NCBI RefSeq assembly: GCF_003094615.1
Contig: NZ_QDKO01000044.1
Location: 1 to 64,000, forward strand
Direction: 5' to 3'
Length of the DNA stretch: 64,000 nt
Origin: Caulobacter radicis
Lineage (GTDB): Bacteria > Pseudomonadota > Alphaproteobacteria > Caulobacterales > Caulobacteraceae
The first letter of the stretch is position 1. Each line of letters begins with the position of its first letter. The notes beneath the pieces were generated by a model. That model had not been told where the DNA came from and searched no databases. It saw only the letters and a list, made by a program, of their open reading frames with translations. This document shows, piece by piece, positions 1 to 64,000 of the stretch. A program made the position numbers and the translations under genes.

Positions 1-147
1 TGGGCGCCCAGCCGCTGATGGCGGCGATCCGAACCTGAGAAGATGCCGCGACGACTCCGCCGCGCCAGCACCTTCGAGCAGAGCGGCCGAGTTTTCGCAC
101 AGCCTCGACCCGTTGCGGACATTGGTCTGGCGCTCGATAGTCCCGCC

Positions 148-711
148 ATGTTCGCAAAATGGTTCAAATGGATGGGGCTCTTCGAGTCGCACGTGCCAAG
201 TCCCCGGAGCAATCGTTGCGCGATGTGCGGACGCCAGTTGAGTCGGGACGATGATCCGCTTTCCGGCGATTGTGGCGGTGACTGCTGGGGATGCATCGGG
301 AAGATCGAAGCTGACCTTGGTTGGGAGCCTTCCCTCGAATTTGTCAGGAAGGAAATCTTGGACGGCCTGCGCGACGGTCGCGGCGAGCCTCGATCATCAA
401 CTCGGCGGTCCGGCCATAAGGCCATTGAGGGCGGTTCAGTCGAACTTGAGCCGAAACTCTCCGCACTGCACGCGATCATGCGGCTGCTTCGGGATGAATG
501 GGACCCGATTGGCATGATGCCGCATCTCCCCGCTGACGAGTACGACAGCTATGCAAATCGGGTGTTTTCGATGCTCAGCGCTGGCGCCTCTGTTGAAGAG
601 GTCGCGAACTATCTCAGCGCCTCTGAAATGACTGGAGCACCCGACCTCGACCGTGATTTCAAAGTGGCGCAGAAGGCTGTGCTGATCATGAACAGTCGTA
701 ACCTGCCATAG
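148..711 (+). CDS. hypothetical protein, Cys-rich N-terminus plus WDPIG-type domain
   Basis: Function unknown. From the ATG at 148 (MFAKWFKWMGLFESH) the product is 187 residues. The open frame extends to 43, but that extra stretch is Arg-rich and unlike the rest, so I prefer 148; neither start has a strong ribosome site. Residues about 24-50 hold CAMCGRQL and GDCGGDCWGCIG, a four- to five-cysteine cluster that looks zinc-binding. The C-terminal half (EWDPIGMMPHLPADEYDSYA, then an SVEEVANYL segment) resembles the DUF1871/WDPIG domain often seen in polymorphic-toxin immunity proteins. No toxin gene lies beside it, so an orphan immunity role is a guess. Coding is likely; function is uncertain. 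Confidence 0.6.
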   Translation: MFAKWFKWMGLFESHVPSPRSNRCAMCGRQLSRDDDPLSGDCGGDCWGCIGKIEADLGWEPSLEFVRKEILDGLRDGRGEPRSSTRRSGHKAIEGGSVELEPKLSALHAIMRLLRDEWDPIGMMPHLPADEYDSYANRVFSMLSAGASVEEVANYLSASEMTGAPDLDRDFKVAQKAVLIMNSRNLP

Positions 712-1176
712 GTGCAGGCGCGTCCGCTCCCCACCCCTAGCAGACCCATCCACCGGCTGTTCGCGGCAATGGCCGAGCTGGACGCCGATCGCGGCGACGG
801 CTGTTCGATCCGCCCGCTACATGCATTCGGACAACGCGATCAATGTCCCCGATCATGAGGACGCTGCTAGGCCCACCGTCCAGGCGCCGCCCGCCCGATC
901 CTCCCCCAAACCCCCTAGAATTGGGGTATTGCGCGCCCGGCGAAACACAACCTAACGTCGATCATCCTCGACGGTCCGCCGGCGAGGCCAGGGTCGGGCG
1001 CTCGCAAGGGCGCGCCCCGGCCGGGCGGTCGTCGCTCTGTACAGGCTCTCGGGCTAAAGGCGGCGGCGCACGTGGTTCACGTGTTCTCAACGCCCGGCTT
1101 CCCGTCCCTTCCACGCCGCGCGATCCTGCGCAAACCCCTTGTCCGCCAAGGCTCGCTCGGCGAGACTCCAAGTCCG
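712..1176. other. intergenic, no gene recognised
   Basis: Between the hypothetical gene and the nucleotidyltransferase gene I see only short frames with poor codon use (the frame at 843-1205 is proline/arginine low-complexity). No clear promoter, repeat or RNA gene was found. Confidence 0.4.
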
Positions 1177-2103
1177 ATGAAGTCGAATCTCGATCACCTG
1201 CCTGACCGCCAGCAAGAAGAGCTGGCCGCCATCACCGGCCACCTGCTGCGCGGCTTCGAGACGGCCACGGCCGGCGGCACCTCGACCTGGCGCCGCTACG
1301 CCAAGATCCACAAGATCATCCTGTTCGGCAGCTATGCGCGCGGCGACTTCGTCGACGAGCCCGAGAACGGTTACCTGTCGGACTTCGACATCCTGGTGGT
1401 GGTCAGCGACGAGAAGCTGACCGACATCGCCGAGTACTGGTACGAGACCGAGCAGAAGATCCTACACGACCCGGCCATCGGCCGCATCGTCAACCTGCTG
1501 GTCAACGACCTCGACGACATCAACAAGGGGCTCGACGCCGGGCTCTACTTCTTCCGGGAAGTGATCGAGCAGGGCATCGTGCTCTACGAGGTCCCGGGCC
1601 ATACCTTCCATCGGCCGAAGCCACTTTCGCCGGTCGCGGCGCTCGAACTGGCCAAGCGGTACAACAAGATGCAGTCAGACTCGATGCGGACGTCGCTTGA
1701 AACAGCCGTCTACTGCATGTCTCACGGCCAGACCTTGGATTGGCCCCAGAATGCCGCGTTCAATCTGCATAAAGCCGTCGAGGCAGCATATGTCGGTGCA
1801 CTCCTCGTCACCGGCTTCTACGCGCCACGCTCGCATAACATCAAATTTCTTCGCAGCTTAGCTGAAGCCAAAGCGCCATCACTCGTGTCAGCCTGGCCGC
1901 GCGAGACGCGGGAACAGCGCAAGCCGTTCGAGAAGCTCAAGCGCGCCTATGTCGACGCCCGCTACAACCAGGAAACCTACCAGATCACGTCCAGCGAACT
2001 CGAGCACCTGAAACGTACCGCCGAGACCCTGATCGGCCTGGTCCGCGCCGTCTGCGACCAGCGCCTGACACAACTGGCCAAGGCGGCGGAAGAGGAAAGC
2101 TGA
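1177..2103 (+). CDS. MNT nucleotidyltransferase-HEPN fusion protein
   Basis: 308-residue protein joining a minimal nucleotidyltransferase to a HEPN domain. The start at 1177 (MKSNLDHLPDRQQEELAAI) is chosen over the frame's upstream start because the first 35 codons there are low-complexity. The transferase core is clear: GSYARGDF (the GSxxxG signature) about 35 residues before SDFDILVVV, whose acidic pair would bind metal. From about residue 150 a helical HEPN region follows, with FNLHKAVEAAY, YAPRSHNIKFL and RAYVDARYN, typical of this fused family. In separate-gene pairs HEPN is a ribonuclease toxin and MNT its AMPylating antitoxin. The single-chain form is common on accessory DNA and may be a self-controlled toxin. 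Target unknown. Confidence 0.8.
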   Translation: MKSNLDHLPDRQQEELAAITGHLLRGFETATAGGTSTWRRYAKIHKIILFGSYARGDFVDEPENGYLSDFDILVVVSDEKLTDIAEYWYETEQKILHDPAIGRIVNLLVNDLDDINKGLDAGLYFFREVIEQGIVLYEVPGHTFHRPKPLSPVAALELAKRYNKMQSDSMRTSLETAVYCMSHGQTLDWPQNAAFNLHKAVEAAYVGALLVTGFYAPRSHNIKFLRSLAEAKAPSLVSAWPRETREQRKPFEKLKRAYVDARYNQETYQITSSELEHLKRTAETLIGLVRAVCDQRLTQLAKAAEEES

Positions 2104-2309
2104 GCTCTCGGCATTCCCGCGTCAGGGATCGCAACCCGAACGGGCCGAGACCCCGAACCGGAGAGGGGAGGGGGCTCGGGGCGGCTCCGCCGCCTGGAGC
2201 CCGGCCGCCGAAGGCGGGACGCCCTGACGGTCCACCATGACCGCAACACCACACCGCTGGCTCCACCCCGGCGCCGATGCAGCGTAGGGGGAGATCGACG
2301 TTATGGCCT

Positions 2310-2692
2310 TCAAGAGGGTGAAGATTTCCTGCCCGACGTCGCGGGCTTCAGGAACAGCGTCTCGGTCGTCGTCGAGGCCAAGGCCCGATGGAAGTTGGTG
2401 AGCGCCTTGCCCTGCCGTGGAAGGGATCGCTGTCGATCTGGCTGGCCAGAACGTTACGGCTCCAACCAAGCTCGACCGCCTGTTTGATGTATAACCGGCG
2501 CTCGGCCGGCTCTGCAACACTGTCCAGCAGCTTGATGTGATGACCCCAGGGCAATTGTGCAGAAACCTGCTGCACAAATTCCAAGTCGGGATAGGCTTCA
2601 GCGAAACTCCTCATATATTTGAGGTTTCGCGGCGAGAAGCCCTTCATCTTCGGGAACTCGGCCAGCAGGTCCGTCGCTAAGCGATCGATCAC
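2310..2692 (-). pseudogene. YhcG/DUF1016 nuclease-family remnant
   Basis: The frame starting at 2692 reads KMKGFSPRNLKYMRSFAEAY, FVQQVSAQLPWGHH and AVELGWSRNVLASQID, the conserved N-terminal segment of YhcG (DUF1016), a family with a C-terminal PDDEXK nuclease domain. The family's first residues are missing. After QIDSDPFHGR the frame breaks; the family sequence GKALTNFHRAL resumes in the next frame and stops at 2310. There is no nuclease domain. It is therefore a double-damaged fragment between GC-rich repeat blocks, with no expected product. Confidence 0.75.
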
Positions 2693-2797
2693 CTTGCCCT
2701 CCTGCCTTCACGCGCCTGGCGCGTGAGCACACTCGTCCGACCGACTAGTAGAGCTGCACGAGCTCGCGATTGACCAAGATCACGGCCGCCAGACGCG

Positions 2798-3090
2798 CGC
2801 GAGAGGGGAGGGGGGCTCGAGGCCGCCCCGCCCTTAGGAGCCGGCCGCAGTTAGACGGGACGCCTCGCGGTCCCAACTTCACAGCTGTAACAATTCGTTC
2901 CTCTGCTAGAGCTCGCATAACGGCGATATCGCCGCTAGGGTCGCCGCATCGTCGGCCACGATCCATGGGCGCCGGCGGCTGAGAGACTAGGCCTTGCCCC
3001 ACGCTCCCGCCTGACGACGCGGGAGGTCTCGATGGCCGTTTTCCTGTTCTATCCCAGACTGCATGACGGCGCCTGCCTGACCTTCGTCAC
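2798..3090 (+). repeat. duplicated upstream block, copy 1
   Basis: This stretch is repeated at 4547-4829: a GC-rich GAGAGGGG segment, then GGGACGCCTCGCG, CAGCTGTAACAATTCGTTCC, AGGGTCGCCGCATCGTCGG and GGCGGCTGAGAGAC, a GGGAGGTCT ribosome site, and the first codons of MAVFLFYPRL. The GC-rich part alone also occurs near 2157-2226 and 3776-3830. The duplication carries the presumed promoter and the N-terminal coding region of the next gene. Confidence 0.7.
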
Positions 3091-3637
3091 GGCCAGCCTC
3101 GCCGACGACGCCGAGGCCCTGCGCCACGCCGCCCTGGTCCTGGCGGACCACGACTCGGCAGAGACCGTGTCGGTGTGGCAGGGCGAGCGCCCCGTCGGCG
3201 CCGTGGGCCAGGGCGGTTTCACGTCGCCATCCCGGGGCGCGGTCCTTCTGGTCGAGGACTGCTTCTTCCAAGCCGAGGCCTTCAGCCTGTCCCTGCGCGG
3301 GGCCGGCTTTGCGGTCACCTGCGCCGGCGACGAGGCCCAGGCCCTGGCGCATCTGCGCCGCCATGACCCGGATGCGGCCCTGGTGGACCTCGATCTGGGC
3401 GAGGGACCGTCCTACGCCGTGGCCGAAGCCCTTGAGGCCCAAGGCGCGCCATTCCTGTTCATCACCGGCTATGACCCCGGGGTCCTGCCGCCGCGCTGGC
3501 GCCACGTCGACCATGTCTGCAAGCCGGTGATGGGCGGCCAGGTCGTCGAGGCCGCCGAGAGGCTCCTTGGACCGACCCTGACCCGCAACCCCGCCGCCCC
3601 ACACCTGCATCGCGCGCCGCCTCCCCATACGGCTTAG
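3032..3637 (+). CDS. response-regulator receiver protein with novel N-terminal domain
   Basis: 201 residues. Residues 1-60 form a small domain (MAVFLFYPRLHDGACLTF, then VSVWQGERPV) shared with the short gene at 4771. Residues about 70-180 are a CheY-like receiver: VLLVEDCF supplies the acidic residues, ALVDLDLGEG the phospho-acceptor Asp, FITGYD the Thr and VCKPV the Lys. There is no DNA-binding or enzymatic output domain, so it probably works by protein contact, like the single-domain regulators common in Caulobacterales. The ATG at 3032 has GGGAGG six bases upstream. No partner kinase is adjacent. Codon use is typical of the replicon. Confidence 0.75.
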   Translation: MAVFLFYPRLHDGACLTFVTASLADDAEALRHAALVLADHDSAETVSVWQGERPVGAVGQGGFTSPSRGAVLLVEDCFFQAEAFSLSLRGAGFAVTCAGDEAQALAHLRRHDPDAALVDLDLGEGPSYAVAEALEAQGAPFLFITGYDPGVLPPRWRHVDHVCKPVMGGQVVEAAERLLGPTLTRNPAAPHLHRAPPPHTA

Positions 3638-3689
3638 GCTTGGGCGCTCGCCCAACCGGACCAGGATCAGGCCACGGCCACATCCGCGC

Positions 3690-3730
3690 CAGCGCACCTC
3701 TCAAGCGTGATCTCAACGCCCGGATCGAGG
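3690..3730 (+). repeat. short direct repeat, copy 1
   Basis: CAGCGCAC followed by TCAAGCGTGATCTCAACG and CCCGGATCGAGG; a near-identical copy lies at 5661-5701. The copies bracket the duplicated N-terminal gene, so they may be scars of the same duplication. Confidence 0.6.
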
Positions 3731-3847
3731 GACCCACGGCAACCCTAGCCCCGCCGTCCAGTCCGACCGAGCCGCAGGGGAGGGGCCCGCCTGGAGCCCG
3801 GCCGCTCGCGCCCCCCCCGTCCCCCTGACGGTGTGGTTGGATCATGA

Positions 3848-4129
3848 AACGGAAGACCGGATGTCGACGTCAGGCGCATCGCCAGGGCTGCGACGTCACT
3901 CCGAACCCGGATTCTCGACTGCGGTCCCTGCCTGTCGACCGCGCCCCGGAAGGCGGAGATCTGCCTGTCGCACCTTCGCCTCCTGCACACCGCCTGCCAC
4001 GACAGGCTGCACAAGGCGGAGAAGCGCGACCCGGACTGGCGCCGGGCGATGGGCATGCCGCCCAGGGCCGACCAGGCCGCCCGCAGGCTCAGGCGACCAG
4101 CAGCCCCCTCATCCTCCCGGCCCCTCTAA
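3848..4129 (+). pseudogene. possible gene remnant without a start codon
   Basis: A frame open from the TGA at 3845 to the TAA at 4127 reads RILDCGPC, KAEICLSHLRLLHTACHDRL and HKAEKRDPDWRRAMGM. Its amphipathic, protein-like composition contrasts with the other two frames here, but it has no ATG, GTG or TTG before residue 66. It could be the 3' end of a lost gene. No family recognised. Confidence 0.25.
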
Positions 4130-4414
4130 CCGCCTGACCGCCCGCCAGAACGACCAAGGCCTGGCGCTGACCTGCTCGACCTCGAACCAGGCCTCCTCTC
4201 CCTCGAAGTCGGGCACGCGCTCCTTGTCGATGAAGCTGTCGCGGCTGCGCTGGGCGCGGCGCGTGCCGCCCTCGAAGGTGAACATCAGCGTGCGGCCAGG
4301 GTCGGCGCCGCCATACTGGCGCACGCGCCGCAGCTTCACGATCTCGCGGCTGACGATCCTCTCCGGCGTAGGCGCGTGCGGGCTCGCGCGCCGGCCGGCG
4401 CGTTGGGTGGGCAT
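4109..4414 (-). CDS. small hypothetical protein, probable SOS gene
   Basis: 101 residues from an ATG preceded by CGGAG at good spacing. After about 20 basic residues the body (VSREIVKLRRVRQYGGADPG, then LMFTFEGGTRR, DSFIDKERVPDF and WFEVEQV) looks like a compact, conserved, DNA-linked small domain, but I do not recognise the family. A perfect alphaproteobacterial LexA box (GTTC-N7-GTTC) lies 13 bases upstream of the start, so it should be repressed by LexA and induced by DNA damage. The neighbours are repeats and remnants; it stands alone. The function might be a damage-response modulator; this is inference from the operator only. Confidence 0.6.
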   Translation of the reverse strand: MPTQRAGRRASPHAPTPERIVSREIVKLRRVRQYGGADPGRTLMFTFEGGTRRAQRSRDSFIDKERVPDFEGEEAWFEVEQVSARPWSFWRAVRRLEGPGG

Positions 4415-4426
4415 GACAATCTCCGT

Positions 4427-4441
4427 GTTCCTGAAATGTTC
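4427..4441 (-). promoter_or_regulatory. LexA operator (SOS box)
   Basis: GTTCCTGAAATGTTC fits GTTC-N7-GTTC, the LexA box of Alphaproteobacteria including Caulobacter. It sits 13-27 bases upstream of the start codon at 4414, where LexA would block the promoter. No second copy was noticed in this window. Confidence 0.7.
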
Positions 4442-4546
4442 TCATTCCGGAGCGCCGAAGAGTCAACAGCTCACGACCCCAAGTTGGCCGCACATCGGGG
4501 CCGCGATCAGCGATCGCCAAGGCCAGAGCTTGAGCCAAGCCTTCAG

Positions 4547-4829
4547 GAGAGGGGCTGGGGGCGGCCCCGCCGCCTGGAGCCAGGCCGCCGCAGGCGGGAC
4601 GCCTCGCGCTCCCAACCTCACGGCTGTAACAATTCGTTCCCCTGCTCGCGCTCGCATCCTGGAGCCACGCAGCCTAGGGTCGCCGCATCGTCGGCCACGA
4701 TCCACGGGCGTCGGCGGCTGAGAGACCTGGCTTTGCCCCACGCTCCCGCCTGACGCCGCGGGAGGTCTCCATGGCTGTTTTCCTGTTCTATCCCCGTCTG
4801 CCGGACGGCGCTTGCCTGACCTTCGTCAT
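4547..4829 (+). repeat. duplicated upstream block, copy 2
   Basis: Second copy of the block at 2798-3090, differing by scattered substitutions and small indels. It ends inside the first codons of the short gene at 4771. Confidence 0.7.
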
Positions 4830-5013
4830 GGCCAACTTGGCCAATGACGGCGCCGCCCTGGAGCACGCCGTCCAGGTGCTGAACGATCACGCCTCGGCCA
4901 TGGCGGTTTCGGTGTGGCAGGGCGAGCGCCACGTGGCGACCTACCGACGCCCCGCCGCCAGGCCGTCGTGGAAAGACCCGTCCGAGACACCGTGGGCGAT
5001 CCCCTGTTCGTAA
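4771..5013 (+). CDS. short paralogue of the receiver protein's N-terminal domain
   Basis: 80 residues. Residues 1-56 match the N-terminus of the protein at 3032 almost residue for residue (MAVFLFYPRLPDGACLTF, VSVWQGERHV), but the receiver domain is absent and the tail (YRRPAARPSWKDPSETPW) is unrelated. The upstream region is also shared, with GGGAGG before the ATG, so the gene is probably still expressed under the same control. It may be the free-standing form of the domain or a decaying truncated duplicate. No family function is known to me. Confidence 0.55.
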   Translation: MAVFLFYPRLPDGACLTFVMANLANDGAALEHAVQVLNDHASAMAVSVWQGERHVATYRRPAARPSWKDPSETPWAIPCS

Positions 5014-5093
5014 CGGCGAATTCACGCGACAGACCGCGGCGGATGCGGGATCCAGGTCGGGCTGATGACTATGCCGATCCCAAGGAGCCCTGG

Positions 5094-5567
5094 ATGCTCG
5101 CCTTCCTCGCCGCGCTGGCCGCCGCGGCCGTCTCTGTCCCTCCTCAACCGGCGCTGACCCAGGCTATCGCCGCACGCGACGCGGCCCTGTTCGACGTCAT
5201 GTTCGCCCAATGCGATCCGGAGGCGCTGGCGGCCCTGGTGACCGAGGACATGGAGTTCTACCACGACAAGTGCGGGGCGATGGACCGCAAGGCCTTCGTG
5301 GACGACTACGCCAGCAGCTGCGCGGCCAAGCGCGCCCCGGACGCCTGGCGTTCCCGGCGCGAGCTGGTCCCCGAAACGCTGAAAGTCCATACCATTCCCG
5401 GCTTCGGCGCGGTCGAGGAGGGCGCTCACCGTTTCTATGAGCGCAAGGGCGAGGGACCCGAGCGCCTGGCCGGCACGGCGCGGTTCTCGATCCTGTGGAA
5501 GCTGGGCGCCGACGGCCAATGGCGCATGGCCCGGACTTTCAGCATCGACCACGCGGCCGCGCCCTGA
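5094..5567 (+). CDS. secreted SnoaL/DUF4440-like (NTF2 fold) protein
   Basis: 157 residues. The ATG at 5094 has AAGGAG seven bases upstream and opens a short hydrophobic leader (MLAFLAALAAAAVSVPPQP), so export to the periplasm is likely. The rest reads like a DUF4440/NTF2-like domain: AIAARDAALFDVMF, ALAALVTEDMEFYHDK, then TARFSILWKLGADGQWRMA. These small cone-shaped proteins bind or convert diverse ligands, and no specific substrate can be read from sequence. The frame can be extended upstream to 4914, but that part overlaps the previous gene and lacks a ribosome site. Confidence 0.75.
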   Translation: MLAFLAALAAAAVSVPPQPALTQAIAARDAALFDVMFAQCDPEALAALVTEDMEFYHDKCGAMDRKAFVDDYASSCAAKRAPDAWRSRRELVPETLKVHTIPGFGAVEEGAHRFYERKGEGPERLAGTARFSILWKLGADGQWRMARTFSIDHAAAP

Positions 5568-5660
5568 TGATTTTCCCCGGCGCCGGACCAGGCTCGCGCG
5601 ACACAGAGGATTGAGCCGCCCCCGGGTCCAGGCGGCTGTCTGGGCGTTCGTTCAAGGCGT

Positions 5661-5701
5661 CAGCGCACGTTTCAAGCGTGATCTCAACGCCCGGATCGAG
5701 G
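5661..5701 (+). repeat. short direct repeat, copy 2
   Basis: Near-identical to 3690-3730 (TCAAGCGTGATCTCAACG core, then CCCGGATCGAG). Confidence 0.6.
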
Positions 5702-5960
5702 AGCCCAGTCCGGCGACCAGTCCGACACCCGCCCCGCCGAAAGCCTCCACCGGACCGAACGCGAGGAAGCGATCGCCTGGCTGCGCATCCTCTGGACGAT
5801 CCCGATCTTAAACGAGGTCCTGGAAGGCTTCTTCCGGTGGCGCCGCGAAGAGCCCAAGGCCCGGGCGATCTATGACGACCGTTCCCGCCGCGTGCACGAG
5901 GCGTTCTTGGCGCGTGCACGAGGTGTTCATGGCGCGGACGCCGGTCACCGCCCCGACGCC
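5690..5960 (+). pseudogene. possible gene remnant without a start codon
   Basis: A frame open from a stop inside the direct repeat reads HRTEREEAIAWLRILWTIP, LNEVLEGFFRWRREEPKARA and YDDRSRRVHEAF. It has convincing protein character but no usable start, and it runs on into non-coding-looking sequence antisense to the next gene. Family not recognised. Confidence 0.22.
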
Positions 5961-5969
5961 GGCGCGGGC

Positions 5970-6221
5970 TCAGTGACAGGTCGGGGTCTCGAAGTGCTCG
6001 GCCAGGAAGGTCCTGATCAGCTCGGCGCCTTCCCGCCACAGCGCAGTAGCCGCCTCGATATCGGCGGCGGCGTCCATCTGGCGCGTGATCCGATCGACGG
6101 TGCGACCCAGGCGGCGATAGGCCTCCACCTGCGCCAGGGTCAGGCGGCCAGCCTTGAGGTCGTCGCGAACCATCATGATCCGGGCCAGCAACGCGTCGGC
6201 CTCGTCCTGCTGATCGTCCAC
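5970..6221 (-). CDS. small helical hypothetical protein
   Basis: 83 residues, acidic and predicted all-helical (MDDQQDEADALLARIMMVRD, RRLGRTVDRITRQMDAA, ELIRTFLAEHF). No domain recognised. It lies divergently from the exonuclease gene, with about 115 bases between them. The regular charge pattern supports real coding; function unknown. Confidence 0.5.
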   Translation of the reverse strand: MDDQQDEADALLARIMMVRDDLKAGRLTLAQVEAYRRLGRTVDRITRQMDAAADIEAATALWREGAELIRTFLAEHFETPTCH

Positions 6222-6337
6222 CCGCCTAGCGCCTTATGTTCAGAGCCGCCCCCGGACCCCGATCATCCTCATCCGCCCGTCGTCCACAAGCCCCCCGGCG
6301 GTGTGGCAGGATGGCGCGACGAATCTTCCGGACGCCA

Positions 6338-7258
6338 ATGCCCAACGCCCCGCCCACAGCCCTGGATCAGCCCGACCTCGCCGCCCTGGAGGCCATGGCC
6401 GCCCAGCTGGAGGCCAGCGGGCGCTATCGCCTGCTGCGCCGGTTCGAGGGCTGCACCCTGCACGCCGGCGCTGATCCGGCCACGCTGAAGCGCGGGATCT
6501 TCCTCGACACCGAGACCACGGGCACCGATACCCGCAAGGACGAGATCATCGAACTGGCGATGGTCCCGTTCGATTACGACGCCGAGGGCCGCCTCTGCGC
6601 CGTCCACGAGCCGTTCATCGCCCTCCACCAGCCCTCCAAGCCGATCCCGGCCGAGGTGACCAAGATCACCGGCATCACCGACGCCATGGTCGATGGCCAG
6701 GCGATCGATCCCGCCCAGGTCGCCGCCTTCATCGCACCAGCCCTCATCGTCATCGCGCACAACGCCGCCTTCGACCGTCCGATCGTCGAGCGCCTGACCG
6801 AGGCCTTCAAGCTCAAGGGCTGGGCCTGCTCCATGAGCCAGATCGACTGGAGAGGGGAGGGGGCCGAAGGGACCAAGCTCTCCCACCTGGCCAGCCGGTG
6901 TGGTTTCTTCTTCGACGGCCACCGCGCCGAGAACGACTGCCTGGCCGGCCTGGAGATCCTGGCCCGCCCGCTCGCCGACGGCCGCACGGCTCTCGCCCAC
7001 CTTCTCCAGGCCGCCCGCGCCCCGACCTGGCGCATCACCGCCACCAACTCCCCCTTCGAGCAGAAGGACAAGCTCAAGGCCCGCGGCTATCGCTGGAACG
7101 GCGACGACGTCGCCGGCCCCAAGGCCTGGTACACCGACGTCGCCGAATCCGACCGCGAGGCCGAACTTCTCTTCCTCACCCAGGAGATCTACGGCTACGA
7201 TCCTGGCCTCACCCCACGCCGGATCACCGCCTTCGAGCGGTTCTCGGAGCGAGCCTGA
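6338..7258 (+). CDS. DEDDh 3'-5' exonuclease (DnaQ-like)
   Basis: 306 residues. The exonuclease core is complete: ExoI FLDTETTGTD, ExoII IAHNAAFDRPIV and ExoIII HRAENDCLAG, the DEDDh arrangement of the DNA polymerase III epsilon family. A C-terminal 80-residue extension (RITATNSPFEQKDKLKARGY, then WYTDV) is typical of stand-alone epsilon-like exonucleases of Caulobacterales rather than the replicative subunit. It probably trims DNA or RNA 3' ends during repair. Start: ATG 6338 (MPNAPP) or ATG 6311 (MARRIF); neither has a strong ribosome site, so I took the one nearer the conserved region. The stop overlaps an ATG at 7258, suggesting coupling to the next gene. Confidence 0.85.
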   Translation: MPNAPPTALDQPDLAALEAMAAQLEASGRYRLLRRFEGCTLHAGADPATLKRGIFLDTETTGTDTRKDEIIELAMVPFDYDAEGRLCAVHEPFIALHQPSKPIPAEVTKITGITDAMVDGQAIDPAQVAAFIAPALIVIAHNAAFDRPIVERLTEAFKLKGWACSMSQIDWRGEGAEGTKLSHLASRCGFFFDGHRAENDCLAGLEILARPLADGRTALAHLLQAARAPTWRITATNSPFEQKDKLKARGYRWNGDDVAGPKAWYTDVAESDREAELLFLTQEIYGYDPGLTPRRITAFERFSERA

Positions 7259-7328
7259 TGACGAAAGGCCCTCGCCCGCCTGAAGACCTGACGTCCGCGA
7301 GGGGCAAGCAGCCGACATCCAGCCGATC

Positions 7329-7751
7329 GTGGCCCTGTGGCGCACGTCCATGGCCCAGCGCGCGCAAAGACATCCGATCTTCACACCCAAGGCCGACGGC
7401 TACATCGCCTTCGAGCGCTTCCTGGCCGAGCACATGGCGGCAAACAACGCCGCGGTCGTCGTGGCCGAAGCCGGCGGCGAGATCGTCGGCTATGGCATTT
7501 GCCAGCTTCGCCGGCGCCCCGCCTATTTCGAGCCCATCGAACACGGCCTGATCTCCGACCTCGACGTCGCCGCCAGCCATCGGCGGCGCGGCGTCGGCGA
7601 AATGATCCTAGGCGCCCTCTGCAATTGGCTGGCCGGCCGCGGCCTCACGCGAGTTGAGATCGAAGTGGCCACTGCCAACGAGATAGCGGTCAGCTTCTGG
7701 CGCAAATGGGGTTTCGAAACCTACTGCCAGACCATGGGCAGAACCCTCTAA
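7329..7751 (+). CDS. GNAT N-acetyltransferase, 5' end uncertain
   Basis: 140 residues from GTG 7329. The acetyl-CoA site is visible: LISDLDVAASHRRRGVGEM (the R-x-x-G-x-G/A loop) followed by a C-terminal FWRKWGFETY strand-helix. The frame upstream of the GTG (DVREGQAADIQPIVALW) is clearly part of a GNAT N-terminus but has no start codon before a stop. An ATG at 7258, overlapping the exonuclease stop (ATGA), lies in another frame. A one-base frameshift near 7280-7300 is therefore likely. Substrate unknown. Confidence 0.65.
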   Translation: MALWRTSMAQRAQRHPIFTPKADGYIAFERFLAEHMAANNAAVVVAEAGGEIVGYGICQLRRRPAYFEPIEHGLISDLDVAASHRRRGVGEMILGALCNWLAGRGLTRVEIEVATANEIAVSFWRKWGFETYCQTMGRTL

Positions 7752-7947
7752 CCCGGCCAGACCGATGCACATCCACCGTGTTCAAGTGGCGTAGGTTGGC
7801 GCTGCCCGGCCGGCAACGCGGGCCTTAGGATCGGCAGGGAAAGGTTATGGGTGGACGTTTGGGTCGCTCGTAGAGAAATCGCGCGGACATCACGACGTCT
7901 CAGGTCTCAGGGCTCCCGCGTATTCCGGGCCTATTGTGTGGTCAGGC

Positions 7948-8562
7948 TCACTGGTCCAGAGGCTCGACCTCCGTCACCTGTCGGCGCCACCGGCCCGGAG
8001 CCTCTCCGGTTAGATGGGTGAAGGCGCGGGTGAAGTGCGCTTGATCGGCGAACCCGCAGGTTAACGCGATCTGGCCCAGGCTTTGGTCCCCTGTGATCAT
8101 CAACCAGCGTGCACGCTCGATACGCTTGCGCGTCACATACTTGGTGAATGGCGAGCCGAAGCTGATCCGAAAGCAGCGGGAGAAATGGCTCGTGCTCAGC
8201 CGCACCTGATCCGCCGCCTCGGCCAAGGTAATCCGGCGTTCAATCCGCTCGTCGATGTAGCGGCCGACACGCCTGACCTGCCAAGGCAGGAGGCCGCCGG
8301 GGCGGCAGGCATCGTCAGGCGACAGCAGACGCCGCGCGGCCGCCAGGTAACGGCGGGCTGCCGACATGTCGTCTTCGAGACGCTCCAGGCCTTCGCGCAC
8401 GAGGAGGTCGATCGTCGCCAGATCTGGGGCCTGCCCCTGAACAGCGCCCGGCCGCGCCCCATCCAGCCAGCGTTCGTCTATGACCGGGCGCGAGAAGGGT
8501 CGCTGCGTGGCCTCGAATGCGCCCGGCGTCGATGTGCGAAGAGGTAGAGATTCAGCGATCAT
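7948..8562 (-). CDS. AraC-family transcriptional regulator
   Basis: 204 residues. The C-terminal 100 residues form the two helix-turn-helix units of AraC/XylS regulators: RITLAEAADQVRLSTSHFSR, FGSPFTKYVTRKRIERARWL, then SLGQIALTCGFADQAHFTRA and GEAPGRWRR. The N-terminal half is short and has no recognisable ligand-binding domain. It is divergent from the RidA gene with about 200 bases between them, so that gene is a candidate target, though a second regulator (LysR) lies just beyond it. Confidence 0.85.
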   Translation of the reverse strand: MIAESLPLRTSTPGAFEATQRPFSRPVIDERWLDGARPGAVQGQAPDLATIDLLVREGLERLEDDMSAARRYLAAARRLLSPDDACRPGGLLPWQVRRVGRYIDERIERRITLAEAADQVRLSTSHFSRCFRISFGSPFTKYVTRKRIERARWLMITGDQSLGQIALTCGFADQAHFTRAFTHLTGEAPGRWRRQVTEVEPLDQ

Positions 8563-8759
8563 GGCGACCTACGCTTTCAGTCAAGGCGAGGCCAGCCGCC
8601 TCCCGTCGAAAGAGTGGTTAGGGAGCGTCCGCACTTCTGGCCAACGGCATTTCGGCGCGACCAATTCTGCATAAATGCAGTTTGAGAGATGCGCCGAATT
8701 CTTGCCATCACTTGCTGACCGGCCCCGTAGCGGGACGCCGGGAATGCAAGGAGATGGGT

Positions 8760-9215
8760 ATGACGAGCACGGCGTTCATCAAGAAGGAAGCCGCCTATCT
8801 GGGTGTGCCGTGGGAGGACGCTTACGGTTACGCCCAAGCGATCAAGGTTGGAAACATCATCCGCGTCTCCGGCCAGCTCAGCCACGATAGCAACGGCAAG
8901 CTGGTCGCGCCGGCGGCGCTGAATGAACAGGGCAAGCCGGCCGATTTTTCGACGATGGAAGCGCAGATGCGCACCACCTACGCCAATGCGGCCAGGCTCT
9001 TGGCGCAGTTCGGGGCCAGCCTGGACAATGTGGTCGAGGAAACGCTCTTCGTTCTCGACGTAGACGCTGCTTTCGCGGTCGCGGCCAAGGTTCGTGGCGA
9101 GGCCTACGACGTCGCGCGCCCCCAGGTCGCCAGCAACCTGATCGGCGTGACGCGGCTGGCCTTCCCCGAGCAGCTGATCGAGATCACCTTTACCGCGGTG
9201 CTGCCGGAAATCTGA
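8760..9215 (+). CDS. RidA (YjgF/Rid) family enamine/imine deaminase-like protein
   Basis: 151 residues from the ATG at 8760, chosen for AAGGAG seven bases upstream. The body (IRVSGQLSHDSNG, MRTTYANAARLLAQFGAS, EETLFVLDVDAAF, AFPEQLIEITFTAVLP) is Rid-like. Canonical RidA has an Arg around the R-P-A motif; here the site reads GVTRLAFPEQ, so the conserved Arg may be retained. Such proteins hydrolyse reactive 2-aminoacrylate or related imines. The 3' end overlaps the convergent LysR gene by 26 bases. Confidence 0.8.
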   Translation: MTSTAFIKKEAAYLGVPWEDAYGYAQAIKVGNIIRVSGQLSHDSNGKLVAPAALNEQGKPADFSTMEAQMRTTYANAARLLAQFGASLDNVVEETLFVLDVDAAFAVAAKVRGEAYDVARPQVASNLIGVTRLAFPEQLIEITFTAVLPEI

Positions 9216-10161
9216 GCGGACGCCAAGGTCCGTCGGGCGCCGCACGCGGATCGCAGGCGTCGCCCAGACGCCCTTCGACGAGATCGCGCTGCCGGCTGAT
9301 CGTTTCGACGCAATGGCTCATGAAGGCGTAGATCCGGCCAGATCGGCGGATATCCGGGTGGGTCAGGAGCCAGAGGTCGTCGCTGAGCGCCGGTTCTATT
9401 GGTCCCACCCTTTCGATATCCGGCGACAGGTCGCCCAGCATGCAAGGTAGATATCCCACGCCCAGGCCAGCGGCGATCGCCGCCGCCGCGCCGGCGACCG
9501 AGTCGGTGCGGTAGGCGATGCTGTCGGCTGGAACGCGGGTCCCGACCAGGTCGGCCGCCTTCAGGCCCGAAAGCCTTCCACCGTACGACACCCATTGACG
9601 CTCGGCGATGGGACGGTCGCCGCCGATCGAACCAGCACACGCCGAGTACGGGGCCCAGGCGATCGTGGCGACCTTCCGCCCGAACAGGTTCTCAGGCGGA
9701 GCCTCGGTGGCCCGGATCGCAATATCCGCCTCACCACGCGCCAGGTTCATCGCACCATTGCCGACGTTCACCTCAACTCGGATCGCTGGGTTCTGGGCCT
9801 GGAACGAGGCGATCATGGGCGTGAGGAAGTAGAGCAGGATCGAGTCGCTCGTGGTGATCCTGAGATCGCCCGCATGACCCTGCGCATGGCCGGAAACCCG
9901 CCGCGCGACGCTGACCACGTCCAACTCCATCCGCCCAGCCAAGGCGACGATCTGTTCGCCCTGCGCGGTGGCGACATAGCCCGTTCGGCGCCGATCAAAG
10001 AGCGCCACGCCAAGCACCTCTTCGACCCTCGACAGGCGGCGCGCGATGGTCGAGCCGTTGATGCCCAGCATGTGGGCAGCGGCCGCGAGCGCGCCTGTCT
10101 CGGCGATCGCGCGGACAATGCGCAGGTCGTCCCAAGAAAGCTTGCTGATTGGGTCTCCCAT
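9190..10161 (-). CDS. LysR-family transcriptional regulator
   Basis: 323 residues from ATG 10161 (MGDPISKLSWDDLRIVRAIA). A TTG 11 codons upstream is possible but sits directly on a GGAGAG sequence. The N-terminal winged helix (GALAAAAHMLGINGSTIARR, EEVLGVALFDRRRTGY) is followed by a periplasmic-binding-like effector domain (DLRITTSDSILLYFLTPMIA, GVGYLPCMLGD). The helix-turn-helix variant INGSTIARRL is typical of the subgroup controlling oxidoreductases. It converges on ridA and overlaps its end, so it may regulate by transcriptional interference as well as by binding. Confidence 0.85.
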   Translation of the reverse strand: MGDPISKLSWDDLRIVRAIAETGALAAAAHMLGINGSTIARRLSRVEEVLGVALFDRRRTGYVATAQGEQIVALAGRMELDVVSVARRVSGHAQGHAGDLRITTSDSILLYFLTPMIASFQAQNPAIRVEVNVGNGAMNLARGEADIAIRATEAPPENLFGRKVATIAWAPYSACAGSIGGDRPIAERQWVSYGGRLSGLKAADLVGTRVPADSIAYRTDSVAGAAAAIAAGLGVGYLPCMLGDLSPDIERVGPIEPALSDDLWLLTHPDIRRSGRIYAFMSHCVETISRQRDLVEGRLGDACDPRAAPDGPWRPLRFPAAPR

Positions 10162-10548
10162 GCGGGGCGTTTGCTCAGGCTCGGTCGTCGTCAACTCTCC
10201 GCATCAAGCGACTTCAGCGCCTGCTGTATGGTCGGGCTTTCCCGAAACTAAATGGTCTATTTGGCCAAGACGCCGGTAGCGCGATTTGCAGGTCTGATAC
10301 GACACCCCATTAGGCGTGATGCGGGTCCGACTTTGCCGCCGGCCCCGAACTTCTCCATCGCGCTAGCCAAGGCCAAAAACAACTTTCGCGGCGGCGACGC
10401 CAAGCGTGGAGCACCGGGCGATGAACACCTGTATGTGCGCCAAGGCTCGATCTCACCCGACCGCCGGCGACCTGAACGTCGTGCTCCTGGCGGTGGGCTA
10501 ATGTCGGCTGTTGGCGCACTTCACCACCCCGGAGCAATAAACTTGGGC
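10162..10548. other. intergenic, only a repeat copy seen
   Basis: No credible gene. Contains one copy of the dispersed repeat at about 10472-10518. The frames here have poor codon use. Confidence 0.4.
10472..10518 (+). repeat. dispersed two-hairpin repeat copy
   Basis: CTGAACGTCGTGCTCCTGG then CGGTGGGCTAATGTCGGCTG and TTGGCGC; closely like the copy at 28315 and fitting the consensus described at 14993. Confidence 0.6.
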
Positions 10549-11040
10549 TCAGCGTATCGGCGGCGCCGCCGCAAGCATGTCCGCATTTAGCGCCTGCAGG
10601 CTCGACCGCATCGCAGCGATCTGTTCCGCAGATAGCGGCAGGCGGTCGACGACACCGCGCCGCACCTGCAGAACCTGGTCTCGCAGCGCCCAGCCGGCGT
10701 CCGTCAGGTCGACCCACACCCTGCGCTCGTCGACCTCGTCACGCACGCGGCGCAGCAGGCCGGCGGTCTCCATCCGCTTGACGAGCGGCGTCACCGCGCC
10801 GGTATCCATGCAAAGGCTGCGGCGCAGGTCGCCCATGCTGGTACGCTCAGTCCGCTCCCACAGAGCAATGAGGACCAGATACTGCGGATGGGTCAGGCCC
10901 AGGGGTTCAAGCAAGCCGCGATAGATCTTGGTGACGAGACTGCTCGCCACCTGGAGAGCTAGGCATAGCTGCTTGTCGAGATGCAGTTCGTCATAGGCCG
11001 CCTGAGCACTTGGCGTTGGCGAGGGGGTGGGGGATGGCAT
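10549..11040 (-). CDS. MarR-family regulator, OhrR-like
   Basis: 163 residues from ATG 11040 (MPSPTPSPTPSAQAA). The frame opens further upstream, but the family N-terminus begins here. LDKQLCLALQVAS places a cysteine where OhrR has its peroxide-sensing Cys. LEPLGLTHPQYLVLIALWER, SMGDLRRSLCMDTGAVTPLV and RRVRDEVDERRVWVDLT form the winged helix. OhrR represses organic-hydroperoxide reductase genes. No ohr gene is near, so its target is elsewhere or it is autoregulated. The divergent chemoreceptor gene starts about 170 bases away. Confidence 0.8.
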   Translation of the reverse strand: MPSPTPSPTPSAQAAYDELHLDKQLCLALQVASSLVTKIYRGLLEPLGLTHPQYLVLIALWERTERTSMGDLRRSLCMDTGAVTPLVKRMETAGLLRRVRDEVDERRVWVDLTDAGWALRDQVLQVRRGVVDRLPLSAEQIAAMRSSLQALNADMLAAAPPIR

Positions 11041-11210
11041 TGCGGACGCTCGCCCTAACTTCGGTCCACAGGACTCGATGGGAGGCAGAGATAGGTCGCC
11101 AACGTTAACGCGGAGTTGCATCTGCCGAAAGTGAAAATATCAAAGTCGATATAATCATGTCTTAAGCATCGCCGTTTAAACCGGCTCCATTCGTTGTTTT
11201 GGAGATCGGA

Positions 11211-12611
11211 ATGTTCGGCATCGACGGCAGGCAGGCGAGAGCTCTTCGCGAACGAGTCACCGAGCTGGAGGCGATCGTCGCGGCGGTTCGTCGCTCCCAG
11301 GCGGTGATCGAGTTCGAGCTGGACGGCACGATCATCGACGCTAACGAGAATTTCCTGGCCACGATGGGATATCGGCTCGAGGACATCCGCGGCCGAAATC
11401 ACAGCCTGTTCGTTGCTGCGGAGGATGCTGCAAGCGCGGAGTATGCCCGCTTCTGGGAGCGCCTTCGGGCCGGTGAGTTCTTCGCCGACGCTTTTCGCCG
11501 GGTCGGCGCGGGCGGAGCGGAGGTGTGGATCCAGGGCACGTACAACCCCGTGTTCGACGCGGAAGGCAAGCCCTACAAGATTATCAAGTTCGCGAACGAC
11601 ATCACCGAAGCGCGGCGGCGACAAGCGGCCGATCTCGCCGAACGCGATCGCGCCGAAGCAGTGCAGAGCCGCGTGGTCTCGACCCTGGCGTCGTGCCTCG
11701 CACGACTCGCGAGCGGCGATTTGACCACGCGCATCGAGGCGGACTTCTCAGGCGACTTCGACCGTATCAAGCAGGACTTCAACAGCTCGGTGAACAGTCT
11801 CGCTGAAGCCATGGGCGCGATCGCCGACACCACGGACAACCTGCAGGCAGGGTCCGGTGAAATCGCCAGCGCGGCCGAGGACCTGTCGCGCCGCACAGAG
11901 CAGCAAGCCGCCAGTCTCGAGGAGACAGCCGCGGCCCTCGATCAGATCACCGCAACGGTGCGGACGAGCGCCGACGGCGCTCGCCAAGCCTCCCTCGCCG
12001 CGTCGCACGCCAAGAGCGACGCCAGCGCTTCGGGAGAGGTGATGCGGAACGCCATCCTCGCGATGGAAGCGATCGCCCAGGGCTCTGGCCAGGTCGGCCA
12101 GATCGTCGGGGTGATCGACGAGATCGCCTTTCAGACCAACCTCCTTGCGCTGAACGCCGGGGTGGAAGCTGCCCGCGCGGGAGAGGCCGGTCGCGGCTTC
12201 GCCGTCGTCGCCCAGGAGGTCCGCGCCCTGGCTCAGCGTTCAGCCGAAGCGGCCAAGGAGATCAAGAGCCTGATTTCCACCAGCAGCCAACAGGTGACGC
12301 ACGGCGTGGAACTGGTCACGAAAACGGGTCAGGCGCTCAGCGAGATCGTCGACAAGGTGACGGACATCGACGGACTGATCGGCGCAATCTCGCGCTCGGC
12401 GCAAGAACAGGCCGCGAGCCTCAACCAGGTCAATGCGGCCGTCAATCAGATGGATCAGGTCACGCAACAGAACGCGGCGATGGTCGAGGAAGCCACGGCC
12501 GCCGCCGCCAACATCGAGAGCGAAAGCCGGCACCTTGCCCGCCTGATGTCGCGCTTTGAGACCGGCGCGCGCACCCGGACGACCCAGTGGTCGCGGGACC
12601 TTGCCGCGTGA
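11211..12611 (+). CDS. soluble PAS-type methyl-accepting chemotaxis protein
   Basis: 466 residues from ATG 11211 (GGAG just upstream). No membrane segment. Residues about 20-130 form a PAS/PAC sensor ([32 protein letters not shown]), as in haem- or flavin-binding aerotaxis-type receptors. A HAMP-like linker follows ([16 protein letters not shown]), then the long coiled-coil signalling domain with the hairpin tip [20 protein letters not shown]. Chemosensory arrays require CheA/CheW, which are not in this window, so it would join chromosomally encoded arrays. The tail has no CheR-docking pentapeptide that I can see. Confidence 0.9.
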
Positions 12612-12642
12612 CCGCTCGGGCAACCCAGGGCTCGCTTCGTCT

Positions 12643-13443
12643 ATGAACGTTCAGCGTCGCAACAACGTCACCATTGAGGGCGAGGGATCGCGGACGCTGA
12701 TGTTCGCCCACGGCTATGGCTGTGATCAGTCCATGTGGCGGCTGGTTGCCCCGCACTTTCTCGCCGACAAGGTCGTTCTGTTCGATCACGTCGGAGCAGG
12801 AGACTCTGACGTCAGCGCTTACCAACGTCAGAAATACGCTGGTCTGGCCGGCTATGCCGAGGACGTGATCGAGATCTGCGAGGCCCAGGGGCTTCGCGAG
12901 GTCGTCTTCGTCGGCCATTCGGTAAGCGCCATGATCGGCGCCCTGGCGGCGATCCGTCGGCCTGACCTCTTCAGTCGCCTGATCATGATCTGCGCCTCGC
13001 CGCGCTTTGCTAATGACGAAGGCTATGGCGGCGGGTTCGATCAGGCGGACCTTGAGGATCTGATCGAGCTGCTCGCCAAGAACCAGCTGGACTGGTCGTC
13101 TGCGCTCGCCCCGGCCGTGGTCGGCGATGCCGGCTTCCAGGCCGAGTGGCGTGACAAGGTGTGCCGGATCGACCCGGTCATCGCCGAGGACTTCGCCCGC
13201 GCGACCTTTCTTTCAGATCATCGCTCGGATTGCCGGAGCGTCTCGACCCCGACCCTACTCATCGAGTGCAGCGACGACGCGCTCGCACCCGCAACCGTCG
13301 GCGCCTTCGTTCATGAGGCGATCGCTGGCAGCCAGCGCGTCGTTCTGCAGGCGACGGGGCACAGCCCCCACCTTACGGCGCCCGACGCTGTCCTCGACGC
13401 CATGCGCGCCTTTCTCGCGGGCGCTCCGGCCGCAACGGCCTGA
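12643..13443 (+). CDS. RsbQ-like alpha/beta hydrolase
   Basis: 266 residues from ATG 12643 (MNVQRRNNVTIEGEG). The fold signature of the RsbQ/strigolactone-receptor-like family is clear: LMFAHGYGCDQSMWR oxyanion strand, VVFVGHSVSAMIG nucleophile elbow (Ser), ECSDDALAP (Asp) and GHSPHL (His). In Bacillus, RsbQ supplies a small hydrophobic ligand to its partner sensor RsbP. Here the gene is followed after eight bases by a PAS-containing hybrid kinase, the usual proteobacterial partner. I infer that the hydrolase makes or modifies the ligand read by that PAS domain. Confidence 0.85.
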   Translation: MNVQRRNNVTIEGEGSRTLMFAHGYGCDQSMWRLVAPHFLADKVVLFDHVGAGDSDVSAYQRQKYAGLAGYAEDVIEICEAQGLREVVFVGHSVSAMIGALAAIRRPDLFSRLIMICASPRFANDEGYGGGFDQADLEDLIELLAKNQLDWSSALAPAVVGDAGFQAEWRDKVCRIDPVIAEDFARATFLSDHRSDCRSVSTPTLLIECSDDALAPATVGAFVHEAIAGSQRVVLQATGHSPHLTAPDAVLDAMRAFLAGAPAATA

Positions 13444-13451
13444 AAGACTCT

Positions 13452-14996
13452 ATGCCTCTCCCGCCCGCCGAAGAGTTCTATGATCTCGCGCCTTGCGGCC
13501 TGCTGAGCCTGGATGCGGAGCTGACGATCAGGTCGGCCAACGCCTACTTCCTGCAGATGGTGGGCTTGGCGGATGGGGCGCTTGCCGACGGGTTGAAGTT
13601 CACCGCCCTCCTGAGCGTGGCGAGCCGGATCTTTGTGCAAGGCCGCTTGCAGGCGCAATTGGCCCTGGCTGGCCGAGTCGAGGAGATCGCGCTGGACCTC
13701 GCGCGCTCTGACGGGCGGCGCGTGCCCGTGATGATCAACGCCGCGCAGGCGCGGGACGCCCACGGGCGCCCCGGCGCCATCCACATGGCGATCAGCCAGG
13801 CCGTGGCCACCCGCGCCTACGAGGCTGAAGTGCCCAAGGCGCGGCAGGAGGCCTTGAGCGCCCTGCGGGTGAAAGCAGACTTCCTGGCCAATATCAGCCA
13901 CGAAATCCGCACGCCGCTGAACGGCGTCATTGGCGTCGTCGGCGCGCTCGGTCGCACCGTTCTCTCGCCCCAGCAGAGGGAGATGGTCGCGCTGATCGAG
14001 GCCTCCGCCGTAACCCTCGAGCGGCTGGTCGGGGACATACTGGAAATCTCACGGGTCGAGGCGTCAGGGCTCGCGTTGAGCATCGGCGCCTTCAGACCCG
14101 ACGAGGAGCTTCGCGGTGTCCTGGATCTCGCCGCGCTCAACGCGCGCGCCAAAGGGCTGGCTTTCGAGGTCGTCAGCGGGCCTGGCCTGGACCGGACGTT
14201 CCTGGGGGACGGGGTGCGGCTGAGACAAATACTGACCAACCTCACGTCCAACGCGATCAAGTTTACCGAGCAAGGCGTGGTGCGTGTTGAGCTGACGGTG
14301 GAAATCGCCGAGGACGCGCCAACCTTGGTGTTATCAGTGCGGGATACCGGGATCGGTTTCGATCCGCATCAGGCCGACGCTCTCTTCGAGCCCTTTCACC
14401 AGGTCGATGCCGGCATCAGCCGGCGCGTCGGCGGCGTCGGGCTGGGCTTGTCGATCAGCAAGGCCCTCGTCGAGGCCATGGGCGGATCGATCAGCGCCCG
14501 TTCGGCGATCGGGGAGGGAAGCGCCTTCACCGCACGGATCCCTGTCCAAGCGGTCGATGATCCGGCTGCATCAGATCGCCCCGAAACGCCGGCCGACCTG
14601 GAGCGCGCCTTGCGCGTGCTGCTCGTGGAAGACAACGAGATCAATCAGCGGGTCGTCCAGATGATCTTGGAGCAGGCGGAGATCGACCTCACCATCGCGG
14701 CGAACGGAGCGCTGGGGCTTGACGCTTGGCGCGGTCAGGACTTCGACTTGGTGTTGATGGACATGCAGATGCCGGTCATGGACGGTCTAACAGCTATCCG
14801 CGCCATGCGGGCGGAGGAGGCGAGTGGACTTCAAGGCCGCAGAACACCCATCGCCGTCCTGAGCGCCAACGCGATGGAGCACCACCGCGCCGAGGCCCTT
14901 GAGGCTGGCGCAGATTCGCATATCGCCAAGCCCATTTCCGCCGCCGCCCTGCTCAATGGCATCCAGAAGACGCTGTCTTCCCAGTTTAGGGACTGA
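13452..14996 (+). CDS. hybrid sensor histidine kinase (PAS-HisKA-HATPase-REC)
   Basis: 514 residues, soluble. Order: PAS (about 5-120; YDLAPCGLLSLDAELTIRSA), HisKA with phospho-acceptor in NISHEIRTPLNG (about 150), HATPase with LTSNAIKFT, DTGIGF and GLGLSI, then a receiver domain (about 385-510; LLVEDNEINQR, LVLMDMQMPVMDG, IAKPIS). No output domain, so the signal must go to a phosphotransfer protein elsewhere. The preceding RsbQ-like gene is almost certainly cotranscribed and functionally linked. The stop codon lies within the first bases of a dispersed repeat, so the very C-terminus may have been reset by that insertion. Confidence 0.92.
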   Translation: MPLPPAEEFYDLAPCGLLSLDAELTIRSANAYFLQMVGLADGALADGLKFTALLSVASRIFVQGRLQAQLALAGRVEEIALDLARSDGRRVPVMINAAQARDAHGRPGAIHMAISQAVATRAYEAEVPKARQEALSALRVKADFLANISHEIRTPLNGVIGVVGALGRTVLSPQQREMVALIEASAVTLERLVGDILEISRVEASGLALSIGAFRPDEELRGVLDLAALNARAKGLAFEVVSGPGLDRTFLGDGVRLRQILTNLTSNAIKFTEQGVVRVELTVEIAEDAPTLVLSVRDTGIGFDPHQADALFEPFHQVDAGISRRVGGVGLGLSISKALVEAMGGSISARSAIGEGSAFTARIPVQAVDDPAASDRPETPADLERALRVLLVEDNEINQRVVQMILEQAEIDLTIAANGALGLDAWRGQDFDLVLMDMQMPVMDGLTAIRAMRAEEASGLQGRRTPIAVLSANAMEHHRAEALEAGADSHIAKPISAAALLNGIQKTLSSQFRD

Positions 14997-15041
14997 AGGT
15001 CCAGTTTATGGAAGTGCGCCAACGGCTGCTATTGGCGCTGG
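14993..15041 (+). repeat. dispersed two-hairpin repeat copy
   Basis: Reference copy: GACTGAAGGTCCAGTTTATG, then GAAGTGCGCCAACGGCTGCT and ATTGGCGC. Two small inverted repeats (TCCAG/CTGGA-like and GCGCCAA/TTGGCGC) define the element. Further copies lie at 10472, 19558, 20968, 21673, 25019, 28315, 32645 and 42074, all in this orientation. Confidence 0.7.
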
Positions 15042-15092
15042 CAGGACCGTCAAGCGGTTGGCCCCTGAGGCTTTGGAGTAGCGGACTTCAAC

Positions 15093-15120
15093 CAAAGAAA
15101 GAGGGGCCCGAAGGCCCCTC
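15093..15120 (-). terminator. intrinsic terminator of groESL
   Basis: On the minus strand GAGGGGCC-TTCG-GGCCCCTC is followed by TTTCTTT, 28 bases past the groEL stop. A classic hairpin plus U-tract. Confidence 0.8.
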
Positions 15121-15147
15121 GAAGTTAGCGTCCGCTAGGCGCGATGA

Positions 15148-17134
<1,987 letters not shown>

Positions 17135-17202
17135 GCATAACCTCCAGATGCAAAACAGAATGTGATGGGTCCACCGGGCTCGCACCTAGCGGACGGACGT
17201 CA

Positions 17203-17230
17203 AGCTAGGCGGCGCCGAAGAGGCTTCAAG
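17203..17230 (-). promoter_or_regulatory. sigma-32-type heat-shock promoter for groESL
   Basis: Minus strand: CTTG, exactly 17 bases, then CCTAGCT. This fits the alphaproteobacterial heat-shock consensus CTTG-N17/18-CYTATnT in all but the third A/T-rich position. The same layout recurs before hsp20 (17823). No CIRCE inverted repeat was found, so control is probably by RpoH rather than HrcA. Confidence 0.6.
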
Positions 17231-17460
17231 AGCCCGCGGTGAAAATTTTTCGACGGGGTTGGATCCGCCCCTGGCGGCCGTTTGCGATGGTCCCTGACGG
17301 CTTGACGCTTCCAGCGCCTGGGCCAAAAAATCAGCGCACGCGAATGCGCGTGATCGGCGTTCGCTGACGGGAAAGGATCAAAGAACAGGAGGTTCGATTT
17401 GCCCCGCGCCCGTGTCTCTAACGCCAAGCGCCTGGTCGCTATCGCCTGAGGACGCCGCCC

Positions 17461-17727
17461 ATGGACAGGGATTTTCTCAAGCAGCTCGACGGCTACGGCC
17501 TGGCGACCGCCCAAATCCACTACTATCGGCTCGACTATCCGGCCGTGCTTCAGCTCTACGTCTGGCAGGAATACGACCTTGCTCCGCGCTTTCCCATGCT
17601 GCAGGCCTTTCTCGACCATTGGCGGCGCGAGATCGAAGCCGCGCTGCACTCGGTCCAGGTCGCCCACCATCGATTGATCGGTCCGTCGGAGTGGCGAGCC
17701 GTCAATGGCGTGATCTCGCTGCATTAG
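17461..17727 (+). CDS. usg: Usg family protein
   Basis: 88 residues, matching the Usg family first noted upstream of the trp genes in Caulobacter: FLKQLDGYGLATAQIHYYRL, VLQLYVWQEYDLAPRFPMLQ, LDHWRREIEAALHSVQVAHH and a C-terminal VNGVISLH. Length is typical of the family. Biochemical function is unknown. It lies between the divergent groESL and the hsp20 unit. A GGAGG sequence at about 17389 is too far to serve this ATG, so initiation is weak or uses the shorter GAGGA nearby. Confidence 0.85.
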   Translation: MDRDFLKQLDGYGLATAQIHYYRLDYPAVLQLYVWQEYDLAPRFPMLQAFLDHWRREIEAALHSVQVAHHRLIGPSEWRAVNGVISLH

Positions 17728-17822
17728 CCCCCGGCAAGCCATGCGCGGTGGCTCGGCTCCGCCTTGGCTTTGGGCCCGGTGACACCTTGGTTCACGGATC
17801 GAAAAATTTCTGATGCGAGCGT

Positions 17823-17850
17823 CTTGACGCGTTTCGGCCGTGTCCTAATT
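17823..17850 (+). promoter_or_regulatory. sigma-32-type heat-shock promoter for hsp20
   Basis: CTTG, 17 bases, CCTAATT, the same spacing and near-identical -10 as the groESL promoter at 17203-17230. It lies about 100 bases upstream of the hsp20 start. Confidence 0.6.
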
Positions 17851-17948
17851 CATCGCCTGCTTGCCGGGCGCCGACAGGGCCTGGCCCTGGGGCGCATAGC
17901 GCGTGGCTCGGCGCCCCTCATGTCCAACTTGCTTTCGAGGAGATGGAA

Positions 17949-18431
17949 ATGAGCACTGTTTTTGATTTCAGCCCTCTCTACAGCTCCATGATCGGTGTGG
18001 ATCGCATGGTCGATCTCGTCGAGACCGCGCTCCGCACCGAGGCGAGCGCCAGCTATCCTCCGTTCGACATCGAGAAAACCGGCGAGACCGCCTACCGCAT
18101 TTCGCTGGCGGTCGCGGGCTTCGCGCCGAAGGATCTCGAGGTCGTGGCCCAGCCGAACCTCCTGGTGATCAAGGGCCGAAGGGCGGCGAACGAAGACCAG
18201 GGCGCGCGAACCTTCCTTCACCAGGGCCTGGCCCACCGCGCGTTCGAGCGCCGGTTCGAGCTGGCCGACTATGTCGTGGTCAAGGACGCCGTCCATGCCC
18301 ATGGCGTCTTGTCGATCGATCTGGTCCGCGAGGTGCCCGAGGCCTTGAAGCCCAAGCAGATTGCGATCGGGGTCGGCGCGCGCCAGCAGGCGCTGGAGCT
18401 CAAGCCGGCCAAGACGCGCAAGGCCGCGTAA
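17949..18431 (+). CDS. small heat-shock protein Hsp20/alpha-crystallin
   Basis: 160 residues from ATG 17949 (GAGGAG six bases upstream). Resembles IbpA/HspC proteins of alphaproteobacteria: N-terminal FDFSPLYSSMIGVDRMVDLV, alpha-crystallin domain YPPFDIEKTGETAYRISLAV through RAFERRFELADYVVV, and a C-terminal IAI motif that docks neighbouring subunits. It holds unfolding proteins in a refoldable state. A heat-shock-type promoter precedes it, and two small genes follow in the same direction. Confidence 0.92.
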   Translation: MSTVFDFSPLYSSMIGVDRMVDLVETALRTEASASYPPFDIEKTGETAYRISLAVAGFAPKDLEVVAQPNLLVIKGRRAANEDQGARTFLHQGLAHRAFERRFELADYVVVKDAVHAHGVLSIDLVREVPEALKPKQIAIGVGARQQALELKPAKTRKAA

Positions 18432-18441
18432 GGAGCTGGCC

Positions 18442-18705
18442 ATGCGCACGCATACCCATGCGAAAGATCGGGCTCGGCCATGGCCCGTTCGGCCGGCGGT
18501 CGGCTTCCTCCACCCCTTGGAGGTGCTGAAGGATCAGGATCTCGATCTCGCCGAAAAGCGCGAAATCCTGGCGGCCTGGGCTTCCGATGCGAGCGCGGTC
18601 GAGCATCGGCCCAGTCAGAGATGGCTCTTGGGAACGCCCGCGCCTGTGCCGCTCAGCGAGGTCCTGTCCGCGCTGCGCCGCCTGGACCGCGACCTGTTCT
18701 CTTGA
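18442..18705 (+). CDS. conserved small protein, hsp20-linked
   Basis: 87 residues starting 10 bases after the hsp20 stop, so cotranscribed. Core: GFLHPLEVLKDQDLDLAEKR, then ILAAWASDASAVEHRPSQRW and EVLSALRRLDRDL. I recognise the pattern as a small conserved protein found in stress-related loci of alphaproteobacteria, without known activity. Mostly helical and acidic. Confidence 0.75.
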   Translation: MRTHTHAKDRARPWPVRPAVGFLHPLEVLKDQDLDLAEKREILAAWASDASAVEHRPSQRWLLGTPAPVPLSEVLSALRRLDRDLFS

Positions 18706-18770
18706 GTTGGGGCGGGCGGCCGGCCAGCCGATGGTCGGCCGCCACTTCGCTCCGCTCGCTGCTTTGCGTT

Positions 18771-19028
18771 ATGACCATGCCTTGTTTCATCTTTGTCGAG
18801 CCGTCGAGCGACGGCTGGATCGTTCGCGGCGACTTCCGCGACAGTCCCCTGCAGTTCACCACCGGCGCCCGGGCCGAGCAGGCCGCGCGTGACTGGGCGC
18901 ATCGCCTGGCGGACGCCGGCGAGCCTGTGGTCTTGGAGATTCGCCTGCGCGATGGCGCGCGCGCCGGCCGGTTCCTGTTTCCACCTCACGCGGCGGACAC
19001 GGAAGCGGGCTTGGCACTGCGCGCTTAG
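18771..19028 (+). CDS. small DUF2188-like hypothetical protein
   Basis: 85 residues from ATG 18771 (alternative ATG 18777). PCFIFVEPSSDGWIVRGDF, ARAEQAARDWAHRLADAGEP and LEIRLRDGARAGRFLFPP suggest a small beta-rich domain like DUF2188, whose members are usually stress-associated. It lies 65 bases after the previous small gene and is probably in the same unit as hsp20. Its end abuts the convergent CZB gene. Confidence 0.65.
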   Translation: MTMPCFIFVEPSSDGWIVRGDFRDSPLQFTTGARAEQAARDWAHRLADAGEPVVLEIRLRDGARAGRFLFPPHAADTEAGLALRA

Positions 19029-19391
19029 CTAGGCCGCAAGCGACTCAGCCGTCGCCCGCATTCGCCTTAGGGCGGCGGCAAGGTCTGAAAGCGCCAAGGC
19101 GAAGGGCGACCCATTGCGGAGCGATTTCTGAGCCTCGGACCATTGCCCGCGATTGATTTGGTCGGCAACCAAACCCGCCTGCTGGTGGAAGGCCCGATGG
19201 TTTTCCAGCAAGCCTAGGAAGGCATGGTTGCCGGCCCAACGCCGGGCGCCCTCGCCGTGGATCCAGCAGCCGGTGGGGCAGTGACGATCCGATCGCAAGG
19301 CGGCCAAATCGATCGGTTGTCGCTCGCTCAGAGCCGCGACGAGCGCTTCGCGGATGTGGTGATGGTTGTGTGCGTGTTCCTGAAAATCCAT
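19029..19391 (-). CDS. CZB (chemoreceptor zinc-binding) domain protein
   Basis: 120 residues from ATG 19391, with GAGAGG seven bases upstream. The zinc ligands of the CZB domain are evident: HNHHHIRE near the start, the CPTGCWIHGEG signature, and HRAFHQQAG. These sense zinc or hypochlorite redox state, usually at the end of chemoreceptors or diguanylate cyclases. Here the domain stands alone, so it would act in trans, possibly with the soluble chemoreceptor at 11211 (speculative). It ends immediately after the convergent gene's stop. Confidence 0.82.
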   Translation of the reverse strand: MDFQEHAHNHHHIREALVAALSERQPIDLAALRSDRHCPTGCWIHGEGARRWAGNHAFLGLLENHRAFHQQAGLVADQINRGQWSEAQKSLRNGSPFALALSDLAAALRRMRATAESLAA

Positions 19392-19686
19392 GACCAAACC
19401 TCTCGGCTCAATCCAATGCGGGGGTTTTCGCGCAGGATGGTTGCCGGTTGGTTTTCGCTGGATCGCTGTCCACAGTTTTTGATGGTCTGATGCACGGCCC
19501 TTCTCTCGATCGCGCAGTGATTTCCCCCTGGCGAAACGTCGCGCTGTCAGATGGCGGCGGAAGGTCCAGTTCCTGGAGGTGCATCAAGGGCAGCAACTGG
19601 CGCGGGGCGGCCACGAGCGCGCAAATATCCTCTAACAAGCAGGCGCACAATTCCTGGGCGAAACGCCTTCCGACAATAGAAGAGGG
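19392..19686. other. intergenic, with a repeat copy
   Basis: No gene seen. Holds a copy of the dispersed repeat near 19558 and the divergent upstream region of the CZB gene. Confidence 0.4.
19558..19606 (+). repeat. dispersed two-hairpin repeat copy
   Basis: GGAAGGTCCAGTTCCTGGAG, then GTGCATCAAGGGCAGCAACT and GGCGC. Consensus described at 14993. Confidence 0.65.
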
Positions 19687-20871
19687 CTAATCCTCGACCG
19701 GCATACGGAGAGTAAATCGGGTCTCGCTCGCATCCGAACTGGCCGTCAAGCTCCCATTATGGGCGCGCGCGATTTCTGAAGCGATGTAAAGGCCAAGCCC
19801 GAGACCTTGCTGTGTCGGCTTGGCCGCGGCCCGCTCGAAAGGTTGGAAAAGACGGGTAAGCGTCTTTCTAGGGATCTGCGGACCTTGATTGGCCACGGAC
19901 AGTTCGAACACGCCGTGCACAGTCTTCGCCTCGACCGAAACGGGCGCGTCCCTGGCACCGTGGGTCAACGCGTTGGCTAGAAGGTTCGAAAGGAGTTGAG
20001 CTAGCCGGGCGGGGTCGGCCGGCAGCGGCGTGGGAATATCGATGTCAGCCTCGATGACGCGCTCGGGATGGGCTGTCCGAAGTTCAGACACGACATCGAG
20101 AAGTGCGGACCCGATTTCGCTTTCGAGAGAAAGATCGACATTGAAGCCGCCGCCGAGACGTGCGCGTGCAAAATCCATCACGTCGGAAATTAGGCCGGCC
20201 ATTCGCGCGGTGCTTGTCTCCATCTGTCCGAGGATCCAATCGCTCTTCGGTCCGGTCGGGTCTTTGCGAAGCAGGCGCACGCCACCTTCGATGGCGGCCA
20301 ACGGGTTGCGCAGGTCGTGGCCGAGCACGGCGATGAACTGTTCCCGGAGTTCAGAGCCGGCTCGTTCATCTGACAGCGCCGCCTGGCTCACCGCGAGCTG
20401 GTGCTGATCCGCTAGCTTCTCACCAATCAATTCCGCGAAGATCTCAAAGGTCTCCTGCGCATCGCGATCCGTCAGCGGGGCCGGCTCCGGATCGATTGCG
20501 CACAGGGTCCCAAAGAACTCGCCGCGGCAGAAAATGGGGACGGCAATGTAGCTTTGCAGTCCGTACATCGCAGGTGTGGGATGATTGCTATAGATCGGGT
20601 CGGCCGCGACGTGGTCGATCACGACTGATTGGTGATGGTCGCGAACTTCGCTGCAAAGCGTCGTTTCGACCTTCAACTCGCCGCCAACCGGCAAGCCAAA
20701 GTTGATGTCGTCAGCCACCGCGCAGGCGACCCAACGATCGGCCGTGACCCGAGCGACGACCGCGTACCCCATCCCGGTTAGGCGACATATGTTCTGCAGG
20801 ATTCTGGGAACGAGACCGATCGAGGCGATCGCCGCAATATCGTCAGCGATTTCCGTCACGCCCAGGTCCAC
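19687..20871 (-). CDS. GAF-domain sensor histidine kinase
   Basis: 394 residues, GTG start at 20871, soluble. GAF domain at about 15-160 (VPRILQNICRLTGMGYAVVA, YIAVPIFCRGEFFGTLCAID). HisKA with phospho-acceptor in AVLGHDLRNPLAAIEGG. HATPase with LLSNLLANALTHGA and GLGLGLYIASEIA. The DLRNPL H-box and the GAF type resemble light- or redox-sensing HWE/HisKA kinases of alphaproteobacteria. No response regulator is adjacent. A dispersed repeat lies about 100 bases upstream. Confidence 0.9.
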   Translation of the reverse strand: MDLGVTEIADDIAAIASIGLVPRILQNICRLTGMGYAVVARVTADRWVACAVADDINFGLPVGGELKVETTLCSEVRDHHQSVVIDHVAADPIYSNHPTPAMYGLQSYIAVPIFCRGEFFGTLCAIDPEPAPLTDRDAQETFEIFAELIGEKLADQHQLAVSQAALSDERAGSELREQFIAVLGHDLRNPLAAIEGGVRLLRKDPTGPKSDWILGQMETSTARMAGLISDVMDFARARLGGGFNVDLSLESEIGSALLDVVSELRTAHPERVIEADIDIPTPLPADPARLAQLLSNLLANALTHGARDAPVSVEAKTVHGVFELSVANQGPQIPRKTLTRLFQPFERAAAKPTQQGLGLGLYIASEIARAHNGSLTASSDASETRFTLRMPVED

Positions 20872-20967
20872 CTCAAAGAATGGCGCGACGATGCTTGGCC
20901 TTTACGTGGAAGGCAAGACGCAACGCAGTCTCCTTGAAGATCGGTTCTGCCGCGACGACGGCGACTT

Positions 20968-21013
20968 CAAGGTCCACTTGCCGGAGCTGGGCCTAAGTCA
21001 GCTCCTGGCGCAG
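20968..21013 (+). repeat. dispersed two-hairpin repeat copy, divergent
   Basis: TTCAAGGTCCACTTGCCGGA, then GCTGGGCCTAAGTCAGCTCC and TGGCGC; a weaker match to the consensus at 14993. Confidence 0.5.
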
Positions 21014-21095
21014 AGCGCTATGAATGAACATCGGTCCGCCACTTGAAGCGTGGCCTTAGCTGCTCCATGTTCATGCTTTGATCCGGAGGTGCGCT

Positions 21096-21347
21096 GTGGC
21101 CAACCGAGAGCAGTCTAGCAAGGCAGCCGCGAGCAAGGCGGCCAAGGTATTGCGGGATCCGCACGCGACCGCGGCCGCGAAAAGTGCTGCAGGCTCCACG
21201 CTCACCCAACGCGCGACCCAACTTGAGCAAACGAGCCGTTCAGCCGCGAGCGCAGCTTCTAGTGTCCTGCGTGATCCCAAATCGACAGCGGCGGAAAAGA
21301 GCGCGGCGGCTTCGGCGCTCACCCAACGAGCGAACCGGAAGTCCTAA
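21096..21347 (+). CDS. small Ala-rich protein with a tandem internal repeat
   Basis: 83 residues from GTG 21096, with CCGGAGG seven bases upstream. Two near-identical halves of about 36 residues: [20 protein letters not shown] and [20 protein letters not shown], each ending in a LTQRA segment. The composition is helical and lysine/alanine-rich, like small DNA-associated or desiccation-type proteins of alphaproteobacteria. No enzymatic motif. The gene-internal duplication is obvious in the sequence; the function is not known. Confidence 0.72.
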
Positions 21348-21355
21348 GGATGTGG

Positions 21356-21646
21356 ATGGAAACCGCTTCGCAGGCCCTCCGGTCCGGCAAGGTTCTGGAG
21401 CTAAGGTATGACGGTTGGAGCCGCTGTGTGGAGGTTCATGCGGTGGGCTACTCGCGCGACGGAAACCCCTTGATGCGAGTCTGGCAGGTCAGCGGCGGCA
21501 GCAACAGCAATGAACCGCGCGGTTGGAAGCTCATGCGGTGTGATGAGGCTTTCACCGCGCATGTGAGCGAGAGCGCATCGCAAGCTCCGAGACCTGGTTA
21601 TCGACGCGGAGACCGAGCGATGAGTCGGATTGTTTCCGAGCTCTAG
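21356..21646 (+). CDS. small WYL-like hypothetical protein
   Basis: 96 residues from ATG 21356 (AAGG five bases upstream; an ATG at 21350 also exists). [40 protein letters not shown] and WKLMRCDEA recall the small beta-barrel of WYL-type ligand domains, but without a DNA-binding part. It starts eight bases after the tandem-repeat protein gene, so the pair is probably cotranscribed. Function unknown. Confidence 0.65.
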
Positions 21647-21672
21647 AGATTTGGTCAGCCGAGTTCCGCTGC

Positions 21673-21721
21673 GCTGAACGTCCCGTTTCTGGAGCGACGC
21701 CAAGTTCCGCTTCTGGCGCAT
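21673..21721 (+). repeat. dispersed two-hairpin repeat copy
   Basis: GCTGAACGTCCCGTTTCTGG, then AGCGACGCCAAGTTCCGCTT and CTGGCGCA. Consensus described at 14993. Confidence 0.65.
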
Positions 21722-21800
21722 TGGGGATCTGGCTGTGCAACTCTGCTTGGTCACCGCAATGCTTCAGGGACCTAGTTCGGTCCGCGGCATGTCCTGGCGG

Positions 21801-22814
21801 CTAATCTCGATGTCGTTCGACTAGCTCGACGGCCATACTCCAGAGCCTCTCGGCGTTGCCTTCGTCTATCGAATAGCACGCCACGCCTTGAGGTGCGTCG
21901 GCGGGACGCTGTTGTTGCACGATACCCTCATTGCAATCATCGAAGTAGCGACCGCTAATCTGCGCGACGAGTGGCGACGCCGCGAGAAGGACTGACGTTG
22001 CTGCGCCTTGCTGTGGGCTCTTCCGAAGGAGCTCCGGCGTTTTGAGGCCGCCGGTGTGTCGCTGCAGATTGGTCGCGATGGCGCCCGGGTTCAGCGCGTT
22101 AGCGCAGATGCCGTCGCTGGCCCATCGCGACGCCATGGCGACGGCGGCCAGGACGCAGGCCGTCTTCGACTGACCGTAAGCCAGTAGAGGGTCGTAAGGG
22201 ATGAAGAGGAAGTGCGGATCATCCCAGAAGACCGGCGCGAAGAGATTGCCGGTAGAACTCACCCAAACCACACGCGCGCCATCAGCGGCGGCGAGGTGCG
22301 CTCGCAAGCCCAATGTCAGGGCGAAATGACCGAGGAAATTGGTCGCGAACTGCATCTCGCAGCCTTCAGGCGTTCGCTCCAGGCTCGGCAGCGCCATGAT
22401 CCCGGCGTTGTTGACCAGAGCGTGGATCGGGCCGCTCCACGCCTCGACGAAGGCGCCAACGGACCGCAGGTCGGCGAGGTCGAGAGCGCTGACCAGAATG
22501 CGGTCATTCCCCGTCTCGCTTCTCAGGCGCACCGCGACAGCCTCCGCCGCGTCGGGATTGCGGGCTGCAATGGTGACCGTCGCGCCCGCCCTGGCAAGGC
22601 TGCGGACCGTTTCGGCTCCGATGCCGCCCGCCCCGCCAGTGACGATCATGTTCCTGCCAGACAGATCGATGCCGTCGACAACGTCGTCCGCCGTCGAGGC
22701 GAAGCTGAAGGGGGTCTTGAAAGTCGACAAGAGGTTATCCCGCGCGGTGATTGAGGATCGTGGAGGGACAGTTCTGGCTGCCATCGCAGCTTGGCTGCGC
22801 GCGCTCTCCACCAT
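21801..22814 (-). CDS. short-chain dehydrogenase/reductase
   Basis: 337 residues from ATG 22814, 22 bases after the preceding gene's stop, with TGGAGG upstream. SDR motifs: NMIVTGGAGGIGAETVRSLA (NAD(P) loop), LVNNAGIMALP, VWVSSTG (Ser), and YGQSKTA with the catalytic Tyr and Lys. ANALNPGAIATNLQRH is typical of the retinol-dehydrogenase-like group. Substrate unknown. It is the second gene of the operon driven by the ECF41-type promoter at 23318-23344. SDR enzymes are a known class of ECF41 targets. Confidence 0.88.
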   Translation of the reverse strand: MVESARSQAAMAARTVPPRSSITARDNLLSTFKTPFSFASTADDVVDGIDLSGRNMIVTGGAGGIGAETVRSLARAGATVTIAARNPDAAEAVAVRLRSETGNDRILVSALDLADLRSVGAFVEAWSGPIHALVNNAGIMALPSLERTPEGCEMQFATNFLGHFALTLGLRAHLAAADGARVVWVSSTGNLFAPVFWDDPHFLFIPYDPLLAYGQSKTACVLAAVAMASRWASDGICANALNPGAIATNLQRHTGGLKTPELLRKSPQQGAATSVLLAASPLVAQISGRYFDDCNEGIVQQQRPADAPQGVACYSIDEGNAERLWSMAVELVERHRD

Positions 22815-22836
22815 CAGAGAGCGCCTCCAGGCCAGT

Positions 22837-23283
22837 CTAGGCCTGGGCCGCGACCGGAAGGCGGAACGGCGCGCCAAGCCGGTTGAAGGCGTTCATTGCG
22901 GCGATGGTAATCGTCAGCTCTACCAGTTCCTTGGGCTCGAACATGGCCGAGACGGCCGCATAGGCCTCGTCCGAGGCGTGGGTCTCGCTCACCCGAGTGA
23001 CCTCTTCGGCCCACGCCAGCGCCGCGCGCTCGCGCTCCGAGAACAGGTGCGGGACTTCCTCCCACACCGGAAGCAGCATGATCTTGTCCACCGACATCGT
23101 CTTTCGCAGGTCCCGGCTGTGAAGGTCGATACAGTGGGCGCAGCCGTTGATCTGCGAGACCCTGAGGAAGACCAGGTGGATCAGCTCTTCGGGCAGGCTG
23201 GTGTTCTTGGTGACATAATGATGGACCCCGAAGAGGGCCTTCGCACCCTCGGGGGCGACCTCGTACCAAGTCAGACGCGTCAT
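22837..23283 (-). CDS. carboxymuconolactone decarboxylase/AhpD-family protein, copy 1
   Basis: 148 residues from ATG 23283 (MTRLTWYEVAPEGAKALFG). VSQINGCAHCIDLHSRDL carries the CxxC plus His redox centre of AhpD-like peroxidases and CMD proteins; SETHASDEAYAAV and NAFNRLGAPFRLP are the rest of the family pattern. Probably a thiol-dependent peroxidase or reductase. It shares most residues with the copy at 25246. An exact ECF41 promoter motif lies 35 bases upstream, and the SDR gene follows in the same unit. Confidence 0.88.
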   Translation of the reverse strand: MTRLTWYEVAPEGAKALFGVHHYVTKNTSLPEELIHLVFLRVSQINGCAHCIDLHSRDLRKTMSVDKIMLLPVWEEVPHLFSERERAALAWAEEVTRVSETHASDEAYAAVSAMFEPKELVELTITIAAMNAFNRLGAPFRLPVAAQA

Positions 23284-23317
23284 GGGATTTCCTTGTGGCT
23301 GGACGTTCGATGGAAAT

Positions 23318-23344
23318 GACGACGAAGCCGCGCCGGATGTGACA
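23318..23344 (-). promoter_or_regulatory. ECF41-type promoter for the CMD1-SDR operon
   Basis: Minus strand TGTCACA, 16 bases, CGTC: the consensus reported for ECF41 sigma factors, with the same spacing as at 25749 and 25799. Confidence 0.8.
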
Positions 23345-23408
23345 TGCCGCGCGCGATTTTCTGCGGCCACGTAGGTTGCGCGCCGGGAGCAGAGAGGTCG
23401 GACTGCGA

Positions 23409-24491
23409 TCAGTCGGCGACGGACGCGGACTGGGTTTCGGCGCCCTCGCGAAGCAGCAGCGCCCGTTTCCGATCAAGGCCCCAGGTGTAGCCCCAGTACC
23501 CGCCGTCGCTCTTGACCACCCGATGGCAAGGGATGGCCACCGCCAGCGGGTTGCTGGCGCAGGCGCTGGCCACGGCGCCGATGGCGCGGGGCCGACCAAC
23601 GCGTCGGGCGATCTCGTCATAGGAGATCACCGACCCTGGCGGCACGGCCTGAAGCACTCGCCAGACGCGGCGCTGGAAAGCCGTGCCGCGCACGTCTAGC
23701 GGCAAGACCTGCGCGGTCGCGGGCTCCTCCACCAGCCCGACGACCTGGGCGACCAAGGCTTCATAGGCCTCATCACCGCCGATCAGGGTGGCGTGGACAA
23801 AGCGCTCCTGTAGATCCTGGAGCAAGGACTCTGCGTCGTCGCCCAGCAGGATGGCCGCGACACCAGCGTCGCTGGACGCCACGACGATCGCGCCGAGTGA
23901 GGTTTGCCCCACCGCGAACCTCAACGTCTCCCCCGCGCCGCCGGCCTGGTACTGTGTCGGCGTCATGCCCAGGGACTTGCGGGTCACGGCATAGAAGCGG
24001 CCGCTTGACCCGTATCCAGTCTCATAGATCGTCTCGGTGATCCGCCGCCCCAGCGCGAGGCTGCTCCGCATTCGCTGCGCGCGTTTTTCCTGGCCGTACG
24101 CCCTGGGGGTAAGGCCGGTCCGGGCGCGGAAGAGACGATGCAGATGACCCTCGCTGACGCCCAGCGCGTGCGCCAGGGCCGAGACGGACGGCACGCCTTC
24201 GTCGGCTTCAATCAACCGGCACGCTTCAGCGACCAGCTCGACGTTGCGGGTCGCTGGCGTGCCATCATCGGGCCGGCAACGCCGGCAAGGGCGAAAGCCG
24301 GCGGCCTCGGCCTCTTCCTGTTGGTCGAAGAACCGTACGTTCTCCCGCTTGGGTCTTCGCGTGCCGCAGGTCGGACGACAATAGATTCCGGTCGTTGTCA
24401 CGCCGCGCCAGAAGGCGCCGTCCGCCGTCGGATCACGCGCCGCCATGCGCGCCCATCGGGCGTCATCCGCGTTGTCGGCGGCGGCCGTCAT
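23409..24491 (-). CDS. ada: Ada: AraC-type regulator and O6-methylguanine-DNA methyltransferase
   Basis: 360 residues from ATG 24491. N-terminal zinc/methyl-phosphotriester domain: FWRGVTTTGIYCRPTC and RPCRRCRPD (four cysteines). AraC helix-turn-helix at about 95-175 (SALAHALGVSEGHLHRLFRA). C-terminal methyltransferase with the acceptor Cys in AIPCHRVVKSDGGYWGY. It repairs alkylated DNA and, once methylated on the N-terminal Cys, activates the adaptive response. The start codon overlaps the stop of the SnoaL-like gene (ATGA), so translation is coupled. Confidence 0.95.
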   Translation of the reverse strand: MTAAADNADDARWARMAARDPTADGAFWRGVTTTGIYCRPTCGTRRPKRENVRFFDQQEEAEAAGFRPCRRCRPDDGTPATRNVELVAEACRLIEADEGVPSVSALAHALGVSEGHLHRLFRARTGLTPRAYGQEKRAQRMRSSLALGRRITETIYETGYGSSGRFYAVTRKSLGMTPTQYQAGGAGETLRFAVGQTSLGAIVVASSDAGVAAILLGDDAESLLQDLQERFVHATLIGGDEAYEALVAQVVGLVEEPATAQVLPLDVRGTAFQRRVWRVLQAVPPGSVISYDEIARRVGRPRAIGAVASACASNPLAVAIPCHRVVKSDGGYWGYTWGLDRKRALLLREGAETQSASVAD

Positions 24492-24895
24492 CAAGCGACA
24501 TCCCGGCGGGCGGCGCCGAACGGATTGTCGATCAGATAGCGCCAGCAGCCGTCGTCGCCCCGGCGGGCGATGTCGGTGGCGGTCGCGACCATGTTCACCT
24601 CCGTCCCGTCCCGAGCAACCCCGACATACGACCAATCTAGGATAAGCGAGGCGATGTCGTCGGCCACGAAAAGGTGGCGCTGGGTGATCGACATCTGGAG
24701 TCCGAGGCTGAAATATTTCGCCAGTTCGGCGCCGATCGCCTCTCGCCCGATATGAGGCTTGCCCGTCGCATCGACGATCATGCCAGCCGGATCGTAGAAG
24801 CCGAGCATGGTGTCGACGTCGAGCGAGTTTAGGTGCTTGAGCAGCGCGGGAACAATGCCTTCTGGCGTGGTCGGCAGGGCGAACTTGGCAGTCAT
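24491..24895 (-). CDS. SnoaL-like (NTF2 fold) protein
   Basis: 134 residues from ATG 24895 (an ATG two codons upstream is equally possible). LLKHLNSLDVDTMLGFYDPA, KPHIGREAIGAELAKYF and ATATDIARRGDDGCWRYLID are typical of the SnoaL/DUF4440 group of ligand-binding or isomerase-like proteins. It is the first gene of a two-gene unit with ada and is coupled to it by a four-base overlap, which hints at a role in handling alkylating or oxidised compounds. That role is inference. Confidence 0.8.
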   Translation of the reverse strand: MTAKFALPTTPEGIVPALLKHLNSLDVDTMLGFYDPAGMIVDATGKPHIGREAIGAELAKYFSLGLQMSITQRHLFVADDIASLILDWSYVGVARDGTEVNMVATATDIARRGDDGCWRYLIDNPFGAARRDVA

Positions 24896-24957
24896 GGGCA
24901 TTCCGTCTCGAAAGCGCCCGCCATCCGCGAGCGCCCCCTCAGTGCCAAGTTTCAGAA

Positions 24958-25175
24958 CGCCGCGAACTCCGCTTTCTGATCTCAGATTCTGTTAGTGAGT
25001 GCTCTGCCTGAGATCGGTCGAACGTCGCCTTCCTGGAAACATGCCAATGTCTGGTGATGGCGCAGCGCCGCCGGCGAGGCGGACCTTTGGATCGGCCGTG
25101 GAGGGTGGGACGCGGACGTTCATCGACCTTCACCTTGCAGACGTTCGCGAACTCCGATTTCTGATCTCAGATTTC
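24958..25175. repeat. direct repeat pair flanking a dispersed repeat
   Basis: CGCGAACTCCGCTTTCTGAT at about 24960 and CGCGAACTCCGATTTCTGAT at about 25147 (each continuing CTCAGATT) are direct copies. Between them at 25019-25064 lies a dispersed-repeat copy (GAACGTCGCCTTCCTGG, then CCAATGTCTGGTGATGGCGC). No gene here. Confidence 0.6.
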
Positions 25176-25245
25176 AAAGAATGGCGAGCCGATAGACGGC
25201 ACAGCACCCGCACGCCCGCTATGGATGGAGCGGGTGAGTTCTAGC

Positions 25246-25701
25246 CTAGGGCTTTGCCTTCACCGGCAGCCGGAACGGCGCTCCCAACCGGTTGAATGCG
25301 TTCATCGCGGCGATTGTGATCGAAAGGTCGACGAAGTCTTTCGGGTTAAAGGCCGCCGCTGCCGCCGCATAGGCTTCATCGGACGCATGGGTTTCGCTGA
25401 CGTTGGTGACCTCTTCGGCCCAGGCCAGGGCGGCTCGGTACTGGTCAGAAAAGAGATGAGGCACCTCATGCCAGACCGGGACCAGCACAACCTTGTCGAT
25501 CGGCATGGTTTTCAGCAGGTCGCGGGTATGCAGGTCGATGCAGTGTGCACATCCATTGATCTGTGACACGCGAAGGAAGACGAGGTGAATCAGCTCTTCA
25601 GGCAGGTTGGTGCTGTGCGTCACGTAGTGATGAACGCCAAACAGCGCCTTCGCGCCGTCGGGCGCGACCTCGTGCCAGGTCAGTCGAGTGAGGTTGCTCA
25701 T
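25246..25701 (-). CDS. carboxymuconolactone decarboxylase/AhpD-family protein, copy 2
   Basis: 151 residues. Nearly the same protein as that at 22837: TWHEVAPDGAKALFGVHHYV, VSQINGCAHCIDLHTRDL (CxxC-His centre), SETHASDEAYAAAA and NAFNRLGAPFRLP. A thiol peroxidase/reductase role is likely. It stands alone and is divergent from the ECF41 sigma gene, with an exact ECF41 promoter 48 bases upstream. CMD genes are the hallmark neighbours of ECF41 factors. Confidence 0.9.
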   Translation of the reverse strand: MSNLTRLTWHEVAPDGAKALFGVHHYVTHSTNLPEELIHLVFLRVSQINGCAHCIDLHTRDLLKTMPIDKVVLVPVWHEVPHLFSDQYRAALAWAEEVTNVSETHASDEAYAAAAAAFNPKDFVDLSITIAAMNAFNRLGAPFRLPVKAKP

Positions 25702-25748
25702 TATGTGGCTCCGTCGTTGTGATGCCGATCATCGGCAATCACGGGTCT

Positions 25749-25775
25749 GACGAGGCGCGCGTCCCGGCTGTGACA
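25749..25775 (-). promoter_or_regulatory. ECF41-type promoter for CMD2
   Basis: Minus strand TGTCACA-N16-CGTC, exact match in sequence and spacing to the ECF41 consensus. Confidence 0.82.
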
Positions 25776-25798
25776 TGCTGCGAGCAGAAATTTCGCCA

Positions 25799-25825
25799 TG
25801 TCACACTGACGGGCGCAATGTCGTC
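25799..25825 (+). promoter_or_regulatory. ECF41-type autoregulatory promoter of the sigma gene
   Basis: TGTCACA-N16-CGTC on the plus strand, 31 bases upstream of the sigma-factor start. Back-to-back with the CMD2 promoter; their -35 elements are about 23 bases apart. Confidence 0.82.
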
Positions 25826-25855
25826 ATGACAGCGAACTTGCCAAAGGAGGCCGGC

Positions 25856-26722
25856 ATGTCGCCCGATCAACGGATCGCTGATTTTGAGCCCGAACGGCTA
25901 CGTCTGAAGCGACTCGCCTACCGTATGCTCGGATCGCTGAGCGAGGCCGATGATGTCGTACAGGACGCATGGATCCGCTGGGCGGGGGTGCAAGAGGGCG
26001 TCGACGTCCCCGGCGCCTATCTCACTCGTATCGTGACGCGCCTTTGCCTCGACCGCTTAAAGTCGGCTCGGGCCAGACGTGAAACCTATATCGGCCCGTG
26101 GCTCCCCGAGCCGTTGCTGAACTCGGCTGATCCGTATGATGACATCGCCGACGACGTCACGGTCACGCTGATGCTGGCCATGGAGCGGCTTTCGCCGCTC
26201 GAGCGGGCTGCATTCCTTCTGCACGATGTCTTCGACGTGCCGCTCACGGAAGTCGCTATGACGCTTGATCGCGACCCTGCCGCCGTTCGCCAGCTTGCTT
26301 CGCGAGCGCGTAAGAACGTCAGGAAGGAGCGCGTCCGCTACAGGCTCGATGCCTCCGAGGCCGACAGCATCGCCCGAGCCTTTTTCACCGCCGCCCGCGA
26401 TGGCGACACCACGGCGCTCGCCAACATGCTGGCGGATGACGTTGAAATCCATGCTGACGGCGGCGGCAAGGTTATGGCGTTCCGCAACATCGTGCGCGGG
26501 ATCACCAATGTGCTGAAGCTGTTCGCCAACGTCCGGCGCAAGAACCTGCCGCCACAGACGCTAGTGCAAACAGCGGTGATCGACGGGATGCCCGGATATA
26601 TCAGCCGCTATCCGGACGACTCCCTCGGCACGACCGCGCTTGATGTTGCTGCGGGTCGCATTCGTGCGATCTATGTCGTACGAAATCCCGAGAAACTGCG
26701 CCGCCTCGCCGAAGGACACTGA
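25856..26722 (+). CDS. ECF41-group RNA polymerase sigma factor with SnoaL-like C-terminal domain
   Basis: 288 residues from ATG 25856 (AAGGAGG upstream). Region 2 (RLAYRMLGSLSEADDVVQDA) and region 4 (LSPLERAAFLLHDVFDVPLT, AAVRQLASRARKNV) are followed by a SnoaL-like domain of about 110 residues. The hallmark linker WLPEP is present at about residue 80, and the tail has NPEKL, the counterpart of the NPDKL motif. In this group the C-terminal domain replaces an anti-sigma factor. The factor should drive its own promoter and those of the two CMD genes. The input signal is unknown. Confidence 0.93.
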   Translation: MSPDQRIADFEPERLRLKRLAYRMLGSLSEADDVVQDAWIRWAGVQEGVDVPGAYLTRIVTRLCLDRLKSARARRETYIGPWLPEPLLNSADPYDDIADDVTVTLMLAMERLSPLERAAFLLHDVFDVPLTEVAMTLDRDPAAVRQLASRARKNVRKERVRYRLDASEADSIARAFFTAARDGDTTALANMLADDVEIHADGGGKVMAFRNIVRGITNVLKLFANVRRKNLPPQTLVQTAVIDGMPGYISRYPDDSLGTTALDVAAGRIRAIYVVRNPEKLRRLAEGH

Positions 26723-26775
26723 CATTAAACGGCGTCATGAGCAGACCTTCCCAACGTCCGCTCAGGGTCGATTGT

Positions 26776-28282
26776 GTTGAAAAAGGCCGTTGAGGCGGCG
26801 CCTGCGGCCTGATTCACTGCTGTTGAAGCAGGAGGTCGCGGTCATGATGGGCGAGCGTCGGATCGAGCAGCCGGCCCTGTTCTACGAGTTCTCGCTCGAT
26901 GGGCACGTGCCCCAGGATCATCTGCTGCGGGCCATCGATCGGTTCGTCGATCTGGACGGCGTGCGGGGCCATCTCGCGCCCTTTTACAGCGCGATCGGCC
27001 GGCCCTCGATCGATCCGGAACTGATGATCCGGATGCTGCTGATCGGCTACTGCATGGGCGTGCGCTCCGAGCGCCGGCTATGCGAGGAGGTCCACCTCAA
27101 CCTTGCTTATCGCTGGTTCTGCCGTCTGGGCCTGGATGGCGAGGTCCCCGATCACTCCACCTTCTCCAAGAACCGCCACGGTCGTTTCCGCGACAGCGAC
27201 CTGCTGCGCGAGCTGTTCGAGAGCGTGGTGCGCCGCTGCATGGCCGAGGGCCTGGTCGGCGGCGAGGGCTTCGCCGTCGACGCCAGCATCATCCGCGCCG
27301 ACGCCAGCCGGCACAGGACCGCCGTCGATGGCGCCGCGGGCTTGCCGGCCGAGGCCGCCGGGCGTGCCGTCGAGGAGTATCTGGCGGTGCTGGACGATGC
27401 GGCTTTTGGCGCGGCCACGCCCGTCACCCCCAAGTACATCTCGCTGTCGGATCCGGCCTCACGCTGGACAGCCGCCCAGGCCGGGCCGGCCAGCTTCGCC
27501 TATTGCACCAATTACCTCATCGACCTGGATCATGCGGTGATCGTCGATGTCGAGCCCTCGACCGCGGTGCGCCAGGGCGAGCTGGCCGCCTGTCGCACCA
27601 TGATCGAGCGCGCCAACGATAGGCTAGGCCTCTATCCAGAGCGCCTGGCCGCCGACACCGCCTACGGCACGGCCGAGATGCTCGATTGGCTGGTCCATGA
27701 TCAGGGCATCGAACCCCACATCCCCGTCTTCGACAAATCCCAGCGCGATGACGGGACCTTCTCGCGCGCCGACTTCAGCTTCGACCACCAAGCCGACGCC
27801 TATACCTGTCCGGGCGGCAAACTGCTCCGGTCCAGCCGGCGCGCCTTCAAGGTTCCGCGCAACAACGCTCCGGCCGATGACACCATCCGATATCGCGCCA
27901 GCACCCACGACTGCCAGCCGTGCCCGCTCAAAGCGGCCTGCTGCCCCAGCCAGCCCTGTCGAAAAGTGACCCGCTCGATCCACGAGGGCGCGCGCGACAT
28001 GGCCCGCGATATCGCCAAGACCGACGCCCCTACATCACCTCCCGGCGCGAGCGGAAAAAGGTCGAGATGCTCTTCGCCCACCTCAAGCGCATCGTCGGGC
28101 TGGATCGCCTCAGGTTACGAGGCCCCAACGGCGCCAGAGACGAGTTCCTCCTCGCCGCCACCGCCCAAAACCTCCGCAAACTCGCCAAGCTCGCCCAACA
28201 GTAGCCTCAGGCCTCACCCGCCTGAGCGACAACGACTTCTCATCACTACCTAACGCCCGCCAGATAAGACGCCTTTTTCAAC
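26776..28282 (+). mobile_element. IS1182-like insertion sequence
   Basis: Terminal inverted repeats GTTGAAAAAGGC (26776-26787) and GCCTTTTTCAAC (28271-28282) enclose one transposase gene, giving about 1.5 kb. The family call comes from the transposase. I could not define a target duplication with confidence. Confidence 0.75.
26844..28204 (+). pseudogene. IS1182-family transposase, frameshifted
   Basis: Starts at ATG 26844 (MMGERRIEQPALFYEFSLDG). N-terminal helices LMIRMLLIGYCMGVRSERRL and HSTFSKNRHGRF and the DDE-type catalytic core (GFAVDASIIRADAS, RLAADTAYGTAEMLDWL) are intact. After RDIAKTDA, at about 28025-28032 in a C-rich run, the frame breaks. The family sequence YITSRRERKKVEMLFAHLKR with the final catalytic Glu continues in another frame to the stop at 28204. 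It is either inactivated or needs a frameshift. If left in frame 1, translation continues into a proline/serine-rich nonsense tail ending at 28253. Confidence 0.85.
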
Positions 28283-28314
28283 GGCATCGGTCGTGAGCTG
28301 CCTCAGCGGCGAGG

Positions 28315-28361
28315 CGACGAACGTCGTGTTCCTGGAGGCCTTCCAACGTCAGCTACTGGCG
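28315..28361 (+). repeat. dispersed two-hairpin repeat copy
   Basis: GACGAACGTCGTGTTCCTGG, then AGGCCTTCCAACGTCAGCTA and CTGGCGC, just outside the IS right end. Consensus described at 14993. Confidence 0.65.
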
Positions 28362-28453
28362 CGATCGCGGCGTGGCGAGGAGCTGCCGCCGATGTCGCAG
28401 GGCGCGCTCGGCTAGGGGCGGTCCAGCCGCCTCGGAGCCGGGACTGGGGATCT

Positions 28454-28699
28454 GCCGCCGCAGGTCCTGCTCACCCACTTGGGCGGCTTCGCGGTCGTGC
28501 TGCCGCTGACGCTGGAAAACTGCGGCAGGCTGGGGCGCAGTTCGTGACTCTGGAGGCGGTGATGGCCGATCCCGCCTACGCCGAGTCCGGCGGCGACTTC
28601 GCGCTGGAGCGGGAGGCCAAGCGCAAGGGCGTGGATATGACCGCCATGCCGGGCGCGCCGCAGTCGACGGCCGACATCAAGCAGATGTGCCGGCCATGA
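28454..28699 (+). pseudogene. polysaccharide deacetylase 3' remnant
   Basis: QVLLTHLGGFAVVLPLTLE in one frame and LRQAGAQFVTLEAVMADPAY then EREAKRKGVDMTAMPGAPQS in the next together match the C-terminus of secreted NodB-type polysaccharide deacetylases. A frameshift lies at about 28515, and no catalytic domain remains upstream, where the repeat and IS begin. Debris. Confidence 0.55.
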
Positions 28700-28712
28700 A
28701 CTAACCTGTTGA

Positions 28713-29561
28713 TCAGGCGGGCAGGCCCGCCGATGCGTCGTGCGCCCCTTGGAGTTGATCGTCAGACGTCAGCCCATCCCCGACGTAATAGAAGTCGTCG
28801 GACGCCTTGAAGTCGGGCTCGATCGCCTTCAGTTCGAAGAGGCCGCACTTGATCAGATCCGCCGCGTTCGGATCGAACAGGGCTATGTTGTAGCCGTCCT
28901 TGCCGAAGTTGCTCTTGTAGACGACGCCATCGAAGCCCGCCGACTTGAAGAGTTCGGCCAGGATCTGCGTCGCGGCGTAGTCTGCCTGATCGTCAGAGCG
29001 CGTCATCGGCTCAGCGAAAGCCTTGTCGATATGCGTCCACACCGCTTCGGTACGCTCTTCCGACGACGGCTCGCCGTTGCCGATCTCCAGATCGAGGAAG
29101 AACGGCGAGGCATCATGGCGGCGCGAACAATCGACTACGCTGAGCGGACGATTGGTCCGGAATTGCCCAACCGAGACTTTCGAGCCGATCCAGGGGCGAA
29201 CCTCGGCCATGGCCGTGGTCTTGCTCGTCGCCATATAGAGGCAGGGGATGCCGCGCGCATTAGCTCGGCCGTCCGATGCCTTGTCGGGAAGCGGCTTCAT
29301 CCGCGCGGGAGGATGAGCGCATGGGACTTCGTCATCAATGCAGCTATTGTAGGCACGCCAGTCGTGACCGAGTGCGGCCCGCCAAAAGAGACTGCCCCTC
29401 GGAATATCGATTTTGCGAGACTGGCTGGTGACTAGCACCGCCTGCAGGAAGGCCTCGACTTCGGGCGGCCGCACATAGCGAAACTCCCGGGTCACCGAGC
29501 GTTCGAAGAGCCAGTAGCTTCTCCACGACGGGAAGGCGTCGTTGGGGATGTCGTTTGTCAT
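28713..29561 (-). CDS. RES-domain protein (NAD+-degrading toxin family)
   Basis: 282 residues. The RES fold is recognisable from LFWRAALGHDWRAYNS (Arg), RGIPCLYMATSKTTAMAEVR (Tyr and Glu of the R-Y-E site) and ILAELFKSAGFDGVVYKSNF followed by YNIALFDP. RES toxins of Res-Xre pairs degrade NAD+. This one is longer than typical toxins (150-230 residues), and no Xre/MbcA-like antitoxin gene is adjacent. It may belong to the free-standing RES subgroup seen in defence loci. It follows the membrane/coiled-coil gene at 67 bases on the same strand. Confidence 0.8.
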   Translation of the reverse strand: MTNDIPNDAFPSWRSYWLFERSVTREFRYVRPPEVEAFLQAVLVTSQSRKIDIPRGSLFWRAALGHDWRAYNSCIDDEVPCAHPPARMKPLPDKASDGRANARGIPCLYMATSKTTAMAEVRPWIGSKVSVGQFRTNRPLSVVDCSRRHDASPFFLDLEIGNGEPSSEERTEAVWTHIDKAFAEPMTRSDDQADYAATQILAELFKSAGFDGVVYKSNFGKDGYNIALFDPNAADLIKCGLFELKAIEPDFKASDDFYYVGDGLTSDDQLQGAHDASAGLPA

Positions 29562-29628
29562 CGTGGATCCTGTCAGCGCGGTTCGCCAGCGCCTTCGCTT
29601 TTGATGGGCTGAAAAGCACAGCGCCGCG

Positions 29629-30366
29629 CTAGGCCCGGGCGTCGGAAGCGTTGGATCGCGGGATGGATCTGCGCGCTAACGGCGACCACCAACGGCGCGG
29701 TCTGGGCGCTTCCAGCCGGAGCACTGGGAGCAGAGCCGTCTCGATGATGCCGATCTGCTCGGCGATGGTTTTGTCCATCTCGTTTTCGGCCGCGGAGGGA
29801 TATTCCGACCAGATCGTCTGATCGATCTTGTCGCTGAGGGCTCGATCGCGGCCCTCGGTGTAGCGCACGCTAGCGTCGGCGTAGACCTGAACGGTGTGGA
29901 ACTGGCGGCTCAGGGTCTCCAGCGCCTTTTCGAGCGCCTCGCTGAATAGCGCGCGCGCCGTAGGCAGGCACTCGTCGAGCGTGACCCTGACCTCGCGCTC
30001 GCGATTGAGCCGCTCATGATAGGCCTGGGCGGTGCACAGCCGCCGCGTCTTGGCGGCGTCGAGGGGCGGCTCAAACCGACCGGCTTCGCGCAGCCGTTCT
30101 TCGGCGATCTCGAGCTCATAGCCCATCATTGCCGGACTGCGCACGCGGGCCAGGGCGCGTCGCGCGTTGTAGGCGGCGGTGAGGAAGCGCTCGGCCTGCT
30201 CGATACGGCGTTCGGAGATCTTCTGGCGACGCCACTTCTCGAAGGTGTTGGCGCCGATGACCGCGGCGAGCATCACCGTCAGCGCTCCGGTGATCGCCCC
30301 GATACCCTGCAGCATGGTCCCGGTCGCCTGCCAGTCTATGGTGCTCGCGTAATTTGGATCTGACAC
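29629..30366 (-). CDS. membrane-anchored coiled-coil hypothetical protein
   Basis: 245 residues, GTG start at 30366 without a clear ribosome site (ATG 30315 is an alternative). One membrane helix at about 18-40 (LQGIGAITGALTVMLAAVIG) is followed by a long charged helical region (KWRRQKISERRIEQAERFLT, ELEIAEERLREAGRF). No family recognised. It is divergent from the TIR gene and upstream of the RES gene, a layout suggesting a shared accessory or defence function. Inference from position only. Confidence 0.6.
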   Translation of the reverse strand: MSDPNYASTIDWQATGTMLQGIGAITGALTVMLAAVIGANTFEKWRRQKISERRIEQAERFLTAAYNARRALARVRSPAMMGYELEIAEERLREAGRFEPPLDAAKTRRLCTAQAYHERLNREREVRVTLDECLPTARALFSEALEKALETLSRQFHTVQVYADASVRYTEGRDRALSDKIDQTIWSEYPSAAENEMDKTIAEQIGIIETALLPVLRLEAPRPRRWWSPLARRSIPRSNASDARA

Positions 30367-30549
30367 GAGATATTGCCCCCCCCCGAAGCGTCGCTATCAA
30401 ACCTGCCACGAGTTGTGGGCGCTTGGTCAAGTCGAGCCTTGACGCCGTGAAGGCAAAGGGAGGCTCTTAAGTCGTCTGACTGTCTGAGTGACCGCCCTGG
30501 TTGTTTTATTCAGGTTTTGTTCTCGCTCGGTACGGGTTAAGCTCGACCT

Positions 30550-31812
30550 ATGGCCAAGATTCAGCACTACAGCGGAGGCCGAAAGGTGTCGGCTTCGTCG
30601 TTCTGGAAGAACATCGAAAAGAAGGGTCTCGACTTGGCGATGAGCCATATCGAGGCGCGCGCTCATGGCGCGGCCGGCTCGATCGTCGATCCGGAAACCG
30701 GAAAGCACGCCGCGGTTTTTGTCCGCCGTGTCGGCGAAAAGGTAGTCGCCCGCACTGAAGGTTCCCCCGCCTTCGCGCGCGAACTCGAACGCAGGCTCGG
30801 GGTGGGCAAAGGAGTGATTACCTCGATGCAAGCGACCCCTTCGCCCGAAACGCCGGTCGTCTATCTGGCTCACGCGTCCGAAGACCATGAACGGCTGGCC
30901 AAGCCGTTGGCCGAGCGCCTGATGGCGGCAGGGATCGAGGTCTGGCTCGATGCCTGGGAGATCAAGACCGGCGACAGCCTCAAGCGAAGGATGGAGGAGG
31001 GGCTGGAGGCCTGCACCCACTTCCTTGTGCTGCTGACGCCATACTCGGTGGGCAAGCCTTGGGTGGAAACCGAGATCGACGCGGGCTTCATGAAGGCCGT
31101 GCAGTCCAAGGCCCGCTTCCTGGGCCTTAGGATCGGCGCCCGGATTTCCGACCTGTCGATCTTCCTGCAGACGACGCGGTGCCCCGAGGTGGACCTGGAG
31201 AAGGACGCCGAGATCGAAGCCCTCATTGCAGACCTCTATGGGGTGACCAAGAAGCCGCCGCGAGGGACCGCGCCGTCCTATGTCCGCAAGGCGCCGTCGA
31301 CACCGAGCACCTGGTCCAAAAGCGCCGCAGCGGTCGCCGAGTTCCTGGTGCGCAACAGCCAGACGGGCAGGCCGTCCGATCCACAGGTCAAGGCTGCAGC
31401 GATCGCCGAGGCCACGGGCTTGTCGATCGAGGACATCCGTATCGGGGCCCTCGATCTCGAAGAGGCCGGGCTCATCGAGCGTTCCAAACAGTTGAACGGT
31501 GAGCGGTCGTTCTGGCCGCGCCAAGGCCTGTTCGTCGAGTTCGACAACGCCTTCATGGACTTCGACAATCGGGCTGATGCGCTGAGCTTCGCCCGCCGGC
31601 TGATCAGCGAAGGCGTTGACGGCGTGCGCCTCGCCGAGGCGATCCCGGAATGGTTTCCCGACTGGACGGTCCGGCAGGCCAACAGCGCGCTGAACTATCT
31701 CGAAGAGGCCAAGCTGGTTGACGCTTACCACACGCTGGGTCAGCCGCCCTACACGGCGCGCGAGGTCCACGTCACCGATCGTACCCGGCGCTTTGTTCGG
31801 GATCACGACTAG
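30550..31812 (+). CDS. TIR-domain protein with C-terminal winged-helix region
   Basis: 420 residues. An N-terminal 95-residue part (MAKIQHYSGGRKVSASSFWK) is of unknown type. The TIR domain spans about 100-240: VVYLAHASEDHERLAKPLAE, GIEVWLDAWEIKTGDSLKRR, ACTHFLVLLTPYSVGKPWVE and TEIDAGF, where the Glu after the W matches the position of the NADase catalytic residue. The last 160 residues contain two winged-helix-like units (AAIAEATGLSIEDIRIGALD, ANSALNYLEEAKLVDAY). Bacterial TIR proteins often sense phage and deplete or cyclise NAD+. The divergent membrane and RES genes would fit a defence patch. Confidence 0.85.
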   Translation: MAKIQHYSGGRKVSASSFWKNIEKKGLDLAMSHIEARAHGAAGSIVDPETGKHAAVFVRRVGEKVVARTEGSPAFARELERRLGVGKGVITSMQATPSPETPVVYLAHASEDHERLAKPLAERLMAAGIEVWLDAWEIKTGDSLKRRMEEGLEACTHFLVLLTPYSVGKPWVETEIDAGFMKAVQSKARFLGLRIGARISDLSIFLQTTRCPEVDLEKDAEIEALIADLYGVTKKPPRGTAPSYVRKAPSTPSTWSKSAAAVAEFLVRNSQTGRPSDPQVKAAAIAEATGLSIEDIRIGALDLEEAGLIERSKQLNGERSFWPRQGLFVEFDNAFMDFDNRADALSFARRLISEGVDGVRLAEAIPEWFPDWTVRQANSALNYLEEAKLVDAYHTLGQPPYTAREVHVTDRTRRFVRDHD

Positions 31813-31825
31813 ACTGGGATGCTCC

Positions 31826-31845
31826 GGCCCGCCTTTCGGCGGGCC
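31826..31845 (+). terminator. hairpin after the TIR gene
   Basis: GGCCCGCC-TTTC-GGCGGGCC, a perfect 8-bp stem 14 bases after the stop, but with no U-tract, so termination may be weak or Rho-assisted. Confidence 0.45.
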
Positions 31846-32216
31846 TCCCGCGCCTTCGGCTTAAGGAGAACGGCCGGCGGTCACGCTCGGTCCCGAGCCT
31901 TTCAGCTCTCCTACGGGCGCGTCGCCTTCGGGCAGGCTTTGGCCTGCCGCCGGCCGCTCGACGCGGACGTTCCGACACGCGCTTTGCGCGGTCTCCTTGC
32001 CGGCTTCATTCGTCATGGGCGCTCGCCTGCGAGCGCGCAGGCTTAGGGTTGCCGCCCTCGGGGCGCTTCGGATCGGCTTCCGCCCAGCTTCGGCCGGTGT
32101 CCTGCAGACGGGTCCCTGCGAAGCCGGCGCCTCCGCTTGCACCCCCGCTCTCGCGGGGGGCGCCCGGGTCGAGCGCGCTTTTTGCGCTCGAACCCCGACA
32201 GCCCAAGGAGGCTTCA
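31846..32216. other. GC-rich intergenic leader of the ParB-like fragment
   Basis: No gene seen. Several short inverted repeats (CCGGCGG-type; CCCCCGCTCTCGCGGGGG at about 32143-32160; GAGCGCGCTTTTTGCGCTC at about 32171-32189) precede an AAGGAGG ribosome site. Looks like a structured leader. Confidence 0.4.
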
Positions 32217-32714
32217 ATGTCCACCTCTGAGACCCCCGCGACCGCCGCCGCTTGCGGCAAGGCCGCAGGCCCAGCCCACATCGTCGTTCAGTACGGCGAG
32301 GTCCGCGACACTCCCCTCAACCGCCTCAAGGCCTCGCCCAAGAACGTCCGGCGCGTCGGCCACAGCGCCGAAGTGATCGAGTCCCGCGCCGCCAGGATCA
32401 CCCACAAGGGCGTTCTGCAGCCCCTGGTCGTCGAGCCCGAGGTCAAGAACGGCCAGGAAACTGGCTACTACCTCGTCAGCGCCGGTAAAGGCCGCCGCCA
32501 GGCCTTACGCCTGCCGGCCAAGCGCAAGGCCCTGGCCAAGGGCGCGGCCGTGCGCTGCGTGGTCAGTTTAGCCGCGAGTACGCGCGTCAATTCGGACTGC
32601 GGCCTCGAAGGACGCCGCGAGGTGGAGAGCCGGTTAGGCCGAAGATACGTCCAGTTTCTGGAGGCTCCGGAAGGACCGCTATTGGCGCCAACCGGTCTGG
32701 TAGACTCCCCGTAG
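32217..32714 (+). pseudogene. ParB/RepB-like partition protein, truncated
   Basis: From ATG 32217 (AAGGAGG upstream) the first about 115 residues read as a plasmid ParB-like protein: YGEVRDTPLNRLKASPKNVR, AARITHKGVLQPLVVEPEVK, YYLVSAGKGRRQALRLPAKR. The ParB CTPase motif region (normally ENxxR) and the DNA-binding half are missing. After AVRCVV the sequence becomes unrelated and runs through a dispersed repeat to the stop at 32714. It therefore probably no longer supports partition. Confidence 0.7.
32645..32690 (+). repeat. dispersed two-hairpin repeat copy
   Basis: ATACGTCCAGTTTCTGGAGG, then CTCCGGAAGGACCGCTATTG and GCGC, inside the nonsense tail of the ParB-like fragment. Confidence 0.65.
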
Positions 32715-33072
32715 GTGTCGACAGAGAGGTCAAGGCCGCGCTTGCCGTCGGCCTGGTTCAAGAAGGATTTGGGCGTGGCCTCGCGCGCCGGGCGCTCGCG
32801 GTCGGAAGGGTAGCTCTCCAGGGGCACCCACGTCGCGGCATCGACGAACCGCGATCCTTCCAACTGCAGCGGCTGTTCCCGCCAGGTCGTATTATAGTTT
32901 CGGTCCGAAGAGCGCGACCCTGCGCGTCCGGCGCGATTTCCGCAGGCCAACGGCTGTGGAGACCGGGCAAGCCCGCGTCGTCGAAGGACAGGGTCACCGC
33001 GTCTTAGGCATGGACTGACAGGCTCGGCGCGCAAAGCAGCAGGGAGGCCAGCAGGATCGCGCAGCGGCGCAT
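32702..33072 (-). pseudogene. degraded gene for a secreted protein
   Basis: From ATG 33072 a good signal peptide (MRRCAILLASLLLCAPSLSV) is followed within three codons by an in-frame TAA. The frame then continues DAVTLSFDDAGLPGLHSRWP, and after another shift NYNTTWREQPLQLEGSRFVD and PKSFLNQADGKRGLDLS in a second frame. It has at least two lesions and loses its 3' end at the repeat. The SFDD motif could suggest a polysaccharide-deacetylase-like enzyme, but I am not sure. Confidence 0.4.
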
Positions 33073-33093
33073 GGTGTTTTCCTCGGGACGTGA

Positions 33094-33128
33094 CGCAAAA
33101 GGGCCCGGTCGCCGAGGCGACCGGGCCC
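33094..33128 (-). terminator. terminator downstream of the sugar TonB receptor
   Basis: A 13-bp perfect stem, GGGCCCGGTCGCC with its complement around a three-base loop, followed on the minus strand by TTTTGCG. It lies about 135 bases past the receptor gene's stop. Confidence 0.6.
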
Positions 33129-33262
33129 AAGTTGTGGGCGACAAGAACGGAGCGACGGGGCGTGCGTCGAGCTCGACGTCCGGCCGGTCCGCAGGAGGGC
33201 GGCGAGCGCCCAGTCCCAGGGGATATCGGCCCGGGCGCCGAAGCGACCCGGGCCAACGCCCC

Positions 33263-36067
33263 CTAGAAACGGTAGGTCAGGCTGGCGCGATAGGTGCGGC
33301 CAAACAGCGGGCGGGCAACGCCGCGGTTGCGCGCGCCGTCCGGCGACAGCAGGTCCGAGAAGATCGGATCGCCCTCGGTGAACGACAGCTGGTTGGTCAG
33401 GTTGGCCACGTTGACCTGCGCCATCAGGTTGGGCGTCACCGCCCAGGCCGCCCCGGCGTTGATGATGTAGTAGGCCGGGTACTGCGTGACGTTGAAGTCC
33501 GTCGATTCCGAGAAGCGCGAGGAGTAGTAGTAGAACTGGCCAAACACCGAGACCGGAACGCCGGTCAGGGGCCTGAAGTCGAAGGATGGGGTGAAGTTGA
33601 CCATCACCGTCGGCAGGCGACGAGGTCGGCGACCGTCTTCGCCGATCTCGACATATTCGTAGCCCGTCAGGACGTTGGCGGCGTTGCGCACTTCGCGGGT
33701 GATCTTGTAGTTGGCGTCGGTGATCTTCGGATCCTGGACGGTGACCGTGCCCTTCAGCTCGAGCCCGTCCACCGGGCGCCAGGCCAGTTCGACTTCAGCG
33801 CCTATGTTCTGGACGCCGCGCTGGTAGACCTCGCCCACCTCGGGGCAGGTGTTGATCTGCGGCACCGCGCCGGTGACCGCGCACTGCGGCGACTGGAAGT
33901 CGCGGTAGACGTTGACGAAGTCGCGCGGGGTGAAGTCGTTGTAGTAGACCGCCGCTGAGGCGTCGAACTTGGGCTTGTAGTACCGCACGCCCGTTTCCAG
34001 CTGCCAGATCCGTTCGATCTGGTTGCGCTTGATGGTCTCGCCGCCGACTTGCTGGGTGGTGTCGACGCGGAACTCGTTCAGGTCCTCAAGGCTCGGCAGG
34101 CGGAACGAGCGCGACACCAGGCCATAGACGGCGATGGGGTCGGAGATCGAATAGTTGGCCCCGACCGACCAGCCCACGGCGCTGAAGCGCTTGTTGAGGT
34201 AGCGCGGCGCGCCGGGCACCGACAGCTCGTTGTCGGCGGTGGTGTCCTGGTTTGAGCCGACGACCACGCTGGCCGGCGTCGCGTCGAAGATCAGGTTGCG
34301 ATCGCGGCGGACCAGGTCGGTCTTCTGGGTCTGCCAGCGGACCCCTAGGTCCAGCTTCAGGCGGCTGTCCAGCGTCTCCCAGTGGTCCTGCAGGTAGCCC
34401 GCATAGCCGCGCGAGCTGGAGTCGGTCACGAAGCCGAAGAAGCCGGGCAGGATCGCCCCACCGCTCGTCAGGCTCGGACCGACGATCGCGCCGTTGGCGT
34501 CCAGACCGCGCAGATCGACCAGACGCGAAGGCTCGCCCATCGTCGAGACCAGGAGGCTGGCCTGGAAGTTGGCGTCATAGCTGTAATCGCTGGCGTAGAC
34601 GCCGGCGGTGAGCTTGTGCTCGCCCCAGAGGTTGAAGGTCTTCTGCGCCTGCAGGTCCATCGAGGCGCTGTCGGCCTTGATGTTGGCGATGAAGGGCAGC
34701 AGGAAGTTCAGATAGGCGTCCGGCGCCACGGCCTGGCCGTTGTCCAGGTAGTAGCCCTGGACGCGCGCCACCTTGGCGTAGTTGGCGATGAAGTCCTCGC
34801 GGCTAATGCCGGCGAAGGCGCCGCAAGGATTGCTCGTCGGGACGTTGAAGAAGCCCCGGAGCTTGGCGTTGTTGAGGTTGCAGCTGAGCGCCGCGCCATG
34901 GGCCGGCGAGATGACGTCGTTCTGCAGGCGCACGTTCAGGAAGTCCCGGGCGAAGGCGGTGTCATTGCCCGTGAACATGGTGTTGAAGTCGTTGGTCCCG
35001 CTCGTGTAGCGAAGCCCGGCCTTGAAGGTCCAGCCATCGCCCATCTCGCGCGAGAACTTCAGGGTGAAGACGTTGAACTTGGGGTGGATGCCGTCGGCCA
35101 GGTCGATGTCGCGCGAGCCGTATTCGCCCATCTGGGTGAAGTGGCGGTTGAACGGCGAGGCCACCGTGCCATGGGCGAAATTGATGCCCAGCGGTTCGAT
35201 GGTGTCCTGGTCGATCTTGGTGGGATTGTCGGCCGTGCCCGGGCCCGACAGGCGCGGCACAGAGATCGGCAGGTTCTGGTAGAAGGCGGTGTGGTCGTTG
35301 AGAAACAGGGCGTGCGCCTGGATCTGGGTGGCCCCGTCGTCGCTGGTGTAGACGATGTTGCCGCGGATCTGGCCGCCGTGGTCGCCGGTGTAGCCGTTGT
35401 CGCGGATGCCGTCGGCGACGCGATAGAAGCCGCCCAGCGCGAAGGTCAGGTTCTTGTTGATCGGGCCCGAGACGAAGGCTTCGTTGCGCACGAAGCCGTA
35501 GTCGGCCACTTCGAGCCGATAGCCGCCCTCGAACGCCTGGCCGCCGGTCTTGGTGACATAGTTCACCGTCGCGCCCAGGCCGTTGGAATAGAGGATGCCG
35601 CCCGGACCGCCCTTCACGACCTCGACCCGATCGGTCATCAGGTCGGTGCGGATGAAGACGTCGTTGTTCATGAACTGGACTTCGGGCTCTTCGTAGACCG
35701 GAAGTCCGTCGATCAGCTGCGGAGCATAGCGAAAGCCGCCGGTGACCGGCAGGCCGCGGACGGTGACGTTGTTGCTGGCCTCGCCGGCGCTGCTGCCCTC
35801 GGTGTAGAGCCCGGGGATGTTGGCCAGCAGGTCGGCCGTGCTGATCGGCGCCAGGCGCTGGATTTCCTCGGTGGTCAGGGTGTTGATCGAGAAGGTGGCG
35901 TCCTTCTTGCGCGTGCCGGCCGTCACCCCCGTGACGACGACTTCCTCGACCTGAACCGTGTCCTGGTCAGCGGGCTTGGGCGGTGCGGCCGCCTGGGCCA
36001 GCGCGCCCGTCGCGGTGAACAGGACGGCCGCCGACACGGACGTGCAGAATGCTTTTTTCAGAGACAC
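33263..36067 (-). CDS. TonB-dependent outer-membrane receptor, fructan/sucrose locus
   Basis: 934 residues from GTG 36067, chosen because GGGAGG lies six bases upstream and a signal peptide follows (SLKKAFCTSVSAAVLFTATG, then ALAQA). An ATG at 36115 is possible but has no ribosome site. TonB box VEEVVVTG, plug NVTVRGLPVTGG and VEVVKGGPGGILYSNGLGA, then a 22-strand-type barrel ending in TYRASLTYRF. With GH32, MFS porter and fructokinase nearby, the substrate is probably sucrose or fructo-oligosaccharides. A promoter and ROK operator lie at 36129-36161. Confidence 0.92.
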   Translation of the reverse strand: MSLKKAFCTSVSAAVLFTATGALAQAAAPPKPADQDTVQVEEVVVTGVTAGTRKKDATFSINTLTTEEIQRLAPISTADLLANIPGLYTEGSSAGEASNNVTVRGLPVTGGFRYAPQLIDGLPVYEEPEVQFMNNDVFIRTDLMTDRVEVVKGGPGGILYSNGLGATVNYVTKTGGQAFEGGYRLEVADYGFVRNEAFVSGPINKNLTFALGGFYRVADGIRDNGYTGDHGGQIRGNIVYTSDDGATQIQAHALFLNDHTAFYQNLPISVPRLSGPGTADNPTKIDQDTIEPLGINFAHGTVASPFNRHFTQMGEYGSRDIDLADGIHPKFNVFTLKFSREMGDGWTFKAGLRYTSGTNDFNTMFTGNDTAFARDFLNVRLQNDVISPAHGAALSCNLNNAKLRGFFNVPTSNPCGAFAGISREDFIANYAKVARVQGYYLDNGQAVAPDAYLNFLLPFIANIKADSASMDLQAQKTFNLWGEHKLTAGVYASDYSYDANFQASLLVSTMGEPSRLVDLRGLDANGAIVGPSLTSGGAILPGFFGFVTDSSSRGYAGYLQDHWETLDSRLKLDLGVRWQTQKTDLVRRDRNLIFDATPASVVVGSNQDTTADNELSVPGAPRYLNKRFSAVGWSVGANYSISDPIAVYGLVSRSFRLPSLEDLNEFRVDTTQQVGGETIKRNQIERIWQLETGVRYYKPKFDASAAVYYNDFTPRDFVNVYRDFQSPQCAVTGAVPQINTCPEVGEVYQRGVQNIGAEVELAWRPVDGLELKGTVTVQDPKITDANYKITREVRNAANVLTGYEYVEIGEDGRRPRRLPTVMVNFTPSFDFRPLTGVPVSVFGQFYYYSSRFSESTDFNVTQYPAYYIINAGAAWAVTPNLMAQVNVANLTNQLSFTEGDPIFSDLLSPDGARNRGVARPLFGRTYRASLTYRF

Positions 36068-36128
36068 TGGTTTCCTCCCGAGGACGCCTTTTCGGCGCGT
36101 TTTTCCAGCCGGCATGACGACGGTATGC

Positions 36129-36161
36129 GACTAAAGCTACTGAAGTGATTTAGTCTGTCAA
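36129..36161 (-). promoter_or_regulatory. promoter and ROK operator for the TonB receptor
   Basis: Minus strand: TTGACA (-35), 16 bases, TAGCTT (-10), with the inverted repeat GACTAAATC-N9-GCTTTAGTC at 36129-36155 spanning the promoter. One mismatch from the perfect palindrome at 37582-37608. Repressor binding would block polymerase. Confidence 0.75.
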
Positions 36162-36422
36162 CTGTCCTTGCGAAAAGCTTCGCAATGTTGCGGCGCGGCG
36201 ACGATCCGGCCCGGGTGACATCCGGCGCACCCCGCGCGCGGGGTGATCAAGACGCTCGGCGGCCATGTTCTCCCCAAGATCCAGGGGCGCCCGAGCGCGG
36301 CATGGGCGTCGAAGAAGCCCGTCAATGGGGGCGAGGCCGGGTCGGCGGAATGACAAGCGCGCTGGCGACTCGGAGGCGGGTGCGTATCATGGCCGTCCAA
36401 AAAACCGGGGGCGTCACCTTCC

Positions 36423-37553
36423 ATGGGCCGCGGCAGCAACTCCAACGGCGTTCGTCGCTACAACGAACGACTGGTGCTCTCGACCATCCGCCGGCTCGAT
36501 GGAGCGTCCAAGGCCGACCTTGCCAAGATCACCGGCCTCTCGCCGCAAGCGGCCCTGCGGATCGTCGAGGACCTGGAGGCCGACGGGCTCTTGATGGTCG
36601 CGGGCCGGCGCACCGGCGGCATGGGCCAACCCTCGACGATCTACAAGATCAACGGCGAGAACGGCTACACCATCGGCGTGGAAGTCGGTCGCAACCGCCT
36701 CACCTGCGTCCTGCTCAACTTCAACGGCGTGGTGCTGGCCACCCAGACCCGGCCCATGGCCTTTCCCGAGCGTGCGGCGGTCATCGCGGAAATCGCGGAG
36801 TTCGCGCGCGTCCAGCTGGCGGCGCTCGGCCCAGAGCAACGCGAGGCCTTTCTCGGCGTCGGCATCGCCATGCCGTGGTTCATCGGCGCCTGGCGCGAGG
36901 AGATCGGGGTCACGCCCGACCAGGCCCGCGAATGGGGCGCCGACGTCGAGGAGGCCTTCCGCTCGGGTCTGGATTGCCCGGTGTTCTTCGAGAACGACGG
37001 CAACTCCGCGGCCCTGGCCGAACTGCTCTGCGGCGTCGGCCTGGGGGTCGAGAACTATCTCTATTTCCATGTCGGCACTTTCGTCGGCGGGGGGCTGGTG
37101 CTGGGCGGCCAGATCCATCAAGGCCGGCACGGCAACGCCGCGGCCCTGGCCTCCATGCCGATCCCCGACGAGGGCGGGCAGGACTTCCTGCTCCACCGCG
37201 CCTCGCTCTACAGCCTGGAAGCAGCGCTCGGCCAAGGAAACGACGAGGCGGTTCGCGCCGCCTGGCTGGATGCCTGCGCCCAAGGGATCGCCTTCGTGAT
37301 CCTGGGCGCCAACAGCCTGCTCGACCTCGATGCGGTCGTGCTGAGCGGCGCGATGGACGAGACCACGCTCCAGGCGCTGGCCCGGCGGGTCGAGGCGCGA
37401 ATGGCCGCCACCGCGCCGAAGGACTTCTTCAAGCCCAACATGCTGGTGGGGCAGATCCGCGACACCGCGCCGGCGGTGGGGGCGGGCCTCTTGCCGCTCT
37501 ACGCCAGCTACACGCCAAACCTCGGCTCGCTGCTGAAGGGCGACGCCGCCTAG
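36423..37553 (+). CDS. ROK-family transcriptional repressor
   Basis: 376 residues. Winged helix at about 12-75 (RRYNERLVLSTIRRLDGASK, LAKITGLSPQAALRIVEDLE), then a ROK sugar-sensor fold with FENDGNSAALAELLCG and FHVGTFVGGGLVLGGQIHQG. The zinc-binding C-rich motif of ROK kinases is absent, as often in the regulators. It sits between the two operators at 36129 and 37582, so I infer that it represses both the TonB receptor and the fructokinase-MFS-GH32 operon until a sugar or sugar phosphate binds. Confidence 0.9.
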   Translation: MGRGSNSNGVRRYNERLVLSTIRRLDGASKADLAKITGLSPQAALRIVEDLEADGLLMVAGRRTGGMGQPSTIYKINGENGYTIGVEVGRNRLTCVLLNFNGVVLATQTRPMAFPERAAVIAEIAEFARVQLAALGPEQREAFLGVGIAMPWFIGAWREEIGVTPDQAREWGADVEEAFRSGLDCPVFFENDGNSAALAELLCGVGLGVENYLYFHVGTFVGGGLVLGGQIHQGRHGNAAALASMPIPDEGGQDFLLHRASLYSLEAALGQGNDEAVRAAWLDACAQGIAFVILGANSLLDLDAVVLSGAMDETTLQALARRVEARMAATAPKDFFKPNMLVGQIRDTAPAVGAGLLPLYASYTPNLGSLLKGDAA

Positions 37554-37575
37554 CCAAGCTTTTCGCTTTCTCCCG

Positions 37576-37608
37576 TTGACAGACTAAATCACATCAATAG
37601 ATTTAGTC
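37576..37608 (+). promoter_or_regulatory. promoter and ROK operator for the sugar operon
   Basis: TTGACA (37576), 16 bases, TAGATT (37598). The perfect palindrome GACTAAATC-N9-GATTTAGTC occupies 37582-37608, covering spacer and -10. Counterpart of 36129-36161. Confidence 0.8.
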
Positions 37609-37668
37609 GCGTACCGCCGTCCTGCGGCCAGCAACGAGCGCGTCGTCAAGGCGCCCGAGAGGAAACGA

Positions 37669-37791
37669 ATGTCTTTGCGATCGCGCCTTGGCGCGTCTCC
37701 AACCTGTGCGCTCCCCGCCCTAGCCGCGCCGCTCCCTGGCGTCCTCCCCGACCAGGCATTCCGCGCGCGCCCGATCTCGCGGCGGCCTTAA
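37669..37791 (+). CDS. 40-codon leader ORF, probable remnant of a duplicated receptor start
   Basis: GAGAGGAAACGA precedes an ATG opening MSLRSRLGASPTCALPALAA and ending at 37791. The region from the operator through the first codons parallels the start of the TonB receptor (GGGAGGAAACCA, GTG, SL), so this looks like a duplicated promoter-leader whose receptor gene was lost. A terminator-like hairpin starts five bases after its stop. It may be translated; a regulatory role is only a possibility. Confidence 0.4.
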   Translation: MSLRSRLGASPTCALPALAAPLPGVLPDQAFRARPISRRP

Positions 37792-37795
37792 GCGC

Positions 37796-37838
37796 CGCCG
37801 CCCCGGCCGATCCTGCCGGTCCGGGGCGGCGTCCTTTT
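37796..37838 (+). terminator. terminator-like hairpin (possible attenuator) before fructokinase
   Basis: CGCCGCCCCGG and its perfect complement CCGGGGCGGCG (11 bp) around a 14-base loop, followed by TCCTTTTC. It lies between the operator-promoter and the fructokinase start, so transcription must read through it. Confidence 0.55.
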
Positions 37839-37866
37839 CACAGATCCCATCCAAGAGTTTAAACCC

Positions 37867-38835
37867 ATGGCGGAACCCAAATTGCTCGGCGGCGTCGAGG
37901 CGGGCGGCACGAAGTTTCTGTGCGGCGTGGCCAACGAGGACGGCGTCGTTCTCGACCAGGTCCGCATCCCGACCACCACGCCTGCCGCCACTCTGAGCGC
38001 GGCGAGCGCCTTCTTCGCCAAGGCTCAGGCCCGGCACGGCGCGCTCGCTGCGCTGTCGATCGGAAGCTTCGGACCTCTGTCCCTCAGGGCGACGGCTCCC
38101 GATTACGGTTCGATCACCTCGACACCGAAGGTCGGATGGAGCCAGATCGATCTGCTGGGCCATTTCGCCCAGACCCTGGACGTTCCCATGGCGCTGGACA
38201 CCGACGTCAATTGCGCGGCCGTGGGCGAGCTGCTGTTCGGCAGCGGCCGGGGCCTGGACACGTTCTGCTACGTGACGGTCGGGACGGGCATCGGGGTCGG
38301 GCTGCTGGTCGGCGGCGTGCCGCACGGCGGCGCCAATCACCCTGAGGCGGGCCACATCCGGTTGCCGCGCGCACTGGGCGATCAGGCCTTCGATGGCATC
38401 TGTCCGTTCCACGGCGACTGCCTGGAGGGCCTGGCCAGCGGTCCGGCGATCCGCGCCCGTTGGGGGATGCCGGCGGAGGAGCTGCCGCCTGAACACCCGG
38501 CCTGGGGGGTCATCGCCGAGTACATCGCCGGTCTTTGCGCCAGCCTGACCTACATCGTACGTCCCGACCGGATCATCATCGGCGGAGGCGTCATGCAGCC
38601 GATCGACATGCACGCGCGCGTCCGCACCGCTTTGCACAAGCAGCTGGGCGGCTACGACTCCAGCATCGCGGAACTGGACATGGACGCCTACGTCGCTGCG
38701 CCCACAGCCGGCGACTCCGCAGGCCTCACCGGCGCTCTGGCCATCGCTCACCGCCTCGTCACCCGCCAATGGCCCATGCATTGGGCGATCGGCGCGCAAC
38801 AGAATTCTGTCTCCACCCTTTCGAAGGTCTCCTGA
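37867..38835 (+). CDS. fructokinase (ROK family)
   Basis: 322 residues. LLGGVEAGGTKFLCGVANED (ATP loop), LDTDVNCAAVGELLFGSGRG, TVGTGIGVGLLVGGVPHGGA and the zinc site HPEAGHIRLPR with CPFHGDCLEG identify a ROK fructokinase of the ScrK/Mak type. It phosphorylates cytoplasmic fructose to fructose-6-phosphate. First gene of the three-gene operon with the porter and GH32, and the farthest from the ROK-regulated promoter (leader about 255 bases). Confidence 0.92.
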   Translation: MAEPKLLGGVEAGGTKFLCGVANEDGVVLDQVRIPTTTPAATLSAASAFFAKAQARHGALAALSIGSFGPLSLRATAPDYGSITSTPKVGWSQIDLLGHFAQTLDVPMALDTDVNCAAVGELLFGSGRGLDTFCYVTVGTGIGVGLLVGGVPHGGANHPEAGHIRLPRALGDQAFDGICPFHGDCLEGLASGPAIRARWGMPAEELPPEHPAWGVIAEYIAGLCASLTYIVRPDRIIIGGGVMQPIDMHARVRTALHKQLGGYDSSIAELDMDAYVAAPTAGDSAGLTGALAIAHRLVTRQWPMHWAIGAQQNSVSTLSKVS

Positions 38836-38837
38836 TC

Positions 38838-40205
38838 ATGACGACCACCGATACGGCGCTAGCGCCGCCCGCCAAGTCCGGGGTCACGCTGGCGATGATC
38901 CTATCGGCCCTGGGCGCGGCCCTCGGCGGCCTGCTCTTCGGGTTCGACACCGCCGTGATCTCCGGGACCACCTCGGCCTTGCAGGAACGCTTCTCCCTGA
39001 GCGAAGGCTATCTGGGCTTCACGGTCGCCTCGGCGCTGATCGGAACCGTGATCGGCTCGCTGATCGCTGGCTGGCCATCCGACCGCTTCGGGCGTCGCCC
39101 CATGCTCCTGGCCGTGGCCGTCTGCTACGTCGTCTCCTCGCTCGGAACAGGCCTGGCGCTGGACTGGCACAGCCTGGTGGCGTTCCGCTTCCTGGGCGGT
39201 CTGGCCATCGGCGCGGCCTCTGTCGTCACCCCGATCTACATCGCCGAGGTCGCGCCGACCCATGTTCGGGGGCGACTGGTGGCGCTCAACCAGCTCAACA
39301 TCGTGCTGGGCATCCTGCTGGCCTTCCTGTCCAACTACGTGATCGCCAGCCTCGCGCCGCCCGACGTCGCCTGGCGCTGGATGTTCGGCATCGTGGCGGT
39401 CCCGTCGGTGCTTTTCCTGGTGGTCACCTTCCTGCTGCCCGACAGCCCGCGCTGGCTGGTGGTCAACGGCCGCGACGGTGAGGCCCGGGGCGTCATGACC
39501 CGGCTTGGCTTCATCGATCCCGAGGCCGAGGTCGCCCACATGCGCGTCGCCGCGGAGCGCGACGTTGCGGCGGCGAAGCCCAGCCTCTTCCAATCGGCCT
39601 ATTCAGTGCCGGTGACCTGCGCCATCGCCATCGCCATGTTCAACCAGCTCTCGGGCATCAACGCGCTGCTCTATTACGCGCCGCGGATCTTCGAACTGGG
39701 CGGCGCTGGCGCCGACAGCGCCCTGCTGCAGTCGGTAGCCGTGGGCGGCACCAACCTGGTGTTCACCCTGCTGGCCTTCTTCCTGATCGATCGCTATGGG
39801 CGCAAGCCGCTGCTGTACTTTGGCTCGATCGCCACCGCCGCGGCGCTGATCCTGGTCGGCCTGCAGCTGGAAAGCGCCCACCCGAATGGCGCTCTTGTCC
39901 TGGCGGGCCTGCTGGGCTTTATCGCCGCCTTCGCTATCTCGCAGGGCGCGGTGATCTGGGTGTTCATCTCCGAGGTCTTCCCCAGCGCCGTGCGCGGCAA
40001 AGGCCAGGCGCTGGGCAGCACCACCCACTGGGTGATGGCCGCGGCGATCACCTGGGCCTTCCCGGTCTTCGCCGCCCACGTCGGTGGATGGGTGTTCGCC
40101 TTCTTCGGCGCGATGATGCTGCTGCAGTTCCTGTGGGTCTGGAAGGTGATGCCCGAGACCAACGGCATCGCGCTCGAGGACATGGATTTCCGGAGGGTCC
40201 ACTGA
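38838..40205 (+). CDS. MFS sugar porter
   Basis: 455 residues from ATG 38838, two bases after the fructokinase stop. Twelve membrane helices with sugar-porter signatures: LLFGFDTAVISG, DRFGRRP, RFLGGLAIGAASVVTPIYIA, PDSPRWLV, QLSGINALLYYAP, DRYGRKP and PETNG. Probably imports fructose, glucose or sucrose by proton symport across the inner membrane after GH32 action in the periplasm. The stop overlaps the GH32 start (TGATG). Confidence 0.93.
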   Translation: MTTTDTALAPPAKSGVTLAMILSALGAALGGLLFGFDTAVISGTTSALQERFSLSEGYLGFTVASALIGTVIGSLIAGWPSDRFGRRPMLLAVAVCYVVSSLGTGLALDWHSLVAFRFLGGLAIGAASVVTPIYIAEVAPTHVRGRLVALNQLNIVLGILLAFLSNYVIASLAPPDVAWRWMFGIVAVPSVLFLVVTFLLPDSPRWLVVNGRDGEARGVMTRLGFIDPEAEVAHMRVAAERDVAAAKPSLFQSAYSVPVTCAIAIAMFNQLSGINALLYYAPRIFELGGAGADSALLQSVAVGGTNLVFTLLAFFLIDRYGRKPLLYFGSIATAAALILVGLQLESAHPNGALVLAGLLGFIAAFAISQGAVIWVFISEVFPSAVRGKGQALGSTTHWVMAAAITWAFPVFAAHVGGWVFAFFGAMMLLQFLWVWKVMPETNGIALEDMDFRRVH

Positions 40206-41725
40206 TGCGTCGCCTGCTAGCCCTGGGCGCGGCCGCCCTGATCGGCGCTGGAGCGTCGCTCCCCATCGCGCCCGCTGCTTTGGCCGAGGAGGCCCGTCCG
40301 GCCTACCACTTCGCGCCGGCTCGCAACTGGATGAACGACCCCAACGGGCTCGTCTATTTCGAAGGCGAGTACCACCTGTTCTACCAGTACAATCCCTACG
40401 GGGATCGCTGGGGCCACATGAGCTGGGGCCACGCCGTCAGCCGCGACCTGGTGACTTGGGAAGAGCTGCCGGTGGCCTTGCCAGAAACCGATGTCATGGC
40501 CTTTTCGGGCAGCGCGGTGATCGACTGGAACAACACCAGCGGCTTTGGCAAGAACGGTCGCCCGCCGATGGTGGCGGCCTACACCGGCTATGACCCCAAG
40601 ACCAAGAACCAGTCGCAGTTCGTCGCCTACAGCAACGACAAGGGGCGCACCTGGACCGTCCACGGCAAGGTGCTCGACATCGGTTCGACGGAGTTTCGTG
40701 ATCCCAAGGTCTTCTGGCACGCGGCTTCCAAGCAATGGGTGATGCTGGTCGTCATGGCGGTCGAAAACCGCTTGGCCATCTACACCTCGGGCGACTTGAA
40801 GACCTGGGCCCACGCCAGCGACTTTGGCCCGGCCGGCGGCCGGGGCAAGAACTGGGAGTGCCCCGATCTCTTCGAGCTGCCGGTCGAAGGCGGCAAGCCC
40901 GGCGAAAAGCGCTGGGTGCTCGGCATCAATCTGGGCGACAGCGGCGTCGGCGGCGGCTCGGGCGGCCAATATTTCGTCGGCGACTTCGACGGCGCCCGTT
41001 TCACGCCCGATCCAAGCTGGGGGCGCGAGCCCCAATGGATGGACTATGGCGCGGATTTCTATGCCGCCGTCTCCTGGAACGACCTTCCCAAGGACGATCC
41101 GCGCCGCATCTGGATCGGGTGGGCCAACGATTGGCGCTACGCCAACGCCATCCCGACCTATCCGTCGCGGGGCCTGATGTCCCTGCCGCGCGTCGTCAGC
41201 CTCAAGAAGACGCCGCAAGGCTATCGCATCGCCCAGGCGCCGGTCAGGGAAGTCGAGGCGCTTCGCTCGGGCCATCGATCGGCCAGTGCGCTTGCCCTCG
41301 GCGAGAGTGCGACCTTGCTGCCGATCGAAGGCGGCGCCGTCGAGCTGGACCTGGAGCTGGAGACGGGGAGCGCCGAACAGGTCCAGATCGCCTTCACCGA
41401 CGACAAGGGTTTCCAGACCTTGATCGGCGTGACGCCCAAGACCAACGAGGTGTTCATCGACCGCACGCGGTCGGGTCCCCATTTCCACGACGCCTTCGCC
41501 GATCGCCACACCGCGCCGGTCGACCTTACGTCCGGACGCGTGCGCCTACGGGCGTTCGTCGACCAGTCGATCATCGAGCTCTATGTCAACGATGGACAGA
41601 CCACCATCACCGACCGGTTCTTCCCGGGTGGCGGCGGGCTCAAATGGTCGGCCAGCGCGCGAGGAGGAACCGCGACGATCCGAAAGCTGGACGGCTGGAT
41701 GCTAACCAAATCGAAGGCGCCTTAA
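40205..41725 (+). CDS. secreted glycoside hydrolase family 32 (levanase/invertase type)
   Basis: 506 residues from ATG 40205. Signal peptide MRRLLALGAAALIGAGASLP then ALAEEA. GH32 catalytic motifs: WMNDPNG (nucleophile Asp), FSGSAV, EFRDPKVFW (transition-state Asp) and WECPDLF (acid/base Glu). A C-terminal beta-sandwich follows (LRAFVDQSIIELYVNDGQTT). It cleaves beta-fructosyl bonds of sucrose, levan or inulin oligomers in the periplasm, feeding the MFS porter and fructokinase. Exact linkage preference cannot be read from sequence. Confidence 0.94.
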   Translation: MRRLLALGAAALIGAGASLPIAPAALAEEARPAYHFAPARNWMNDPNGLVYFEGEYHLFYQYNPYGDRWGHMSWGHAVSRDLVTWEELPVALPETDVMAFSGSAVIDWNNTSGFGKNGRPPMVAAYTGYDPKTKNQSQFVAYSNDKGRTWTVHGKVLDIGSTEFRDPKVFWHAASKQWVMLVVMAVENRLAIYTSGDLKTWAHASDFGPAGGRGKNWECPDLFELPVEGGKPGEKRWVLGINLGDSGVGGGSGGQYFVGDFDGARFTPDPSWGREPQWMDYGADFYAAVSWNDLPKDDPRRIWIGWANDWRYANAIPTYPSRGLMSLPRVVSLKKTPQGYRIAQAPVREVEALRSGHRSASALALGESATLLPIEGGAVELDLELETGSAEQVQIAFTDDKGFQTLIGVTPKTNEVFIDRTRSGPHFHDAFADRHTAPVDLTSGRVRLRAFVDQSIIELYVNDGQTTITDRFFPGGGGLKWSASARGGTATIRKLDGWMLTKSKAP

Positions 41726-42076
41726 GTGGAAGGCTCACTCTTAGAAAGCCCGGCTGGTTCGGGCTGGACGCAGACCATTGTTAGGCGAGCGCCGGATGTC
41801 GGCCAGCTTCGAGTTGCATCGCTCGAATCGGCTAGCGACTTTTGGGCTCTGCCAAGTGAGCCTGGTCCGCTCTATCGGCAACTATACGCTTTGATCCGCT
41901 ATCGTCTCGCCACGGGCGAGCTGCGGGTTGGCGACAGGCTACCCGATGAACGCCGTCTGGCGCGCCTCTGTGGGGTCTCCCGGTTGACGGTCCGAAGCGC
42001 CTTTGCGTTGCTCTGCGCCGATGGATGCATACAGCGACGGACGCGCCTTGGAACGATCATCCGCGCCGTTGTCTGA
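41726..42076 (+). CDS. truncated GntR-type regulator (winged helix only)
   Basis: 116 residues from a GTG directly after the GH32 stop; the true start may be lower. PGPLYRQLYALIRYRLATGE, RLPDERRLARLCGVSRLTVR and LLCADGCIQRRTRLGTII form a GntR/HutC winged helix. The UTRA effector domain normally following is absent, because the stop at 42074-42076 is provided by the first bases of a dispersed repeat. It could be a DNA-binding remnant or a minimal regulator. Not needed for the ROK model. Confidence 0.6.
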   Translation: MEGSLLESPAGSGWTQTIVRRAPDVGQLRVASLESASDFWALPSEPGPLYRQLYALIRYRLATGELRVGDRLPDERRLARLCGVSRLTVRSAFALLCADGCIQRRTRLGTIIRAVV

Positions 42077-42118
42077 AGGTCCGGAGTCTGGAGCGGCGCC
42101 AATGTCTGCAGATGGCGC
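42074..42118 (+). repeat. dispersed two-hairpin repeat copy
   Basis: TGAAGGTCCGGAGTCTGGAG, then CGGCGCCAATGTCTGCAGAT and GGCGC. Its first TGA is the stop codon of the truncated GntR gene. Confidence 0.7.
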
Positions 42119-42220
42119 AATCCCGTCCTCATGGCCCACGCCCAACAGCGTAAAACCCTTGGGCAGTCGGAAGGCCCGTGGCATCAGCGGGCCTACCACC
42201 CCAGCCATGAACGCCGACCC

Positions 42221-42559
42221 ATGACCCCCGACGACTTCCGCCAACTGGCGCTCAGCCAGCTCAACGCCCGCGTCGCCTCCCGCCTGGGGACGATCGAGTT
42301 CCTGGTCGGCGACAAGGTGTTCGCCACCCTGGGCGCGCCCGACCCGGCCTTCGCCGTCCTGCGCCTTTCGCCCGAAGACCAGGCGGCGGCCCTGGCCGCG
42401 GCGCCCGGCGTGTTCTCGCCTCAGGCAGGCGGGGCCGGCGCTCGCGGCGTGACCTGCGTGCGCCTGGCCCTGGCCGAGGCCGGACACCTCAAGCCGGTCC
42501 TGGCCAAAGCCGCCGGCAAGGCGCGCAACAGCCGCAGCGCGTTCAGCCGCATCGGCTAG
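42221..42559 (+). CDS. MmcQ/YjbR-like protein
   Basis: 112 residues from ATG 42221. MTPDDFRQLALSQLNARVAS, then FLVGDKVFATLGAPDPAFAV and LSPEDQAAALAAAPGVFSPQ match the small MmcQ/YjbR fold (DUF419), a double-wing DNA-binding-like domain. The N-terminal segment is shorter than usual and the typical W-V/P motif is altered (GVTCVRLALAEAGH). Monocistronic, between the sugar locus and the lasso cluster. Function unknown. Confidence 0.7.
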   Translation: MTPDDFRQLALSQLNARVASRLGTIEFLVGDKVFATLGAPDPAFAVLRLSPEDQAAALAAAPGVFSPQAGGAGARGVTCVRLALAEAGHLKPVLAKAAGKARNSRSAFSRIG

Positions 42560-42620
42560 CCCGCTTGATGCAGGCGGCGCCCTGCGAGGCGACAATCCGG
42601 CAGGCGTCCAGGACCTTGCC

Positions 42621-42650
42621 TTGCCATCTTGCCGAACCCTGTTCTAGACT
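42621..42650 (+). promoter_or_regulatory. possible sigma-70-type promoter upstream of the FecI-like gene
   Basis: TTGCCA, 18 bases, TAGACT, about 255 bases upstream of the sigma-factor start. Weak by sequence; the only plausible candidate I saw in the long leader. Confidence 0.3.
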
Positions 42651-42905
42651 CGTGCCACGTCGCTGAAAGCGCGGCGTCGAGGCGTGAGAACCTCGCTTGA
42701 ACCAACCGCTTCGCGTTCGGCTCCGCCCCGGCGCGACCGGTGTGTTGCGCCGGCGGCGCCGTCCATGACGGCCGCTCCACACTCAAGCTTGAGTCTCGGG
42801 AATGCGGCTTCGCCGGTTCCGCCGCCTCTCCTTGGAGGCGGACGTGACCGGGCCAGCAGAGACCAGACTTCAAGCCAGAACCCCTCGGCGCGGGAGCCCG
42901 CGCCG

Positions 42906-43448
42906 ATGACCCTCAAGACCGTCGATCCGGTCCTGGGCGAGACCCAGACCGACGCCCGCCGCAAGCTCGACGCGCTGTTCCGGCGCCAAGCTCCGGCCCT
43001 GCTGCGGTTCCTGTCGCGGCGGACCAATCCCGAGGAGGCCCAGGACCTTGCCCAGGAGGCCTTCCTGCGCCTGACCCATGCGGCAGGCAAGCAGGCCCTG
43101 CAGAAGCCGGAGGCCTATCTTGGCCGCATCGCCCGCAACCTGCTGCGCGACCGGGCCAAGAGCGTCTCGGGTCGCCGCGAGCGCAGCCACGCCGTTCTTG
43201 AGCCCGAGGCGCATGCGACGAGCGACGGCGATCCCCACCTGGCCCTCGAAGCGCGCCAGCTGCTCGAGCGCCACGAGGCCGCCGTCCTCAAGCTCAAGCC
43301 CAAGACCCGCGAGGTCTATCTGCGCCATCGCGTCGACGGCCAGACCTATCCGCAGATCGCCGCCGCCCTGGGCATCGGCGTCAGCGCTGTGGAAAAGCAC
43401 ATGATGAAGGCCATCGCCGCCGTCGACCGCAGCCTCGGCCGGCCCTAG
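42906..43448 (+). CDS. FecI-like ECF sigma factor of the lasso-peptide locus
   Basis: 180 residues from ATG 42906. Region 2: LLRFLSRRTNPEEAQDLAQE and RLTHAAGKQALQKPEAYLGR; region 4: LKPKTREVYLRHRVDGQTYP and LGIGVSAVEKHMMKAIAAVD. Followed by FecR and a receptor with an STN domain, giving the standard three-part surface-signalling chain. When the receptor binds its ligand, presumably the lasso peptide, FecR would release this factor to transcribe the uptake and isopeptidase genes. Confidence 0.9.
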   Translation: MTLKTVDPVLGETQTDARRKLDALFRRQAPALLRFLSRRTNPEEAQDLAQEAFLRLTHAAGKQALQKPEAYLGRIARNLLRDRAKSVSGRRERSHAVLEPEAHATSDGDPHLALEARQLLERHEAAVLKLKPKTREVYLRHRVDGQTYPQIAAALGIGVSAVEKHMMKAIAAVDRSLGRP

Positions 43449-43457
43449 GATCACGCC

Positions 43458-44423
43458 ATGACCTCGGGGGAAGAAGAGCATCTGCGCCGCGAGGCGGCCG
43501 CGTGGTTTGCGCGCATGCGCGGACCTGGCGCGGAGACCGCGCGCCCTGACTTCGACGCCTGGCGCGCCGCGCCCGGCCGCCAGGACGCCTATGACCGTTT
43601 GGTCCGGCGCTACGAAGAGTCGGCGATCCTGGGTCATTCCAAGCTCTCGGACCTGCGCCTGCGCACTAGCGCCTCGCGTCGGGGCCCGCCGCCCGCGGCG
43701 TGGTGGGCGGCCAGCGCCGCCGGCCTCGTTGTGGCCATCGCCCTGGCCACCGTCTCGCCCTGGCCGATCTTTCCCGACGATCAGCCGCCACAGCAGCGGC
43801 TCGCCGCTGGAACCGGCCAGATCCGCAGCCTGTCTCCAGCGCCAGGTCTCACCGTGGTGCTCGACGCTGACACCGTGCTGCTGGCGTCCAGCGAGCGCGG
43901 CCGCTCGCGCCTGGTCCTCGAACGCGGACGCGCCCGCATCCACGCCCGGGGTCCGGTGGATGTCCAGGCCGGGGCCATGCGCGTCATGGGCCAGGACGCG
44001 GCCTTTGATCTCAGCCTCAGCGAGCGGTCGGTCGAGGTCTCCGCCCTCTCCGGGAGCCTGGAGGCGCGGCGCGACCGGCATCCCCTGATCTCGGGCCGCA
44101 CCCGCCTTCAGCCGGGACAGGCGCTGATCCTCGCCGACGACCGCCTGGGCCCGCCGACCCGCGCCGCCGGGCGCGAGCGCCAGTGGCCCCAGGGCCTGCG
44201 CCTCTACCAGGACACCCCGCTCGCCGAAGTTCTCACCGACGCCAATCGCTACGGCGCCCGCAAGATCCGGCTGGCCGATCCCGCGCTGGGGTCCCTGCAG
44301 GTCAGCGGCGCCTTGAAGGTCACCGATCCGGACGGCCTGGCCCGGGCCCTGGCCGCGGCCCTGTCGCTGACGGTGACCCAGCTCCCGGGCGGCGACCTGG
44401 CGCTGTCGCGCCGCGGGGCGTGA
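43458..44423 (+). CDS. FecR-like anti-sigma factor / signal transducer
   Basis: 321 residues. The cytoplasmic N-terminus has DUF4880-like features (REAAAWFARMRGPGAETARP, DFDAWRAAPGRQDAYDRL). One membrane helix at about 82-100 (AWWAASAAGLVVAIALATVS). The periplasmic part contains the FecR domain (IRSLSPAPGLTVVLDADTVL, DVQAGAMRVMGQDAAFDLSL) and a C-terminal STN-like segment that contacts the receptor. Starts nine bases after the sigma-factor stop. Confidence 0.9.
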   Translation: MTSGEEEHLRREAAAWFARMRGPGAETARPDFDAWRAAPGRQDAYDRLVRRYEESAILGHSKLSDLRLRTSASRRGPPPAAWWAASAAGLVVAIALATVSPWPIFPDDQPPQQRLAAGTGQIRSLSPAPGLTVVLDADTVLLASSERGRSRLVLERGRARIHARGPVDVQAGAMRVMGQDAAFDLSLSERSVEVSALSGSLEARRDRHPLISGRTRLQPGQALILADDRLGPPTRAAGRERQWPQGLRLYQDTPLAEVLTDANRYGARKIRLADPALGSLQVSGALKVTDPDGLARALAAALSLTVTQLPGGDLALSRRGA

Positions 44424-44525
44424 TTTCAGCCGGACCGAGAAGTTTTTTGTGAGGGGTCGCCGCGCGGCCTCGTCAGAGCCACCCGGAACGACCGCGACCG
44501 TCGCGGTCCGCCGCCCGGGGGCTTC

Positions 44526-47487
44526 ATGCAACACCACACCACCCTTCTACGCCGCGGCCTGATGGCCACGGTCGCCGGTCTCGTCCTGACCGCCGCCGCG
44601 CCGGCCCTGGCCGCGCCGCCCCTCCTGCAGGCCGAGCACCAGACCTATGACCTGCCCGCCCAGCCGCTGGGCGAGGCGCTCGGCGCGGCGGCCCGGATCA
44701 GCGGCCGCCAAGTGGTGGTCGCCTCGCCGCTGGTGCGGGGCAAGACCGCCCCGGCGCTGTCGGGCCGCTACACCGCCGACCAGGCCTATGCGGCGCTGCT
44801 CTCCGGGTCGGGTCTCAAGCTCGTCCGGGTGGGCGCGACGCTGGTGCTCAAGCCCGCCGACGAGACCGCGCCGGGGGAGGTCCGCGCCGGTGACGAACCC
44901 GAAAGCCTCGCCGAGGTCGTGGTCACCGGCACCCGCATCCGCGGCGCGGGGCCCGTGGGGGCCAACGTCATCGCCATCAGCCGGCAGGACATCGAGGCCA
45001 GCGGCTACGCCACCACCCAGCAGATCGTCCAATCGATACCGCAGAACTACGGCGGCGGCCCCAACGAGGGCACCCTGTACGGAACCGGCCGCAACGGCGC
45101 CAGCGCCAATCTGGGCGCGGGCTCGGGCGTCAATCTGCGTGGCCTGGGCGCCAGCTCGACCCTCGTGCTGCTGAACGGCTCGCGCCCGCCGATGGGCGGC
45201 CGCACCGGGGTGTTCGCCGACCTTTCGCTCGTGCCCGCCTCGGCGATCTCGCGGATCGAGGTCCTGGCCGACGGCGCCTCGGCCCTCTACGGCTCCGACG
45301 CCGTGGCCGGCGTGGTCAACGTGCTGTTCCGCGACGCCTACCAAGGCCTGGAGACGCAAATGCGCCTGGGCGGGGCGCAGGGCGGAGCCGCCGAACGCCA
45401 GTTCGGCGCCCTGGCCGGGCGGGCCTGGCCGGGCGGTCGCCTGGTCGCCGCCTACGAGGTCATGCGCCGCGACGCGCTGGCCGCGGCCGAGCGCCCCTAC
45501 GCGACCTCGGACCTGCGCCCCTTCGGCGGGCCGGACTATCGCTCGGTCTATGCCGCGCCGGGGACCATCGTCGCCGGCGGCCAGACCTTCGCCATCCCCG
45601 CCGGCCAGAACGGGGTCGGACTGCGCGCCGGCCAGCTGTTGCGGGGCTTCGTCAACCGCGAGGACGGCCGGCTGGACACCGACATCCTGCCGCGCCAGAC
45701 CCGCCAAGCCCTCTACGCCAGCGGCGAGCAGGACCTCGGCGCGGTGACCCTGTTTGGGCAACTGCTCGTCGCCGACCGGCGCTTCGCCTTCCGCAGTCCG
45801 ACGGTGTCCCAGACCGCCACGACCGTGCCGGTCGCAAATCCGTTCTATGTCGATCCGATCGGCACGGGCCAACCGGTGCGGGTCCAGTACAGCTTCGTTG
45901 GCGACCTTGGCCCGCAGATCTATTCGGGCCACGTGCGCGCCTACAACGCCACGATCGGGGCCCGCGGCGAGATCGGCGCCTGGTCGCTCTCGGCGCGAGC
46001 CGGGTACGGTCTCCAGGAGGAGGCCAGCCTGACCAAGAACTTCCTCAACACCTATCGGCTGGGCCTGGCCCTGGCCGACCCCAATCCGGCGACGGCCTAC
46101 AATCTGTTCGGCGATCCGGGCTCGACGCCGCAGGCGACCATCGACAAGGTGCGCGGCTTCGCCTTCAACCACGGTGTCTTCGAAGCCTGGTCGGCCGACC
46201 TGAGGGCCGACGGACCGCTGCTGACCCTGCCGGCGGGGGGGGGTCCGGCTGGCGCTCGGCCTGGAGCACCGGGACGAGCGCTATCGGCTGGACAGCCTCA
46301 ACGACATTGGCGGCGCCGTTGCGTCGGCCAGCACCCTGGCCCTGCCAGGCCCCCGCAAGATCGATGCGGCCTATGCCGAACTGCGCGCGCCCCTGGTCGG
46401 GCCAGAGGCGGAGGTCCCGCTGGTGCGGCGGCTGACCCTGTCCCTGGCCGGCCGTATCGAGCGCTACAGCGACTTTGGGACCACTCGTAACCCGAAGGTC
46501 GGGCTGGACTGGTCGCCGGTCGGCGACCTGACGCTGAAAGCGGCCTACGGGACCGCGTTCCGCGCGCCAAGCTTCAATGACCAGCGCCAGGGCATCGGCA
46601 GCACGCTTTACCAGCCGGCCGCTCTGGTGGACCCGGCCTCGCCCACGGGCAGCACCGTGGTGCTAGCCCTGATCGGGAACCGGCCGGGGATCGGCCCCGA
46701 ACGCGCTCGCACCCTGACCACGACCGCCGAATGGACGCCGCAGGCCGTCGCCGGCCTGAAGGTCACCGCCAGCTACTTCCGGGTGCGCTATCGCGACCGC
46801 ATTTCCAGCATCAACGCCGACATCTTCAACGCTCTGATCAACCGGGCGCGCTACGCCGACCTGCTCACCGAGGCTCCTAGCCCCGAGGTGGTCGCGGCCT
46901 ACTATGCGAGCCCGTACTTTTCCAATCCGGGCGCGATCCCGGCCGCCAACGTCAAGGTGATCGTCGACGCCCGTGTCCAGAACCTGGCCGTCGTCGACGA
47001 GGACGGCGTTGATCTCGACATCGCCTACGGCCGTGCGGTCGGCGCGGGACGTCTGAGCCTTGGGCTGTCGGCGGCCTACATCTTCAGCGTCGAGCAAGCG
47101 GTGTCGCGCAACGCCGACCCGGCCGAAACCCGCGGAACGGTCGGCAATCCGCTGCGGCTTCGCGCCAGGATGCGGGCCGGCTGGAGCCAGGGGGGCTGGG
47201 ACGCCAGCGCCTTCGTCAACTTCGCCGACGGCTACCGCAACCAGACGGTCACGCCCTACGAGAAGGTCGACGCCTGGACGACGCTCGATCTCAACATCGG
47301 CTACCGCTTCGCGGCCGACCGGGTCGGCCTCTCGGGCCTGCGCGCGGCGCTGTCGATCGCCAATCTGCTCGACCGCGATCCGCCCTATGTCAATCTACGC
47401 ACCTCGACCTCCGGCATCGGCTTCGACAGCGACAACGCCAGTCCGATCGGTCGTTCGATCGCGCTGCAGGTCACCAAGTCGTGGTGA
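44526..47487 (+). CDS. STN-type TonB-dependent receptor, frameshifted in a G9 tract
   Basis: Signal peptide, then an STN domain at about 40-110 (YDLPAQPLGEALGAAARISG), TonB box LAEVVVTGTRI, plug (NLRGLGASSTLVLLNGSRPP, VEVLADGASALYGSDAVAGV) and barrel. At 46235-46243 a run of nine Gs shifts the frame; with eight, LPAGGVRLALGLEHRDERYR would read on to the C-terminal IGRSIALQVTKSW at 47487. Uninterrupted it would be about 986 residues. As written, translation ends at 46490 without the last third of the barrel. Presumed lasso-peptide receptor. Either a sequencing slip or phase variation. Confidence 0.85.
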
Positions 47488-49475
47488 GCCTGATCGCCTG
47501 GGCGGCCGCCGCGACGATCGCGTCGGCGCCTCCCGCGCCGCCGACGCTGAGCGACCTCGTCGAGGTCGTGGACATCTCGAGCCTGGCCGTTTCCCCCGAC
47601 GGCCGGTGGGCGGCCTATCGCCAGGAGCAGAGCTCGCTGGCGCGCAACGCCAAGCTCCTCAGCTGGTGGGTGGCCGACCTGCAGGGGTCCGGACCGCCCC
47701 GGCGCCTGGCCGAAGGCGGGGAGGCGCTGTGGACGGACGCTGGAACCCTGCCGGCCGAACCGCCCCTGTGGTCGCCAGACAGCCGACGCTTCTATGTGCG
47801 GGCCCTGGTCGATGGGGCCGTGCAGGCCTGGTCGGTCGATCTGGCCGACGGCGGGCGCAGGCTCACGAGCGAGGACGGAGACATCGCCGATCTGGCCCTG
47901 GTCGAAGGCGGCGCGCGCCTCAGCTTCACCGTCGGCGCCAGCCGCGCCGCCGTCCGCCTTGCCGAGCAGCGGCAGAAAGACGAGGGCGTCCTCATCGACG
48001 CCAGCATCGACCCTGCCCAGAACCTCTTCGATGCGGCGCCGGTCAATGGCCGTCCGGCCGCCCAGCGCCTCACCGGCCGCTGGTTTCGACGCCAGGGTCT
48101 GCTGGCCGCGGCGCCCCGCATCCGCAAGTCGGTCCCGGCGGCGGGCGGGCCGGTTCGGACGGAGGACGACCCCGTTGCGCTTGCCGGCGACGGCGCGACA
48201 CGCGGCAAGGCCGCCGCCTCTCCCGACGGGTTCGGCATGGCGCGGCTCGCCGACGGCCGCCTGGATGTTACGCGGCCCTCAGGCGAGGTCGTCGCCTGCC
48301 GGGTCGCCGACTGCGCGTCGGTCAAGGCTCTGGCCTGGCGGCCCGGCGCTGACGAACTGGTGCTGACGCTGGGCGACTCCGCCCGCCGCCAGCGGCTGGC
48401 CGTCTGGCGGCCCGGCCGCGCCCAGCGGCCCGGGCCGTTGCGCGCTTTGGCGTCGAGCCAGGGGCTGATCGGCGGCGGGGCGGCCGACACGCCCTGCGCC
48501 TTGACCGCGACGACGGCGGTTTGCGTGGCGGCCGAGCCGACGACGCCGCCTCGGTTGGTCTCGATCAACCTTGCTGGAAAGCCGCGGACCCGGGTCCTCG
48601 CCGCCCCGAACCAGACCCTCGACGGCGCCGCCAAACCCGGGGCGCGCCTCTTCGAATGGCGCGCCGCCGACGGGCGGGCGTTCGCCGGCTGGCTGATGCT
48701 GCCGGCTGGGCCGCCCCGGCGCAGTCCCTTGTTCGTGACCTACTACCTCTGCGAGGGCTATCTGCGCGGCGGCTTCGGCGACGAGTTCCCCCTCGGAGCC
48801 ATGGCGCAGGCCGGGGTGGCCACGCTCTGCATCAACAAGGCCTATCAGTCCGAAGCCAGTCACGATCCCGTCGCCGACTATCGCACCGGCCTGTCGGCGG
48901 TCCAGGCCGCCGTGGATCGCCTGGCGACCGAGGGGCTTGTCGACCGCGCAAGGATCGGCATGGGCGGTTTCAGCTTCGGGAGCGAGGTGACGACCTGGAC
49001 GGCGATGAACAGCAATCTGCTGGCGGCCGCCTCGATCGCCTCCACGCAGATGGAGCCGGCCTATTACTGGCTGAACGGCGCGGCCGGGCGGGACAACCAC
49101 GCCGTGCTCAAACGGAGCTGGGGGCTGGGCCCGCCCGAAGAGACGCCTGAACGCTGGAAGCTGATCTCGCCGGCCCTCAACGCCGCCAGGATCCGCGCGC
49201 CCTTGCTGATGCAACTGCCCGAGCAGGAGTATCGGCTGAGCTTCGAACTTTTCGCGCGGCTCTCCAACTCCGCCACGCCGGTCGACCTCTACGTCTTCCC
49301 CGAAGAACCGCACATGAAGACCCAACCCCGCCATCGCCTGGCGGTCTATCAGCGCAACCTCGACTGGTTCCGGTTCTGGCTGCAGGGCCATGTCGATCCC
49401 GATCCAACAAGGGCGGGGCAGTATGCGCGCTGGTCGCGGATGGCCCAGCGAAGGGCCGCGGCCGGCGCGCCGTGA
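47481..49475 (+). CDS. lasso-peptide isopeptidase-like S9 hydrolase
   Basis: 664 residues from GTG 47481 (overlapping the receptor stop; GTG 47484 also possible). N-terminal leader and beta-propeller (LAVSPDGRWAAYRQEQ, LWSPDSRRFYVRALV), C-terminal alpha/beta hydrolase with nucleophile Ser in MGGFSFGSEV (about residue 498) and His in FPEEPHMK. Homologues next to lasso clusters of Caulobacter, Asticcacaulis and Sphingomonadales (AtxE type) specifically open the ring isopeptide bond of the cognate lasso peptide. It probably recycles or detoxifies imported peptide in the periplasm. Confidence 0.88.
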   Translation: MVSLIAWAAAATIASAPPAPPTLSDLVEVVDISSLAVSPDGRWAAYRQEQSSLARNAKLLSWWVADLQGSGPPRRLAEGGEALWTDAGTLPAEPPLWSPDSRRFYVRALVDGAVQAWSVDLADGGRRLTSEDGDIADLALVEGGARLSFTVGASRAAVRLAEQRQKDEGVLIDASIDPAQNLFDAAPVNGRPAAQRLTGRWFRRQGLLAAAPRIRKSVPAAGGPVRTEDDPVALAGDGATRGKAAASPDGFGMARLADGRLDVTRPSGEVVACRVADCASVKALAWRPGADELVLTLGDSARRQRLAVWRPGRAQRPGPLRALASSQGLIGGGAADTPCALTATTAVCVAAEPTTPPRLVSINLAGKPRTRVLAAPNQTLDGAAKPGARLFEWRAADGRAFAGWLMLPAGPPRRSPLFVTYYLCEGYLRGGFGDEFPLGAMAQAGVATLCINKAYQSEASHDPVADYRTGLSAVQAAVDRLATEGLVDRARIGMGGFSFGSEVTTWTAMNSNLLAAASIASTQMEPAYYWLNGAAGRDNHAVLKRSWGLGPPEETPERWKLISPALNAARIRAPLLMQLPEQEYRLSFELFARLSNSATPVDLYVFPEEPHMKTQPRHRLAVYQRNLDWFRFWLQGHVDPDPTRAGQYARWSRMAQRRAAAGAP

Positions 49476-49498
49476 AGAGGCGGCCAGATGGCGAAGGC

Positions 49499-51229
49499 TC
49501 AGCGACTCCAGCTTCGCGCCCACAGTTCGGCGTCGACCAGCCGCAGAATGCTCATGAAGCGGGCCTGGGTCATTTCCACCGGCTTGCGCAGGGTGGCGGC
49601 GACACCGTCGAGGTCGAGCAGGCTCTCGCGGGCGAGGAGACCCTCGGCGAGCATCGGCCCGATGCGATCGCGGTTGGCCTCATAGGCGGCGGCGACGAAG
49701 CTGTTGATGCGTCCCTTGGAGCGGCGGTTGAGGACGTCGGCGGGAAGCAACGCGGCAAAGGCGCGCCGGGCGATCGCCCGGTCGCGTCCACCGGCCACCG
49801 ATAGCCAGGTGGGGATGGCGAGCGCCAGTTCGAGCACCGGCTGGGCCATGTGCGGCGACACCACGGTGGCGGCCACGCTGCGATCATGGCCATCCATGTG
49901 CGCATGAACGCCCAGAACCGCCTGAACGTGACGGCGCTTGCCGGGCGGGAGGCCGGCGAGGCCGTCCTGCCAAGGATGGTGGGGGCTGGCGACCTGCCGC
50001 CAAGCCGGGGCCAGGTGCTCGAGATCCGGCGACCTGGGCGGATCCTGGCGACGCAGGCCGATCTTCAGGGCCAAGCGCGCCACGGTCCAGGCGTTCGCGC
50101 CCGTCAGGCTGGCGACGTCCATGATCGTCGTCATCACACCTGGGCTAAGCCCTTGCGCCCTGAACCGGTCGACGACGGGCGCGGCGGAAATGAAGTAGCC
50201 GAACACGCTGTCGCCGCCCGCGCCATTGAAGAAGGCGGAGGCGCGATGCTGTCGGCCCTGCTGCTGGAAGGCCGCATCCACCGACTGCAGGACGGTCGGG
50301 CGCCCCGGTCGGGCCAGGCGGGCCAGAGGCGGCGCAGAAAAGTCGATGTCCCCCGCGTCCAGGACGAGTTCGGTCAACGGCAGACCGGCGGCTCGCGCGA
50401 CCTGCCGCGCATAGCGCCGCTCGTCGCCCTCTGGCCCGATGGTGGTGACATTGACCGCGAACGCCGCGACGCGTTCCCTCAGCGCCAGGGCCACGATCGA
50501 GGAGTCAAGGCCTCCGGACAGCTCGACGATGATCGGACCTTCGGCCGCCGCCAGCGCGGCGACGCTGCCTTCAATTTCCGCGAGCAGCCGTTCGGCCCAG
50601 TCGCCGGCCTCCAGGCGCGGCGCCGCCTCGATCACCTGGCTTGGACGCCAGAATGGGCGCGTCGACATCGCACCCTTGGGAGGGGCCGCCAGCGCGTCGC
50701 CGGGAAGGATCTCCTCGACGCCGACCAGGCCCGTCGCTGCCGACCGGGCGCCGCCGAAGGCGATATGACGGGCCAGATAGCTCCAGTCGATGCGAGGTGA
50801 AACCAAGCCCAAGGCGGCCGCCTGGCCCACATCGGAGAACAGCAGGTCCATCGGCTCGCGACGGATCCGAAAGGCCGGCAGATTGCCTGACGGATCTCGC
50901 GCGGCGACCATCCCGCCGGCCGGATCGACCAGAACGGCAAGGTATCGGCCCCAGTACGATCGGCTCAGTGTCTCCAGCACATCAGAGGTATCGCCGAGCC
51001 CCGCAGCCGTCCGCACGCGCTCGGGCCGCGCAGCGCGGGTGAAAAGCCGCCCGAACACCACCCCGCGCCCACCGGGCAGAACTAGGATTTCCTCGACCGG
51101 CGAGAACGCCGCCCAGGTCGGGCCCTGCGCCGCCAGCGGCAGCGTCGGGCCAAAGCCGCCGGCCTGGATCGCCTGGGTGATGATCGGCGGCGTCTCAGCG
51201 CGCCACAAGGCGAAGACGTAGCTCATCAC
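49499..51229 (-). CDS. lasso peptide macrolactam synthetase (C protein, asparagine-synthetase-like)
   Basis: 576 residues. The N-terminal half resembles a glutaminase-type domain without the catalytic Cys2 (MMSYVFALWR). The C-terminal synthetase carries the PP-loop ELSGGLDSS at 236-244 and FFNGAGGDSVFGY. In lasso biosynthesis this enzyme adenylates the acidic side chain at core position 7-9 and closes it onto the new N-terminus. The start codon overlaps the end of the B gene (ATGA). Convergent with the isopeptidase gene; the stops are 24 bases apart. Confidence 0.93.
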   Translation of the reverse strand: MMSYVFALWRAETPPIITQAIQAGGFGPTLPLAAQGPTWAAFSPVEEILVLPGGRGVVFGRLFTRAARPERVRTAAGLGDTSDVLETLSRSYWGRYLAVLVDPAGGMVAARDPSGNLPAFRIRREPMDLLFSDVGQAAALGLVSPRIDWSYLARHIAFGGARSAATGLVGVEEILPGDALAAPPKGAMSTRPFWRPSQVIEAAPRLEAGDWAERLLAEIEGSVAALAAAEGPIIVELSGGLDSSIVALALRERVAAFAVNVTTIGPEGDERRYARQVARAAGLPLTELVLDAGDIDFSAPPLARLARPGRPTVLQSVDAAFQQQGRQHRASAFFNGAGGDSVFGYFISAAPVVDRFRAQGLSPGVMTTIMDVASLTGANAWTVARLALKIGLRRQDPPRSPDLEHLAPAWRQVASPHHPWQDGLAGLPPGKRRHVQAVLGVHAHMDGHDRSVAATVVSPHMAQPVLELALAIPTWLSVAGGRDRAIARRAFAALLPADVLNRRSKGRINSFVAAAYEANRDRIGPMLAEGLLARESLLDLDGVAATLRKPVEMTQARFMSILRLVDAELWARSWSR

Positions 51230-51894
51230 ACCACCAGGATCGGCGTCAGCATGGCGGTTCGATGCAGGGACTCATTGAGCGCGCAGTCGCCCGATTGCGC
51301 CCAGGCGTGGGCCTCGAAGGGCGGCGTGGCGACGGCCAACACCACGTCGACGTCTATGCCCCTACGAGAGAGAAAATGCGCCATGGCCAGGGAGTCCAGA
51401 AGACATATCGGCGTCACTGGAACGAGACTGCGCACAGCCAGGAAGCGACGCGCCAGCGCCTCGGCCTGCGCGCTGCGCCCAGACATGCCGCCAGCGCGAC
51501 GTCGCCGCCAGCGCCGCCACCCGACGACTCGAGCAAAAGGGCGAAGGCGCAGCAACCAAAAGACGACAAGCACCGCCCAGAAGACCTCGACGACATCCAT
51601 AGCCGTCGCCCCCGAACGCTCGTGGGCGATTTCAAAGGCGCTGCGCGCGGGCAGCGTCCGCGCGCAGGGCGCCACCGGTTGTCCCCGGCCGTCCCGCACC
51701 AGGAGGCCCGCGGCGATCAGCGGCCCGAGGCCGGCCTCGTCGATGGGGCCGACGCCAGCGCCTCGCGCAAGCGCCGACAGGGCGACAGCCTGGGCCTGGC
51801 CCAGGCCAAGATAGCGATCGCGATTGAGGTCCAGGACCACGCCCAGGTCCGCGACCAGGCAGTAGGACACGCCCGGCGCCAGTTCGTAAGTCAT
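51226..51894 (-). CDS. lasso peptide B protein: RRE plus transglutaminase-like leader protease
   Basis: 222 residues. Residues 1-80 are a PqqD-like recognition element (YCLVADLGVVLDLNRDRYLG), fused here rather than encoded separately. Residues 95-222 form the B2 protease: Cys164 in TPICLLDSLA, His196 in PPFEAHAWAQ. The third residue, normally Asp in a LxD motif, appears as Asn207/Glu208 (CALNES), with Asp203 as an alternative. It would bind the precursor leader and cut it off before ring closure. Overlaps the cyclase gene. Confidence 0.9.
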   Translation of the reverse strand: MTYELAPGVSYCLVADLGVVLDLNRDRYLGLGQAQAVALSALARGAGVGPIDEAGLGPLIAAGLLVRDGRGQPVAPCARTLPARSAFEIAHERSGATAMDVVEVFWAVLVVFWLLRLRPFARVVGWRRWRRRRAGGMSGRSAQAEALARRFLAVRSLVPVTPICLLDSLAMAHFLSRRGIDVDVVLAVATPPFEAHAWAQSGDCALNESLHRTAMLTPILVV

Positions 51895-51910
51895 TGTCAG
51901 CCTCGAAAGC

Positions 51911-51935
51911 GGAGCGGGCCTGTCGCGCCCGCTCC
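51911..51935 (-). promoter_or_regulatory. hairpin between the precursor and B genes
   Basis: GGAGCGGGC and GCCCGCTCC form a perfect 9-bp stem with a seven-base loop, eight bases past the proximal precursor's stop. It has no U-tract. Such hairpins can stabilise precursor mRNA or damp read-through into enzyme genes. Confidence 0.55.
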
Positions 51936-51942
51936 GCGGGGC

Positions 51943-52077
51943 TCATTCGGGGTCCAGGCCCGTCTTGGGCTGTTCCTGCGAGAACTCGGGCATGGTGTCC
52001 GGACCGCCCCGGGTCCGAACGCTCACCGCACCCAGATCCAGCAGCGGATCGGGAACGAGGGTCACGATGGTTTCCAT
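51943..52077 (-). CDS. lasso peptide precursor A1
   Basis: 44 residues, too short for routine gene finders; AAGGAGG precedes the ATG at 52077. Leader METIVTLVPDPLLDLGAVSV-RTR has the required Thr at position -2. The 21-residue core starts GGPDTMPEF and ends GLDPE. Gly1 and Glu8 would form an 8-residue macrolactam ring with a 13-residue tail (FSQEQPK...). The tail resembles those of benenodin/caulonodin-type peptides. It sits immediately upstream of the B and C genes on the same strand. Confidence 0.88.
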   Translation of the reverse strand: METIVTLVPDPLLDLGAVSVRTRGGPDTMPEFSQEQPKTGLDPE

Positions 52078-52157
52078 GGCGACCTCCTTTTCACGAAAAG
52101 CCCGCCCCAAAGGGCGGACAGCTTGGCGGAACGGCGAGCCGCTCCGCCGGCGTCTGC

Positions 52158-52292
52158 CTAGTCGGCGTCGATCCCCGCGCGCGGCTGCTCCTCGGAAATC
52201 TCCGGGAGGACGTAGGGGCCGCCCTGCGTTTCCCGGCTGACGGCGCCCAGGTCGATCAGGGCGTCTTCGATATGGTCTTCGATCCGTTCCAT
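52158..52292 (-). CDS. lasso peptide precursor A2
   Basis: 44 residues from ATG 52292 with GAAGGAG upstream. Leader MERIEDHIEDALIDLGAVSR-ETQ, again with Thr at -2 and the shared LIDLGAVS stretch bound by the recognition element. The 21-residue core begins GGPYVLPEI and ends GIDAD; predicted ring Gly1-Glu8. It shares Gly1-Gly2-Pro3, Pro7-Glu8, EEQP/QEQP and a terminal G-x-D motif with A1. First gene after the GntR gene in the biosynthetic arm. Confidence 0.88.
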   Translation of the reverse strand: MERIEDHIEDALIDLGAVSRETQGGPYVLPEISEEQPRAGIDAD

Positions 52293-52386
52293 GACGGTCT
52301 CCTTCTCCAGGTCACGCCCACCGTGACAGTTGAACGTTGCGACCACAGGTAGAGAACCCGAAGGAAATAACGCCGGAATTTTCCGA

Positions 52387-53022
52387 TTATTCCGCAGGGC
52401 GCCGCGGGTCGCGGTCACTGAGGCCATGGAGGCTGCGGACGATCGCGGGCACCAGCCGCAGGCGGCGGCGGTGATAAGCGACGAGCGCCTGACGCAGCGC
52501 CGTGGATGACCCGGCGGCGGCCAGGCCTCGCAGCTCCCGGGTTTCGTCCTGAAACTCGGGGACCAGCTCCAGCTCGGCGCAGCGCGAGCGATGCAGGCGA
52601 TCGCTGGCGCCGGCCACGGCCCACTCGACCTCGACATTGCCGCTGCGGGCGGCCAGGCGCGCGAACAGGTCCTCAAGGGCTGTGATCGGACCATCGCCCT
52701 CGGGAGCGTCAGGCGAGATAGCCGTCTCGCCGCCGGCCGACCTTGCGGCGTTGACCAGAAGAGCGACGTTCCATTGGTAGAGGTCCGACAGGTCCGGCTC
52801 CGTCAGACGGGGAACAAGGAAGCCCTCGCCAGGCAGGGCGGTGAGCAGCCGCTCGCCCACTAGGCGATGCAGGGCCGCGCGCACCGGCGTGGCGCTGGCC
52901 CCGAACCGCCGCGAAAGCGCGGGGACGTCGATGCGTTCGCCAGGCCGCAGGGCGCTCTCAGACAGCAGGAAGGTCTTGATCGAGAGGTAGACGCGTTCAC
53001 CGGTGCCGGGCCGATCAATCAT
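52387..53022 (-). CDS. GntR-family regulator of the lasso cluster
   Basis: 211 residues from ATG 53022 (AGGGAG nine bases upstream; a GTG eight codons earlier lacks one). The N-terminal winged helix (VYLSIKTFLLSESALRPGER, PALSRRFGASATPVRAALHR) is followed by a helical FCD-like domain (SDLYQWNVALLVNAARSAGG, DRLHRSRCAELELVPEFQDE). It reads into the precursor genes, with 94 bases between its stop and A2. GntR regulators accompany several isopeptidase-type lasso clusters; effector unknown. Confidence 0.82.
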   Translation of the reverse strand: MIDRPGTGERVYLSIKTFLLSESALRPGERIDVPALSRRFGASATPVRAALHRLVGERLLTALPGEGFLVPRLTEPDLSDLYQWNVALLVNAARSAGGETAISPDAPEGDGPITALEDLFARLAARSGNVEVEWAVAGASDRLHRSRCAELELVPEFQDETRELRGLAAAGSSTALRQALVAYHRRRLRLVPAIVRSLHGLSDRDPRRPAE

Positions 53023-53209
53023 CAGGCTTAACTCCCTGGACGCCACGCAACGCAGCGCGCCGAAAGGCGGGCCGCTGTCGCCAGGTCCTGTCGCGCCAGG
53101 TCCTTTCGTCCGTGGTCCGCCAAAGGCGGCGTGAGGATGGAAGCATCGATCGCCGATGGCTCCTCCCCGAAATTCCTCCGCGAATTTTGGGGGGTGGATT
53201 TTCCAGGAC

Positions 53210-53980
53210 CTAAAGCAGGCCCAGGGTCCGGAAGCTGGCGACCGTTTCGGCGCCGACGATCAGGTGATCATGGACGAGCACGCCCAGGGCCTTGCCGCCG
53301 CTGGCGACCGCGCGCGTCATCTCGATGTCGGGCTTCGAAGGCGTGGGGTCGCCCGAAGGATGGTTGTGGGCCAGGACGAGGGCGCTGGCCCCCGTCTCCA
53401 GGGCCCGCCGCAGGACCTCACGGACATAGACCGGCGCATGGTCCACGGTGCCCTTGCCCAAGGCTTCGGCCAGGATCAGCTGGTTCTTCCTGTCCAGAAA
53501 AGCGGCCCAGATCTCCTCTCGCGGCAGGCCTCGGAGCTTGGCCCGGAAGAAGGCGGCGACCGCCCCGAACGAAGACATTACCGGCCGCGCGCTCAGCGCC
53601 GCCAGGCTGACCCGGCCGGCCGCCTCGCGCAGGATCTTGAAGTTGAGGATGGTCGCCTCGCCGACGTGGCGGCGCAGTTCGGCGCGGTCGGCGGCGAGCA
53701 CGCCGGCCAGGCCGCCGAACCGCTCGACCAGACGCACGGCCAACTCGCAACCTTCGGTCCGTTCGTCCGGGGCCAGATGCAAGTGAAGAATCTCGGCGTC
53801 CTGCATGACGTCGACTCCGAAGCGCGCGGCGAAGTCGAGGACCTTCTGGCGCGACGGCGCCCACGCCACCGGGGTTTGGGGCGTGAAGGGGCAGGGCTTG
53901 GCCATCGTCTCCAGCACAGTGGCGGTCTCGGCGGTCTCGGGGGCGACGGCGACGGCGGTGAGGGCAGGGGAGGCGGACAT
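53210..53980 (-). CDS. radC: RadC-family JAB/MPN protein
   Basis: 256 residues. The C-terminal JAMM motif is complete: ALVLAHNHPSGDPTPSKPDI followed by EMTRAV, with the upstream Glu in PREEIWAAFLDRKN; the helix-hairpin-helix region precedes it (LAGVLAADRAELRRHVGEAT). RadC-like proteins are common on plasmids and integrative elements near replication or transfer genes and are thought to act on DNA, though their activity is unsettled. MAKPCPF at residue 26 is an alternative start. Confidence 0.9.
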   Translation of the reverse strand: MSASPALTAVAVAPETAETATVLETMAKPCPFTPQTPVAWAPSRQKVLDFAARFGVDVMQDAEILHLHLAPDERTEGCELAVRLVERFGGLAGVLAADRAELRRHVGEATILNFKILREAAGRVSLAALSARPVMSSFGAVAAFFRAKLRGLPREEIWAAFLDRKNQLILAEALGKGTVDHAPVYVREVLRRALETGASALVLAHNHPSGDPTPSKPDIEMTRAVASGGKALGVLVHDHLIVGAETVASFRTLGLL

Positions 53981-54057
53981 GGCGTCCTCCGATCGGACGG
54001 CGCCGGACCCTATTGTCCGGATCGCTCACCCGCTTGGCCCTGCCTTTGTCCTTTTGG

Positions 54058-54939
54058 TCAGAGCTCGGCCTTGGCCGCCTCGTCCCAGTCGCCGAAGCCA
54101 GGCGGGGGCAGGGCGATCCGGGTCCTCACGCCGCCATCGCCCAGCGCCTCGGCCAACTGCCGGGCCGAGGCCTCGCCGCCAGGACCCCGATCGGCGGCGA
54201 TCAGCACCAGGCGCACGTCCGCGGGCGGCCGCCAGCGCCGCAGGTTCGAGGTCGACAGCAGCGCCCAGGCCGGAAGGGCGAACCGATGTCGGGCGGCCAG
54301 GGCGGTGAACACCCCTTCGGCCACCAGCAGATCCGGCCCCGCCGCATCAAGGCGCACGGCGCTGCCGGCCGGGATCAGGCCGACGGTCTTGCGCGGCAGG
54401 GTCAGGTCGATGGCGCGCCGTCCGCCGGGGGTCAGATAGGTGAGCTCGACGGCGGTGACCGTCCCGTCGGGACCCTTCACGCCGGCCATCAGGGCCGGGC
54501 GCGCGGCCCCTGTCGGCCGATAGACCGCGAGCGGCGCGGCCGGATGATGGCGCAGCGCGTCAGGTCCGGGGATGTCGCCCGCGACGCCGCGACCTCGGCA
54601 GTGGCGTTCGGACAGCGTGCCTGCGACAGGCCGGCCCTGGTCCCAAAGCCGCAGGGCCGCGTCGCGGCGCGCTGTGCGCCCCCGATCCGAAGCGGTCTCG
54701 ACCGGCGGCGCCGCCGCGGTCCAGTCTCCGGACGGTCCCAGCAAACCAAGGTTGCGCAGATGATCGCGCACCGCGCGCCAGTCGCCGCCCGCGAAACTAT
54801 GGACGATGACCCGGCCGTCGCGCTCCAGCAGCGACACCGAGCGATCGCGCCGACTGTGGCCGGGGGCGGGGATGTTGGCGCGGCGACCTCCGTCATAGAG
54901 GTCGCCGCCCAAGCGGCGGACGATGGCGCGCAACGACAT
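54058..54939 (-). CDS. plasmid Toprim/primase-like protein
   Basis: 293 residues from ATG 54939 (MSLRAIVRRLGGDLYDGGRR). The N-terminus resembles the CHC2-like/DUF7146 region found ahead of Toprim domains (NIPAPGHSRRDRSVSLLERD, IVHSFAGGDW). The Toprim part has DLLVAEGVFTALAA with its Glu and LIAADRGPGGEASARQLAEA with the acidic D-x-x-G pattern. Such proteins are encoded on many alphaproteobacterial plasmids next to radC and replication genes and probably prime or process plasmid DNA. Confidence 0.82.
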   Translation of the reverse strand: MSLRAIVRRLGGDLYDGGRRANIPAPGHSRRDRSVSLLERDGRVIVHSFAGGDWRAVRDHLRNLGLLGPSGDWTAAAPPVETASDRGRTARRDAALRLWDQGRPVAGTLSERHCRGRGVAGDIPGPDALRHHPAAPLAVYRPTGAARPALMAGVKGPDGTVTAVELTYLTPGGRRAIDLTLPRKTVGLIPAGSAVRLDAAGPDLLVAEGVFTALAARHRFALPAWALLSTSNLRRWRPPADVRLVLIAADRGPGGEASARQLAEALGDGGVRTRIALPPPGFGDWDEAAKAEL

Positions 54940-55076
54940 GGCAGGACTCCTCGGCCGCATCCGGCGGCCCGCCCGTCCAAGCCCTGGCTTGGCCTTTGTC
55001 ACGGCGGCCCCTCAAGCGCTCCGGCCGGGCGTCCGCGCCCCGGGCCGGTCCGGCGCAGCGACAGGCGCCCGCCGCT

Positions 55077-55175
55077 TATACGGATAACCGCATAATCGGT
55101 CGTTATACGGTTATCCGTATACCCTTGATTTATACGCGATGCCGTATAATCTTGCACTATACGCAATGGCGTATA
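55077..55175 (+). promoter_or_regulatory. hipBA promoter with four operators in 27-bp register
   Basis: TATACG-N6-CGTATA occurs at 55077-55094 (one mismatch, CGCATA), 55104-55121, 55131-55148 and 55158-55175; the starts are exactly 27 bp apart. TATAAT at 55145-55150 lies in the third site and TATAAA at 55172-55177 at the fourth; possible -35 elements are TTGATT (55125) and TTGCAC (55152). HipB dimers on these sites would shut the promoter. Confidence 0.8.
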
Positions 55176-55192
55176 AAGGTTGGAGACACGCC

Positions 55193-55441
55193 GTGGACAT
55201 CATCGTCCGGAACGAAAGTCAGCTCGCCGCCAGCCTCAAGCGCTATCGCAAGAAGGCCGATCTGACCCAGACCGAACTGGGCCGCGCCGCCCAGCTGCGC
55301 CAGGCCACCATCTCCGAGCTCGAAGCCGGCAAGGGCGCCACTCTGGAGACCCTTTTCACGGTTCTGGCCGTGCTCAACCTCGAACTGGTCGTGCGGCCTC
55401 GCCGAGCCGTCGACGACGCCGCCTTGGCGGACCTCTTCTGA
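55193..55441 (+). CDS. hipB: HipB-type antitoxin/repressor
   Basis: 82 residues from GTG 55193 (GGAG eight bases upstream; the ATG at 55139 lies inside the operator array and is unlikely). XRE-type helix-turn-helix: RYRKKADLTQTELGRAAQLR and QATISELEAGKGATLETLFT, followed by a short strand LELVVRPR typical of HipB. It binds HipA and represses the operon through the four operators upstream. Its stop overlaps the hipA start (TGATG). Confidence 0.92.
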   Translation: MDIIVRNESQLAASLKRYRKKADLTQTELGRAAQLRQATISELEAGKGATLETLFTVLAVLNLELVVRPRRAVDDAALADLF

Positions 55442-56775
55442 TGGCGCGCCGCCCGCGCCACAGCCCGCTGGCCGTCTACATGAACGGCCGGCGGGTCGGG
55501 CTGCTGCGTCGTGAACCCAGCGGGGCCGTCGATTTCACCTATGACGCCGAATGGCTGACGGTAGGCGCCGCCTTGCCCGTTTCGCTGTCCCTGCCGCTGC
55601 GCGAGGACCGCTACATCGGCGCGCCGGTGATGGCCGTCTTCGACAACCTGCTGCCCGACAACATCGACATCCGCAGCCGCGTCGCGGCCAAGGTGGGCGC
55701 CGAAGGCGCAGATCCCTACAGCCTGCTGTCGGCGCTGGGCCGCGACTGCGTGGGCGCTCTGCAATTTCTCCCCGAGAGCGCGCCGCCGCCGGTTGTCGGC
55801 CGGGTGGAGGGCCAGCCCATGACCGAGGCGGACATCGCCAGGATCCTGGCCAATCTGGCCCGCGCGCCCCTGGGTCTGGAGCCCGACGATGATTTTCGCA
55901 TATCGATCGCCGGCGCGCAGGAAAAGACCGCCTTCCTGCGCCAGGACGGGCAATGGCTGCGGCCATTGGGCGCGACCCCGACCACCCACATCTTCAAGCC
56001 GCAGATCGGTCGCCTGCCCAATGGCCTGGACCTCTCCAACAGCGTGGAGAACGAATACCTCTGCCTGACCCTGCTGGCGGCATGGGGCTTGCCCAGCGCC
56101 GCCGTCGAGATGGCCAGCTTCGAGGACCGGCGGGTTCTGGTCGTCGAGCGGTTCGACCGCTTCCACGACCGGGATCATCGCCTCCTGCGCCGCCCCCAGG
56201 AGGACTTCTGCCAGGCCCTCTCCACGCCGTGGGTGGGCAAGTACGAGGCCGACGGCGGCCCCGGCGTCCTCAAAGGCCTGGACCTGCTGGCCGCGAGCGA
56301 CACGCCCGCCAACGATCGCCTGGCCTTCCTGAAGGCCCAGGTCGTCTTCTGGCTGCTGGGGGCCACCGACGGCCACGCCAAGAACTTCAGCCTCTTCCTG
56401 CAACCGGGCGGCGGCTTTCGGATGACCCCGCTCTATGACGTCCTGTCGGCCGAGCCCAGTCGCGCCGCCCGTCAGATCGAGCCAAAGCAGATGAAGCTGG
56501 CCATGGCCGTCGGCGAGCGGCGACATTACCGTATCGGCGACGTCGCCCCGCGTCACTTCGTCCAAAGCGGCGCGGCCGGCGGCCTGGATCCTGAGGCCGT
56601 CCGCAAGATGCTGGCCCACCTGGCGCAGGCGGGCCCTGCGGCGCTCGACCGGGTGCTGGCCTCGCTTCCGGCGGACTTTCCGGCCGCCGTCAGCGGCCCG
56701 ATCGCCCAGGCGGCCCATGCCCGGCTGGCTCAGATCGGCCGATACCTGGATGGCGACGCCGCGACCAAGGCTTGA
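55441..56775 (+). CDS. hipA: HipA-type serine/threonine kinase toxin
   Basis: 444 residues. N-terminal couple_hipA domain (LAVYMNGRRVGLLRREPSGA, LPVSLSLPLREDRYIGAPVM, AVFDNLLPDN). Kinase core: SIAGAQEKTAFLRQDG (phosphate loop), HIFKPQI (ATP Lys), VENEYLCLTLLAAWGL, ERFDRF, and the catalytic GATDGHAKNFSLFL followed by LTPLYDVLSA-like metal site (MTPLYDVLSA). HipA phosphorylates glutamyl-tRNA synthetase and induces dormancy. With hipB it forms a plasmid addiction/persistence module. Confidence 0.95.
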   Translation: MARRPRHSPLAVYMNGRRVGLLRREPSGAVDFTYDAEWLTVGAALPVSLSLPLREDRYIGAPVMAVFDNLLPDNIDIRSRVAAKVGAEGADPYSLLSALGRDCVGALQFLPESAPPPVVGRVEGQPMTEADIARILANLARAPLGLEPDDDFRISIAGAQEKTAFLRQDGQWLRPLGATPTTHIFKPQIGRLPNGLDLSNSVENEYLCLTLLAAWGLPSAAVEMASFEDRRVLVVERFDRFHDRDHRLLRRPQEDFCQALSTPWVGKYEADGGPGVLKGLDLLAASDTPANDRLAFLKAQVVFWLLGATDGHAKNFSLFLQPGGGFRMTPLYDVLSAEPSRAARQIEPKQMKLAMAVGERRHYRIGDVAPRHFVQSGAAGGLDPEAVRKMLAHLAQAGPAALDRVLASLPADFPAAVSGPIAQAAHARLAQIGRYLDGDAATKA

Positions 56776-56866
56776 GCCTCCCGCCGCCGACGCGGCCAAT
56801 GTCCAGCGATGCGGCGCGAAAAATCGCCGCTCTGGCGCATGAAGCGCCGTCATCAGGACCATTCCC

Positions 56867-58129
56867 CTAGTCCCTGCGCGAGGAGGGCGCTCTTGGCGGC
56901 GCCTTGGCCAAGCGATCCTTGAGCCCATAGAGACTGGGCAGGAGCTTCAGGCCGCCGAACCGCTCCCGTTCGCACATGGCGCGCAGATAGCCGCCGGCCG
57001 AGCTGCGGATCTCCCCATCCTTCCAACGGGCCAGCACGGTGGCCAGGGCTATGGCGGCCCTGTTCCTGCCCATGGCCTCGCGCGCTTCGCGCACGGCCGA
57101 CAGGTTGATCCCCATCAGCAGCGCGGCCCGGCCGACCGCGTCGACCAGGTCCTCCCACTGGGCTGCGGACGGATCGGCCAGGAAGTCGTCCAGCTCGGGC
57201 ACGGCCTCGAGCACCAGCGACAGCGGGATGACCTCCTGGCTGATCGCCGCCTCCACCATGGCCGGGTCGGCCTCCGCCGCCCGGCGGGCCGATCGCGCCG
57301 AGGGCTCGACTACCTCCTTTCGAGGAGAGGAATACGTTGCTCCTGCGGATCTAGGCTGGGTTGTAGGTTCTTTCTGGGCTTCGTCCACGACGCCCCTGGG
57401 CTCATTTTGAATGGATTTGCGAGCCTTCACCCAGGCCGCGTCCACCGCCGCCAGCAGCGCCTGGAACGTCTCATGTAGCGCCTCAAGCTCGCCGAGGCTG
57501 GGGGTTCGCGGCAGGCGGCCGAGCGCCTGGTCGACCGCCCCGGCCCAGTCGTAGGTCGTAAAGCCCCGATGCACGGCGTCGGCGCAGACGGTGCGGATCT
57601 CGCGACGGATCTCCCCGAGCTTGCGCTTGAGATGCCGGCGCTGGGCCTGCTCAAGTCCCCGCGCGGCGGCCAGGTCGGCGAACTCGTCCCAGCGCGCGGC
57701 CATGGGCGCCAGGTCAAAGCCGAAGGCCTCGACGATGTGGCCGCGCTCGTCGCGATAGCCCCAGCGCTTGCCGTTGCCGCTGTCCTTCATGTGCACCAGG
57801 CCCGCGCGGACCGCCAGGCGGATCAGGCCCTGGACGCAGCTGCGCGAGCGCTGCAGCTCCTCGCAGAGCGCATCGTTGGACGGCCAGGCCAGGGGATGGG
57901 TGCGACCCGTCCAGTCCTGCTCGGCGGTGACCCGCACCAGGGCGCGGATCAGGCGCACGAGCCCGTCGCCGTACCCCAGACGGGGCGCGGCGCGCTCGAA
58001 CCGGTCAAGCAGCATGGCCTTGGAGACGCCCTCCGGCAGGCCCTGGTAGGTTTCGGCGAGCCTTGCGGCCGCCCACTGGGCGTCCGCCAGACGGCGCACG
58101 TCTCCTACCCCGTTCGAGACGGTCTGCAT
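56867..58129 (-). CDS. repC: replication initiator RepC
   Basis: 420 residues; the ATG at 58129 follows CAAGGAGGAG. Matches alphaproteobacterial RepC: YQGLPEGVSKAMLLDRFERA, HPLAWPSNDALCEELQRSRS and VQGLIRLAVRAGLVHMKDSG (winged helix), then a C-terminal WKDGEIRSSAGGYLRAMCER segment. RepC initiates replication of repABC-type and repC-only plasmids, usually at an origin inside its own gene. No repA or repB lies upstream; only a ParB-like fragment exists far away. A probable antisense RNA covers the leader. Confidence 0.92.
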   Translation of the reverse strand: MQTVSNGVGDVRRLADAQWAAARLAETYQGLPEGVSKAMLLDRFERAAPRLGYGDGLVRLIRALVRVTAEQDWTGRTHPLAWPSNDALCEELQRSRSCVQGLIRLAVRAGLVHMKDSGNGKRWGYRDERGHIVEAFGFDLAPMAARWDEFADLAAARGLEQAQRRHLKRKLGEIRREIRTVCADAVHRGFTTYDWAGAVDQALGRLPRTPSLGELEALHETFQALLAAVDAAWVKARKSIQNEPRGVVDEAQKEPTTQPRSAGATYSSPRKEVVEPSARSARRAAEADPAMVEAAISQEVIPLSLVLEAVPELDDFLADPSAAQWEDLVDAVGRAALLMGINLSAVREAREAMGRNRAAIALATVLARWKDGEIRSSAGGYLRAMCERERFGGLKLLPSLYGLKDRLAKAPPRAPSSRRD

Positions 58130-58221
58130 TTTCTGCTCCTCCTTGGGGAGGCCGCAGGCGCACAGGTTCCCGTCGCGCGAACGCGCGTTTTTGGATTGCA
58201 GCGATGTCGGTGATTCGGTTA

Positions 58222-58312
58222 GAAAGAGCAGGAACTAGGAGCTCGGTCGGGGTTGGCGCCCCGTCTAGCGAATGACCTGGAGAACCCGGCGCGTTACAGC
58301 GAGCCGGGTTTT
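58222..58312 (+). ncRNA. probable counter-transcribed RNA (incompatibility RNA) of repC
   Basis: A strong plus-strand terminator, ACCCGGC with its complement GCCGGGT followed by TTTTTC (58287-58312), lies in the repC leader on the strand opposite to repC, with no plus-strand gene upstream for 1.4 kb. A promoter-like pair (TTGCAG about 58196, TAGAAA about 58220) would start a roughly 90-nt RNA. repABC plasmids carry such an antisense RNA at this place to limit RepC. The 5' end is approximate. Confidence 0.45.
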
Positions 58313-58313
58313 T

Positions 58314-58550
58314 CTATGCGCTCACGGCGTGTTTCCTTTCCTCGTCGCCCCCGTCGAAATAGACCTCGAACACGTGTTCGAGGGCGTCCATCCGATTGGC
58401 GAAGCCCCGCTCGGCCTTCATCGCGTCAAGCAATTCGATGAAGCGTTTGCCGACCATGCCGTTCAGCTGAGCCTTGCCGGCCGCACGGGCCTCGGCGCGA
58501 AGGCGCTTCTGGTATTCAGCCTGGTATGCAAGATCGCGAGCGGTCTTCAT
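58314..58550 (-). CDS. small helical plasmid protein upstream of repC
   Basis: 78 residues from ATG 58550 (MKTARDLAYQAEYQKRLRAE). A basic first helix is followed by LNGMVGKRFIELLDAMKAER and NRMDALEHVFEVYFDG, which could be a ribbon-helix-helix-like or dimerisation unit, but I do not recognise a family. It lies between trbI and repC on the same strand, where repABC plasmids would have repB. A copy-control or partition role is only positional inference. Confidence 0.6.
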   Translation of the reverse strand: MKTARDLAYQAEYQKRLRAEARAAGKAQLNGMVGKRFIELLDAMKAERGFANRMDALEHVFEVYFDGGDEERKHAVSA

Positions 58551-58677
58551 GGCCCCGCCGATAAGATCGCGATTCCAGCCGGCCAACTAATAAAGGTGAA
58601 CGGCGAAACACCCGCGTTAAGCGAATAATGACCCTTGATCTGACTGGGAATCGGGGCGCGATCCATTGCTTGGTAAT

Positions 58678-59898
58678 TCAAGGGGATGACCCGCCTTCCG
58701 GCGGCAGGACGAGGTCGCGGTCGATCAGCACCCGGACAAGCTGGCCAGGCGCGATGCGCAAGGTCGGCGCCCGCTGCAGGTCGCGCTCGACCAGGCGCTG
58801 GCCGCTCTGGCCGGCCGAGGCGGCGACCCCGCCGGCGGCGTCCTGCAGCACGACCCGGTCGCCCCGTCGGCCCGCGCTGTTCTGCGCCGCCGCGCCGCCG
58901 ATCGAGATCAGGGTCGAAAGCCCGATGGCGCGGGCCAGCACCGGCAGGTGCCGATCGGTCTTGCCAGAAAGGCCGCTCATCCCGGCCGCGTCGAGCCCGA
59001 CCATGGCGCCCAGATCCACGCTGCGGCCGCTGGGAAAGACCATCTGCGTCCAGACCACCAGCACCCGGTCCTGGCCATAGCCCACCTGGCTGTCGTAGCG
59101 CCCGATCAGGCGCGTCCCCTGCGGGATCAGGACGGTGCGCCCGGTGCGGTGATCGAACACCGGCTCGGTGACTTGGGCGATGACCGGTCCGGGCAGGTCC
59201 GAATTGATCCCGGTGACCAGGGCCGCCGAGACCAGAGCCCCGGCCTTGACCTCAAAGGGCGACAGGGGCGACCGCGGCAGGATCGGGGCCAGCGGCCCGC
59301 GCGTCGCCGCCGCGGCGATGAACTGCTCCCTGGCCGATGTCGAAGACGGCGGGGCGGGCGCCCCGTTCGGGCTTGCGGGGGCCAGGGTCGCCGGCGGCGC
59401 GGCGGGATCGAGCGCCTCGGCCGATGGCCGCGCCGCCGTCGCGCCGCCGGTCCCATTGAAGAAGGGCGGCGAGGCCCGGGCGGCCAGGCGTTCCTGGCGG
59501 GCTTGCTGGACCTCGGGGGAGACCGGCGCGGTCGGCTGCGGCGCCGCGGGCGCCGCGGCGCCTGGCGAGGCCCCCGCACCCGTGGACGCGCCGAGCGGCG
59601 CGGGCAGGGCGGCCGGATCGTCGTACCGGGCCGGCAGGCGCGCCTCGATCGGCGTGGGTCCGTCCGCGGCGCGCGCCTCCGCCTGGGGCGCCGGCGCTCG
59701 CCGGGCCGGGCCCTGGCCCATGCCCAGGATGAACCCGGAGCCGATCACCAGGACGATGACGCCGGCGACGGCGGCGATCGCCACGGGCCGATAGCGCGTG
59801 ATCGGCCGGCGCGGGGCGACCAGGACCCCTTCGGCCGGTCGCTTGGACGCTGCGCCCGCCGCGGCGGCGGGATTGGAGACCGGCGGCTCGACGCTCAT
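58678..59898 (-). CDS. trbI: conjugal transfer protein TrbI (VirB10-like)
   Basis: 406 residues from ATG 59898 (MSVEPPVSNPAAAAG). One membrane helix at about 38-58 (RPVAIAAVAGVIVLVIGSGF), a long Pro/Ala-rich periplasmic linker, and the C-terminal VirB10 barrel domain: SPFEVKAGALVSAALVTGIN, GRTVLIPQGTRLIGRYDSQV and RTPTLRIAPGQLVRV-like PTLRIAPGQLVRVLIDRD. It spans both membranes in the type IV mating pore. Last gene of the trb operon; it overlaps trbG by four bases. Confidence 0.95.
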   Translation of the reverse strand: MSVEPPVSNPAAAAGAASKRPAEGVLVAPRRPITRYRPVAIAAVAGVIVLVIGSGFILGMGQGPARRAPAPQAEARAADGPTPIEARLPARYDDPAALPAPLGASTGAGASPGAAAPAAPQPTAPVSPEVQQARQERLAARASPPFFNGTGGATAARPSAEALDPAAPPATLAPASPNGAPAPPSSTSAREQFIAAAATRGPLAPILPRSPLSPFEVKAGALVSAALVTGINSDLPGPVIAQVTEPVFDHRTGRTVLIPQGTRLIGRYDSQVGYGQDRVLVVWTQMVFPSGRSVDLGAMVGLDAAGMSGLSGKTDRHLPVLARAIGLSTLISIGGAAAQNSAGRRGDRVVLQDAAGGVAASAGQSGQRLVERDLQRAPTLRIAPGQLVRVLIDRDLVLPPEGGSSP

Positions 59899-60986
59899 GG
59901 ACGCGGCTCCTGTCGGGTCAGCCGCACCACAATCGGCTTCTTGTCGCCCAGGCGCAGTTCGGCGCGGTCGATGATCCGGTCCACGACCAGGTAGCGGCCC
60001 AGGAGACGCGAGTTGACCAACAGGGCCTGATCGTCGGCGTCGAGCAGGAAGACGGGCGGGGCCTCTCGCACGGCCAGGTCGGGCGGAAACTCGATGTAGG
60101 TCTTGGTTCCGTCGTCGAACACCCGCACCGGCGTCCAGGGCGGGGCCCGGCCCTTCAGGGGCGCGACCCGATAGCGAAAGTCCAGGCGCTCGACCGGCAC
60201 GGCGGCCTGGACGGCCTCGTTCGCCTGCTCGGCCGCGGCGCGGCGCGCGGCGTCGGCGGCCCTGGCCCGGGCCTCTTCCTGCGGATAGGTCCAGGACAGG
60301 ACGCTGGTATAGGCGCCGCTGTCGGTGGAGACCGCATCGATCAGATAGGTGCGCTGGTCGGTGGTCAGCACGAGGTTGGTGCGCAGGCCGCCCCGCATCG
60401 GCTTGACCAGCACGATGACCTGCTGGGCCTGGCCGGTCCCGGCTTCTGTCTCGCCCAGCACCCAGCGCACGGTGTCGCCGGCCGCCTTGGCGATCAGCTT
60501 CTCGCCGGGCCGCAGCGCGATGGTGGTCAGGAACCTCGGGCTGGTGTGGATCGCATAGAGCCGGCCCGGCTCGAAGGCGTGATAGAGCGCGGCGTTGACG
60601 AAGACGCCGCTGGCGGGCCCGGCGCGCGCTTCGGCGTTGGCCCGCTGCAGGGTCGCCAGCGGCTTGGCCAAGGCCAGGTTCGTCCCGGACCGTCGGCGCG
60701 GCCCCCTGGATTGCGCGGGCGCAGCGCGCTGGGTCGCGCCGGCGAGCGGAGCGGCCGGCATGGGGCTCGCCTTGGCCTGCTCGACGGGGCCGACGCCCGC
60801 TCCCCCGGCGCTCTGGGCGTGACCGGTGGTCCGGAGGACCGGCGGCAGGACTGCGGGTCGGGGGCTCTGGGCCTGGGATGACGGCGGCGCGGACGGCGGG
60901 GCGGACGACGCCGCCGCCAAGGGCGCGCAGGCCAGGGCGGCCATGAGGGCCAGGGCGCGGCCGGGAAGGGTGATGCGCAGGCTCAT
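59895..60986 (-). CDS. trbG: conjugal transfer protein TrbG (VirB9-like)
   Basis: 363 residues from ATG 60986. Signal peptide MSLRITLPGRALALMAALAC, a Pro/Ser-rich stretch, then the VirB9/CagX domain: RLYAIHTSPRFLTTIALRPG, ETEAGTGQAQQVIVLVKPMR, LDFRYRV, VRVFDDGTKTYIEFPPDL and LVNSRLLGRYLVVDRIIDRA. Outer-ring component of the transfer channel, partner of TrbI. Overlaps trbF and trbI by four bases each. Confidence 0.95.
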   Translation of the reverse strand: MSLRITLPGRALALMAALACAPLAAASSAPPSAPPSSQAQSPRPAVLPPVLRTTGHAQSAGGAGVGPVEQAKASPMPAAPLAGATQRAAPAQSRGPRRRSGTNLALAKPLATLQRANAEARAGPASGVFVNAALYHAFEPGRLYAIHTSPRFLTTIALRPGEKLIAKAAGDTVRWVLGETEAGTGQAQQVIVLVKPMRGGLRTNLVLTTDQRTYLIDAVSTDSGAYTSVLSWTYPQEEARARAADAARRAAAEQANEAVQAAVPVERLDFRYRVAPLKGRAPPWTPVRVFDDGTKTYIEFPPDLAVREAPPVFLLDADDQALLVNSRLLGRYLVVDRIIDRAELRLGDKKPIVVRLTRQEPRP

Positions 60987-61672
60987 AGGTCGCGGCTCCA
61001 TTGGAAGCTGGTGATTTCCAGGCCCCGGGCGTTGTCGAAGAGCTCGGCCTCGGTCCTGGGCGGCCTTGGCGCGATGCTGAACAGGCCCGTCCAGCGCACC
61101 GGCGGGCCGGCCACGCCCTGCAGGTAGGTCGTTTCGCGCCATTGGACCTGGAAGGTGGTCGGGCTGCGCGCAAGCACCGAGGCGATTTCGACGGAAACCG
61201 CCTCCTGGCCCAGGCGCGCGGCCGGGTCGTGCTCCTGGCCGTACTGGACGAGGCTGGCGCGCGCGCCCTGATTGGTCATCCGCGTGGCCCGCGACCAGTT
61301 CTCCCGCAGGACCACCGGATCGGTGCTCTTGGAGCGCACGCGCTCGACGAAGTCGCAGACGAAGCTGGCCTTGATGGCCTCGTCGGGCCTGTAGGCGCGG
61401 TCGGCCAGCTCGACCCGGCCCGGGCGTCCGTACCGGTCGATCGGCACGACATAGGTCGCGATCGGCCGTCGCAGCTGTACATAAAGAAAGGCGCTGGTGC
61501 TCAGCATCGCCAGCGCCAGGCAGCCGAAGGCCATCAGCCGCCAGTTTCGCGCCTGCACGCGCGCCGAGCCGATGCGGTCGTCCCAGACCTGGGCGGCGCG
61601 ATGATACGGCGTCTCCTGCGGCGTGGACTGGCCATAGCGGTCCTGCGGGCGCTTGAAGGCGTTGGACGTCAT
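60983..61672 (-). CDS. trbF: conjugal transfer protein TrbF (VirB8-like)
   Basis: 229 residues from ATG 61672 (MTSNAFKRPQDRYGQ). Short cytoplasmic part with PYHRAAQVWDDRIGSARVQA, one membrane helix (LMAFGCLALAMLSTSAFLYV) and a periplasmic NTF2-like domain (YVVPIDRYGRPG, IKASFVCDFVERVRSKSTDP, FQVQWRETTYLQG). Assembly factor of the inner-membrane complex. Confidence 0.95.
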   Translation of the reverse strand: MTSNAFKRPQDRYGQSTPQETPYHRAAQVWDDRIGSARVQARNWRLMAFGCLALAMLSTSAFLYVQLRRPIATYVVPIDRYGRPGRVELADRAYRPDEAIKASFVCDFVERVRSKSTDPVVLRENWSRATRMTNQGARASLVQYGQEHDPAARLGQEAVSVEIASVLARSPTTFQVQWRETTYLQGVAGPPVRWTGLFSIAPRPPRTEAELFDNARGLEITSFQWSRDL

Positions 61673-61683
61673 CGGCGGCTCCT

Positions 61684-62904
61684 TCAGGGCTGGCGCCGTC
61701 TGGGCGGATCGGGCTCCCCGTCCTCGGGCTCGGGCGGCGGATCGTCCGAAAGCCCGCCGGCCGAAGCGGCCGACGAGGCGTTGGCCCCGGACGGTGGCGC
61801 GTAGGTGGCGCGCGCGCGGCCGACGACGGCGCTGGTCGAGGCGGCACGGCGGCCACCGCCCGAAGCAGCGGCGCCGCCGCCTGACGACCCGCCGGGGGGC
61901 GAGCCCCCGGATGCTCCTCCCCTGCCGCCGCCTTGGCCGCCGCCCTGGCCCCCGCTGGGCAGCCGCGAGGCCGATCGGGCCGAGGCGGCCGATCCAGCCG
62001 CGCCTGCGCCCATGGCCCAGCGTCCGGCCAGGGCCAGCCCGCCCACCGTGGCGGCCAGGCCCACCGCCCCAGCGGCGGCCGAGCCGGCGCTGAGCTGCGG
62101 ACCGCCGGTGATTTGAGCGGCCGCCAGGGCGGGCAGCTTCAGCGCCAGCATGACGATCAGCAGGGCGGCCAGCAGCAGCCCGCAGGACTCTTCCCAGGCC
62201 GGCTCCGGGGACACGACATAGCTGGCGAAGATCTGCTCGCCGATCGAGACCACCAGGGCCAGGGCCATCACCTTGGCGCCCACCGAAACGACGTAGCCGA
62301 TGGCCCGCTCGGCCATGAAGGCGGTCTTGGTCAGGATCCCGAACGGCACGGTCACGAAGCCGATCAGGGTGACGATGTAGAACTCGACGATGGTGACGGC
62401 GATCTCCACGGCCAGCACCATGAAGGCCAGGACCACGCCGATGGCCGCGATGCCGGTGATCAGGATGATGTCGATATGGACGAAAAATCCTGTGCCCATG
62501 CCTTCTCGAGCAATCCTCCCGATGTACTTGAGCAGGTCGAACGCCACCGCCATGCCATCGATGGCCACCTTTGACGGTTGCATCAGGTCCCCGACCGTCA
62601 GCGCGCCGCCGCCGGCTTTCAGCCCCAGGGCTGCAAAGCCGTTGATCACCGTCAGGGTCAGCGTCTTCCAGCCCGAGATCAGCCAGGCGAAGAAACCAAA
62701 GAGCAGGATCTTGCGCACCAGGGCCGCGGGGACGTTCTCGTGCTCGTCCAACGCCCAGAGCAGGGCCGAGACGCCCAGGCTGATGGTCATCAGAACCCCG
62801 AAGGTCGCCTGCACATCGCCCTGGATCAGTCCGAACCCCGAGCCGACCTGGGTGGTGTAGCGGTCGAGCAGGTCGTCGATGGCGGCGGGCGAGGCGGTCG
62901 ACAT
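61684..62904 (-). CDS. trbL: conjugal transfer protein TrbL (VirB6-like)
   Basis: 406 residues. Polytopic membrane protein (about six helices, for example LLFGFFAWLISGWKTLTLTV, IIEF-like AVTIVEFYIVTLIGFVTVPF with FGILTKTAF) followed by a Gly/Ser/Ala/Pro-rich cytoplasmic or periplasmic tail of over 100 residues. Forms part of the inner-membrane translocation channel. Lies 11 bases upstream of trbF on the minus strand. Confidence 0.93.
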   Translation of the reverse strand: MSTASPAAIDDLLDRYTTQVGSGFGLIQGDVQATFGVLMTISLGVSALLWALDEHENVPAALVRKILLFGFFAWLISGWKTLTLTVINGFAALGLKAGGGALTVGDLMQPSKVAIDGMAVAFDLLKYIGRIAREGMGTGFFVHIDIILITGIAAIGVVLAFMVLAVEIAVTIVEFYIVTLIGFVTVPFGILTKTAFMAERAIGYVVSVGAKVMALALVVSIGEQIFASYVVSPEPAWEESCGLLLAALLIVMLALKLPALAAAQITGGPQLSAGSAAAGAVGLAATVGGLALAGRWAMGAGAAGSAASARSASRLPSGGQGGGQGGGRGGASGGSPPGGSSGGGAAASGGGRRAASTSAVVGRARATYAPPSGANASSAASAGGLSDDPPPEPEDGEPDPPRRRQP

Positions 62905-62912
62905 CGCGTCCC

Positions 62913-63164
62913 TCAGAACCGGTCGCGGGCTGCGGGCTTAGCCGGGCGCGACAGGACCGAACTGCGCTCGGCATCGGCTTCGGCCTTTTCCATGAGCGCC
63001 CGGAATTCGGCGGAGCAGGCAGCTGACCTGGCGCTGCCGGCCCGCAATTCGGCGTCCGAGCAGCGCGGGGCTTCGGCCTTGTTAACGAGCCTTTCCGTGC
63101 AGGCCCCTGTCACCAGACAGAAGAGGGCGGGCGCCAAATAGCTAAGAGCTCTGTGTCGGTTCAT
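62913..63164 (-). CDS. trbK: TrbK-like entry-exclusion lipoprotein
   Basis: 83 residues. N-terminal signal with lipobox (SYLAPALFCLVTGAC) and a charged helical body (RCSDAELRAGSARSAACSAE, FRALMEKAEADAERSSV). The position between trbJ and trbL and the lipoprotein character match TrbK, the surface-exclusion protein that stops transfer into cells already holding the plasmid. Overlaps the end of trbJ by four bases. Confidence 0.8.
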   Translation of the reverse strand: MNRHRALSYLAPALFCLVTGACTERLVNKAEAPRCSDAELRAGSARSAACSAEFRALMEKAEADAERSSVLSRPAKPAARDRF

Positions 63165-63886
63165 TGAAAGGCGCTCCTTGGCGCGGGCCGCGCCTCTCGC
63201 GTTATCTTGGACAGCCGTTCGCTGTCGGCCTCGCCCTTACTGACAAGCGCGCGGCGCTCGGCCTCATAGGTCTGGACCTGCCGTCCTTGGGTGATCAGCA
63301 GGACCTGCAGCTGGGTGAGCTGGGTGGAAAGGGCCGCCAGCAGCTGGTTGGTGGCCTGCACCGCCGCGGTCTGGCCGGCGGCGGCCTGGGAGGCGTCCAC
63401 CGCCGCGCCGACCGCCCCGGCCGTGATCCCCTGGGCCTGGGCGATCTGGTTCTGGACCTGCAGGGCGTCCTGCAGGGTCTGGCGACTGGCCTGGCTCCAG
63501 GCCTTCAATCTGTCGGCCAGGGCCGCCGGCGTCAGCCCGGCCAGGTCGCCCGGATAGAGCGCGGCGAAGTCGCGGCTGATGTCCGCGGCCGTGTAGCCCA
63601 GACCCTGGGCCTGGCGCAGCAGGCCCGTGGCCTGGCCGGCGATGTCGCGAAGCGGGCCGGTGACGTCCAGGCCCAGGGTCTCAAGCATGCGCTGGGAGTT
63701 GGCCAGCTGCGCCTGCAGGGTCTGGATCTGCTGCAGGCCCTGGCTGACCTGCTTGAGCATCTGCGCCACCGCGGCGGGATCATAGACGGTGAGCTGGGCG
63801 CGGGCCGCAGGCGCAAGGCCCGCCGCCAGCAGCGGCGCCAGTCCCAGAGGCGTCCAGCCCAGAAGACGGCGGCGACTGGGTGTCAT
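63161..63886 (-). CDS. trbJ: conjugal transfer protein TrbJ (VirB5-like)
   Basis: 241 residues. A twin-arginine-looking signal (MTPSRRRLLGWTPLGLAPLL) with cleavage near ARAQ. Then VYDPAAVAQMLKQVSQGLQQ and IQTLQAQLANSQRMLETLGL, and long Gln/Ala-rich helices (LLAALSTQLTQLQVLLITQG), as in TrbJ. Periplasmic helical protein required for pilus or pore assembly. Overlaps the upstream gene's stop (ATGA). Confidence 0.93.
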   Translation of the reverse strand: MTPSRRRLLGWTPLGLAPLLAAGLAPAARAQLTVYDPAAVAQMLKQVSQGLQQIQTLQAQLANSQRMLETLGLDVTGPLRDIAGQATGLLRQAQGLGYTAADISRDFAALYPGDLAGLTPAALADRLKAWSQASRQTLQDALQVQNQIAQAQGITAGAVGAAVDASQAAAGQTAAVQATNQLLAALSTQLTQLQVLLITQGRQVQTYEAERRALVSKGEADSERLSKITREARPAPRSAFQ

Positions 63887-64000
63887 GGGATGGTCTCCTC
63901 CTGCAACGGTGTGGCGTTCTCGGCCTCAAGGGCCAGGAAGCGCGGCTCCGACGCCGAGCGCACGGCCAGGGCGGCGGCCAGCCAGGCCACGCCGGCCGCC
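63883..64000 (-). CDS. trbE: TrbE (VirB4-like ATPase), C-terminal end only
   Basis: Partial gene leaving the window. The last residues read GVAWLAAALAVRSASEPRFL then ALEAENATPLQEETIP and stop, overlapping the trbJ start. Identity is inferred from the conserved trb order (E before J); the sequence alone is too short to prove it. Confidence 0.55.
   Translation of the reverse strand, partial: AAGVAWLAAALAVRSASEPRFLALEAENATPLQEETIP

What the first reader, a model, noticed from the sequence alone, without database searches (positions are those of the whole stretch)
51943..52292. Two unannotated-size lasso precursors with matching Gly1-Glu8 ring design
Both encode 44 residues, share LIDLGAVS/LLDLGAVS in the leader, Thr at -2, core start GGP, Pro7-Glu8 ring closure, a QP motif in the tail and an acidic C-terminus (GLDPE and GIDAD). 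Ring residues 4-6 differ (DTM against YVL), implying different surfaces and possibly different partners. I do not recall either core among characterised peptides.
Basis: partly seen in the sequence, partly recalled or inferred. Interest (0 to 1): 0.8.

Follow-up and report, generated by a model that had tools for sequence, protein, structure and literature searches.

The report
Swappable lasso-peptide cassette on Caulobacter plasmids
The two small genes make two new knot-shaped (lasso) peptides of a known family, but the real surprise is that the peptides, the enzymes that make and open them and the outer part of their receptor form one block that has been swapped between plasmids at the same two spots inside genes, like interchangeable lock-and-key sets.

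Summary
In detail: two 44-aa lasso precursors on the minus strand (cores GGPYVLPEISEEQPRAGIDAD, GGPDTMPEFSQEQPKTGLDPE). They belong to the benenodin/subterisin kind, in a known type of cluster (GntR, A-A-B-C, Atxe2-type isopeptidase, TonB receptor, FecR, FecI). The locus lies beside repC and trb genes, so probably on a plasmid; the same locus is on two named Caulobacter plasmids.

The new result comes from 12 Caulobacter loci. The locus is two modules with unrelated histories. The framework (GntR, first-precursor leader, receptor STN domain, FecR, sigma) follows the plasmid backbone; the cassette (first core, second precursor, B, C, isopeptidase, receptor plug and barrel) follows another tree (0 of 5 cherries shared). 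In two pairs of loci with 94-99% identical framework proteins the cassette differs (28-58% aa), and both pairs break at the same places: the TonB-box codons of the receptor and the leader/core junction of the first precursor. A precursor and a receptor are each cut into a constant and a variable half.

I infer exchange by homologous recombination of a private make-import-open set under constant regulation, comparable to pyoverdine/FpvA types. Exchange is well supported; the biological role is inferred.

The parts
52158..52292 (-). lasso precursor A1, 44 aa
   Evidence: NF033522 50.3 bits; PF24178 44.3 bits
52224..52292 (-). A1 leader (23 aa), framework side; first 54 nt nearly identical in 8 of 12 loci
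52161..52223 (-). A1 core GGPYVLPEISEEQPRAGIDAD, cassette side
52218..52240 (.). right module junction (leader/core of A1, codons about 18-25)
   Evidence: identity drops here in G000/G142 and in G254/G134
51943..52077 (-). lasso precursor A2, 44 aa, core GGPDTMPEFSQEQPKTGLDPE (51946-52008)
   Evidence: PF24178 28.9 bits; NF033522 32.2 bits, just under cut-off
51226..51894 (-). B: RRE-like N-terminal domain fused to B2 cysteine protease
   Evidence: NF033537 72 bits; AlphaFold model (mean pLDDT 69), Foldseek best hits TbiB1-leader complexes, prob 1.00 and 0.99 but E only 0.055 and 0.098
49499..51229 (-). C: asparagine-synthetase-like lactam cyclase
   Evidence: PF00733 101 bits
47481..49475 (+). 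Atxe2-family lasso peptide isopeptidase
   Evidence: NF033523 578 bits; AtxE2 5txc, S498/E583/H611 align with S527/E610/H638
44526..47487 (+). TonB-dependent receptor with N-terminal STN signalling domain; reading frame broken at a run of 9 G (46235-46243)
   Evidence: PF07660, PF07715, PF00593
44919..44945 (+). left module junction: TonB-box-like VVTGTRIRG, between STN (aa 62-111) and plug (aa 146-263)
43458..44423 (+). FecR-like anti-sigma factor (framework)
   Evidence: PF04773
42684..43448 (+). FecI-like ECF sigma factor (framework); true start probably inside this ORF
   Evidence: PF04542, PF08281
52387..53046 (-). GntR-family regulator (framework)
   Evidence: PF00392
53210..53980 (-). 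RadC-like JAB protein (plasmid backbone)
   Evidence: PF04002
54058..55002 (-). toprim/DUF7146 protein (plasmid backbone)
   Evidence: PF23639, PF13362
56867..58129 (-). plasmid replication protein RepC
   Evidence: PF03428 152 bits
58678..61173 (-). ORF holding TrbI (C-terminal part matches)
   Evidence: PF03743 182 bits
61684..62904 (-). TrbL/VirB6 conjugal transfer protein
   Evidence: PF04610 126 bits

Best explanation
The two ORFs are precursors of two benenodin-type lasso peptides (leader bound by the RRE-like part of B, cut by B2, Gly1 joined to Glu8 by C). They belong to a two-module plasmid locus. The framework (GntR, A1 promoter and leader, receptor STN domain, FecR, FecI-type sigma) is constant along a plasmid lineage. 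The cassette (A1 core, A2, B, C, isopeptidase, receptor plug and barrel) is replaced as a unit by homologous recombination between related plasmids, with crossovers in two conserved stretches: the A1 leader and the TonB box. Each plasmid thus carries one private type of make-import-open lasso chemistry wired to a shared signalling output. Shown here: the anatomy, the two-module history and the common edges. Inferred: homologous recombination as the agent, a Gly1-Glu8 threaded product, uptake of the peptide by the linked receptor, signalling through STN-FecR-FecI, and selection for type diversity (my estimate for the private uptake/signal role: about 0.5).
For: Window against G142 (C. endophyticus BI): 250-base bins 93-99% identical outside (last partial bin 84%), 53-70% in about 44.95-52.22 kb, sharp edges; the backbone match goes on to contig position 67.3 kb in blocks of 91-95%. 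Second pair G254/G134: framework proteins 97-99%, cassette 58/54/47/39/28%, same two edges. Third, older pair G064/G218: framework 77-89%, cassette 26-56%. Mantel correlations in 12 loci: framework genes 0.72 to 0.93, cassette genes 0.73 to 0.96, between blocks -0.16 to +0.05, although STN and plug are one protein. A1 core follows the cassette (0.70-0.82, p <= 0.0004), not the framework or its own leader (-0.02); the leader follows GntR (0.55) and more weakly sigma, FecR and STN (0.17-0.27). Trees: 0 of 5 cherries shared; AU tests reject 4 of 4 framework groups on cassette data and 3 of 3 finished cassette pairs on framework data. dS 0.04-0.11 against 0.88-1.79 in G000/G142. Same architecture on plasmids of Caulobacter sp. 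FWC26 and C. rhizosphaerae. Second genus (code g15, 10 loci): the two blocks again. Published: tested isopeptidases open only lasso peptides of their own cluster (PMC9266682 section 12).
Against: No recent donor was found: the best whole-cassette match to the window, G203, is only 55-75% aa, so single events cannot be dated. In the 46 wider loci no clean case was seen outside Caulobacter. In g15, STN and GntR correlate with the cassette at 0.36-0.55 (0.70 with the isopeptidase on 8 loci); without G137, one of a pair that shares everything, this falls to 0.10-0.29 (0.43-0.46 with the isopeptidase, 7 loci), so the separation there is real but less clean. Two of five framework cherries have only 91/89 support. 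The AU groups were chosen after seeing identities or trees. The window's receptor frame is broken, so this copy may not import anything. No secretion gene recognised, no expression data.
Confidence: 0.8

Rival explanations
1. An ordinary, vertically inherited benenodin cluster whose peptide, enzymes and receptor simply evolve fast (diversifying selection in place, no exchange).
For: Cassette proteins are divergent in most of the 66 pairs; the cluster architecture itself is already known.
Against: Synonymous divergence is saturated in the cassette while low in the framework of the same pair; the cassette has a conflicting tree (AU p from 7e-5 to 1e-104); the edges are sharp and coincide in two pairs.
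Confidence: 0.05
2. Exchange is real, but the peptides act mainly as siderophore-like carriers of some cargo: the isopeptidase releases the cargo inside, and type diversity protects against cheaters, as with pyoverdines.
For: Linked TonB receptor with FecR/FecI; published siderophore-like hypothesis (PMC9266682 section 12; passages of PMC11006600); pyoverdine types and receptors also group together independently of species (passages of PMC11366639).
Against: No metal-binding or cargo evidence; no inner-membrane importer was recognised among the ORFs scanned.
Confidence: 0.35
3. The peptides are bacteriocins against relatives, and cassettes are exchanged like colicin or pyocin types, receptor and isopeptidase acting as immunity.
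For: The lasso peptide microcin J25 enters target cells through the siderophore receptor FhuA (passages of PMC11006600); plasmid setting.
Against: [quoted passage not shown] no ABC transporter was recognised in the cluster.
Confidence: 0.15
4. Assembly chimeras or contaminated bins create the mosaic.
For: Several loci are from draft genomes or MAGs; the window receptor has a frame break at a homopolymer.
Against: Junctions lie inside long contigs (G142 277 kb, G254 265 kb, G203 254 kb), the same edges recur in independent assemblies, and plasmid records show the same layout.
Confidence: 0.02

Closest known systems
Benenodin-type, isopeptidase-containing lasso clusters of Alphaproteobacteria (benenodin, astexin-2/3, caulosegnin, subterisin)
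   Same: GntR, precursor, isopeptidase, TonB receptor, sigma/anti-sigma in the same layout (PMC9266682 section 12); precursors match the benenodin and subterisin models.
   Different: New cores; plasmid location; the two-module history with edges inside A1 and inside the receptor was not seen in the papers found (listings, some capped; parts of four papers read).
Pyoverdine / FpvA types of Pseudomonas
   Same: Peptide type and receptor type go together independently of species phylogeny; the receptor has STN, plug and barrel, and type-discriminating regions lie at the plug (passages of PMC11366639 and PMC11444679).
   Different: Ribosomal lasso peptide instead of an NRPS siderophore; a linked isopeptidase; plasmid-borne; sharp STN/plug and leader/core edges. 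Works like it at best; not a member.
agr / ComQXP pherotype loci of Gram-positive bacteria (recalled)
   Same: Conserved flanks around a polymorphic signal-processing-receptor block.
   Different: Different proteins and cell envelope; no signalling shown here.

Membership tests
Lasso peptide biosynthetic cluster | precursor + B (RRE and B2 protease) + C (Asn-synthetase-like cyclase) | tested here: met
   NF033537 and PF00733 over cut-off; RRE only by fold: Foldseek top hits TbiB1, E 0.055, no HMM hit
Lasso peptide biosynthetic cluster | threaded product with Gly1-Glu8 isopeptide bond | not testable with these tools
   the sequence shows only Thr-2, Gly1 and Glu8
Benenodin family NF033522 (A1) | model score over cut-off 33 | tested here: met
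   50.3 bits
Benenodin family NF033522 (A2) | model score over cut-off 33 | tested here: not met
   32.2 bits, 0.8 short; A2 passes Pfam Subterisin at 28.9 against 27
Atxe2-type isopeptidase | equivalog score and catalytic triad | tested here: met
   NF033523 578 bits against 400; the three residues align with AtxE2 S527/E610/H638 (triad identity recalled) and are invariant in 12 proteins
Transporter-type lasso clusters (microcin J25 kind) | ABC transporter D in the operon | tested here: not met
   none among the 10 ORFs from sigma to GntR scanned with Pfam and NCBIfam
Pyoverdine/FpvA-type polymorphic siderophore locus | NRPS-made metal chelator | tested here: not met
   ribosomal precursors; no NRPS among the 10 ORFs scanned

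The most novel reading that the evidence does not exclude
Caulobacter plasmids carry polymorphic 'lassotypes': a private peptide-receptor-isopeptidase set that recognises plasmid kin and reports to a constant FecI/FecR output, diversified by cassette swapping through two intragenic anchors, with the A1 leader as a near-universal adaptor that each imported RRE must read.
Probability: 0.3. Interest if true: 0.88.

Novelty: new variant of a known kind. Interest (0 to 1): 0.66.

Why it matters
A 2022 review calls the role of isopeptidase-containing lasso peptides enigmatic (PMC9266682 section 12). A locus in which core, maturation enzymes, isopeptidase and receptor plug/barrel are replaced as one block, while promoter, leader, STN, FecR and sigma stay, says which parts must match each other and which are generic. 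That makes the question testable with cassette and receptor chimeras that nature has already built, gives natural junctions for engineering (a leader that seems to work with diverged B enzymes), and suggests a siderophore-like or pheromone-like type system on plasmids.

Tried and rejected
Literature look-up of the two core strings: none found. Protein search of genome contigs with the window's C alone: no confirmed relative; repeated with an isopeptidase alignment, 46 loci. Block pattern in those 46 loci: the 14 pairs with framework most alike and cassette least alike are all Caulobacter; among the 14 opposite pairs are gammaproteobacterial ones (plug 69-81%, STN 16-44%), which I did not sort out because sigma and FecR were found in only 32 and 31 of 46, and STN-less receptors were not set apart. 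PDB search of the A2 core: nothing; of B by sequence: nothing. RRE by HMM: nothing. AlphaFold of receptor residues 1-300: poor (mean pLDDT 47); only STN is confident and the junction falls in the low-confidence stretch 113-149, weak support at best. AU test for G142+G194 did not finish. Rfam: no family at 42-54 kb. Considered and rejected: integrative element (no tRNA in the window; repC and the plasmid layout fit better).

Rows left out or handled specially: three ORFs without a lasso leader (one each in G266, G254, G188) were not counted as precursors, and its filter missed the third FWC26 precursor; radC is missing for G212 and G188; B of three loci was taken from whole ORFs; gaps in three A1 leaders were placed by hand; the leader comparison used 3 of 6 F2 loci (G191, G188, G212, with indels, left out). 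One search used 10 of 15 non-Caulobacter loci (g15 only, and without G114, whose genes are broken); its isopeptidase column for G029 and G060 is unreliable (the ORFs match at 10 and 19 bits), so one search leaves them out.

Full report
Observation. The two ORFs are real and lie on the minus strand: A1 52158-52292 and A2 51943-52077, both 44 aa, leader 23 and core 21. A1 passes NCBIfam NF033522 (benenodin family, 50.3 bits); A2 is 0.8 bits under that cut-off but, like A1, over the Pfam Subterisin cut-off. The strings GGPYVLPE and GGPDTMPE are in none of the held papers. Near relatives exist: Caulobacter hibisci (G203) has cores identical at 19 of 21 and 14 of 21 positions.

Anatomy. Downstream on the same strand lie B (51226-51894, B2 model 72 bits) and C (49499-51229, Asn synthase 101 bits). 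On the facing strand are sigma (42684-43448), FecR (43458-44423), a TonB receptor with STN, plug and barrel (44526-47487) and an Atxe2-type isopeptidase (47481-49475, 578 bits). The isopeptidase aligns with AtxE2 (5txc); S498, E583 and H611 fall on S527, E610 and H638 (that these are the AtxE2 triad is recalled) and are invariant in 12 relatives. B has an N-terminal part that no HMM recognises but whose model resembles the lasso RRE TbiB1 bound to its leader (Foldseek prob 1.00, E 0.055; model pLDDT 69). A GntR regulator precedes A1 (52387-53046). This is the known layout of isopeptidase-type clusters (PMC9266682 section 12, read in full).

Replicon. RadC, a toprim/DUF7146 protein, RepC, TrbI and TrbL follow. 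The window is bases 1-64000 of an 80567-base contig. The same locus lies on Caulobacter sp. FWC26 plasmid p1 (298222 bp, typed conjugative; repC, toprim, ParB and RadC beside it) and on a C. rhizosphaerae plasmid (231492 bp, typed non-mobilizable; toprim, ParB and RadC beside it). For the other loci plasmid location is inferred from gene order or contig size only. In the genus, 12 of 75 genomes searched carry a GntR match at E <= 1e-30; the same 12 have a benenodin precursor over the cut-off (one more genome, G154, has a weak precursor match only).

Two modules. Against G142 (C. endophyticus BI), the window's DNA is 94-99% identical in 250-base bins from 42.16 kb to about 44.95 kb and 93-98% from 52.25 kb to 54.0 kb (last partial bin 84%), but 53-70% in between; the backbone match goes on to contig position 67.3 kb in blocks of 91-95%, with an extra 6.6 kb in G142 at 54.05 kb. 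Protein identities tell the same: sigma 98, FecR 98, STN 99, GntR 97, RadC 94, against plug 58, barrel 54, isopeptidase 48, C 35, B 36. A second pair, G254/G134, repeats this (sigma 99, FecR 98, STN 98, GntR 97, RadC 97; plug 58, barrel 54, isopeptidase 47, C 39, B 28), and G064/G218 in an older form (sigma 81, FecR 77, STN 82, GntR 89, RadC 81; 56, 53, 46, 33, 26). Conversely, G064 and G188 share a cassette (86, 88, 71, 74, 63) on different frameworks (sigma 60, FecR 42, STN 52, GntR 62).

Statistics over the 12 loci (10 for RadC): identities of framework genes correlate at 0.72 to 0.93 with each other, cassette genes at 0.73 to 0.96, and the two blocks at -0.16 to +0.05 (p 0.34 or more). Trees share 0 of 5 cherries; all five cassette cherries have 100/99 or better support, the framework cherries 100/99 or better in three cases and 91/89 in two. 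AU tests reject 4 of 4 framework groups on cassette data (p 7e-5 to 2e-72) and 3 of 3 finished cassette pairs on framework data (p 3e-8 to 1e-104); the test of G142+G194 did not finish, and the groups were chosen after seeing identities or trees. dS in G000/G142 is 0.04-0.11 for framework genes and 0.88-1.79 for cassette genes, so fast protein evolution in place does not explain it.

Edges inside genes. In both near-identical pairs the left edge is at receptor codons 132-136 of the window numbering (VVTG, TonB-box-like), between STN (62-111) and plug (146-263). Over about 120-180 bases (44.88 to 45.0 kb) the window changes from 100% like G142 to 90-93% like G203, G134 and G218. The right edge in both pairs is at the leader/core junction of A1, codons about 18-25. 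A1 cores correlate with cassette genes (0.70-0.82, p <= 0.0004), not with framework genes (-0.11 to -0.14) nor with their own leader (-0.02); the leader (residues 1-18) correlates with GntR (0.55, p 0.0002) and more weakly with sigma, FecR and STN (0.17-0.27, p 0.02-0.04), not with the cassette (-0.09 to 0.10). The leader's first 54 nt are on average 94% identical (83-100%) between the six F1 loci and three of the six F2 loci (G254, G203, G134), while fourfold sites of GntR are 49% identical in the same pairs; the other three F2 leaders carry indels and were not counted. So in 8 of 12 loci that stretch is kept alike as DNA, as an anchor of repeated recombination or under constraint; I cannot tell which.

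Other genera. In 10 loci of genus code g15, framework genes correlate at 0.87-0.94 and cassette genes at 0.79-0.97, between blocks 0.02-0.55 (0.24-0.70 for the isopeptidase, 7-8 loci). Without G137, one of a pair that shares everything, the figures are 0.87-0.94, 0.66-0.93 and 0.02-0.29 (isopeptidase 0.24-0.46, 7 loci) (first version). G029/G075 share a framework (73-82) but not the cassette (plug 52, barrel 41, C 34, B 29); G029/G060 do the reverse (plug 76, barrel 68, C 62, B 47; framework 29-35). One g15 locus (G149) holds the core GVGFGRPDSILTQEQAKPMGLDRD, which I recall as benenodin-1, so g15 is probably Asticcacaulis. In the 46 wider loci I saw no clean case outside Caulobacter.

Working model. 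The constant part supplies expression (GntR, promoter, A1 leader) and an output line (STN, FecR, sigma). The exchanged part supplies specificity: what is made (core, B, C), what the receptor takes (plug, barrel) and what can be opened (isopeptidase). Published isopeptidases act only on lasso peptides of their own cluster; of 24 tested with SpI-IsoP only its own was opened. Peptide uptake by the linked receptor and signalling are inferred. A corollary to test: B enzymes that are 24-63% identical to one another (66 pairs) must, in 8 of 12 loci, read nearly the same A1 leader, whereas A2 leaders vary.

Known or not. Cluster type, precursor family and isopeptidase are known. I found no report of cassette exchange or of these edges in searches of the held open-access library. 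Listings were seen, capped (20 of 5,578; 15 of 51; 15 of 75). Of the papers, I read section 12 and passages of PMC9266682 and passages of PMC13352647, PMC11006600 and PMC12670498. Subscription papers and preprints are not held. The nearest analogue is the pyoverdine/FpvA type system (passages of PMC11366639 and PMC11444679).

Caveats. The window's own receptor frame is broken at a run of nine G (46235-46243); the three relatives aligned there have no such run. It may be a sequencing error, a dead gene or slippage. The receptors of G254 and G114 are also split into two ORFs. Donors are distant, so single events are undated, and no activity was measured.

Noticed in passing
46235-46243: Run of nine G inside the TonB receptor gene at which the reading frame changes; three relatives aligned there have no such run. 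Receptors of G254 and G114 are also split into two ORFs.
   Followed up: partly
19605-42158 (approximate): A stretch of about 22.5 kb absent from the otherwise matching G142 replicon; holds a GH32 enzyme, a second TonB receptor, a DUF772 transposase, Ada and a RES-domain protein.
   Followed up: partly
52239-52292: The first 54 nt of the A1 leader are almost identical DNA in 8 of 12 loci, including two whose GntR proteins are only 63-65% identical to the window's: recombination anchor or nucleotide-level constraint.
   Followed up: partly
42684-42803: The first 22-40 codons of the sigma ORF are 86-97% conserved in five relatives even where the frame breaks afterwards; probably a conserved control region upstream of the true sigma start.
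   Followed up: no
55139-56775: Short HTH-like protein followed by an ORF that looks HipA-like (by eye; no family search run), beside repC and toprim: possible toxin-antitoxin pair of the plasmid.
   Followed up: no
15148-16767: A GroEL-type chaperonin gene on the plasmid contig, near histidine-kinase genes at 13452-14996 and 19687-20871.
   Followed up: no
1072-2103: HEPN plus nucleotidyltransferase fusion near the contig start.
   Followed up: no
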